In this document: in pieces, positions 1-37,840 of the stretch
Numbering within the stretch: the stretch's first letter is position 1
How the letters are laid out: every line of letters starts with the position of its first letter
Assembly (NCBI GenBank): GCA_025454425.1
Contig: JALOOL010000044.1
Location: forward strand, 1-37,840
DNA from: Hydrococcus sp. Prado102
GTDB taxonomy: Bacteria > Cyanobacteriota > Cyanobacteriia > Cyanobacteriales > Microcystaceae
Reading direction: 5' to 3'
DNA: 37,840 bases
The notes under the pieces: generated by a model
What the model saw: the letters and a program-made list of their open reading frames with translations, nothing else
Told to the model about the DNA's origin: nothing
Database searches by the model: none
Program-made: the position numbers and the translations under genes

Positions 1-1
1 A

Positions 2-265
2 ATGCAAGCATTAGTTTTTAAAGCCACAGTAGGAAAAAACTGCGTTGTCGAACCCAAAGCCTTAGTCATGGGAGTGTCTGTTAGCGATGGGCGATATGTG
101 CCAGCAGGAGCAATAATCACCACTCAAGAACAAGCCGATAATTTACCCTTCATCACGGCTGAATATCCCTTGCGCCGTCTCAATTCTGCGGTAGTTCATG
201 TTAACACGCAACTAGCCACGGGTTACGGACAGCAACAGTTCAATCGAGAACGAAAAGCCGCTTAA
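2..265 (+). CDS. gamma-carbonic anhydrase/CcmM-like C-terminal segment (probably partial at window edge)
   Basis: The 87 residues resemble the end of the left-handed beta-helix and the following C-terminal helix of the gamma-class carbonic anhydrase domain of CcmM. The recognisable stretch is DGRYVPAGAIITTQEQADNLP (about residues 30-50), followed by a segment like the CcmM region that ends in an N-x-x-L-x-x-GY motif (here NTQLATGYG). The metal-binding histidines of the full family lie upstream of this segment and are not in the window. The ATG at position 2 is at the very edge, so the true start may lie outside. The gene could be the tail of a full-length protein or a stand-alone small protein like its neighbour at 516. 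It shares strand with the phototaxis operon but is separated from it by repeat-rich DNA. The fold assignment is fairly secure; the function is not. Confidence 0.6.
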   Translation: MQALVFKATVGKNCVVEPKALVMGVSVSDGRYVPAGAIITTQEQADNLPFITAEYPLRRLNSAVVHVNTQLATGYGQQQFNRERKAA

Positions 266-270
266 TTCAG

Positions 271-291
271 TAATCAGTAATCAGTAATCAG
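271..291. repeat. heptameric tandem repeat (TAATCAG x3)
   Basis: Three head-to-tail copies of TAATCAG lie just after the stop codon of the first gene. They belong to the short tandemly repeated class common in cyanobacterial intergenic DNA. No coding role is seen. Confidence 0.8.
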
Positions 292-372
292 TGATTAGGA
301 GTTCAGTAGTTCAGAAGTTCAGTATAGACGCGATAAGAAAGCGTCTTTACAGGAGGAAAGAGTAAATAATCT

Positions 373-499
373 TCCTTGTCTCCCTTGTCCTCCTTGTCTC
401 CCTTGTCCTCCTTGTCTCCCTTGTCCCCCTTGTCCCCCTTGTCCCCCTTGTCCTCCTTGTCCCCCTTGTCTTCCCACACTCCCCACACTTCCCACACCC
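373..499. repeat. 9-bp tandem repeat tract (TTGTCCCCC / TTGTCTCCC variants, then CCCACACTY)
   Basis: About eleven imperfect units of a pyrimidine-rich 9-mer built on CCTTGTC run from 373 to about 472. Three units of CCCACACTC-like sequence follow to 499. Because nine is a multiple of three, the tract stays open in several frames on the minus strand and gives false GDK/EDK-rich reading frames. The tract ends 16 bp before the next start codon, so it lies in the likely leader of the small gene at 516. Confidence 0.85.
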
Positions 500-515
500 A
501 CTAGCGGAGATTCCT

Positions 516-740
516 ATGACAGTCGTGCAATTAAGAGTAATTGAAAAACGTTCCAACCCACAAACTCATCGGTCGGTAGGAGCTACAGCAGTACAAATTG
601 GCGATCGCAGATATGTTCCGCCTGGAGCAATGATTACCAATCAAGCACAAGCTTCTAGCTTGCCTTATAACGGACAGTTCAAACAGCACAAACAGAATCG
701 GTCTTCTATTGGTCAACCTTCTCTTCGATTAGTAGCCTAA
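516..740 (+). CDS. small protein with a gamma-CA/CcmM C-terminal-like motif
   Basis: A 74-residue protein with a good ribosome binding site (GGAGA at 506-510, five bases before the ATG). Residues about 28-45 read GDRRYVPPGAMITNQAQA, which matches the segment GxYVPxGAxITxQxQA of the CcmM/gamma-carbonic-anhydrase C-terminus and resembles the gene at 2-265. The beta-helix turns and zinc-binding histidines of that family are absent, so it cannot be an active carbonic anhydrase alone. It may be a truncated paralogue kept as a small protein or a decaying duplicate. The intact frame and the SD favour expression. It lies 45 bp upstream of pixG and could be cotranscribed with it. The function is unknown. 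Confidence 0.55.
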   Translation: MTVVQLRVIEKRSNPQTHRSVGATAVQIGDRRYVPPGAMITNQAQASSLPYNGQFKQHKQNRSSIGQPSLRLVA

Positions 741-785
741 CGCTTCTTAGTAATAAACGCACACAACAGATTTTAGAGCAGCGCA

Positions 786-2021
786 ATGAATACTAGCTTT
801 TTTAAAAACTCGGTTAATACATTTATTGGCGAGTTTACTGCTTCAGAACAATCTGAATTATTTGAAACGCTCAAGCAGCTGCGATTTAGCGGTCAACTCG
901 TACTGACGGGGCTAAAAGGACAAAAGTGGATTTTTCATCTTTACTTGGGTCATCTCGTCTATGCTACGGGTGGGATTCATCCAGTCAAACGCTGGAATCG
1001 AAATTTAGCTACTTATTTGCCTCAGATAACTTCTGAAGTTTCAGCCCTACACGATGAATTAGCTGGTGTTTCTGCCGAGAATTTTAATATCTGTTGGCAA
1101 TATCAACTCTTACATTCGTGGGTGACACAGCAAAAGATTACTAGAGAGCAAGCCATTAAAATCGTTTGGGCAACTGTTGTTGAGATGCTTTTCGATGTAA
1201 CTCAGGCAATGGGAATTACTTACGAATTGAAGCAAGAACAGTTATTAAATGGCAATTTAGTTTTAATTGACGCACAACAAGCGATCGCAGAAGCCGAACG
1301 TCAATGGCTTCCTTGGCAAAATGCTAAGCTTTCTCGCTATTCTCCCAACAAAGCCCCCATCATCAAAAATCCCGACCAATTACAGCAAAGCGTTTCTGCG
1401 CCCATTTATCAAACGCTTTCGCAATTAATCGACGGACAGCAGACTTTGCGCGATTTGTCAATACAAATGAAGCGGGATGTTTTGACGGTCACTCGTTCGT
1501 TTTTAGCTTACATTCAATCGGGGTTAGTGGAATTAACTCACGTTCCCGATTTGCCCGCACCAGTATTTCAAGCAACAACGACAGCCGCATTTCATACGCC
1601 TTTAATTGCCTGCGTGGACGATAGCCCGACTATCTGTGCGGTGATGAAAGAAATCATAACAGCATCGGGTTATCGCTTTGTTGGCTTAAACGACCCTCTG
1701 AGGGCAGTTGGAATGTTATTGGGTCTTAAACCAGATTTAATCTTCCTCGATCTGATGATGCCCCATACCAACGGCTACGAACTGTGTGAAAAGTTACGCC
1801 GACTCGATGCTTTTCGCGGAACCCCAATTGTTATTTTGACAGGGAATGATGGCGTAATCGATCGCGTCAGAGCAAAAATCGTCGGTTCGACAGATTTCTT
1901 GAGCAAAGCAAAAGTAGACCCAGAGTTAGTTCTGGGCACAGTTGCCAAACATCTCAAACACTGCACTTTTACCAAAATGCCTGCCCAAAAACTCCTCGCT
2001 TCTGGAAATAAAGCTGCTTAG
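786..2021 (+). CDS. pixG: PatA-type response regulator PixG (DUF4388-like N-terminus + receiver)
   Basis: This is a 411-residue protein of the PatA/PixG class, the first gene of the phototaxis pix (tax1) operon in Synechocystis. The N-terminal part (about 15-150) is a PatA/DUF4388-type domain with the GQLVLTG...W.F.LYLGHLVYATGG pattern. A middle linker follows (about 200-250). The C-terminal receiver (about 272-390) has the acidic pair D278/D279, phosphoacceptor D322 in LIFLDLMMP, T352 and K374. It should take phosphate from the PixL kinase and act on the type IV pilus machinery. It has no DNA-binding output domain. pixH, pixI, pixJ and pixL follow on the same strand, which supports the name more strongly than sequence class alone. 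No clear ribosome binding site precedes the ATG. Confidence 0.85.
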   Translation: MNTSFFKNSVNTFIGEFTASEQSELFETLKQLRFSGQLVLTGLKGQKWIFHLYLGHLVYATGGIHPVKRWNRNLATYLPQITSEVSALHDELAGVSAENFNICWQYQLLHSWVTQQKITREQAIKIVWATVVEMLFDVTQAMGITYELKQEQLLNGNLVLIDAQQAIAEAERQWLPWQNAKLSRYSPNKAPIIKNPDQLQQSVSAPIYQTLSQLIDGQQTLRDLSIQMKRDVLTVTRSFLAYIQSGLVELTHVPDLPAPVFQATTTAAFHTPLIACVDDSPTICAVMKEIITASGYRFVGLNDPLRAVGMLLGLKPDLIFLDLMMPHTNGYELCEKLRRLDAFRGTPIVILTGNDGVIDRVRAKIVGSTDFLSKAKVDPELVLGTVAKHLKHCTFTKMPAQKLLASGNKAA

Positions 2022-2189
2022 GAAAGAAGTAGTTCGGGAGTTCAGTAGGCAAATCAATGTATCTCTGCTATATAAATCAAGCGACAAAGCTTGTCTTTGA
2101 AATAGCCACAACCGTTAACCACACATCTTCGATCGAGGCTTTCTGCCTTGTGTGCAAACTTTTGACTTCAACTCATGGAGATTTTGATT

Positions 2190-2441
2190 ATGTACGCCCT
2201 AACTCACAGCCCGCTACAAACGATACGTCATCAACTCGAATCTATTGAAATTCATAGTTCTCGGATGGCTGAATTTTTGTGTAAGTTAATTCCTGCTAGC
2301 TGTCCTTTCGAGCGAGAAATCAAAATTGGCGATCGCATTCTCGCTCATATTCCTCCTTTATGTAAGCTCAATCCTCTCTACGATCAATTAGTCGAACTTC
2401 GCTTTAAATCGTTAGTTTATTTAGCGGATAAATGTAATTAA
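2190..2441 (+). CDS. Mo-dependent nitrogenase C-terminal domain-like small protein
   Basis: An 83-residue protein whose core (CPFEREI...RILAHIPPLCKLNPLYDQL...FKSLVYLADKC) matches the small 'Mo-dependent nitrogenase C-terminal' family. In cyanobacteria this family is found mostly as stand-alone proteins unlinked to nitrogenase. The start is set at 2190 because GGAG at 2177-2180 lies nine bases upstream; an earlier in-frame ATG at 2175 overlaps that SD. Three cysteines (in ...EFLCKL, SCPFE, PLCKL) are spaced in a way that might bind metal, but this is inference. The biochemical role of the family is unknown. Its place between pixG and pixH suggests cotranscription with the phototaxis genes. Confidence 0.75.
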   Translation: MYALTHSPLQTIRHQLESIEIHSSRMAEFLCKLIPASCPFEREIKIGDRILAHIPPLCKLNPLYDQLVELRFKSLVYLADKCN

Positions 2442-2483
2442 AAATTGCTCTTTATTGTTATTCTTTCTTGAGGTAAACAAATC

Positions 2484-2849
2484 ATGAATACTGCCTTAAT
2501 TGTCGAAGACTCCTTAACCGAACAACAAATACTGACCGAATGTTTGCAAGATAAAGGATTTCGCGTTTCGATCGCCAATAATGCAGAAGATGCGATCGCA
2601 AAAATCAACGCAGATAAACCCGATATCATCATTTTAGATGTTATCTTGCCCGGTCGAAGCGGATTTGAAATGTGTCGCGAAATTAAATCCGACCCAACCA
2701 CTCAACAAATTCCGATCGTCCTTTGCTCTACTAAAGGCACAGATCTCGACAAATTTTGGGGGTTCAAACAGGGAGCCGATGCTTATTTACCCAAACCCGT
2801 TATTGCCGATGAATTCGTCCATACCGTCAGACAACTGATTGAAAAATAA
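2484..2849 (+). CDS. pixH: CheY-like response regulator PixH
   Basis: A 121-residue single-domain receiver. The acidic pocket is E8/D9, the phosphoacceptor is D52 in IIILDVILPG, the switch region is S82/T83 and the conserved lysine is K104 in YLPKP. GAGG at 2470-2473 lies ten bases upstream of the ATG. It corresponds to PilH/PixH of type IV pilus chemotaxis systems and should receive phosphate from PixL, either setting pilus behaviour or acting as a phosphate sink. It lies 34 bp from the CheW-like gene downstream and is part of the same operon. Confidence 0.88.
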   Translation: MNTALIVEDSLTEQQILTECLQDKGFRVSIANNAEDAIAKINADKPDIIILDVILPGRSGFEMCREIKSDPTTQQIPIVLCSTKGTDLDKFWGFKQGADAYLPKPVIADEFVHTVRQLIEK

Positions 2850-2877
2850 AATCTGACCCTCCCAAGGACGTGCCGCA

Positions 2878-3423
2878 ATGGACGCTATTACTTTGAACAA
2901 TTTAAATCAATTGACCTCATTAAATGACTTTTCCGCTCCCCTTTCAGAAGAACAGTTCTTAAGATTTTATCTCGAACCCGACATCGCAGGAATGCTATCG
3001 CTTTCTCAACTAACTGAAGTGCTAACCATTCCTGTCAATCAAATTCTACCGATTCCTCACATGAATCCTTCAATGATGGGAGTCTATAACTGGCGAGGCG
3101 AAATTCTTTGGATGGTGGATTTGGGTCATTTAGTCGGACTGACTTCTTTATCAAAGCCGAATTTTAAGACTTCTAATTATAGAGCAATGGTTTTACAGCT
3201 TGCTTTTGATAATAGCACTCAAGAAATCGGGCTTGTAGTCGATCGCATAGACGATATCGAATGGTGCCATCCCCACGAACTCGAATCGCCCTCAACTACC
3301 ATTAATCCCAAATTAGTTCCATTTTTGCGCGGGTGTTGGATAAAACCCGAACCCGAATCCAAATCATTAGTCGCCTTTGATGGTAATGCAATCTTTAATC
3401 AGTTATCAGTTATCAGTAATTAG
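2878..3423 (+). CDS. pixI: CheW-like coupling protein PixI
   Basis: A 181-residue CheW-domain protein. Typical features are the VLTIPVNQILPIPHMNP segment, NWRGEILWMVDLGHLVGL and the C-terminal GLVVDRIDDI. It should bridge the PixJ receptor hairpin tip and the P5 (CheW-like) domain of PixL at the membrane array. AAGGA occurs upstream of the ATG. The last eight codons (NQLSVISN) and the stop codon are formed by a heptameric repeat of the TTATCAG type, so the native C-terminus has probably been altered or extended by repeat sequence. The CheW fold is complete before this point. Confidence 0.87.
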   Translation: MDAITLNNLNQLTSLNDFSAPLSEEQFLRFYLEPDIAGMLSLSQLTEVLTIPVNQILPIPHMNPSMMGVYNWRGEILWMVDLGHLVGLTSLSKPNFKTSNYRAMVLQLAFDNSTQEIGLVVDRIDDIEWCHPHELESPSTTINPKLVPFLRGCWIKPEPESKSLVAFDGNAIFNQLSVISN

Positions 3424-3545
3424 GGAAATTATGAATTATGAATTATGAAAATTAGGAGCGTGTAGGGGGAATGGTCGTACATCCGTAAATTTCTCCCTTG
3501 TCCCCCAAGTCCTAATACTTTCGACTTTCAGACGGGCTACGCCAA

Positions 3546-3609
3546 CGACTTTCGACTTTCGACTTTCGACTTTCGACTTCCCCATTCCCCATTCCCCATT
3601 CCCCATTCC
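3546..3609. repeat. two adjoining heptameric tandem repeats (CGACTTT x~5, CCCCATT x~4)
   Basis: Nearly five copies of CGACTTT (3546-3579) run directly into about four copies of CCCCATT (3580-3609) and stop at the AAGGA ribosome binding site of pixJ. Both have a 7-bp period and belong to the cyanobacterial short tandem repeat class. They would lie within the transcribed pixI-pixJ spacer. Confidence 0.85.
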
Positions 3610-3621
3610 AAGGATTAAGCA

Positions 3622-6582
3622 ATGACTCATACAGTTTCTCAATCCGAATCTTCCAAAGATGACAACAAAAACGGTGTTGTTTCTCAAACCAAGCAAGTCA
3701 AGCAACGAATTGCAGCAATCGATAGCTTTTTTGCTAAGCCTGCACCAACCGAACCAATAATAAGAAAAGATAAGCCGTTTGAGTTGAGAAAACCCCAACC
3801 GGAAAATAAATTGTCTGGGTTGAGAAAACGAGCTTTAGAAAACTGGCAAGAGTTAAAAGCGTTACTACCTGAAATCCTTCAGTATCGGCAACAGTTAGCC
3901 CGACAGTGGAAATCGTTGAGTTTGCGGCATAAATCGATGGCATTGGCGATCGCGCTTACTACCGTTCCCATCGTAACAGTTGGCAGTCTTGCTCATCTTG
4001 TCGTTAAGCATTCTTTAGAAGCACAAATTATTGCCCAGCAAGAAAACCGCGTCCTTGGAGTCGAGCGTCGGATGGGAGAGGTTGCCGACCGACTCATAGA
4101 AGATGTAGAAACAGTTGCTAGTTCGCCTATGTTAGCCGATCGCGAACTCAGCAGCAAAGCGACGCTTGCGCAGAAAATACAGCTACTCGACGGTTGGATA
4201 GATGTTCGCAACGAACAGTATGACAGCATCGTCGTATTCGACGTGCAAGGAAACGTCCTGTTTCAATCAAAATCTCCCAATCCGGTCAACGCTGGCAATA
4301 ATTATAGCAATCGTGAATATTTTAAAGCGGCGATCGCATCGCAAGATCTAGCACTTAGCGAACCAAAAATTACGCTCTCCTCAAATACGAACAGCTTGGA
4401 AGTAGCTTCACCCATCAAAGAGTTTGGTACGGGGAAGTTATTAGGAGTCGTTCGCTTGCGTATGTCATTAACCTACTTAGATAATAAATTCGCTTATCTC
4501 GACCAACAAGGATTGGAATATCGGCTAATCGGCGCAGATGGTATCGTTTTTGCTGCCGACGAACCGCAATGGGTAGGACAAAAAGCTGACGGCGATTTTT
4601 ATGGCTTGACGCAACTAGAATTAAAGGTTAAGGAGCAGTTAGCAACAAGGTTGCCTGGAGACAACAAAACTCCAGTTAAGAGCGAAACTCTCTGGGATAA
4701 TAACGACGCGGAAAAGGTATTGGTCAGCGTTGCGCCGATTGAAGGTCTAAATGGTTTGCGAGATACTGGCTGGAATTTGGCGATTTCTCGACCGCTTGAT
4801 GAAGCATTAGCTCCTTTGGCAAAGGAACGCTGGATTTTACTTTTGGGAACGACAACGGCAACTTTGTTGGTGGGTGCGATCGCAGTTAAACTCGCCGACC
4901 GCTTAACCAAACCAATTTTAGCAGCCGCTAGTGCAGTCCACAAAATGGGTCAGGGAAATTTAAAAACCCGTCTCGAAATAACCGGAGAAGATGAATTTAC
5001 CGTGCTGGGTTCCAACATTAACAACATGGCACGCAAACTAGACGGTTATCTCGAAAAAACGACAACTGAAGCCCGACGCTCGCACCTTTTCAAAGAAATT
5101 ACCATCAAAATAGCCGGAACCCTCGATCGCAGTTCGATTTTAAATACTACCGTTACCGAACTTCAGAAAGCGCTCAAATGCGATCGAGTAATTGTCTATC
5201 GTTTCGATAAATATTGGAAGGGCAGAATCGTATCTGAAGCAGTTACCGATAACTGCCCTCGCATCCTGGGTACGGAACTCGTCGATCCCTGCTTTGCCGA
5301 ACATACCGTCGAAAAATACAAACAAGGTCGCGTTCGGGCAATTAATAATATCTACAAAGCAGGTTTGAGCGAATGCCACATTCAACAAATGGCATCCTTC
5401 AATGTTAAAGCAAATTTAGTGGCTCCTCTTAATGTTGGTGGCGAACTTATCGGTTTATTAATTGCTCACCAGTGTTTAGAACCGCGAAACTGGGATGATG
5501 TTGAAATCGACTTTTTCGCTCAAACTGCCATTCAAGTCGGATTAGCTCTCGATCGCGCTAAACTCCTTGAAGAGCAGAAACTCGCGAAAGAACAACTGCA
5601 AAAACGTGCCTTGAGTCTCTTAATGGAAGTCGAGCCGATTAGCAAGGGCGATTTAACCATTCGTGCCAAAGTAACCGACGATGAAGTAGGAACCCTAGCC
5701 GACTCTTACAATTCTACCGTTGAGAATTTGTGTAAAATCGTCAAGCACGTGAAAGCTGCCGCTCAACAAGTTGCGATCGCCACCAATCAAAACAATGCGG
5801 TTGCTCAAGCACTCACCGAAGGAGCAGAACAACAATCTGAAGAAATCGCCGCCGCCTTACAACGCATTCAAGCAATGACCGATTCGATTCTCGCCGTCGC
5901 CAGTAGCGTCGAACAAGCCGAAACTGCCGTCCGCCATGCAACTAAGGCAGTCGAGACGGGCGATAATGCCATGAATCGTACCGTAGACGGGATGAAGGCA
6001 ATTCAACAAACTACAGCACAAACTGCTAAAAAAGTCAAGAAATTAGGTGAATCTTCGCAAGAAATTTCTAAAGTTATTAGTTTGATTAGTAGTTTTGCTT
6101 CTCAGACGAATTTACTCGCTCTTAATGCTTCTATCGAAGCGGCACGGGCGGGAGAAGAAGGACGAGGTTTTGCGATCGTTGCCGAAGAAGTGCGGGCACT
6201 GGCTCAACAATCGGCAGAAGCGACGGGGGAAATAGAAAAGATCGTTGCCACCATTCAACGAGAAACCAAAGAAGTTGTAGCAGCGATGGAAGAAGGAACA
6301 GAACACGCGATCGCCGGAAGCGAATTAGTAGACGAAACCCGCACCAGTTTAAACCAGATCGAAGCAGTCAGCAACCAACTCGATGACTTGATTGCCGCGA
6401 TCGCAAAAATTACCGTCGCCCAATCTGAAGATTCAAAAATCGTTTCTCATACAATGGCAAGGGTTGCCAGAATGTCTCAAACCACTTCTACAGAAATGAA
6501 TCAAGTCTCGACTTCTTATAAAGATTTACTCTCCCTTGCCAAAGAATTACAAGAGCAAGTCAGTCAATTTAAGGTTAATTAG
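3622..6582 (+). CDS. pixJ: PixJ phototaxis photoreceptor (Cache-HAMP-DXCF cyanobacteriochrome GAF-HAMP-MCP signalling domain)
   Basis: A 986-residue membrane receptor. A cytoplasmic N-terminal stretch is followed by TM1 (about 104-128), an extracytoplasmic double-Cache-like domain (about 135-395, with the YDSIVVFD and SNREYFKAA signatures), TM2 (about 403-423) and HAMP (about 424-478). A GAF domain follows (about 503-647), then a second HAMP-like region (about 655-710) and an MCP signalling domain (about 715-985) with the hairpin tip near 825-861. The GAF has the bilin-attachment pair C585-H586 in SECHIQQM and the second cysteine C557 in the DPCF motif. Both are diagnostic of DXCF cyanobacteriochromes such as the PixJ receptor of Thermosynechococcus, typically blue/green or blue/teal photoreversible. 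Synechocystis PixJ1 has two GAF domains; only one is visible here. AAGGA at 3610-3614 supports the start. Confidence 0.92.
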
Positions 6583-6632
6583 TCTTTGTCCTTTGTCACT
6601 TGTTGTTTGTCCTTTGTCGCTCGTCCTTCGTC

Positions 6633-6718
6633 CAATGACTAATGACCAATGACCAATGACTAATGACCGATGATTAATGACCGATGACCGATGACCAATG
6701 ACCAATGACCAATGACCA
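6633..6718. repeat. heptameric tandem repeat (RATGACY, about 12 units)
   Basis: About twelve imperfect copies of AATGACC/GATGACC fill most of the pixJ-pixL spacer and end 15 bp before the pixL ATG. They are preceded by a looser CCTTTGTC/CGTCCTT repeat (6585-6632). The period is 7 bp. No ribosome binding site is seen between the array and the ATG. Confidence 0.88.
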
Positions 6719-6733
6719 GTTCCTTTTAAACTT

Positions 6734-9517
6734 ATGAAAAATTTGGCAGTTCGCAATACAGCTTATCAATTTTTTATTGCAGAAGCACCCGAATTACTAT
6801 TGATTATTGAATCTGGCTTGCTTGCTCTCCAACAAGAACGAACTACGGCAACAATTCACGAAATCATGCGCGCCGCTCATTCGCTCAAAGGAGGAGCCGC
6901 TAGTATCGGATTAGAAGTCATTGCTACGCTAGCTCATCGCTTAGAAGATATTTTTAAAGCTTTATACGACGAAACGGTAGAAATTGACGCAGAACTTCAA
7001 AATTTACTCCTGCTAGCTTATGACTGTCTCAAAACTCCACTGCTAGAACAGATTGCTAATGGGGATTTTGATGCTAACGCAGCTTTGTCTGAGAGCGATC
7101 GCGTGTTTGCGCAAATCGAGCAACGCTTAGGAAATGCACTTAAAGAAATGAGCGATCGCCTTCCCAGCACGTCTGATTTGGGAGTCGATCTGGTCGCTTC
7201 CATTTTTGAAGTCGATGTCGCGCAGGGACTCGCTCGTCTGGCTGACGTGCTTTCCAATCCGCAAAATTATGAAGTCGCTGGAGAATTGCGGGCGCAAGCA
7301 GAAGTCTTTGCTGGATTTGCTCAGATGCTCGAACTTCCAGGATTTGAGGCGATCGCGCAAACTGCTTTAGCTGCCCTAAACGTCCATCCCGACCGCGCCC
7401 TAGCGATTATTCAATTAGCCATAACAGACTTCCAAGCAGGTCGCACGGCGGTTTTAGAAGGCGATCGCGCACAGGGGGGCAGTCCTTCAGCAGCATTGAT
7501 TGCCCTCGCACAACCTTGTCCTCAAGAGCAATCCATCGAAGAAGCAGTTTCATTAGAAGATCTTTTTAATGCTCCTCAAAACACTTCCGAACCCGATACT
7601 ACACCTCCGATTGAATCTTTTGCGATCGATCCGAACTCATTGCGATCGGATACTCGCGAACCAAAAGTTGCTACTATTGTTCCTTTTCCTGCTTCTAATA
7701 AGAAAAATGAAGCTGCGCCTCCTGCAAATCTTTCCATAAAAGTAGATTTAAACCGCTTAGATCGGATGAATAATCTGATAGGAGAACTCGCGATCGATCG
7801 CAACGGTTTATGTTTGCAAAACGAACAACTACAAAAAATCGTGCGGGAATTAAAACAGCGATTGAACCGATTTCGCGATGCGACCGGAAAATTGCAGGAA
7901 TTAGAACAAGCATCCCTCGAATTCCATAACGTCCTAGAAGAGATGATGCAAGTTGAAGAAGCGGTTGAGGATATTACTTTAGTCGCCCGACAGTCCCATC
8001 AAACCCTCAACCAAAACCGCAAAAAAATTACTTCTCTTAACGACGAGATAATGTGGGCGCGAATGCTGCCCATAGGCGATGTTCTCAATCGTTTTCCGCG
8101 AACTTTGCACGATCTATCGGTTAAATACCAAAAACCCGTCGATCTCAAAATTAACGGAACGGGGGTTTTAGTTGATAAAAGCATCCTCGAAAAAATCTAC
8201 GATCCCCTACTTCATTTACTTCGCAATGCTTTCGACCACGGGATCGAGCCGTCAGAAAGTCGCATTCAACAAGGAAAACCAGAACGAGGACAAATAGAAA
8301 TTCGCGCTCGCCATCAAGGAAATCAAACTCTCATTGAAATTAAAGATGACGGAAAAGGGCTTAATTTAGACAGTATTCGACAAAAAGCGCTAGAAAAAGG
8401 CTTGTTGAGTGCGGAAGCGATCGCGCAGATGTCAGACGAGCGAGTAATCGATCTCATTTTCGAGCCAGGATTTTCTACTGTTCCTCAAGCTAACGAACTT
8501 TCAGGACGAGGAGTAGGATTGGATGTTGTTCGCGCTCAAGTGCGATCGCTCAAAGGAACGGTTTCGGTTGCTACTTCCCCAGGAGAAGGAACCACTTTTA
8601 CACTGCGTTTTCCCCTCACCCTAACCATTGCGAAATTACTGATTTGTTTTGCTCGCTCTACTGCTTTAGCCGTTCCTGCCGATAGTATTGAGGAAATTGT
8701 CTCTCCCAAAGCTTATCAAATCAAAGAATCAGACGGCGATCGCTATTTAGATTGGCAAGAAAATTTGATTCCAATCTATCAAATTAACGATCTTTTGGGC
8801 TACAATCGCATCTTGCCTGACAATCCGATAAGTCCATCTCTGTTGGCTGCTTCTGCTCCTGAAAATGGGGCTTCTCCCTTGCTAGTTTTGCGTACAGAGC
8901 GCGGATTTGTCGCCCTCGAAATCGAGCGTCTCGGTTCGGAACGAGATTTAGCCATTAAACCTTTTAAAAGTGCGATCGCGCCTCCGGCTTACCTCTATGG
9001 CTGTACGATTTGGGGAGATGGTTGCTTGATTCCCGTTATTGATGGGGCTGCTTTGATTGAATATGCTCTCGTTAATGGGATGGCAAAAACCGTTTCTGCG
9101 ACAACTAATCTTGCACCGACCATCTTAGTAGTGGATGACTCCATTACCATCCGAGAAACCTTAACGTTAGTTTTGCAACAAGCTGGCTATCGCGTTCTCA
9201 AAGCACAGGATGGCTGGGAAGCGATCGCGATTTTAAAATCCAACCCTCAAATTAAATTAGTCGTCAGCGATATCGATATGCCACAAATGAATGGTTTTGA
9301 ATTCCTCAGTCATCGCCGTCACGATGCAAAACTAGCTAAAATACCCGTCTTCGTTTTTAGTTCTCGCAGCAACGAAAAACACCGCAAAATCGCTTTGCAG
9401 ATAGGAGCTACTGCCTACTTTATCAAACCTTCGATTGAAGATGAGTTATTGGACGCGATCGTTAAACTGCTCGGTTATCCCAAAACAGAGCGATCGATTC
9501 AAAAACAAGCTGCCTAA
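6734..9517 (+). CDS. pixL: CheA-type hybrid histidine kinase PixL
   Basis: A 927-residue CheA/response-regulator hybrid. The order is an HPt domain with phosphoacceptor H49 in AAHSLKGGAA, a spacer rich in HIP1 sites, a dimerisation region (about 333-445), and an ATPase domain with the N-box at N498 (LLRNAFDHG), G1 at 538-543 (DDGKGL) and G2 at 591-597 (GRGVGLD). A CheW-like regulatory domain (about 630-780) and a C-terminal receiver follow, the latter with D801/D802 and phosphoacceptor D846. It should autophosphorylate H49 under control of PixJ through PixI and pass phosphate to PixG, PixH and its own receiver. It closes the operon. Synechocystis PixL has the same general layout. Confidence 0.92.
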   Translation: MKNLAVRNTAYQFFIAEAPELLLIIESGLLALQQERTTATIHEIMRAAHSLKGGAASIGLEVIATLAHRLEDIFKALYDETVEIDAELQNLLLLAYDCLKTPLLEQIANGDFDANAALSESDRVFAQIEQRLGNALKEMSDRLPSTSDLGVDLVASIFEVDVAQGLARLADVLSNPQNYEVAGELRAQAEVFAGFAQMLELPGFEAIAQTALAALNVHPDRALAIIQLAITDFQAGRTAVLEGDRAQGGSPSAALIALAQPCPQEQSIEEAVSLEDLFNAPQNTSEPDTTPPIESFAIDPNSLRSDTREPKVATIVPFPASNKKNEAAPPANLSIKVDLNRLDRMNNLIGELAIDRNGLCLQNEQLQKIVRELKQRLNRFRDATGKLQELEQASLEFHNVLEEMMQVEEAVEDITLVARQSHQTLNQNRKKITSLNDEIMWARMLPIGDVLNRFPRTLHDLSVKYQKPVDLKINGTGVLVDKSILEKIYDPLLHLLRNAFDHGIEPSESRIQQGKPERGQIEIRARHQGNQTLIEIKDDGKGLNLDSIRQKALEKGLLSAEAIAQMSDERVIDLIFEPGFSTVPQANELSGRGVGLDVVRAQVRSLKGTVSVATSPGEGTTFTLRFPLTLTIAKLLICFARSTALAVPADSIEEIVSPKAYQIKESDGDRYLDWQENLIPIYQINDLLGYNRILPDNPISPSLLAASAPENGASPLLVLRTERGFVALEIERLGSERDLAIKPFKSAIAPPAYLYGCTIWGDGCLIPVIDGAALIEYALVNGMAKTVSATTNLAPTILVVDDSITIRETLTLVLQQAGYRVLKAQDGWEAIAILKSNPQIKLVVSDIDMPQMNGFEFLSHRRHDAKLAKIPVFVFSSRSNEKHRKIALQIGATAYFIKPSIEDELLDAIVKLLGYPKTERSIQKQAA

Positions 9518-9623
9518 TCGAGCGATCGAATGAAGGGAATCGGAAACAGAAAAAAGAAATTCTTCTTCATCCTTCTTTTATAAGGCTACCGCGTACACAG
9601 ATCTTATGAAAGCATAGCGGTAT

Positions 9624-9706
9624 TGCCCCCCCTGCCCCCCAAACTTGGGGGGAAAAGAGAAAAGTTACCTCTTCAAGTCCCCCAAAATTGGGGGATGTAG
9701 GGGGCA
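9624..9706. repeat. G/C-run inverted-repeat element (dispersed intergenic repeat)
   Basis: TGCCCCC at 9624-9630 is complementary to GGGGGCA at 9700-9706. Between them lie two hairpins, CCCCCC...GGGGGG at 9635-9652 and CCCCC...GGGGG at 9679-9694. The structure resembles dispersed palindromic repeats of cyanobacterial genomes. It lies between pixL and clpX and could act as a bidirectional transcription barrier. It contains no transposase. Confidence 0.6.
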
Positions 9707-9770
9707 GAAACTCTAGTCTACCAAAGGCTCCAATTTTCTTTTTTTAATCAACTTTAAATAGATAAAAACC

Positions 9771-11078
9771 ATGTATAATTCTCAAGTTAAATGTTCGTTT
9801 TGTAATCGATCGCAAGAACAAGCGAATAAAATCGTTGCTGGTACGGGAGTGTATATCTGCGATGAATGCGTTGAATTGTGTAACGAAATTATCGCTGACA
9901 CGCCAGCTAAAGGGTCGCCACTTTCGGATCGATTGCCCTCTTCTCTACAACAAGCGAATTCCAATTCTTTTTCTTTCAACGATCTACCGAAACCAAAAGA
10001 AATTAAAGCTCGCTTAGATGAATACATTATCGGTCAAGACAAGGCGAAAAAAGTTCTCTCAGTGGCAGTGTACAATCACTACAAGCGTCTCGGTATAGGT
10101 TTAAGTGAAGATAAAAAGGATGATTCTGTAGAACTCCAAAAATCTAATATTCTCCTCATCGGGCCGACGGGGAGCGGCAAAACCTTACTCGCTCAAACCC
10201 TCGCAAAGATGTTGGACGTACCTTTTGCGATCGCCGATGCCACCAGTCTTACCGAAGCAGGTTATGTCGGCGAAGATGTAGAAAGCATTCTCTTACGCTT
10301 GCTGCAAGTGGCTGATATGGATGTAGAAGCGGCAAGGGGCGGCATTATCTACATCGATGAAATTGATAAAATTACCCGTAAAAGCGAAAATACCTCGATT
10401 ACCCGCGATGTTTCGGGCGAAGGCGTACAGCAAGCACTACTCAAAATTATTGAAGGTACGATCGCCCATATACCCCCCCAAGGCGGACGCAAACATCCCG
10501 GCGAAGAATTGATTGAGTTTGATACTAGCAATATTTTATTTATTTGCGGTGGTGCGTTTGTTGGGTTGGATAAGATTATCGCTCAAAGAGTTGGCAAAAA
10601 ATCGATGGGATTTGTTCGTGCTACAGGAGATGCACCGACAAACAATCGCAATGCAGATATGTTGGAATATCTAGAAACGGACGATCTCGTTAAGTTTGGC
10701 ATCATTCCAGAGTTTTTAGGTCGCTTACCGATAACGGCTGTTTTGGAACCTTTAGACGAAGCTGCTTTAGTTAATATATTGACGCAACCGCGCAATGCAC
10801 TCGTCAAGCAATATGAAAAGTTATTGAGTATCGATAACGTGCAGTTGCGTTTTGAATCCGATGCTGTAAAAGCGATCGCGCGGGAAGCTTTGCGACGCAA
10901 AACGGGGGCTAGGGCTTTGCGCGGGATTGTGGAAGAGTTAATGTTGGATATGATGTACGAATTGCCTTCTAATCAAGAAATGCGTCACTGCACGATTACC
11001 CGCGACATGGTTGAGAAATATTCAACCGCTAAATTACTCGTTCATCCTACATCTTTCCCCAGGTTGGAATCTGCATAA
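9771..11078 (+). CDS. clpX: ATP-dependent Clp protease ATP-binding subunit ClpX
   Basis: A 435-residue AAA+ unfoldase of normal length. The N-terminal zinc-binding domain has C8, C11, C30 and C33. Walker A is GPTGSGKT (131-138), the pore-1 loop is GYVGED (164-169) and Walker B is IIYIDEID (192-199). The C-terminal small domain runs into the conserved [14 protein letters not shown] end. It forms hexamers that unfold substrates for ClpP. In most cyanobacteria clpX follows tig and clpP, but here the upstream neighbour is pixL and no clpP is in the window. It may therefore be a relocated or second copy. No clear SD precedes the ATG. Confidence 0.95.
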
Positions 11079-11291
11079 ATGAAGGGGTAGGAACGTTTAA
11101 ATCGATATATTGAACTTTGAAAAGGATCTGGCATGAATAGGTAAGCTAATCCAAAATTTTAAAGCTTTTTTAAAGTCTTGTATAAACCACCATGCTAGAT
11201 TTCTCTTTTATCAAAGAAATCCTAAGATAAGCCTTTTAGGCTGTGGAGCGAAAGTCAAATACTTGACCTCAGTAGAGCAATATCAGAAAGT

Positions 11292-11319
11292 GTGACAATA
11301 TATCCCAAAATAGGATAAA
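11292..11319 (+). promoter_or_regulatory. probable methyltransferase promoter with embedded 16-bp operator
   Basis: GTGACA (11292-11297) and GATAAA (11314-11319) are separated by 16 bp and read as a sigma-70-type -35/-10 pair, 40 bp upstream of the methyltransferase ATG. The box ATCCCAAAATAGGATA (11302-11317) fills the spacer and overlaps the -10. Its arms TATCC and GGATA (11301-11305 and 11313-11317) are inverted repeats. The identical box lies upstream of the regulator gene at 13582-13597. Position suggests repression when occupied. Confidence 0.5.
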
Positions 11320-11358
11320 GTAGCAGGTACTGAACTTTAAAGCCGCATACGTCAGTAC

Positions 11359-12447
11359 ATGAATCAATTCAATCTAGAAGAAAGTTCCCCAAAAACATTA
11401 AAACCTAAAGCTACTAGCACAGTTGGTCGTGGAAAAGCGATCGAGCTTAATACTAAATTAAATTTTTCTTCTTGGAGCGATGAATGTGTAGCATTGCACT
11501 TGGGGGATAGTCTTCAACATTATGATAACTGGGCGCAGCCTACTGTCATAATCTCAGATGGAGCATATGGTGTTCTTGGTTTTGAAGGAGATACTTCAGA
11601 TCACATTGATTTACCCAATTGGTATGAACCTCACATTGAAGCATGGTCAAAAGCTGCAAAGCCATACACAACACTCTGGTTTTGGAATTCAGAAATTGGT
11701 TGGGCTGTCGTGCATCCAGTTTTAGAAAAATATGGATGGCGCTACGTCAATTGCAATATTTGGAACAAAGGAAAAGGTCACATAGCAGGAAACGTAAACA
11801 CAGAAAAAATTCGCAGGTTTCCTGTGGTTACAGAAGTTTGCGTTCAGTATGTTAGAGAAGTTAAAGTTAACGAACTTTCTCTTAAAGCATGGCTGCTCGA
11901 AGAGTGGAAACGTTCTGGACTTCCATTACGACGAGCTAATGATGCTTGTGGTGTAGTAGATGCTGCAACCAGAAAATATTTTGACCAAGGGCATTTGTGG
12001 TATTTTCCCCCTCCAGAAATGTTTGAGAAGTTGGTTAATTATGCAAATGAGCATGGCAGACCTGAAGGAAAACCCTACTTTTCCCTCAATAGAGAGCAAG
12101 CCTTAACAAAAGAAGAATGGAGTAAGATGCGATCGAAATTTAAATGCCCTCACGGGTTTACAAATGTTTGGGAGCGCCAAGCTCTGCGAGGTGATGAGCG
12201 GATTAAAACTTTCTCAGGAAAAACATTACATCTCAATCAAAAACCTTTAGACTTAATGAAAATTATTATTGAAGCATCAAGCGATGCAAATGATGTAATA
12301 TGGGAGCCTTTTGGCGGACTATTCAGTGCAGCTTTTGCAGCACGTAAGCTAAATCGAAAAGCTTTTTCTTGTGAAATTGACCCAGATTATTTTTACTATG
12401 GCGTACAAAGATTCATTCAAGAAGTTCATCAATACTCTCTTCTTTGA
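11359..12447 (+). CDS. Type II DNA methyltransferase (beta-type motif order, motif IV SDGAYG)
   Basis: A 362-residue amino-methyltransferase of the N6-adenine/N4-cytosine kind. The catalytic motif IV region comes first (SDGAYG, 66-71). The SAM-binding elements lie at the C-terminus: HLNQKPLDLMK (291-301), motif I in WEPFGGLFSAAFAA (315-328) and a motif II acidic residue in CEIDPDYF. This catalysis-before-SAM order is the beta arrangement. Motif IV departs from the usual (D/N/S)PP(Y/F/W), but I recall the same DGAYG form in homologues, where the LWFWNTEIGW-type segment (here LWFWNSEIGW, 106-115) is also conserved. The gene converges on the endonuclease gene and the last 35 bp overlap. The target sequence cannot be read from the gene. 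Its role is to protect host DNA from the neighbouring nuclease. Confidence 0.85.
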   Translation: MNQFNLEESSPKTLKPKATSTVGRGKAIELNTKLNFSSWSDECVALHLGDSLQHYDNWAQPTVIISDGAYGVLGFEGDTSDHIDLPNWYEPHIEAWSKAAKPYTTLWFWNSEIGWAVVHPVLEKYGWRYVNCNIWNKGKGHIAGNVNTEKIRRFPVVTEVCVQYVREVKVNELSLKAWLLEEWKRSGLPLRRANDACGVVDAATRKYFDQGHLWYFPPPEMFEKLVNYANEHGRPEGKPYFSLNREQALTKEEWSKMRSKFKCPHGFTNVWERQALRGDERIKTFSGKTLHLNQKPLDLMKIIIEASSDANDVIWEPFGGLFSAAFAARKLNRKAFSCEIDPDYFYYGVQRFIQEVHQYSLL

Positions 12448-13330
12448 TCTCTAAATACTCCTGTAAGGCTTTCCTGATTCTATCTTCTCGACGGCTTGAC
12501 AAAAGCTTATTCCATTGTCCGACAGTCATACCGGAAACCGCAGTACTGTAGACACGTTTCTTAAATTCTTCAATGCCTGGATGCACAATTCTATCCATCT
12601 TGGCAAAATTAGTATCTAGTCTGTATTCATACCGTACTCGTAATTCGCGCAGAAGACGTTGGTATTCTCTGGTTGGTTTGTAGATTTTCCCCTCCACCCC
12701 CCATGAATCAACTACCCTTTGAGCTTCTAATAATTCCTCAACAGAACCTTGAAACTTATAACCGCTAGTGTTTGTTTGTTGCAAATTAGCTGTTCTTAGT
12801 GTTGTATCTTCTGGCTCCAAAACAAGATAGTCTGGCGGATTGTGGTAGTGTGTGTCTCTAGCCACTGCTACCGATAAACCAGAAACAACACACACATCGA
12901 GAATGCGAGGTTTTCCGTAAATGATTTTATCGGGCAGCCATGCCAATATAGCAACGTAGGTGCGATCGAAGCTGAAATGATTTTGACTATCCTTGAAGCG
13001 TGCTGTTATTTCTGTCGCTAATGGAAACCATGCTTTAATCTCTAATCCTGGCGTTGGTTGGACGCTTCCTATAAAAACAGTATCTGGAAAGCCAGGATCT
13101 TGCCGTTGCCATTTTCCAAACTCAGCAAATTCGTTCTGTTTATTTAGAAATTCGACGGTGTTAAATTCAATTAAGTTACCAAGTAGTGGTGAAAGTTTTG
13201 AAATGACTTTGGACAGATTTACGGCTGCATCCACAGTTACAGGCTTAGAAACATCGATAACATCAAAAGTGTGACTTGATAAGTCGCCTAAATAGTTAGA
13301 GGCAAGTCTGATTACGTCTTGTGTATTCAT
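12413..13330 (-). CDS. Type II restriction endonuclease, PD-(D/E)XK fold (specificity unknown)
   Basis: A 305-residue protein read from the ATG at 13330; a GTG nine bases earlier (13339) is an alternative. A plausible catalytic core is FPD (D83) followed 14 residues later by E97-I-K99 in GLEIKAW, matching PD-X(n)-(D/E)-X-K. I do not recognise the family well enough to assign a recognition site. The assignment rests on this motif, on the tail-to-tail overlap with a methyltransferase gene and on the overlap with a C-like regulator gene. Its start lies 35 bp inside the regulator gene and no SD is visible, so translation is probably coupled to that gene. Confidence 0.75.
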   Translation of the reverse strand: MNTQDVIRLASNYLGDLSSHTFDVIDVSKPVTVDAAVNLSKVISKLSPLLGNLIEFNTVEFLNKQNEFAEFGKWQRQDPGFPDTVFIGSVQPTPGLEIKAWFPLATEITARFKDSQNHFSFDRTYVAILAWLPDKIIYGKPRILDVCVVSGLSVAVARDTHYHNPPDYLVLEPEDTTLRTANLQQTNTSGYKFQGSVEELLEAQRVVDSWGVEGKIYKPTREYQRLLRELRVRYEYRLDTNFAKMDRIVHPGIEEFKKRVYSTAVSGMTVGQWNKLLSSRREDRIRKALQEYLEIKEESIDELLE

Positions 13331-13520
13331 GCTTTGCACGGGTAACTAAAATAAATTCGATGACATCTAAGCGTCGTTCGCCGTTCTCGTATTTTGCTAC
13401 AAAAGATTGCGGTTTATTAAGATATCTAGCAAGTGATTCTTGAGTTAACTTCGCTTCTTTACGAGCCGCAATCATACAGCGACGGAATCTGTCATACTTA
13501 TCGCTAAAAATAGATTTCAT
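13296..13520 (-). CDS. XRE-family helix-turn-helix regulator, probable C (controller) protein
   Basis: A 74-residue protein with a single XRE-type HTH (about 25-50: LTQESLARYLNKPQSFVAKY then ENGERR). Size, position directly upstream of and overlapping the endonuclease gene, and shared direction all fit the controller proteins of Type II R-M systems, which time nuclease expression after methylation. The C-terminal 12 residues (KHEYTRRNQTCL) lie in the region overlapping the endonuclease gene. They do not look like the usual last helix of XRE proteins, so the dimer contact may differ. A TATATA element at about 13544-13551 (minus strand) gives a possible -10, and the 16-bp box at 13582-13597 lies upstream of the weak -35. 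Confidence 0.78.
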   Translation of the reverse strand: MKSIFSDKYDRFRRCMIAARKEAKLTQESLARYLNKPQSFVAKYENGERRLDVIEFILVTRAKHEYTRRNQTCL

Positions 13521-13581
13521 TGTGCTTCAGATTTAGCACTCACTATATATAGTTCCAACACAATAAACCTGTTTTCGGATA

Positions 13582-13597
13582 ATCCCAAAATAGGATA
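13582..13597 (-). promoter_or_regulatory. 16-bp operator upstream of the regulator/endonuclease genes
   Basis: ATCCCAAAATAGGATA on the plus strand is identical to 11302-11317 in front of the methyltransferase gene. It lies 62-77 bp upstream of the regulator ATG. The probable -10 (TATATA, 13544-13551) lacks a good -35, and the box sits just beyond where the -35 would be, as an activator site would. A related GGATAATCC palindrome (13577-13585) overlaps its outer edge. Confidence 0.5.
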
Positions 13598-13802
13598 TTA
13601 ATGCGGCATTGAATCCCATAGCAACATTTCCTATTATGTTTTCACCTTAAGGCTTCATCTTTTTTATTGGGTCGTCTATTCTTCGGAATGCGACCTGCTT
13701 TTTTTTGGGTTCATTTTTAACGTTACTTCATTAAAATTCACTCAAATCAATAGCTATTATTCATCAAAAGCTTTTATTTTGTCCCATTTTTGTCACCTTG
13801 TT

Positions 13803-13831
13803 TTGATTAAATCGACAATACAGACTATAGC
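13803..13831 (+). promoter_or_regulatory. candidate promoter of the exopolysaccharide locus
   Basis: TTGATT (13803-13808) and TATAGC (13826-13831) are separated by 17 bp, each matching four of six sigma-70 consensus bases. They lie 62 bp upstream of the first glycosyltransferase ATG. No other pair as good was noticed in this gap. Confidence 0.35.
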
Positions 13832-13893
13832 AACACCAGATCCACTTCTAAGGCAATAGTCCTCCCTAACCATTAGACCGCTACTTTTCAGTC

Positions 13894-15015
13894 ATGAAAA
13901 TTGCATTAGTTCATGATTATCTTACGCAAAGAGGAGGGGCAGAACGGGTATTTGAATTACTTTGTCGATACTTTCCCGAAGCTGACATATTTACTTCTCT
14001 ATACAATCCCACAACAACAATCGATTTAGGCGATCGCCCGGTCAAAACAACCTTCCTGCAAGGCATTCCTGGGGCTACCAAATATTTTAGATTATTAGCT
14101 CCCTTTTATTTTCCTGCTTTTCGATCGCTCGATTTACAAGACTACGATCTTATTGTTAGTAGCAGCAGTAGTTTTGCCAAAGCAGTTAGAAAAAGACCGG
14201 ATGCGATTCATATTTGTTTTTGTCACAATGTCACTCGATTTTTGTGGGATACAGAAGTTTATTTGCGGGAATATTCTCAATATAAAAAATTCTCTCCTTT
14301 GCTCGAAAAAATCTTTGTCTATTTAAGAAAATTAGATCGAGAATACGCACAAGAACCCGATCTTTATATTGCGAATTCTCAACTAGTTGCCAATCGAATC
14401 GAGAAAATCTATGGAAAGCCAGCCACTACGATTAACTATCCAATTTATAGCCAGAAATTTTCTTTTTGCGATCGCAAAGATGATTTTTATTTGGTTGTTT
14501 CTCGCCTGGTGGGTTATAAACGGGTCGATTTAGTCGTTGAAACCTTTAAATCTCTGGGTTGGCAATTACTCGTCATCGGGGATGGCCCGGAGAAAAACGC
14601 CTTACAATCTCAAGCTTCCGATAATATCGAATTTTTAGGCTATGTCAGCGATTTAGTTCGCACTCAGTTGATGGCAAGAGCGAAAGCTGTTATTGTAACT
14701 GCCTTAGAAGACTATGGCTTAGTACCTATCGAAGCTAACGCTAGCGGTACGCCTGTTATTGCTTACGGTGCGGGTGGCGTACTGGATACACAAATTCCTG
14801 GCGCTACGGGACTGTTTTTTGAAGAACAAACCTCTGCATCGCTACAAGCTGCATTACTAAAAGCTAAAAGCATTAAATGGGACTATAGCAAAATTCGCGA
14901 TCGCGCTATAAATCATTTCTCCGAAGAAGTGTTTTTTAAAAAGATCGATGGCGTTTTTAAAAAAGTTCTTTCTCAACGATTGAAGTCAAGTTTGTTTGCT
15001 CCAATTCCAAAATAA
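13894..15015 (+). CDS. GT4-family glycosyltransferase
   Basis: A 373-residue GT-B enzyme. The N-terminal acceptor domain begins MKIALVHDYLTQRGGAERVF, typical of GT4 enzymes with a glycine-rich loop. The C-terminal nucleotide-sugar domain has YLVVSRLVGYKRVDL and the E-x7-E motif E272/E280 in LEDYGLVPIEA. It should transfer a sugar (mannose or similar) from a nucleotide-sugar donor with retention, at the cytoplasmic face. It is the first gene of the polysaccharide locus and lies 58 bp from the wzc-like gene. Exact donor and acceptor are unknown. The similarity to WbaZ-type mannosyltransferases is an impression. Confidence 0.85.
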   Translation: MKIALVHDYLTQRGGAERVFELLCRYFPEADIFTSLYNPTTTIDLGDRPVKTTFLQGIPGATKYFRLLAPFYFPAFRSLDLQDYDLIVSSSSSFAKAVRKRPDAIHICFCHNVTRFLWDTEVYLREYSQYKKFSPLLEKIFVYLRKLDREYAQEPDLYIANSQLVANRIEKIYGKPATTINYPIYSQKFSFCDRKDDFYLVVSRLVGYKRVDLVVETFKSLGWQLLVIGDGPEKNALQSQASDNIEFLGYVSDLVRTQLMARAKAVIVTALEDYGLVPIEANASGTPVIAYGAGGVLDTQIPGATGLFFEEQTSASLQAALLKAKSIKWDYSKIRDRAINHFSEEVFFKKIDGVFKKVLSQRLKSSLFAPIPK

Positions 15016-15073
15016 TTGATTTTGAACTTTGTTGGCGAGCTTGTCCCTTGGACGTACTTTGAACTTTTAAAAA

Positions 15074-17353
15074 ATGAACCCAAATTATCTCAAAAATGAG
15101 TCGGATATCGACTTAGGTTACGGACAGCTAGTTAACATATTGCTGCGTCGGCGATTTTGGTTTTTGAGCGTATTTTTGGGTGTTATTTCGATAAGTGCGA
15201 TCGCGTCTTTGATAATCAAACCAACTTATGAAAGTCGGATGCAACTTCTAGTAGAACCTAATTTGGTCGATTATAGCGAGCGAGAAACTTTAGCAGGGGA
15301 ACAACAGCCGATTCAATGGTCGCAATCTAGATTGAATGTGGACTATGCGACTCAGCTTACACTGATGCGAAGTCCCGAATTTTTAGAAAAAGCTGTCGCA
15401 TTGTTGCGTCCTGAATATCCAGACTTAGAAGCCGCAGATTTAGCTACAAAATTCATGCTGACTCAAGCAGTGGAAGACGACATTAATACAAGAATTTTTC
15501 AAGCCGTTTACACCGATACCGATGAGATAAAGGCTCAAAAAGTCCTCCAGGCGATGCAGCAAGTTTATCAAGACTACAACATACAGCAAGAGAATCTTCG
15601 TTTGACTCAAGGTTTGGCAGTAATCGAGCGACAATTACCTGCGGCTAGAAAAAATTATTTACAAGCAGAAGAAGCACTTAAAAAGTTTCGCCGTAAGGAG
15701 AATTTAATTAATCCCGAACAGCAAGCAACTGCTTTAACAGAAGAACTTAACGCCATCAGTAAAGAACGAGCGATTATTCGCGCTCACTGGAGAGCAACTC
15801 AGGCGCGTTATAACGATTTGCAACAGCAATTAACCATCTCCCCTAAAGAAGCATTAATTTCTTCTCGTCTGAGTGAATCTAGCCGTTACCAAAACTTACT
15901 CAAAGAATTCCAGACTACAGAGCTTAGTTTAGCCGCCCAACGGTCTATTTATACCGATTCTAGTCCGGTTATTCAGAATTTAGTTGAAAAACGTCAAAAC
16001 GAGTTAGCACTCCTAGAAAAGGAACTCGACGGAGTTTTAGGAAAGGTAGAGTCACAACGAAAGGTGACAGGAGAAGAACTTTTAAAAGAAGGACAACTCG
16101 GCGAGACTGAATTAGTTCTAGTAGGGAAATTAGTAGACGCTCAAACAGAATTGAAAAGTTTATCGGCGCGCGATCGCAGTTTATTCCAAACAGAGCAACA
16201 ATTACGCACGCAATTAAATCAATTTCCCAATCTCATCGCCGAATACGATCGCTTGCAACCCGAAGTCGAAATTCAACGGGAGTCGATTAAGCAGTTACTC
16301 TCAGCACAGCAGCAATTGAGCCTAGAACTTGCTAGAGGCGGCTTTAAGTGGAAAATTGTCGAAGCACCCCAAATAGGAGAAAAAATTGCTCCTAGCCTCA
16401 AAATCAACCTGCTTTTGGGTGCGGTGATCGGACTGTTTTTAGGAGGAATAGCAGCATTTATCCGCGAAGCGACGGACGATAAGATTCACAGTGTCGAACA
16501 GATAAAACAGGCGATCGATTTATCCGTACTGGCAAGCATACCAGCGTTGTTGCCGCTCGATCGCTCTAGAGCCAAAAAAGAGCCAATTCCAATGCTAGAA
16601 ATGCTCAATTGGCTGCCTTTTCGAGAAAGCACCGATCTCATTTATCAAAACATTCAACTATTTAACATTACTTCCAATCTCAAATCGATTTTAGTCACAT
16701 CGACACAAACTGGAGAAGGAAAGTCTACTTTGGCATTGGGTTTGGCATTGAGTGCGGCTCGTTTTCGTAAAAAGGTTTTATTAATTGATGCTAATTTGCG
16801 ATGTCCATCCCTGCACGAACAACTTAATTTACTCAATCGAGGAGGATTATCTACCTTACTTTCAAGTTTGGATATGCCAAAACCGCGCAGGCTATTTCTT
16901 TTAGGTTTAACCATTGAGGTTTTAACTGCCGGAACCGAACCAGACGATCCAGTTAAACTCTTAAGTTCGCAACGCTTTGGAAAATTAATGTCTCACTTCG
17001 AGCAAAATTATGATTTGGTTTTGCTCGATGTTCCTCCGATTTTGGGGATACCTGAGTACGATCTCGCACAGATTAAAAAAACATCTTCAGAGAAAACTTT
17101 GTCTTTGGAGTTACAGCAAACTCGCGTCGGTACGGTTGATGTGCTGCAAGTTGCTTCTTTTTGTCAAGGAATTCTTCTCGTAACGCGGATGGATCGGATT
17201 GCTAAATCCGAATTGATTCGAGCAAGAGAAATGTTAGGTCATTTTAACGCGATCGGAGTTGTTGCTAATGGAGTCAAAAATCGCCAAAAAAGTAGATTAG
17301 AAGCCATAAGTACGGGGGAAAAGCCGTTTATCCGTACAAAAGTTGGAAAGTAA
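15074..17353 (+). CDS. Wzc/GumC-type polysaccharide co-polymerase with tyrosine-kinase-like domain
   Basis: A 759-residue inner-membrane protein. It has a Wzz domain with TM1 (about 29-48), a long periplasmic coiled coil (about 150-420), TM2 (about 443-463) and a cytoplasmic BY-kinase-like domain. Walker A is TQTGEGKST (544-552), Walker A' is VLLIDANLR (568-576) and Walker B is LLDVPP (650-655). It should control chain length and couple polymerisation to export. Two points are odd. No tyrosine occurs after Y662, so the C-terminal autophosphorylation cluster is missing. Also, about 20 extra residues lie between VPPILG and GILLVTR. It may bind ATP without the usual tyrosine-phosphate cycle. Confidence 0.88.
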   Translation: MNPNYLKNESDIDLGYGQLVNILLRRRFWFLSVFLGVISISAIASLIIKPTYESRMQLLVEPNLVDYSERETLAGEQQPIQWSQSRLNVDYATQLTLMRSPEFLEKAVALLRPEYPDLEAADLATKFMLTQAVEDDINTRIFQAVYTDTDEIKAQKVLQAMQQVYQDYNIQQENLRLTQGLAVIERQLPAARKNYLQAEEALKKFRRKENLINPEQQATALTEELNAISKERAIIRAHWRATQARYNDLQQQLTISPKEALISSRLSESSRYQNLLKEFQTTELSLAAQRSIYTDSSPVIQNLVEKRQNELALLEKELDGVLGKVESQRKVTGEELLKEGQLGETELVLVGKLVDAQTELKSLSARDRSLFQTEQQLRTQLNQFPNLIAEYDRLQPEVEIQRESIKQLLSAQQQLSLELARGGFKWKIVEAPQIGEKIAPSLKINLLLGAVIGLFLGGIAAFIREATDDKIHSVEQIKQAIDLSVLASIPALLPLDRSRAKKEPIPMLEMLNWLPFRESTDLIYQNIQLFNITSNLKSILVTSTQTGEGKSTLALGLALSAARFRKKVLLIDANLRCPSLHEQLNLLNRGGLSTLLSSLDMPKPRRLFLLGLTIEVLTAGTEPDDPVKLLSSQRFGKLMSHFEQNYDLVLLDVPPILGIPEYDLAQIKKTSSEKTLSLELQQTRVGTVDVLQVASFCQGILLVTRMDRIAKSELIRAREMLGHFNAIGVVANGVKNRQKSRLEAISTGEKPFIRTKVGK

Positions 17354-17358
17354 TTAAA

Positions 17359-19206
17359 GTGAAAACTAACAAGATCCCTATTCGTAAATATTTTAAAAAG
17401 ACGAGTTTTTGGCGCGATAATGGTTTAATCTTCCGAGAACTCAAACCTTTTCGCTGGCTCGTTGCTATTGCCTTAACTTGTACGATTTTAGGTGCTTCTC
17501 TCGAAGGGATTACGGTTGGTTTTATCGCTTCTTTTGTTCAAGGATTGACTAATCCTAGCGAACCTCCAATTCAATCGGGAATTCAATGGTTTGATGTTTG
17601 GTTTTTGGCAACCCAAGCACCGACAACAGAGCGAATTTATCGATTGGCGGCTTTAATTTTATTATTAGTTTGGTTACATTCTGTTTTCTTATATTTAGGA
17701 CGTTTTTATTCGGGTTTATCTGCTCTCAAATTAGTCGGACGCATTCGCAAGTTACTTTTTGAACAGCTTCAAAGTTTGAGTTTGAGTTTCTATTCTAAAA
17801 GTCGTTCTGGAGAACTCATTAATAGCATTACTACCGAAGGAAATCAACTCATTCAAGCTTGCGATGCCGCTACGGTTGTTATTACTAAAAGCATCACTGT
17901 ATTTGCTTACATTGTGGCGATGTTCTGCCTTTCCTGGCAACTTTCCATTGCAGCGGTGATGGCGTTTGCCTTGCTGTCGGTGGGACTGTCAAATTTAGTG
18001 AGGTGGGTGCGAGAAGCAAGTTTTGCAATTCCCAAAGCAAACGGACATTTGACATCTGTGTCTGTGGAAACCATTGAAGGCATTCGTACAGTGCAAGCTT
18101 CTGTTACACAAGATTTTGAACGCAAGCGGTTTTATCGCGCTATCGATGCCGTTACACAAGCAAAGAAGAAAGTTTTATTGCTGTCGGAATTATTGAAACC
18201 TTTAGCGGAAGGAGTTGCCAGCACGATTTTAATTGTCATCGTTACTACTTCATTTATAATGCTAGTGCAAGGTGGTGAATTGCGATCGTCTTCATTGCTG
18301 GCATTTATGTTTGTGTTATTTCGCATGATGCCGTTAGTGTCGCTAGTGAATTCTTCTGTGGGGAGGTTTAATAGCTATCAAGGCGCATTAAATAACATTC
18401 AACAACTACTCCGCAGCGATGACAAGGTTTATTTAGAAAACGGCACGATCGCATTTACTGGTTTAAAAGAATCCATTGATTTTATCTCAGTGTATTTCGG
18501 TTATGAAGAAAACGAATCCGTCCTACACAACATTTGTTTATCGATTCCTAAAGGACGGACGACAGCTTTAGTAGGCGCTTCTGGTGCGGGGAAAACCACT
18601 TTAGCTGAGTTAATTCCTCGCTTTTACGATCCCATTCAGGGATGGATTCTTATCGACGGGGTAAATTTACGCGGATTTGAGATCGATTCGCTGCGCCGCA
18701 AAATGGCGATTGTTTCTCAAGAAACCTTTATTTTCAATACTTCCGTTAGCAATAATATCGCTTACGGACTCGAAAATATCGATCGCGAAACGGTTATCGA
18801 AGCGGCAAAATTAGCGAATGCTTGGGAGTTTATTAGGGATTTACCGGAAGGATTAGAGACACAATTAGGCGATCGCGGCGTGCGTTTATCTGGCGGTCAG
18901 CGTCAACGAATTGCGATCGCGCGTGCTTTATTACGAGATCCCGAAATCTTAATTCTAGACGAGGCAACTTCTGCTTTAGATTCTGTCACCGAAAGATTAA
19001 TTCAAGAGTCATTAGAAAGATTATCTCAAGGACGAACCGTTATCGCGATCGCGCATCGTCTTTCTACTATTATCCGAGCGGATAAGGTAGTGGTGTTAGA
19101 AGAAGGACGCATCGTTGAGGAAGGCAAATATCATGAGTTGCTGGAATTACGAGGCAAACTTTGGAAATACCACCAAATGCAACATGAATTGCGCGAAGTC
19201 AACTAA
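17359..19206 (+). CDS. ABC exporter, fused permease-ATPase (MsbA/HepA-type)
   Basis: A 615-residue half-transporter. The GTG start lies five bases after the wzc-like stop. About six membrane segments (35-330) precede the nucleotide-binding domain: Walker A GASGAGKTT (406-414), Q454, signature LSGGQ (510-514), Walker B LILDEA (531-536) and H566. The N-terminus (SFWRDNGLIFREL) recalls HepA, the Anabaena exporter needed for heterocyst envelope polysaccharide; this is from memory, without alignment. In this locus it probably flips a lipid-linked glycan or repeat unit, standing in for a Wzx flippase, which is absent from the window. Nearby genes support polysaccharide rather than lipid A or peptide export. 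Confidence 0.87.
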   Translation: MKTNKIPIRKYFKKTSFWRDNGLIFRELKPFRWLVAIALTCTILGASLEGITVGFIASFVQGLTNPSEPPIQSGIQWFDVWFLATQAPTTERIYRLAALILLLVWLHSVFLYLGRFYSGLSALKLVGRIRKLLFEQLQSLSLSFYSKSRSGELINSITTEGNQLIQACDAATVVITKSITVFAYIVAMFCLSWQLSIAAVMAFALLSVGLSNLVRWVREASFAIPKANGHLTSVSVETIEGIRTVQASVTQDFERKRFYRAIDAVTQAKKKVLLLSELLKPLAEGVASTILIVIVTTSFIMLVQGGELRSSSLLAFMFVLFRMMPLVSLVNSSVGRFNSYQGALNNIQQLLRSDDKVYLENGTIAFTGLKESIDFISVYFGYEENESVLHNICLSIPKGRTTALVGASGAGKTTLAELIPRFYDPIQGWILIDGVNLRGFEIDSLRRKMAIVSQETFIFNTSVSNNIAYGLENIDRETVIEAAKLANAWEFIRDLPEGLETQLGDRGVRLSGGQRQRIAIARALLRDPEILILDEATSALDSVTERLIQESLERLSQGRTVIAIAHRLSTIIRADKVVVLEEGRIVEEGKYHELLELRGKLWKYHQMQHELREVN

Positions 19207-19253
19207 GGCGTGCGAACGTCGATTGTCTATTAGAAAGCTACTTATTTGAAAAG

Positions 19254-20510
19254 ATGAAAATTGCCTTCTTAGTCGGACAGTTCCCACTCTTATCAGAAAC
19301 CTTTATCTTGAATCAGATCGCTGGATTGCTCGATCGCGGTCATGAAGTTCAAATATACGTCCTAGATGGTGTTCCTGCCAATCTTGCTAAAGTCCATCCT
19401 ATCGTAGAAGAATATTGCCTCCGGGATCGCACTTCTTACTCTCCTACCATACCCAAAAACTACATTCAGCGTTTTCTTAAAGGTTTAAAGTTGCTATTGA
19501 CAAATATCCAACAAGGCTCTTTAGCTTGTCTGCCCCTGCTGAATTTTTTCAAGTACGGTCGGCAAGCTTATTCATTAAGGTTGTTTTATAGAGCGATACC
19601 GCTAGCAAAACAGGAAACCTACGAGATTATTCACTGCCAATTTGGAACTTTCGGTTTAATAGGTCGATTGTTTCGCCATTGCGGATTGATCCGAGGAAAA
19701 CTAATTACTACCTTCCGAGGTCACGATATCAGTTGGGCGATCGAAGAATACGGCGATCGCGTTTACGACCCACTCTTTGCCGAGGGAGATTTCTTTTTAA
19801 CCAACTGCGAATTTTTTAGGAATCGAATTGTTAAACTTGGCTGCAACGAAGACAAAATTCTTATCCTCGGTTCGGGGATTGATTGCCAGAAGTTTGCTTT
19901 TAGCTCCCGTTCCTTTCCGGCTGACGGTCGAATCCGCCTTGCTACGGTAGGTCGCTTAGTAGAGAAGAAAGGTATAGAGTATTGTATCCGAGCGATCGCC
20001 AAACTGATTCCAGATTATCCCAACATTGAGTTCAATATTATCGGAAATGGCCCTTTAAAAACACATTTCCAGACAATAATTCAAGAACTCGATCTCGATA
20101 GTACAGTCAACCTGCTCGGAGCCAAACAACAACAAGAAATTATTGAAATCCTCGACAACTCCCATATTTTTATGGCTCCTAGCGTCACTGCGGCTAACGG
20201 AGATCGAGATGCCCCCCTCAATACCCTAAAAGAAGCGATGGCAATGGGTTTACCTGTCATCAGCACCTATCACGGTGGCATTCCCGAATTAGTGGAGGAT
20301 GGAATTTCAGGATTCCTCGTCCCCGAACGGGATGCAGATGCTATATCCGCCAAGATTAATTATCTGATCGAGCATCCAGAACTTTGGGCTGAAATGGGTC
20401 GCGCTGGTCGCGCCCGCGTAGAAGCAAACTATGACACGAACAAACTCAACGACGAGTTAGTAGAAATCTACCAACAACTGATGCAGGCAAAAGGAGTTGA
20501 CAGACAATGA
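19254..20510 (+). CDS. GT4-family glycosyltransferase (WcaL/AmsK-like)
   Basis: A 418-residue GT-B enzyme. The start MKIAFLVGQFPLLSETFILN and the segment HCQFGTFG are typical of colanic acid/amylovoran-type glycosyltransferases (WcaL/AmsK). The C-terminal domain has ATVGRLVEKKG, NIIGNGPL and the EAMAMGLPVISTYHGGIPELV end common to GT4. It probably adds a sugar to a lipid-linked intermediate on the cytoplasmic face. Its stop overlaps the next start by four bases (ATGA), which implies translational coupling. The donor sugar is not known. Confidence 0.85.
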   Translation: MKIAFLVGQFPLLSETFILNQIAGLLDRGHEVQIYVLDGVPANLAKVHPIVEEYCLRDRTSYSPTIPKNYIQRFLKGLKLLLTNIQQGSLACLPLLNFFKYGRQAYSLRLFYRAIPLAKQETYEIIHCQFGTFGLIGRLFRHCGLIRGKLITTFRGHDISWAIEEYGDRVYDPLFAEGDFFLTNCEFFRNRIVKLGCNEDKILILGSGIDCQKFAFSSRSFPADGRIRLATVGRLVEKKGIEYCIRAIAKLIPDYPNIEFNIIGNGPLKTHFQTIIQELDLDSTVNLLGAKQQQEIIEILDNSHIFMAPSVTAANGDRDAPLNTLKEAMAMGLPVISTYHGGIPELVEDGISGFLVPERDADAISAKINYLIEHPELWAEMGRAGRARVEANYDTNKLNDELVEIYQQLMQAKGVDRQ

Positions 20511-21568
20511 CAGACTCACAGGTTACGATTGTTGTTGTTCCGAGAGAGCGTTTTAGCTTCACTCGCGAATCCCTTGAGAGCGTTTACGAGAATACACAGT
20601 ATTCTTTCGAGTTAGTTTACGTAGATAATCATGCCCCTGCTAATGTACGGTGCTACCTAGAAGCTCAAGCTCAAGAAAAAGGCTTTCAATTGATTCGCAG
20701 CGATCGCTATCTCCCTCCTAACGCCGCTAGAAACTTAGGTTTGCGTCAAGTCAACAGCAAGTATGTTGTCTTTCTCGATAATGATGTTGTGGTTTCTCCT
20801 GATTGGCTAAAACCATTGATTGACTGCGCCGAGGAAACGAAAGCTACGGTAGTAGGGCCGGTTGTTTGTCAATACGAGCCTTTACACGAGATCGTTCACT
20901 GTGCTGGTGGAGAATATATGTCGTCTGAAGAACTCGCACGCTTTTTGAGTCAAGACGAGGAAGGCAAACCGTTCAAACCAAGCATTCAAGAGAAAATCTA
21001 CCTGCAAGATCGACGCATTGCAGAGGTGAGCGATCGCCTTCAACGGCAACCAACCGGATTTATCGAATTTCACTGCCTGTTGGTTCGTACCGAATTTTTT
21101 GAACGGGTTGGATTGCTTGATGAGGGACTCTGCTGCACGAAAGAGTATATAGATTTAGCCCTGACGGTTGCTAAGTTTGGCGGTAGCATCTATCTTGAGC
21201 CAGCATCTGTAGTCACTTTCAGAACGCATTTTCCAGCACCTCCCCTCAAATTTTACGATTTGCCTTATTTTATGCTGCGTTGGAGCGATGCTTGGGAACG
21301 ATCCAGCTTGCGTCACTTTTGCCAGAAGTGGAATTTAGCTGAGGATGAGTATTTTCAAAATCGCTACAAGGAGTTGGGATGGCGGCGACGGATAGAATTT
21401 GTCAGACCGCAGATAGCTCGTCTGCAATTTTTAGGGGAAAACATCACTATTTGGATTAGAAGAATTCTCGTTCGTCTAGAAAGGGCATTTAACTTTTGTT
21501 TGAGTACTTTCTTTGCCTGGAGATGGCAACGGAGCAATCGACAACCCGCTTCGCTTTCTAAACAATAA
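20507..21568 (+). CDS. GT2-family glycosyltransferase
   Basis: A 353-residue GT-A enzyme. It has YVDNHAP near the N-terminus, NAARNLGLRQV, then the metal-binding VVFLDNDVVVSPDWL, and PTGFIEFHCLLVRTEFFERVG in the acceptor part. This is an inverting GT2 layout. The C-terminal 60 residues are basic and aromatic and may touch the membrane. Its ATG lies within the stop codon of the upstream glycosyltransferase. Donor and acceptor are unknown. Confidence 0.82.
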   Translation: MTDSQVTIVVVPRERFSFTRESLESVYENTQYSFELVYVDNHAPANVRCYLEAQAQEKGFQLIRSDRYLPPNAARNLGLRQVNSKYVVFLDNDVVVSPDWLKPLIDCAEETKATVVGPVVCQYEPLHEIVHCAGGEYMSSEELARFLSQDEEGKPFKPSIQEKIYLQDRRIAEVSDRLQRQPTGFIEFHCLLVRTEFFERVGLLDEGLCCTKEYIDLALTVAKFGGSIYLEPASVVTFRTHFPAPPLKFYDLPYFMLRWSDAWERSSLRHFCQKWNLAEDEYFQNRYKELGWRRRIEFVRPQIARLQFLGENITIWIRRILVRLERAFNFCLSTFFAWRWQRSNRQPASLSKQ

Positions 21569-21592
21569 TCTTATCAATGGAGAAAAGTTTAT

Positions 21593-22384
21593 ATGAACCT
21601 TAATATTTTGCGATCGCCAATCGTTCATCGAGTTAAATACTTTATTAAAGACAAGTCAATTGAGTTTATTCTTAAAGATAAACTTTATCAAAGCCTTTCT
21701 TTAAGTCAATCGGAAATAAAACAGTATCGAGACGAGTTTCTTCAAAGCAAAATTATAGATGAAATTAATGAAAGACTTGAAGAATTTGCTCAAAATGTCA
21801 CTGGAGTTAATAAGAAAGGTTATCAATACAAAACTGGAGCAATGCCTTTAGAAAAAGGTATCTATTTATATTCTATTTTTAGAAAAATTCAGCCAGAAAT
21901 AGCGGTTGAAACGGGAGTTTGTAACGGAGTTTCGACAACTTTCTTGCTTCTCGCCTTAGAAAAAAATCAAAAAGGAAAGCTCTATTCTATTGATTTACCC
22001 GAAATGGTGGGTATGGATTATGAAGAAGGCTATTTTTGGGAAGGAAAAAAAGGTGCTGCAATTCCTAAAGATAAGGAATCGGGTTGGATAATTCCAACTT
22101 ATTTAAGAAACAGATGGGAACTTATCTTGGGGAAAAGTCAAGATAAATTACCCGAACTATTAGAAAAAGTTAAAGAAATTGATTTTTTTATGCACGATAG
22201 CGAACATTCTTACAATTGTATGTGGTTTGAATTTAACCAAACCTATGAAGTCTTGCGTCAAGGAGGAGTATTAATGTCTGATAACATCGAACGAAAGAAA
22301 AATACGGCATTTCAAGATTTTGCTAAAGAAAAAGGAAAATCTATAGTTTATCTGGGGCCGAAGCTAGCTTTCTTGGTTAAGTAA
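21593..22384 (+). CDS. class I SAM-dependent methyltransferase (Methyltransf_24/CmcI-like)
   Basis: A 263-residue protein with SAM-binding motif I EIAVETGVCNGVSTTFLL, the acidic SIDLPE strand end, IDFFMHDSEHSY and GGVLMSDNI. These match the Methyltransf_24/cephalosporin-hydroxylase-like Rossmann group that methylates small molecules or sugars. GGAG occurs 12 bases or so before the ATG. Between glycosyltransferases it probably O-methylates a sugar of the polysaccharide. The N-terminal 80 residues are lysine-rich and helical. The substrate is inferred only from context. Confidence 0.75.
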   Translation: MNLNILRSPIVHRVKYFIKDKSIEFILKDKLYQSLSLSQSEIKQYRDEFLQSKIIDEINERLEEFAQNVTGVNKKGYQYKTGAMPLEKGIYLYSIFRKIQPEIAVETGVCNGVSTTFLLLALEKNQKGKLYSIDLPEMVGMDYEEGYFWEGKKGAAIPKDKESGWIIPTYLRNRWELILGKSQDKLPELLEKVKEIDFFMHDSEHSYNCMWFEFNQTYEVLRQGGVLMSDNIERKKNTAFQDFAKEKGKSIVYLGPKLAFLVK

Positions 22385-22417
22385 AACATGGCAGCGATCG
22401 CAAAAGGAGTTAGTCTC

Positions 22418-23467
22418 ATGATACATCTTCAAGAAGAATTTTTTAAACGAGAAATCGAGAAGCCATTCCCTAGCTTTTCAATTATTTATGAAACAGAAAA
22501 CCTTTCCAGTGTCGAGTTAGACAATATCTATAAAAGTTTAGCTTCCTTAGAAAAACAAGATATCTCGCCCGAATCGGCAAATGAGTTTTTAATAATTGAT
22601 GGCGGTAATGCACCTAAAGAAGTTATTAAAGAACTTTGTTCAAAATATTCCTGGATTAAAGTCATCTCAATTCCAGGCATTAGTTACCACGCCGCCAAAA
22701 TGAAAGGAGCAACTCTTGCTACAGGTGAATTTGTAGTTTTTTGCGATTCCGATTGTGTTTACGAACCTAATTGGTTAAAAAATATCTTGACTCCTTTAAT
22801 AGAACATCCAGAGATTAATATTGTTGCTGGCGAGACAACCACGCCGATTAGAAATCCATACGAACTCGCTATAGCAATGAATTACTTATTTAGGAGATTT
22901 TCAGGACGAGGAACTCCTTATGAAACCAATCATTATCACCTAAATGGTGTTGCCTTTCGTCGTACCTTCCTTTTACAAAATCCCATACCAATAGACTTAC
23001 CTTTGTATCGAGGTCATTGTAAAGTTCACACTTACGATCTATGCGAAATTAAGGGATATAAAATTTGGAAACATCCCCAAGCAAGAGCAATTCATGAACC
23101 CCCAACCCTCTCATTTATCTCTTGGCGATATCTCCTCTATGGTCGCGACGATGTTATTAGCAAACGCACTAAATTTCTTTTGGATCGAGAACAAAATAAT
23201 CTCTTCTCTTCGATTGGCGATCGCACGACCTCACAAACAATTCGCGCTATCATTCGTAAAATTTTAGAGCCTTTAAAACCCAAACAAGTACTCGAAGTCT
23301 TTCAAGAAAAACCAAGTCGTTTAATTATGCTTCCCTTGGCGATTCCATTTATTTTATGGTTCAGATTTCTTTTTAGTGTCGGGCGAATTATTGCTTACAT
23401 TCAACCCGATTTATTGCTTAATTTATATGAAAAAAAGATAGATATTAAGATTAGTAGATTGGGTTGA
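22418..23467 (+). CDS. GT2-family glycosyltransferase with C-terminal membrane segment
   Basis: A 349-residue protein. The start is set at 22418 because AAGGAG (22404-22409) lies eight bases upstream; an in-frame ATG at 22388 lacks an SD. The GT-A domain has FLIIDGG, AAKMKGATLATGEFVVFCDSDC (DSD metal site) and NWLKNILTPLI. A basic region and a hydrophobic segment (about 295-330, LIMLPLAIPFILWFRFLF) follow, which suggests membrane anchoring. Its place in the glycosyltransferase run points to polysaccharide assembly. The donor is unknown. Confidence 0.8.
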   Translation: MIHLQEEFFKREIEKPFPSFSIIYETENLSSVELDNIYKSLASLEKQDISPESANEFLIIDGGNAPKEVIKELCSKYSWIKVISIPGISYHAAKMKGATLATGEFVVFCDSDCVYEPNWLKNILTPLIEHPEINIVAGETTTPIRNPYELAIAMNYLFRRFSGRGTPYETNHYHLNGVAFRRTFLLQNPIPIDLPLYRGHCKVHTYDLCEIKGYKIWKHPQARAIHEPPTLSFISWRYLLYGRDDVISKRTKFLLDREQNNLFSSIGDRTTSQTIRAIIRKILEPLKPKQVLEVFQEKPSRLIMLPLAIPFILWFRFLFSVGRIIAYIQPDLLLNLYEKKIDIKISRLG

Positions 23468-23536
23468 GGTATGAAACCCAATTAAATTAACCTGGGTATT
23501 TGGTTGGGTGTTTTGTTTCACTTCGTTCCACCCAAC
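23458..23536. repeat. two hairpins after a glycosyltransferase gene (repeat element, possible terminator)
   Basis: ATTGGGTT (23458-23465) pairs with AACCCAAT (23475-23482) around a 9-nt loop and overlaps the stop codon. GTTGGGTG (23503-23510) pairs with CACCCAAC (23529-23536). No U-run follows, so this is more like a dispersed GGGTT-type palindromic repeat than an intrinsic terminator. The 3' end of the upstream mRNA would be structured. Confidence 0.55.
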
Positions 23537-23657
23537 TTACTAGGATTAACAACGGACTAACTAAAACTTCTAACTTACTTCTACGAAACAATATAAAGTG
23601 AACTCCTCTCCTTTTCTCTTTTCTGTGACTTTGCATCTCTCCCTGTTCGAGACAAAA

Positions 23658-24542
23658 ATGAAACAACCATTTGTTTCTGTTATTATTCCCGTTTTAAACG
23701 ACTTTAAACGACTTATAATTTGTTTAAAAGCTTTAGAACAACAAACCTACCCAGAAGAACTTTATGAGGTAATTGTTGTTGATAATGGTTCGTTTGAAAA
23801 TATCGAGTTATTAATCAAAGAATGTCCGAGAGCTTTATTAACTTACGAAGCAAAACGAGGTTCTTATGCTGCTCGCAATCATGGAATTGCTATGTCTAGC
23901 GGAGAGATTTTAGCATTTACAGATTCCGATTGTATTCCTACTAATAATTGGATTGAAAACGGAGTTAAAGCACTGTTATCCATTCAAAATTACGGTTTAG
24001 TCGCAGGAAAAATAGAATTCTTTTTTAAACATCCTGACTCTCCAAGCGTTCTAGAAGTTTTTGATAGCATCACTAATCTTCAACAAGAAAAATATGTTAA
24101 AAAATATCATTTTGGAGCAACCGCTAACTTATTTACGTATAAACAACTATTTGAAGAACTTGAATATTTTAATTCAGACTTACAATCTGGTGGCGATGCT
24201 GAATGGGGGTCGCGAGTATTTTCTCATGGTTATGTAGTTAGTTATAGTGAAGATTGTTGTGTCTTTCATCCTGCTAGAAACTCTCTCAAACAATTAATCA
24301 AAAAAGTCATTCGTCAAACAAAAGGTTCGTGCAATCGCAATCCAAATAAATCTTTAACTTGGCAAAAGGCGATCGCGCTTTTCTGGAGTTTAAAGCCTCC
24401 ATTAAGATCGGCTTTTCGCAAAGCTTTTTCGGCAGACAAACTTAAATTGAAAAAACAAAAACTAAATTTATTTTTTATCATTTTAATTATTTATTACATC
24501 AAAGTTTGGGAAGAAATACGCCTATCGATCGTTAAAAGTTAG
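23658..24542 (+). CDS. GT2-family glycosyltransferase
   Basis: A 294-residue GT-A enzyme from the ATG at 23658. An in-frame GTG at 23598 would add 20 unconserved-looking residues. The N-terminal core has KQPFVSVIIPVLND, VIVVDNGS, SYAARNHGIAMSSGEIL and the DSD metal site in AFTDSDCIPTNNWI, followed by SGGDAEWGSRVFSHGY. The C-terminus ends in a hydrophobic stretch (LFFIILIIYYI). It should act in polysaccharide assembly. Spacing to the next gene is 17 bp. The linkage made is unknown. Confidence 0.83.
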   Translation: MKQPFVSVIIPVLNDFKRLIICLKALEQQTYPEELYEVIVVDNGSFENIELLIKECPRALLTYEAKRGSYAARNHGIAMSSGEILAFTDSDCIPTNNWIENGVKALLSIQNYGLVAGKIEFFFKHPDSPSVLEVFDSITNLQQEKYVKKYHFGATANLFTYKQLFEELEYFNSDLQSGGDAEWGSRVFSHGYVVSYSEDCCVFHPARNSLKQLIKKVIRQTKGSCNRNPNKSLTWQKAIALFWSLKPPLRSAFRKAFSADKLKLKKQKLNLFFIILIIYYIKVWEEIRLSIVKS

Positions 24543-24559
24543 AACGGTTTTTCTTAATC

Positions 24560-25699
24560 ATGAATGAGATAAATTTACCGAGAATTCTTTCGTTAATGGA
24601 AAAACACATGGGACATGGAACTTATGGAAACTTATTAAGAGAAGGATTTCAGAAATCTGCTACGACTCAAGTAGATTTTTATTGGTATTCCGAAGAAAGA
24701 AATCTCGACGCAAAAATTATTAGAAAAATACTGAGTTTATCAGTTGGCGATCGCTGGATTCAAAAACAGAATTTAGATTTTTTTCGTTTGCGCGCTCAAC
24801 TCTCTTATGCTTACATAGCAAGACAGTTAGCTTTAAACAAAATTAGTTATAAAAACTACTCTGCACTTCATTTTCACACTTATATATTGGCTTTTTTGTC
24901 AATCGATTTACTCAAAAAAATTCCAACGGTTGTTAGTCTTGACATGACTACTTCCCTCGCCGCACAAGAACAAACCGACCCTAACTATCAATGGACTTAT
25001 TCACCTAATATCTATTTAGGGAAACAAGTATTTAAAAACGCTGCCAAAATTGTCACGCGATCGCAATGGGCGAGAAAATCGGTTATTGAAGATTACAACA
25101 TCAATCCTGAAAAGGTGAAGGTTATTTATCCTGGTGTCGATATTACTAAACTAACCCCACCGATTAATAAAAATCCTCAAAAACGCTTCAATATTCTTTT
25201 TGTCGGTAACGACTTCGATCGCAAAGGAGGAAACGATCTTTTAAAAGTTTTTCTCAAAGCTTTTTATAAAGAAGCAGAACTACATTTAGTCACTCACACA
25301 CCGATTAAAGACAACTATCCTAACGTTTACACTCACAACAATATTAAAGCTTATACTCCTCAATGGCTCGAACTTTACCATCAAGCAGATGTATTTGTAA
25401 TGCCTACCCATTTTGAAGGTTTTGGCTGGGTATTTATTGAAGCAATGGCGGCGGGTTTACCTGTTATTGCTACTAAGATTAATGCCATTCCTGAGATAGT
25501 TACGCATGGAGAGACGGGATTTTTAATTGAAAAAGGCGATCGCAACGATTTAGCCTGTAAAATTCGCGTTTTGATGGAAAATCCTACATTAGCAAAAGAA
25601 ATGGGGATGAAAGGACGCGAAATTGCTGAAAAGAAATTTAATGCTCAAATTCACTGCCAAATTTTAGAAAATTTATTTCACGATGTAACTAAGCAATGA
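24560..25699 (+). CDS. GT4-family glycosyltransferase
   Basis: A 379-residue GT-B protein. The C-terminal domain shows VKVIYPGVD, ILFVGNDFDRKGGNDLL and the E-x7-E motif E286/E294 in HFEGFGWVFIEAMAAGLPV. The N-terminal acceptor domain starts LPRILSLMEKHMGHGTYG. It is probably a retaining transferase of the polysaccharide pathway. Its stop overlaps the next gene's start (ATGA, 25696-25699), so the two are likely coupled. The donor is unknown. Confidence 0.84.
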   Translation: MNEINLPRILSLMEKHMGHGTYGNLLREGFQKSATTQVDFYWYSEERNLDAKIIRKILSLSVGDRWIQKQNLDFFRLRAQLSYAYIARQLALNKISYKNYSALHFHTYILAFLSIDLLKKIPTVVSLDMTTSLAAQEQTDPNYQWTYSPNIYLGKQVFKNAAKIVTRSQWARKSVIEDYNINPEKVKVIYPGVDITKLTPPINKNPQKRFNILFVGNDFDRKGGNDLLKVFLKAFYKEAELHLVTHTPIKDNYPNVYTHNNIKAYTPQWLELYHQADVFVMPTHFEGFGWVFIEAMAAGLPVIATKINAIPEIVTHGETGFLIEKGDRNDLACKIRVLMENPTLAKEMGMKGREIAEKKFNAQIHCQILENLFHDVTKQ

Positions 25700-26856
25700 A
25701 AATTTTACTCGTCGTACACTACGAGTTTAATCGCAATGCGGGGGCTGCTGGCGTAACATGGCAACTCGGTCAAGCATATCAGCAATTAGGACATGAAGTA
25801 TACTACTACTCTTTTGACGATTTACCCAAAGAATTGCCCAATATCGCTAAAAGAATAGTCTTTCCTGAATTTGTTGCCCATCATATCTGGAAACTTGCCA
25901 AAGAGCAAAAAATTGATGTTGTGGATGCTTCCACTGGCGATACATGGTTGTGGTCGAAATTAACTTCTAATCTAAGCAAACGCCTTCCGCTTATCGTCGC
26001 CAGAGATCACGGTTTAGAACACATCGAACACTTAGAATTCCTCGAAGATGTTAAGTTAGGAAAACGCTCTATCAGTTGGCAATATCCCCTCTATCGTGGC
26101 AGTATTCGACTCTGGGAAGAAGCTATTTCTTTATCTTATGCCGATTTAGTTTTACTGCTCAATCGTAGCGCTCAAAAATACGCGATCGCAGAATTAGGCA
26201 TAAAACCTGAAAAAACGCGACTCATTATCAATGGTATTCCCGAATCATTCCTCAACTTACCCCTCGAACCGACGAGCATAGCAGAAGATGCAGAAATTCG
26301 CATTGCCCAAATCGGAACTTATATTCCCCGTAAAGGCATACAATACAGCGTTTCCGCACTCAATCGCATTTTAACTCGCTATCCCCAGGTAAAAGTGGGA
26401 TTTTTGGGCACAAAATGTCGAGAATGTCAAGTTTATGCCCAAGTTTATGCAGACTTCGAGCCAGCAGTACGCGATCGCGTTACAGTAATTCCCTACTATT
26501 GCCATGAAGACTTACCCAATCTCTTACAAGGCTATCAAATCAAACTGCTTCCTAGCACCTCTGAAGCCTTCGGAATGGCATTAGTCGAAGCGATGGCTTG
26601 CGGTTTAGCACCCATTACCACAGCCACCCCAGGGCCATTAGAAATTGTCCGCAATGGCTACAATGGTTTAGTGATTCCACCCCGCGACGATGTTGCAATT
26701 GAAGAGGCTATAAAAAGGCTAATTTGCGATCGCCCTTATCTCAAATGGTTGCGTCGTAACGCTTATAGTTCTGCACAGCGATACAGTTGGACGAAAATTG
26801 CCCGTCAAACTCTTGTTTACTATCAAGAAGCTTTAGCTTTGAAAGAAAAATTATAG
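25696..26856 (+). CDS. GT4-family glycosyltransferase
   Basis: A 386-residue GT-B protein. The N-terminus MKILLVVHYEFNRNAGAAG has the glycine-rich acceptor-domain loop. The C-terminal domain has RIAQIGTYIPRKGIQYSV and the E-x7-E motif in STSEAFGMALVEAMACGLAP. It closes the main glycosyltransferase run. About 110 bp of its 3' end (26726-26835) recur, diverged, at 27543-27652 beyond the Uma2 gene. The last residues differ between the two copies, so the end of this gene may have been exchanged. The sugar specificity is unknown. Confidence 0.84.
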   Translation: MKILLVVHYEFNRNAGAAGVTWQLGQAYQQLGHEVYYYSFDDLPKELPNIAKRIVFPEFVAHHIWKLAKEQKIDVVDASTGDTWLWSKLTSNLSKRLPLIVARDHGLEHIEHLEFLEDVKLGKRSISWQYPLYRGSIRLWEEAISLSYADLVLLLNRSAQKYAIAELGIKPEKTRLIINGIPESFLNLPLEPTSIAEDAEIRIAQIGTYIPRKGIQYSVSALNRILTRYPQVKVGFLGTKCRECQVYAQVYADFEPAVRDRVTVIPYYCHEDLPNLLQGYQIKLLPSTSEAFGMALVEAMACGLAPITTATPGPLEIVRNGYNGLVIPPRDDVAIEEAIKRLICDRPYLKWLRRNAYSSAQRYSWTKIARQTLVYYQEALALKEKL

Positions 26857-26876
26857 CAATTCTCATTATTTAAACT

Positions 26877-27491
26877 TTAACAAACTGAGTCAAAAATCTG
26901 TTGCGCGGTTAGATTTAATTGAGGAAAATTTGGGGAGACAATTAGATTATTGGTTTGAAATGGAGTCATTTGATACTCGCCATCTACTAACTCACATACA
27001 AAAATAGTCGGCTGTTTGGGATTGCCAAGAAACTTACGCGCACCCAATGCAGCATAATCAGCAATCCAATATTCGGAAATGCCCATCTCTTCATAATCAG
27101 CATATTTTTTGTGATAGTCATCCCGCCAGTTAGTTGAAACAACTTCAATTACCAACAGTATTGAATCGGATTGAGTAATTGTAGATTCTTTTTTCCAAAG
27201 CGGTTCGTTTTTCAAATTAACTTGGTTTACTACCAATACATCGGGCAAATAGCACGAATCAGCACTTTTAGTTCTAACAAAACCTGTTTTTGGGATATTA
27301 AAAGGAAGGTTTAGCCGTTCAATTTCGACTCCTAATTTTCGTGTCAAAAAACCGACAACATCTTCATAGTCGCCAGATGGTGGGGGCATCTCAACTCTTA
27401 CTCCTTTATGTAGTTCGTAGCGTTTACCGTCGTTGGGATACCGTTCAATAAATTCATCGAAGGTTAGTAGCTTGGGCAAGGCTGCGGTCAT
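26877..27491 (-). CDS. Uma2-family (DUF820) PD-(D/E)XK nuclease-like protein
   Basis: A 204-residue protein of the Uma2/DUF820 family, which is greatly expanded in cyanobacteria. Signatures are LTFDEFIERYPNDGKRYEL near the start, CYLPDVLVVNQVNL, then LLVIEVVSTNWRDDYHKKYADYEEMGISEYWIADY. The family has a restriction-endonuclease-like fold; its cellular role is not established. GGAAGGTG lies just upstream of the ATG. It is the only minus-strand gene within the polysaccharide region and is flanked by direct-repeat copies of a glycosyltransferase 3' end, which suggests arrival by recombination. No transposase or target-site duplication was seen. Confidence 0.85.
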   Translation of the reverse strand: MTAALPKLLTFDEFIERYPNDGKRYELHKGVRVEMPPPSGDYEDVVGFLTRKLGVEIERLNLPFNIPKTGFVRTKSADSCYLPDVLVVNQVNLKNEPLWKKESTITQSDSILLVIEVVSTNWRDDYHKKYADYEEMGISEYWIADYAALGARKFLGNPKQPTIFVCELVDGEYQMTPFQTNNLIVSPNFPQLNLTAQQIFDSVC

Positions 27492-27532
27492 AATTTCACC
27501 TTCCTGTTTATTGAATATGATAAACGTTATAG

Positions 27533-27724
27533 GAATTTAAACGCGATCGCGCCTATCTCAATTGGTTGCGTTGTAACGCTTATGCGACTGCACAAAACTA
27601 TAGTTGGACGAAAATTGCCCGTCAAACTCTTATTTATTATCAAGAAGCTTTTAGCAGTCTGGATAGGGGGAAACGTGCAGTTAAGATTTTCGCGATCGCG
27701 CAAAAAAAACTTTATAACGACTAA
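27533..27724 (+). pseudogene. 3' remnant of a second GT4 glycosyltransferase copy
   Basis: Positions 27543-27652 align without gaps to 26726-26835, the end of the upstream glycosyltransferase gene, with about 94 of 110 bases matching by eye. Read in the same frame they give RDRAYLNWLRCNAYATAQNY and SWTKIARQTLIYYQEAF, continuing to a stop at 27722-27724 with a tail unlike the intact gene. An in-frame stop at 27530-27532 and the lack of any start or catalytic domain make this a fragment. It occupies most of the gap 27492-27879; the remainder (27725-27879) holds only AT-rich sequence, presumably the promoter of the following kinase gene. Confidence 0.8.
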
Positions 27725-27879
27725 GCTCACTGACTACCTACACTTTCAGCAGTCAGGTGCAGCGCCTTGTTGTTGTTAGACGTGTTTTGGTAACATTTAT
27801 ATTGGCAACTGTAAGATTTTTTAAAAAAATGGGAATAATAAGATTAAAGCTATCGGTTGCTTAGCCTTACTTGCGATAT

Positions 27880-29520
27880 ATGCTGAAATCTCTCAACCTT
27901 CCATCAAACGCTCAGTTCGATTGGGCAAAAGTCAATCTGAAGCCTAAATTATCAACATGGTCTATATTGTTGGCGGCAATTACAGTGGCGAGCATCAGTG
28001 CTACTGCTATCTACCAACTCAATCAGATGGCAGAACGCAACAGTAATACAAGACTTCTCTTAACTCAAGTCAAAGAGCAAGTAAGCCGATTGAATGCTTT
28101 AGAATGGGAGGGGATTTCCAAAGGTGAAATTGATGAGAATTTAACTGAAGAACTCGCTGAAAATAAGCAAAGCACCGATGCTATTCTTAACGAGCTTCGA
28201 CAAATCGATCGACAAAATAATCTGAGCAATCTTTTTGCTTTCCATAAGCGTTATGAAACCGAAATCGATCGCGTACTGGAGCTAATTGCCCAAGGCAAAA
28301 TTAAAGAAGCGATAGACATTGATGCAGATGGCATCGATGAAATCTACGATGAGTTGTATGCTGAAGTCGCCAGCCTGGAAAAAAACTATGTAAAACAGAA
28401 AGAGCAGACGAGAAAAATTGCAGATATTGGAACCACCTTTTCTCTAATCTTATCAGCCGTTATCATTGGCATTTTGTTCCATAAATTCAGCAAAAGTTTA
28501 TGGGACAAAAACCAGGAATTAGCAGCCTCCTTTCAAGAACTTCAGAAAACGCAAAATCAGTTGATTCAACAAGAAAAAATGGCAGCCTTGGGGCAACTCA
28601 TTGCTGGAGTCGCCCATGAAATCAATAATCCTTTAGGCATTATCAAAGCATCGGCGAACAACACCGAGCAAGCACTACAAGAAACCCTTGCCGAATTTCC
28701 CTCCTTACATCAGCAGTTGAATCCCCAAGAACAAGAAAGCTTTTTTAAGCTAATCGCTCAGGCGCTCGACAATCAAGCCTCGGTTGCCTCGCAAGGAAAC
28801 CGCGCGCTGAAACGCCAAATTACTGCTCAACTTCAAGAACATGACGTTCAAAATGCCAGACAAATTGCCGATTTCCTGATGGACATGGGCATCGTTAAAG
28901 AGTTTGAGTTTTTGCTGCCTCTTTTAAAGGGAAACAAGGGTGAATGGGCGGTGCAGCTTGCCTACAATCTAACTTCCTGTTTTGTCAACAATCAGATGAT
29001 TCTCAATGCTGTGGATCGCTCCTCCAAGATTGTTTTTGCACTCAAGAGCTATTCTCATTTCGATCGCAGTGGCAAAAAGCAGTTAATGCAAGTGAAGGAA
29101 GGGCTAGAAACCACGCTTGCCATCTATCACAATCAACTCAAACGCAATATCAATTTAATTCGAGACTATCAAGATGTCCCCAATATTCTGGGATATCCTG
29201 ACGAAATAGTTCAAGTCTGGACAAACCTAATCTTTAATGCCATTCAAGCAATGGAATGCGGGGGAACGCTTACCGTTACGATCCGTCGGTGGGAAGATGG
29301 AGTGGAGGTAAGCATCGCGGATACTGGCGCTGGCATTCCACCAGAAGTACAGCCAAAAATCTTTGATGCCTTTTTCACTACCAAACCCACTGGAGAAGGA
29401 AGTGGACTGGGGCTGTACATTAGCCAGAAGATTATTGACAAACACCACGGACGTATGAAAGTAGAGAGTCAACCAGGATATACTCAATTCAGTGTTTGGC
29501 TACCCGTAGAGTCTGTTTAG
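27880..29520 (+). CDS. membrane sensor histidine kinase
   Basis: A 546-residue kinase from the ATG at 27880; an in-frame TTG at 27871 is less likely. TM1 (about 26-46) and TM2 (about 186-202) enclose a helical periplasmic sensor of about 140 residues, four-helix-bundle-like. The HisKA helix has H246 in GVAHEINNPLG. The ATPase domain has N453 (NLIFNAIQAM), DTGAGIP (481-487) and GEGSGLGLYIS (505-515). Between the first DHp helix and the segment before the N-box lies an unusually long insert (about 265-375). The two receiver genes follow within 22 bp and 6 bp, so it probably phosphorylates one or both. The signal is unknown. Confidence 0.88.
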   Translation: MLKSLNLPSNAQFDWAKVNLKPKLSTWSILLAAITVASISATAIYQLNQMAERNSNTRLLLTQVKEQVSRLNALEWEGISKGEIDENLTEELAENKQSTDAILNELRQIDRQNNLSNLFAFHKRYETEIDRVLELIAQGKIKEAIDIDADGIDEIYDELYAEVASLEKNYVKQKEQTRKIADIGTTFSLILSAVIIGILFHKFSKSLWDKNQELAASFQELQKTQNQLIQQEKMAALGQLIAGVAHEINNPLGIIKASANNTEQALQETLAEFPSLHQQLNPQEQESFFKLIAQALDNQASVASQGNRALKRQITAQLQEHDVQNARQIADFLMDMGIVKEFEFLLPLLKGNKGEWAVQLAYNLTSCFVNNQMILNAVDRSSKIVFALKSYSHFDRSGKKQLMQVKEGLETTLAIYHNQLKRNINLIRDYQDVPNILGYPDEIVQVWTNLIFNAIQAMECGGTLTVTIRRWEDGVEVSIADTGAGIPPEVQPKIFDAFFTTKPTGEGSGLGLYISQKIIDKHHGRMKVESQPGYTQFSVWLPVESV

Positions 29521-29541
29521 CGATTGGGAGGAAACTTAGCT

Positions 29542-29931
29542 ATGTCTGATACTGCAATTCTTTGTGTAGATGATGAAGCTTCGATTTTAAAGGTTCTCAA
29601 GGAACAACTAAAACGGTGCTTCGGCAATCAGTATGTCTATGAGGTTGCCCAAAGTGCTGAAGAAGCTTGGATAGCGATCGATGAGTTAGAACAGGAAAAT
29701 ATCAAAATTCTCATCATTGTTTCTGATTGGCTCATGCCCAATGTCAGAGGAGATGAGTTCTTAGCTCAAGTTCATCAACGCTTCCCCGAAGTGATAACTG
29801 TAATGCTGACCGGACAAGCTGACGAAGCAGCGATCGAGCGTGCCAGACAGCAAGCCAATCTTTATGCTTGCATCCATAAACCCTGGACGCAGGAAGAGTT
29901 ACAGCAAGTGATTAGTACCGCCTTGAATTAG
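29542..29931 (+). CDS. stand-alone receiver-domain response regulator
   Basis: A 129-residue receiver. GGGAGG about ten bases upstream selects the ATG at 29542 over an in-frame TTG at 29524. It has D10/D11, phosphoacceptor D62 in VSDWLMPNVRGDEF, T90 and K113 in HKPWTQEEL. The KPW-type end is common in receivers related to those of HD-GYP/RpfG regulators. No output domain follows, so it may be a phosphate shuttle or act by protein contact. It lies between the kinase and the diguanylate cyclase in one operon. Confidence 0.87.
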   Translation: MSDTAILCVDDEASILKVLKEQLKRCFGNQYVYEVAQSAEEAWIAIDELEQENIKILIIVSDWLMPNVRGDEFLAQVHQRFPEVITVMLTGQADEAAIERARQQANLYACIHKPWTQEELQQVISTALN

Positions 29932-29937
29932 TAGATT

Positions 29938-31251
29938 ATGCGAGCGACAATTGTTTGTGTTGATGATGAATGGGATATTCTCAGAAGTTTGGGGAACCAA
30001 CTCAAGCGTCACTTCGGCAAAGACTATGACATTGAGCTTGCCAGTAGCGGTGAAGATGCCCTTGTCCTTTGTGCAGAACTGACAGCAGAAGGCAAAAACA
30101 TTCCTGCGATCGTTTCCGACCAGAGGATGCAGGGGATGAATGGAGATGCTTTATTGATTCAACTCCATACTCTCTATCCCAAAACTCTAAAAATTATGCT
30201 GACTGGGCAAGCCGATGCCGATTCGGTTGGGAATGTTGTGAATGCTGCCGCCTTATACCGATACATTCGCAAACCCTGGGACGAAACCGACCTGATTTTA
30301 ACCGTTACTGAAGCTCTACGGCGATTTCAACACGAACAACAATTAGTCGAACAAAATGAGTTGTTGAAGAAAACTAATGCTAAGTTGGAAAGCTCTTTGT
30401 CATTGTTGTTAGCCACTTTTGAAGCCACAGCCGATGGGATTCTCGTACTCGATCGTGCAGGGAAAGTTGTCAGCTTTAATCAAAAGTTTGTCAGGATTTG
30501 GAACTTGTTAGACTCGGACTCAACTTGTCTTGAAGAAGATCTGCCAGATGCCATCTTCAAACAATTAACCGAGCCAGATGCGATCGGTTTTCAAGAATTG
30601 TTCCTACAGATTAATACAGAGAAGCACGATTTCTTGAGATTAAAAAATGGCAACACGATCGAGTACTATTTACAGCCTTACCAACTAGAGAGCGAAACTG
30701 TCGGTAGGGTCTGGAGTTTTCGAGACGTTACTGTGGAAAAGCAAACAGAAGCGATCGTAAAGCATCAAGCCTTACATGATGCCCTTACCAATCTCCCCAA
30801 TCGTCTTTTGTTCGATCGAAAATTGACTGCCGCGTTGAATAACGAGTCAAAACTCATTGCCGTTATGTTTTTAGATTTAGATCGGTTTAAAGAGGTTAAT
30901 GATACGTTAGGACACGCAGTAGGCGATCTCTTGTTACAAAGTGTCGTCCAACGTCTTGTCAGTTGTCTTAGGGAAGGAGATGTGATGGCTCGCTGGGGAG
31001 GAGATGAATTCGTGCTACTCCTGCCACAGATTCGCCATCGAGAAAATGTGAGTGAGATTGCCCGCAGGCTAATTGAAGTACTGCAACCTGAGTTTCTTCT
31101 AGAAGGCTATTCTCTTAACGTAACGGCTAGTATAGGAATTGCCATATACCCTCACGATGGCACAGATGGTAGTACGTTGCTCCAAAATGCTGATGCGGCA
31201 TTATACCAGGCTAAAAAATGCGGACGCAACAATTACCAGCACTATTCTTGA
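29938..31251 (+). CDS. REC-PAS-GGDEF diguanylate cyclase
   Basis: A 437-residue response regulator. The receiver (1-125) has D9/D10, phosphoacceptor D61, T89 and K112 in RKPWDE. A coiled coil (about 130-155) and a PAS-like domain (about 156-270) follow. The GGDEF domain (about 275-437) has an intact active site GGDEF (354-358) and an RxxD inhibitory site R345-D348 five residues before it. It should make c-di-GMP when phosphorylated or when the PAS domain is engaged, with product feedback. It lies six bases downstream of the receiver gene. In a polysaccharide locus it is a natural candidate to control synthesis or sessility. Confidence 0.9.
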   Translation: MRATIVCVDDEWDILRSLGNQLKRHFGKDYDIELASSGEDALVLCAELTAEGKNIPAIVSDQRMQGMNGDALLIQLHTLYPKTLKIMLTGQADADSVGNVVNAAALYRYIRKPWDETDLILTVTEALRRFQHEQQLVEQNELLKKTNAKLESSLSLLLATFEATADGILVLDRAGKVVSFNQKFVRIWNLLDSDSTCLEEDLPDAIFKQLTEPDAIGFQELFLQINTEKHDFLRLKNGNTIEYYLQPYQLESETVGRVWSFRDVTVEKQTEAIVKHQALHDALTNLPNRLLFDRKLTAALNNESKLIAVMFLDLDRFKEVNDTLGHAVGDLLLQSVVQRLVSCLREGDVMARWGGDEFVLLLPQIRHRENVSEIARRLIEVLQPEFLLEGYSLNVTASIGIAIYPHDGTDGSTLLQNADAALYQAKKCGRNNYQHYS

Positions 31252-31391
31252 TTAAGAGAAAACCAACACCGCGATCGCTCATTTATAAATATTTCTATCC
31301 TTTTCCTTCTTGTACGAGCGTCCTAACTTTGTCACTTTTAGTCACTACCATTAATCATTTAGTCGTTGTTAGAGTGGAAACTTAGGACAAA

Positions 31392-33599
31392 ATGACTAAT
31401 TTAAATCAAATTACCAGTTCTCCTGCATACGCATTTAACGTTCCTGACGGCTCCGATGGCGCTCACTACGATATCCGCCCTTTGCTGACTGTCGGAGATG
31501 AGATCCCCTACTTAGAAGGAGACTTTGGCAACTTTACCCCCAGCCAAACGAAGACCTTTGCCCTAGCAGGGGAAACTGATGGACTCGGATACACTCAAAT
31601 TAATGGTTTTAACTACCTCTGGGCAAACCACGAGATAGAAGACGATCTAACCACCGATATTTCCTCTACAGTAGCTGGAAAAATCAACGGAGCGCGAGTA
31701 TCTCTGTTTGTTTTCGATCGCAACTGGAACCCCATCGGCGGTAAAAATCTACTCGAAGACGTTAAGATTGATGGCGTTGAATATTCATTAAATACCGAAA
31801 CAGGTAATTATGAAGACACAAATGGTAATGTTCTCGATCTAGGCGATCGCAATAATTTTTCTCGTTTCTGTGCTGGCTATTTAGCTGCTTCTGGTTTCGT
31901 TGGCGAAGATGGCAAAGAAATTCCTCTCTACTTTGCCCCAGAAGAAACTGATACGGGATTAGCAGTTCCCGTAACCCCCGATGGTACTGCAACCCCCATT
32001 ACAAGTATCGGTACTTTTGCTAAAGAAAAAGCCCTGCCTGCATCCCAATATCGAGCTACCAACTCTGACTATACAGTCCTGCTGTCCCCAGAAGACGAAA
32101 AAGACAATGGAGGTAATGGCGAAGTTTATCTCTATGTGGGAAAGCAAACGGCAGAAAATCCCAATGGTTTGACAGAAAACCCCGATGACTTCCAACTATA
32201 CGTCCTACAAGTCGTCGATCCTACCACGGGCGAGGTTTTTGGTTATGAAACCATGCCAGAAAATCGTAAACTGATTGCCCAGTGGAATGCCGTTCCTGAC
32301 GACATTGCCTTAAACCGCGATCCTAGCGTTCTCAGCAATTGGGCAGATGTTGGCACTGCTGGGGTGAGTAAGGGCAACTTTACCTCTACTAACTTTCGTG
32401 CTAATGAAGATATGGAGGAAGACCCCAACAATCCAGGAACGTTTTACTTTGCCGCGACTGGACGCAACGAAGATGAATCTATCCCTCCTGGAGAAAGTAG
32501 TTTTGATAACCTTTTAGGAAAACTTCATCGTTTTACTTTGAAGATCGATCCGAAAACGGGCACTCCTTTAAATGGAAGCTTTGAAACGTTGTTGGCAGGA
32601 GGTTCTAATAAGGGTGTCAGCTACGATAACATAAGTATCGATCGCAACGGCAATGTTTTAATTCAAGAAGATGAAACATCCGATGGCGGGGATGTGATGG
32701 AGGCAGAGGGACGGAATGCAGGTGTCTGGCGTTACAATATTGCTAAAAATGAAGGGGTTGTAGGAAGCGATCGCCTTGACTTTCTCTTTGAACTCGACCA
32801 AAAAGCCGCAGGAAAAGAATTCGATACAGAAACGGGTGCATGGGAAAGTTCTGGACTTATTGAAGCGGGTTCGCGAAATGGGCAAAGCTCTTATTTATTC
32901 AACGTCATGGCTTCTACTATCGATCCCAATGACGACGACCTTCCCCCAGAAATCCGACAAAAAGCATTAGAAGTTCTCGGCGGTAATTATGCAGCAGGCG
33001 GTCAATTAATCTTAACAATACCCGCGCCCGTCATCGACTTAAACAAGATTAATAATGATGACGACGACGATGAGGACGAGATTAAAAAATTCTCTGCTAG
33101 TAATAAAACTGAGATTATCAAGGGAACTAACAACAAAGACATCATTAACGGTAATGGTGGCGATGACTTAATTGATGGCAAAAATGGCAACGATACTCTC
33201 TCCGGCGGCGACGGGAAAGATGAAATTTACGGTGGTGCAGGTAGAGACGCAATTTATGGCAATAAAGGCAATGATTTCCTTTTTGGTCAGCAAGATCGAG
33301 ACAATATTAATGGAGGTGAAGGCGACGATCTAATACAAGGCGGTTTAGGTCAAGATAGTTTGACGGGCGATCGCGGTAGCGATACTTTTGTGTTAACTGT
33401 TGGGGAAGGTACTGATACGATTGTTGACTTCAGTGTAAGTGAAGATTTTATTGGTTTAGCAAATGGTCTTACCTTTGAGCAGCTTTCTATCGTTGGGGAT
33501 GGTAAAAATACTCGCATTAGCGTTAACAATGAAATTTTAGCTAGTCTGAGTAATGTCAGTGCAACGACCCTGACGGAAAGTTCTTTTACTATAAGTTAG
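31392..33599 (+). CDS. PhoX/DUF839-type protein with C-terminal RTX calcium-binding repeats
   Basis: A 735-residue protein. Residues about 30-550 resemble the PhoX/DUF839 phosphatase-like beta-propeller family (YLWANHEIEDD, GRNAGVWRY, GGQLILTIPAP near its end). An acidic linker with NNDDDDDEDE follows. About ten nonapeptide RTX repeats (about 575-675) of the form GGxGxDxLx include GNGGDDLID, GGEGDDLIQ and GGAGRDAIY. The C-terminus ends TLTESSFTIS, like Type I secretion substrates. No N-terminal signal peptide is seen, which fits Type I export. PhoX homologues are calcium/iron-dependent alkaline phosphatases, but the catalytic residues were not verified here. No secretion genes lie in the window. 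Confidence 0.83.
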   Translation: MTNLNQITSSPAYAFNVPDGSDGAHYDIRPLLTVGDEIPYLEGDFGNFTPSQTKTFALAGETDGLGYTQINGFNYLWANHEIEDDLTTDISSTVAGKINGARVSLFVFDRNWNPIGGKNLLEDVKIDGVEYSLNTETGNYEDTNGNVLDLGDRNNFSRFCAGYLAASGFVGEDGKEIPLYFAPEETDTGLAVPVTPDGTATPITSIGTFAKEKALPASQYRATNSDYTVLLSPEDEKDNGGNGEVYLYVGKQTAENPNGLTENPDDFQLYVLQVVDPTTGEVFGYETMPENRKLIAQWNAVPDDIALNRDPSVLSNWADVGTAGVSKGNFTSTNFRANEDMEEDPNNPGTFYFAATGRNEDESIPPGESSFDNLLGKLHRFTLKIDPKTGTPLNGSFETLLAGGSNKGVSYDNISIDRNGNVLIQEDETSDGGDVMEAEGRNAGVWRYNIAKNEGVVGSDRLDFLFELDQKAAGKEFDTETGAWESSGLIEAGSRNGQSSYLFNVMASTIDPNDDDLPPEIRQKALEVLGGNYAAGGQLILTIPAPVIDLNKINNDDDDDEDEIKKFSASNKTEIIKGTNNKDIINGNGGDDLIDGKNGNDTLSGGDGKDEIYGGAGRDAIYGNKGNDFLFGQQDRDNINGGEGDDLIQGGLGQDSLTGDRGSDTFVLTVGEGTDTIVDFSVSEDFIGLANGLTFEQLSIVGDGKNTRISVNNEILASLSNVSATTLTESSFTIS

Positions 33600-33612
33600 T
33601 TCTGAGATAGGA

Positions 33613-35016
33613 ATGTTTTATTTGCGCGATCGTACTCTTCAAACCAATCCGCAGTCAACACAAGCTTGGTTAGCCATACTGGGATTAGTGCTTTTGTTAG
33701 CATTAGGTTTCCTCGTGGGTGCTGGTCGTTTCCTGATTTTGATATTTCCAGGTGCTTCTTTAGCTATCGGAGTATTTCTTTATCATCGCTATCCCACTTT
33801 TTACATCGGTTTTACTTGGTGGATGTGGTTTGTGGGTTCTTTTGTCCGTCGCTTAATCGACTACCAAAGCGGTTATGTCACTCCTGGCCCGTGGAACCTA
33901 ACCCCCATGTTAGTGACGGCAATTTCTTGTTTGACGCTAGCGCGATACCTGCCCCGATTTTTGAATCAAGCGGGTTTACCCTTCTTTCTCTGCTTGGGAA
34001 GTGTCATTTATGGTTTTCTAGTGGGAGTCATTCAAAACCCCATCAGCGATGCCATTATCATTCCTTTTTTAGGTTGGTTAACTCCCATCTGCTTTGGGTT
34101 TCATCTGTTCGTCCACTGGCGAGATTATCCCGAAAATCGCCAAACCTTCGAGCGTATTTTTGTTTGGGGAGTGTTGGTAATGGGAGTGTATGGCATCTAT
34201 CAATACTTTGTCGCGCCAGAGTGGGATCGTTTTTGGCTAATTGAAGTTGAAAATCCTACTTATGGTCGTCCCGAACCTTTGCAAATGCGGGTTTGGAGTA
34301 CCGCAGTCATTCCTCAAAAATTTGCTGCTTTGATGATGGCAGGATTGATGTTGTTATTTGTTAATAGCGGGATTTTGCGTTTTGTTGCTGCTGGAGTCGG
34401 TTATTTAACCTTTCTCTTATCAAGAATTCGCACTGCTTGGCTGAGTTTGCTTTTGGGACTGTTAATTTTAATTCCTTCTCTCAAAACGCGCCTGCAAATG
34501 CGTTTTATCGTTAGCGTTATGGTGGCAATGTTAATTATCTTGCCATTATCTTCTATCGAACCATTTTCTAGTGTTATTACATCTCGTTTAGAGTCCTTTA
34601 GCAACATCCAAGACGATGAAAGCTATCAAGAAAGATTACAAGGGCAAAGAGAACTTTTTGATTCTGCCTTAGCTGAGTTTGTGGGAAGAGGGTTAGGAGC
34701 AAAACTAGAAAGCGAGACAAGCGATTTGGCAAGCTATGACAATGGAATGCTAGTGTTACTTTTTTCCCTTGGTTGGTTTGGTTCGCTACCTTATTTAGCA
34801 GGAATTATATTGCTGTTTATAAGCTTGTTTCGGGGTGCTGAAAATCGCTCGGATGCCTTTGCTAGTGCTGCCCGCGCGATCGCAATTAGTACGTTTTTCG
34901 GGCAAATAGCCTTTAATCCCGTCATGGAGGGAGAATTTGCTATGCCGCTTTGGGGATTTTTGGGCATGAGTTTAGCAGCACAACAGTATTACAAGCAGGA
35001 AAAGGAAACAAGATAG
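33613..35016 (+). CDS. O-antigen ligase/Wzy-like polysaccharide polymerase
   Basis: A 467-residue polytopic membrane protein with about ten hydrophobic segments. A loop around residues 205-240 (EWDRFWLIEVENPTYGRPEP) is followed by a membrane block and a second loop whose ERLQGQRELFDSAL...GRGLG pattern is typical of the Wzy_C/WaaL superfamily. It should polymerise or ligate lipid-linked glycan units at the outer face of the inner membrane. It starts 13 bp after the RTX gene stop with TAGGA close to the ATG. The wzc-like gene of the same pathway lies 16 kb upstream. Confidence 0.8.
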   Translation: MFYLRDRTLQTNPQSTQAWLAILGLVLLLALGFLVGAGRFLILIFPGASLAIGVFLYHRYPTFYIGFTWWMWFVGSFVRRLIDYQSGYVTPGPWNLTPMLVTAISCLTLARYLPRFLNQAGLPFFLCLGSVIYGFLVGVIQNPISDAIIIPFLGWLTPICFGFHLFVHWRDYPENRQTFERIFVWGVLVMGVYGIYQYFVAPEWDRFWLIEVENPTYGRPEPLQMRVWSTAVIPQKFAALMMAGLMLLFVNSGILRFVAAGVGYLTFLLSRIRTAWLSLLLGLLILIPSLKTRLQMRFIVSVMVAMLIILPLSSIEPFSSVITSRLESFSNIQDDESYQERLQGQRELFDSALAEFVGRGLGAKLESETSDLASYDNGMLVLLFSLGWFGSLPYLAGIILLFISLFRGAENRSDAFASAARAIAISTFFGQIAFNPVMEGEFAMPLWGFLGMSLAAQQYYKQEKETR

Positions 35017-35068
35017 ACAAGGGAGAATAATTACCTCCGACTTCTACATAACAGCATAGGGCTTTCAT

Positions 35069-35093
35069 TTTTGAACTTTGAACTTTGAACTTT
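35069..35093. repeat. heptameric tandem repeat (TTTGAAC x3)
   Basis: Three full units of TTTGAAC and a partial unit end five bases before the ATG of the glycoside hydrolase-like gene. This leaves no room for a separate ribosome binding site. Confidence 0.8.
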
Positions 35094-35097
35094 AATT

Positions 35098-36366
35098 ATG
35101 AATCGCTATCTACTTTTGCTACTAATCTTTTGTACTGCTTTGTTTGCCTGTCATGCTTCCATAGGGTTGTCCGAGCAAACATTGGTAGAGAAAGCTTACA
35201 GTACTAATAATTTTATCGATTCGATAGGCGTTGCAGTACATCTTGACTATCAAGATACAGTCTACAGTCGATACAAGGACATCATTAAACCTCGACTGCA
35301 AGAATTAGGCATTCGTCATATACGCGGAAGTGTTCGGCTAAAAGATCTTGAAACACAACAAAAATTCCTCGATTTGGCAACCATTGGGATTAAATCTACG
35401 TTAGTAATAGACCCGCGTAGAGTCTCTAGTCCGGCTAAGGCGGTAAAAATTGCTAAAGCGGTTATGGGTTCGGTAGAGGCTTTAGAAGGCGCAAATGAAT
35501 GGGATTTGCATTCAGATTTGGAATATAAAGGTGAAAATTTTCCTCATGGAGTACGAAAGTTTCAAGAGAAGCTCTATGCTGCGATTAAACGAGATCCAGT
35601 AACGGCAAGTTTAGCGGTTTTGAGTCCTTCTGTGGCAAAAGCTAATAAAGCCTCAGAATTAGGAAAAGTGGCTTGCGATCGCGCTGCCATACACAGCTAT
35701 CCAGGCGGACACAAAGTACCCAGTAGCGGACTGGAAGACAAATGGATTCCAGCAGCGAGAATGTTGTGCGGGGATAAACCCATTATGGCGACAGAAAGCG
35801 GCTATCATAACGCCATTCATCTCTATGGTATCTCAGAACAAGCTGCTGCTAAATATTTACCTCGAATGTTTTTAGAGTATTTTAATCGAGGAATCGATCG
35901 CACTTATAGCTATGAATTAATCGATCTTAAACCCAATCCCGCAGCAGATGAACCCGAATTTAACTATGGTTTGTTACGCAATGATGGTTCGCCCAAACCT
36001 GCTTTTATTGCGATTAAAAATGCGATCGCGCTTCTCAAAGACACCGATGAATCTTTTACCCTACAATCTCTTAACTACACTCTCAAAGGGAATACACAAA
36101 ACATACATCACACACTATTACAAAAACACGATGAAACTTTTTATCTAATTTTTTGGCAAGAAGTGCTTAGTTATGACGTTAATAAAAAGACGGATATTTT
36201 GGTGAGCGCTCGCCCTTTAAGTTTAATTTTACAAACTCCTATTTCACGTGCTGCTATTTATAAACCTACAGATTCGATGAATGCGATCGCGCAATATATA
36301 AATCCGAAAACCTTAAAAATTAATGTTCCAGACCGTCCCCTTATTATTGAATTAGTTTCTATCTAA
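35098..36366 (+). CDS. secreted clan-A glycoside hydrolase-like protein
   Basis: A 422-residue protein with an N-terminal hydrophobic signal (about 3-18) ending at C18 in ALFACHAS; this could be a non-canonical lipobox or a signal peptidase I site. The body looks like a (beta/alpha)8 glycoside hydrolase. The candidate acid/base is E134 in EGANEWDL (NE pair after strand 4) and the candidate nucleophile is E233 in MATESGYH (strand 7). This places it near GH5/GH39-like families, though I cannot name one. It is four bases upstream of the sulfotransferase gene and downstream of the Wzy-like gene. A role in trimming or releasing the exported polysaccharide is inferred. Confidence 0.72.
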   Translation: MNRYLLLLLIFCTALFACHASIGLSEQTLVEKAYSTNNFIDSIGVAVHLDYQDTVYSRYKDIIKPRLQELGIRHIRGSVRLKDLETQQKFLDLATIGIKSTLVIDPRRVSSPAKAVKIAKAVMGSVEALEGANEWDLHSDLEYKGENFPHGVRKFQEKLYAAIKRDPVTASLAVLSPSVAKANKASELGKVACDRAAIHSYPGGHKVPSSGLEDKWIPAARMLCGDKPIMATESGYHNAIHLYGISEQAAAKYLPRMFLEYFNRGIDRTYSYELIDLKPNPAADEPEFNYGLLRNDGSPKPAFIAIKNAIALLKDTDESFTLQSLNYTLKGNTQNIHHTLLQKHDETFYLIFWQEVLSYDVNKKTDILVSARPLSLILQTPISRAAIYKPTDSMNAIAQYINPKTLKINVPDRPLIIELVSI

Positions 36367-36370
36367 AACC

Positions 36371-37345
36371 ATGCTCAAAATTGCTGTTAATAATATAAAA
36401 AACTGGATATTTGTTACAGGAGTAATTCGCAGTGGTACGACCTTTGTAGGCAAAGTATTGAGTTTGCCTCGTTCGGTAGATTATATTCACGAACCTTTTA
36501 ATCCTCTGTGCGGAATGCCAGGAATCGATCGCTGGTATTGCTATCTGCGACCTGGTTTAGATATCGAGGAAATGCAGCATTACCATCACCTCACTAAAAC
36601 GATTTTTAATTACAATCTAACGCTTAGAAGCTGGTATCCCGATAGCGATCCTTGGTCTAGAAAAGTTATTAAAAGTCTTGTCGGGAGTAGAGGCCCTTTT
36701 TATTTGCGACTGGCTAAACCCAATCCTTTTCACAAAGCAGCAGTGATTAAAGATCCGATCGCAAATTTGTTAACGGAATATTTGTATATTAATTTCCAAG
36801 TAAAACCCGTCATCGTTATCAAACATCCTACCTCTTTAATTGCTAGTTTAAAACGAGTAAATTGGTGGCTAAATCCTCGCGATATTAATGGGCGATCGCA
36901 ATTAATAGAAGATTATTTCTCCGACGAACTAGATTATTTTGAAAAAGACTGGTCTGACCCTATATTAGGTGCGGCAGCTTATTGGCGCGTCGTCCATAAA
37001 GTATTGCTTGCGCAAAGCAAAAAATACCCCGACTGGCAAATAATAACCCTCGAAGAACTAAGCGAACATCCCGTCCTATTATATAAGCGTCTTTACAAGA
37101 ATTTAGAGTTACCTTGGTCGAGATCGGTAGAGCAAAAAATCCTCAAACTGACTCAAGGTAATCGTTCTGCTCAAGCAAGAAAAGGTATCGTTCAAGATTT
37201 TAAAAGAAATAGTGCAGATATATTTAAAACACAACGAGACTCGCTTTCAATAGAAGAACGCAAAGCAATTTTTGAAGTAGTTAAAGACGTAGCACTACAA
37301 CTTTATAGCCAAGAAAGCTTTGCCTTGGATGCGCAAACAAAATGA
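36371..37345 (+). CDS. sulfotransferase-family protein
   Basis: A 324-residue protein with the PAPS 5'-phosphosulfate loop VTGVIRSGTTFVGKVL (R20-F25 core) followed by IHEPFNP. A 3'-phosphate-binding segment KPVIVIKHPTSLIASLKRV lies near the middle. This is the normal layout of carbohydrate sulfotransferases of the Sulfotransfer_1/_3 group. It should transfer sulfate from PAPS to a hydroxyl, most plausibly on the local polysaccharide or a glycolipid. It is spaced four bases from the hydrolase-like gene, so the two are cotranscribed. Sulfated polysaccharides with linked sulfotransferase genes are known in Synechocystis (synechan, xss cluster). Confidence 0.85.
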   Translation: MLKIAVNNIKNWIFVTGVIRSGTTFVGKVLSLPRSVDYIHEPFNPLCGMPGIDRWYCYLRPGLDIEEMQHYHHLTKTIFNYNLTLRSWYPDSDPWSRKVIKSLVGSRGPFYLRLAKPNPFHKAAVIKDPIANLLTEYLYINFQVKPVIVIKHPTSLIASLKRVNWWLNPRDINGRSQLIEDYFSDELDYFEKDWSDPILGAAAYWRVVHKVLLAQSKKYPDWQIITLEELSEHPVLLYKRLYKNLELPWSRSVEQKILKLTQGNRSAQARKGIVQDFKRNSADIFKTQRDSLSIEERKAIFEVVKDVALQLYSQESFALDAQTK

Positions 37346-37357
37346 TTGCGATCGCTT

Positions 37358-37624
37358 TTATTCAATATTAATTGATTCTATGACTAATTCTTGAAACTGT
37401 TCTCGAACCTCTGTTAATTCTTCATCCGTACTTGCCGTTTTCAGCTTATTTTTTAAGATCGAGCCTTGTTCTTCTAAGATTTGATATCCTCCAAGACTCT
37501 TTTCTAACAGAAATATATTGTTATTCAATTGGATGAGAACTGCGATCGTAGCCAGAATAATTATAATTAGTTTTCTGTGAGGGAGTGCAACTAAACCAGT
37601 TCCCAACAGTGCAAGCGCTATCAT
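37358..37624 (-). CDS. small single-pass membrane protein with C-terminal coiled coil, unknown function
   Basis: An 89-residue protein that I do not recognise. The start is placed at 37624 because GGAGG lies about seven bases upstream on the minus strand; an upstream in-frame ATG at 37699 would add 25 basic residues. It has a hydrophobic N-terminal block with HRKLIIIILATIAVLIQL (about 16-33) and a charged, glutamate/lysine-rich helix (about 40-85). The gene converges on the sulfotransferase gene with a 12-bp gap. The remaining 216 bp to the window end hold no further gene that I can support. Confidence 0.55.
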   Translation of the reverse strand: MIALALLGTGLVALPHRKLIIIILATIAVLIQLNNNIFLLEKSLGGYQILEEQGSILKNKLKTASTDEELTEVREQFQELVIESINIE

Positions 37625-37840
37625 CTCCGCACCTCCGCGATGTTTCAAAGGTTCAGTATATTTGGTTGTTGCTATGGGTAACGGTTTACGGTAGGCCAAT
37701 CTGTATGTTGCGGTTCCTTTTGATTAAGACGCTGAATTGTATGTAAAAACTGGCGTAAATAGCCAATTTATCCGAACCTTTGTCAAATTCGATGCATAAC
37801 AAAATGCGAAGTCAGTGAAAGCGAGGAAGCAGAAATCTTG

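Follow-up and report, generated by a model that had tools for sequence, protein, structure and literature searches.

Organization of the locus

The window analysed here, a 37,840-nucleotide stretch of DNA from Hydrococcus sp. Prado102, contains a DNA methyltransferase gene and a type II restriction endonuclease gene, which are adjacent, as in the type II restriction-modification (RM) systems controlled by C proteins. The two genes converge, with an overlap of 35 bp (Table 1). A small gene of the XRE/HTH type is located upstream of the endonuclease gene and overlaps it; in most homologues this overlap amounts to 4 bp.

N6_N4_Mtase was the sole domain found in the methyltransferase, and no HTH was detected in the protein. 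Its catalytic motif is unusual: SDG(A/G/P)YG is present instead of (D/N/S)PPY, and this form is shared by over 80 homologous sequences. Searches with the endonuclease against Pfam, NCBIfam and the PDB sequences matched nothing. Residues P82, D83, E97 and K99 are invariant in 38 homologues (52-92% identity), and the best solved structures for the model of the protein (pLDDT 87) were HincII, SwaI, NlaIV and EcoRV, with Z of approximately 7-8. Foldseek alone gave weak matches for this model (E >= 6.5e-3).

Elsewhere in the window, short tandem repeats occupy positions 267-460 and 3427-3600. They comprise 9- and 18-bp units around ACAAGGGGG/ACAAGGGAG, and heptads such as CGAAAGT and AATGGGG.

Table 1. 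Features of the RM module (coordinates refer to the window)
Feature	Position	Strand	Basis and remarks
Putative methyltransferase promoter	11292..11321	+	GTGACA 11292-11297; -10 GATAAA 11314-11319 or TAAAGT 11316-11321; consensus match only
Operator OM, TATCCCAAAATAGGATA	11301..11317	+	Over spacer and -10 of methyltransferase promoter; PWM score 24.3 (matrix without window)
DNA methyltransferase, 362 aa	11359..12447	+	Pfam N6_N4_Mtase 3.4e-18; PADLOC MTase_II 7.9e-21
Type II restriction endonuclease, 305 aa	12413..13330	-	PD-x13-E-x-K; PADLOC REase_II 8.7e-48
XRE-type controller (C) gene, 74 aa, truncated	13296..13520	-	XRE/HTH_3 match; residues 1-62 homologous, then 12 out-of-frame; helix 5 missing
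70-bp deletion junction in C gene	13333..13336	-	Alignment with ten homologues; approximately 2 bp ambiguity
Putative -10, C/endonuclease promoter	13542..13551	-	TATATA 13546-13551 or TATAGT 13542-13547; no recognisable -35; consensus match only
Operator OR, TATCCGAAAACAGGTTT	13565..13581	-	16 bp from OL, over -35 position; degenerate copy; PWM score 11.2; conserved in cyanobacterial homologues
Operator OL, TATCCTATTTTGGGATT	13581..13597	-	Contains the second copy of the box; PWM score 23.6 (matrix without window); conserved

A repeated box at both promoters

The original prediction concerned a 16-bp box, ATCCCAAAATAGGATA, ahead of both halves of the module, and the box is indeed present at exactly the two positions named, 11302-11317 and 13582-13597. 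No further site was found in the window when up to three mismatches were allowed. In the genome as a whole (6,521,992 bases in 533 contigs) these two copies are the sole exact matches. A single match with one mismatch lies within a 547-codon open frame of an unrelated gene elsewhere, and matches with two mismatches are also present. The 16-mer is therefore not a common dispersed repeat, and this explanation was rejected.

Repetition as such carries little information, since repeated 16-mers are ordinary in windows of this kind (approximately 1.5 are expected by chance per Markov-simulated window). The signal lies in the position of the copies: the chance that a 16-mer is common to two given 250-bp upstream regions is approximately 4e-5. 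For this reason relatives had to be compared, and we consider the box to be real because it is conserved in homologous loci. A functionless chance repeat or generic motif, such as the chance 16-mers of large windows or the two-mismatch matches in the genome might suggest, is thus hardly credible in view of the position and exactness of the copies and their conservation over many genomes and several phyla.

The full element is 17 bp long and near-palindromic, so the opposite orientation that had been ascribed to the two copies relative to the genes has little meaning. Its conserved core is CC-N7-GG, in the form ATCC-N7-GGAT in the module of the window, and the box does differ from GACT-type C-boxes, as had been proposed. 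A GACT-like palindrome, ACTATATATAGT (13542-13553), was considered as the true C-box and rejected, as it is not conserved in homologues.

When the window was scored with a symmetrised matrix (PWM) from whose construction it had been left out, OM and OL ranked first and second and OR third. A fourth site in the window reached 10.9, close to the score of OR, and the identification of OR is consequently supported by conservation and not by score.

The geometry expected of a repressor site holds at the first box, which occupies the spacer and the -10 of a promoter recognised by consensus match behind GTGACA. At the second box the position suggested for an activator site is supported, but a second operator, OR, lying over the -35, had been overlooked. 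The plausible -10 hexamers of the C promoter place the -35 within OR, with at most three of six consensus matches. Directly ahead of the C start codon there is also a small inverted repeat, GTGCT-N8-AGCAC (13522-13539). Many homologues contain a similar sequence (AGTGCT...AAGCAC), and the repeat could be a leader hairpin or an additional site.

Conservation of the operators in related modules

The distribution of the RM module is sporadic: 10 of the 386 sampled cyanobacterial genomes gave a match, that of the window included. The module is also found in many other phyla (roughly 52-70% identity) and on an Aeromonas plasmid. The original prediction had proposed a search for the same box beside homologous methyltransferase/endonuclease pairs in other genomes, and the box proved to be kept in homologous modules.

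In cyanobacterial homologues with a C gene, whose endonucleases are 75-92% identical, a 35-bp block comprising OL and OR has been kept while the flanks have diverged. This block (TATCC-N7-GGATTATCC-N7-GGTTTAT) consists of two operators 16 bp apart (15-16 bp in relatives), and ends 31-42 bp ahead of the C start codon. In most cyanobacterial homologues a single OM is located upstream of the methyltransferase gene, in the same place as in the window, and is fused to the -10 (TATCCCAAAATAGGATAAA(A/G)T).

Many cyanobacterial copies of the module are decaying, with endonuclease stop codons, truncations and transposase insertions (L018, L022, L023/L025, L024, L027, L046, L047, L078 and L091).

Association of the methyltransferase box with the C gene outside cyanobacteria

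Among non-cyanobacterial loci, a methyltransferase box was detected in 15 of the 22 that carry a C gene, compared with 1 of the 27 that lack it (p = 1.4e-6, Fisher test, a value which overstates independence, since the loci are related). The threshold used for calling a box was reached by 1.7% of shuffled upstream regions. By this matrix the remaining seven of the 22 loci with a C gene have no methyltransferase box, which indicates that OM is not universal or that its sequence is drifting. In cyanobacteria alone, where few loci lack the C gene, the association was not significant (p = 0.14). A clear methyltransferase box is also missing from Planktothrix-type loci that have no C gene (L019, L037 and L038); in another locus (L033) the box is kept though the C gene is missing.

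These data bear on the possibility that, as in SsoII and other self-regulating systems, the methyltransferase itself binds the box, or that the box is the sequence which the RM enzymes recognise and acts as a methylation sensor. A palindromic box located on the methyltransferase promoter would suit either version. Yet the box is missing from 26 of the 27 non-cyanobacterial methyltransferase loci that have no C gene, the methyltransferase has the N6_N4_Mtase domain and no HTH, and the same class of box is located ahead of RM systems with differing enzymes (a BglII-like system, a BsaWI-like fusion and another fusion, described below). Because boxes of this class accompany the C gene and are also present ahead of other RM systems, we rejected both versions as very improbable, and regard the box as an operator of the C protein.

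A wider class of operators

Related boxes were found ahead of XRE homologues in at least three other RM systems. A profile search with the C protein in cyanobacteria revealed homologues that adjoin other enzymes. One such system (L146 and L149) encodes an 82-aa C protein and a BglII-like endonuclease, and carries the same half-site variant at both promoters, with AAACC-N7-GGTTT as OL and TAACC-N7-GGTTA as the methyltransferase box. In another system (L136/L148), with a 292-aa C fusion, there is a pair of sites, TATCCTGTTTTGGGATA/TATCCCATATTAGGATA, and a third lies at the start of the methyltransferase. A single box precedes a 390-aa fusion (L142/L147) that includes a BsaWI-like endonuclease domain. 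The Aeromonas plasmid carries a tandem pair of boxes just ahead of the likely true start of the C gene. The occurrence of this class ahead of several RM systems is strong evidence against the view that any single RM enzyme has the box as its target.

Two side observations concern these loci. Fusion genes of the C-endonuclease type (292 and 390 aa; L133, L136 and L142) have CC-N7-GG boxes upstream and are convergent with a methyltransferase gene. In L107:3178-3504 (NZ_CP080631.1), on the Aeromonas plasmid, the annotated start of the HTH gene is probably some 27 codons too early, so that the annotated gene spans the operators.

It is tempting to suggest, as a tentative proposal, that CC-N7-GG represents an undescribed class of C-boxes, read by a widespread family of controllers with the signature PQS(F/Y)V(A/S)KYExGERRLD. 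Such a class would occur in several phyla and in at least four unrelated RM systems, C-endonuclease fusions included, with half-site variants (ATCC and AACC) on which the C and methyltransferase promoters of a given system agree. C proteins determine if a new host is killed or protected by an RM system that enters it. It has also been reported that C proteins sharing an operator make RM systems incompatible (PMC3874152). If the proposal is true, the CC-N7-GG class would offer a specificity code that is already in place, together with a set of immunity switches incompatible with one another. The shared operator class would allow predictions of which systems activate one another and of the protein residues that read ATCC as against AACC half-sites.

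Truncation of the controller gene

The 74-aa protein had been put forward as the regulator of the system, but it is a derivative, truncated by a deletion, of a protein of 86-87 aa, the length of the full-length cyanobacterial C homologues compared. The distance from the C start to the endonuclease start is 190 nt in the window versus 260 nt in cyanobacterial homologues. This difference corresponds to a clean 70-bp deletion after approximately codon 62, downstream of which the frame is shifted. The deletion could be an assembly error. A search for relatives with the same deletion in three other genomes of the genus gave no match to the C-gene region.

In the model of a full-length C homologue (pLDDT 91) helices span residues 7-22, 27-33, 38-45, 53-63 and 67-86. 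The fold of this model matches C.Esp1396I (Z approximately 12, residues 6-80) and C.EcoT38IS (11.1), as well as C.BclI and C.AhdI. The window protein retains helices 1-4 of this five-helix fold and lacks helix 5. The C-terminal part of known C proteins takes part in the formation of the dimer. This has been described for the Csp231I class (PMC3115060). Judging from the model, the 74-aa protein probably cannot dimerise, and the loss of helix 5 indicates that the controller switch is probably dead in this strain. No second intact C gene that might act in trans was found in the genome at E <= 0.001. Loss of C usually abolishes endonuclease expression (PMC3874152), with exceptions such as Csp231I (PMC4824078).

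Alternatively, the 74-aa protein might still be a working controller, whose helices 1-4 bind OM, OL and OR as a weak dimer or a monomer. These helices, which include the entire DNA-contacting region, are undamaged and in frame, and in this strain OM, OL and OR are all well preserved. Against this, helix 5, which is part of the fold matching C.Esp1396I, has been swapped for 12 unrelated residues, and the operators may have had too little time to decay. We therefore regard a functional 74-aa controller as unlikely. The truncation also means that a gel shift with the 74-aa protein, which had been suggested as a check, may well fail.

Proposed regulation of the module

Taken together, these data make it very probable that the boxes are the operators of a C-protein switch in a convergent type II RM system, and that this switch has probably been put out of action here by the loss of 70 bp of the C gene and, with it, the last helix. 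The sequence data establish the positions of the sites, their conservation, their co-occurrence with the C gene and the truncation in the sequence given, and the fold of a full-length homologue is predicted. We infer binding of the operators by the C protein, activation from OL, repression through OR and OM, an order of affinities among the sites, and a functional loss by truncation.

In intact relatives entering a new cell, the methyltransferase promoter would be free and the host DNA would become methylated, while the C protein would build up slowly from a promoter without a -35. A C dimer at OL would then recruit RNA polymerase and switch on the C and endonuclease genes. At a higher level of C, a second dimer at OR would mask the -35 and turn the operon off, and a dimer at OM would mask the -10 of the methyltransferase promoter, thus reducing methylation. 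In the strain examined, the methyltransferase would be unrepressed and the endonuclease uninduced. The predicted switch governed by one small protein accordingly stands in so far as the box is tied to the XRE gene; a working switch in this strain is improbable, its controller being truncated. The truncated copy may be viewed as a natural test of the fate of an RM system after the loss of its controller.

Comparison with known systems

The operator of the window matches neither the GACT nor the CTAAG-N5-CTTAG sites, nor those of Kpn2I, HsdC and RptR. The CC-N7-GG class was found nowhere in the literature searched, a comparison in which the motif catalogue of Sorokin (2009) is not included. Kpn2I, the mollicute HsdC and RptR (PMC6237814, PMC5282649, PMC12255303) resemble the present controller in being small, in regulating RM genes and in having non-GACT sites. 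They differ in their sites and modes of action, namely an elongation roadblock, GTGTTA direct repeats, and TAGCTA with a type I RM system.

The EcoO109I/Csp231I class (Sorokin motif 8; PMC3115060, PMC4824078) likewise has non-GACT inverted-repeat operators placed in tandem ahead of the C gene. Its half-sites are CTAAG-N5-CTTAG, with operators approximately 18 bp apart, and its 98-aa protein has two extra C-terminal helices (seven in total), in contrast to the 87-aa five-helix model obtained here. Moreover, the Csp231I endonuclease has C-independent promoters.

By sequence, the closest named C protein is C.EcoT38IS (PDB 2ef8), with a phmmer value of 6.6e-06 for the window protein and 31% identity in the structure alignment; no description of its operator was found in the literature searched.

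The arrangement of sites most closely recalls Esp1396I (PMC4041747, PMC3758141). Its operator is GAC-TATA-GTC, unlike the CC-N7-GG found here, identity to C.Esp1396I by structural alignment is approximately 16%, and the OL/OR spacing of 16 bp (15-16 bp in relatives) is a further difference. In both systems, nevertheless, OL and OR precede the C/endonuclease operon and total 35 bp, with OR as part of the -35, and a single OM lies at the methyltransferase promoter (the window promoters being consensus matches only). C.Esp1396I and the model of the full-length homologue share the five-helix XRE fold (Z approximately 12). With OR over the -35 beside OL and OM, the module thus conforms to the familiar OL/OR/OM layout.
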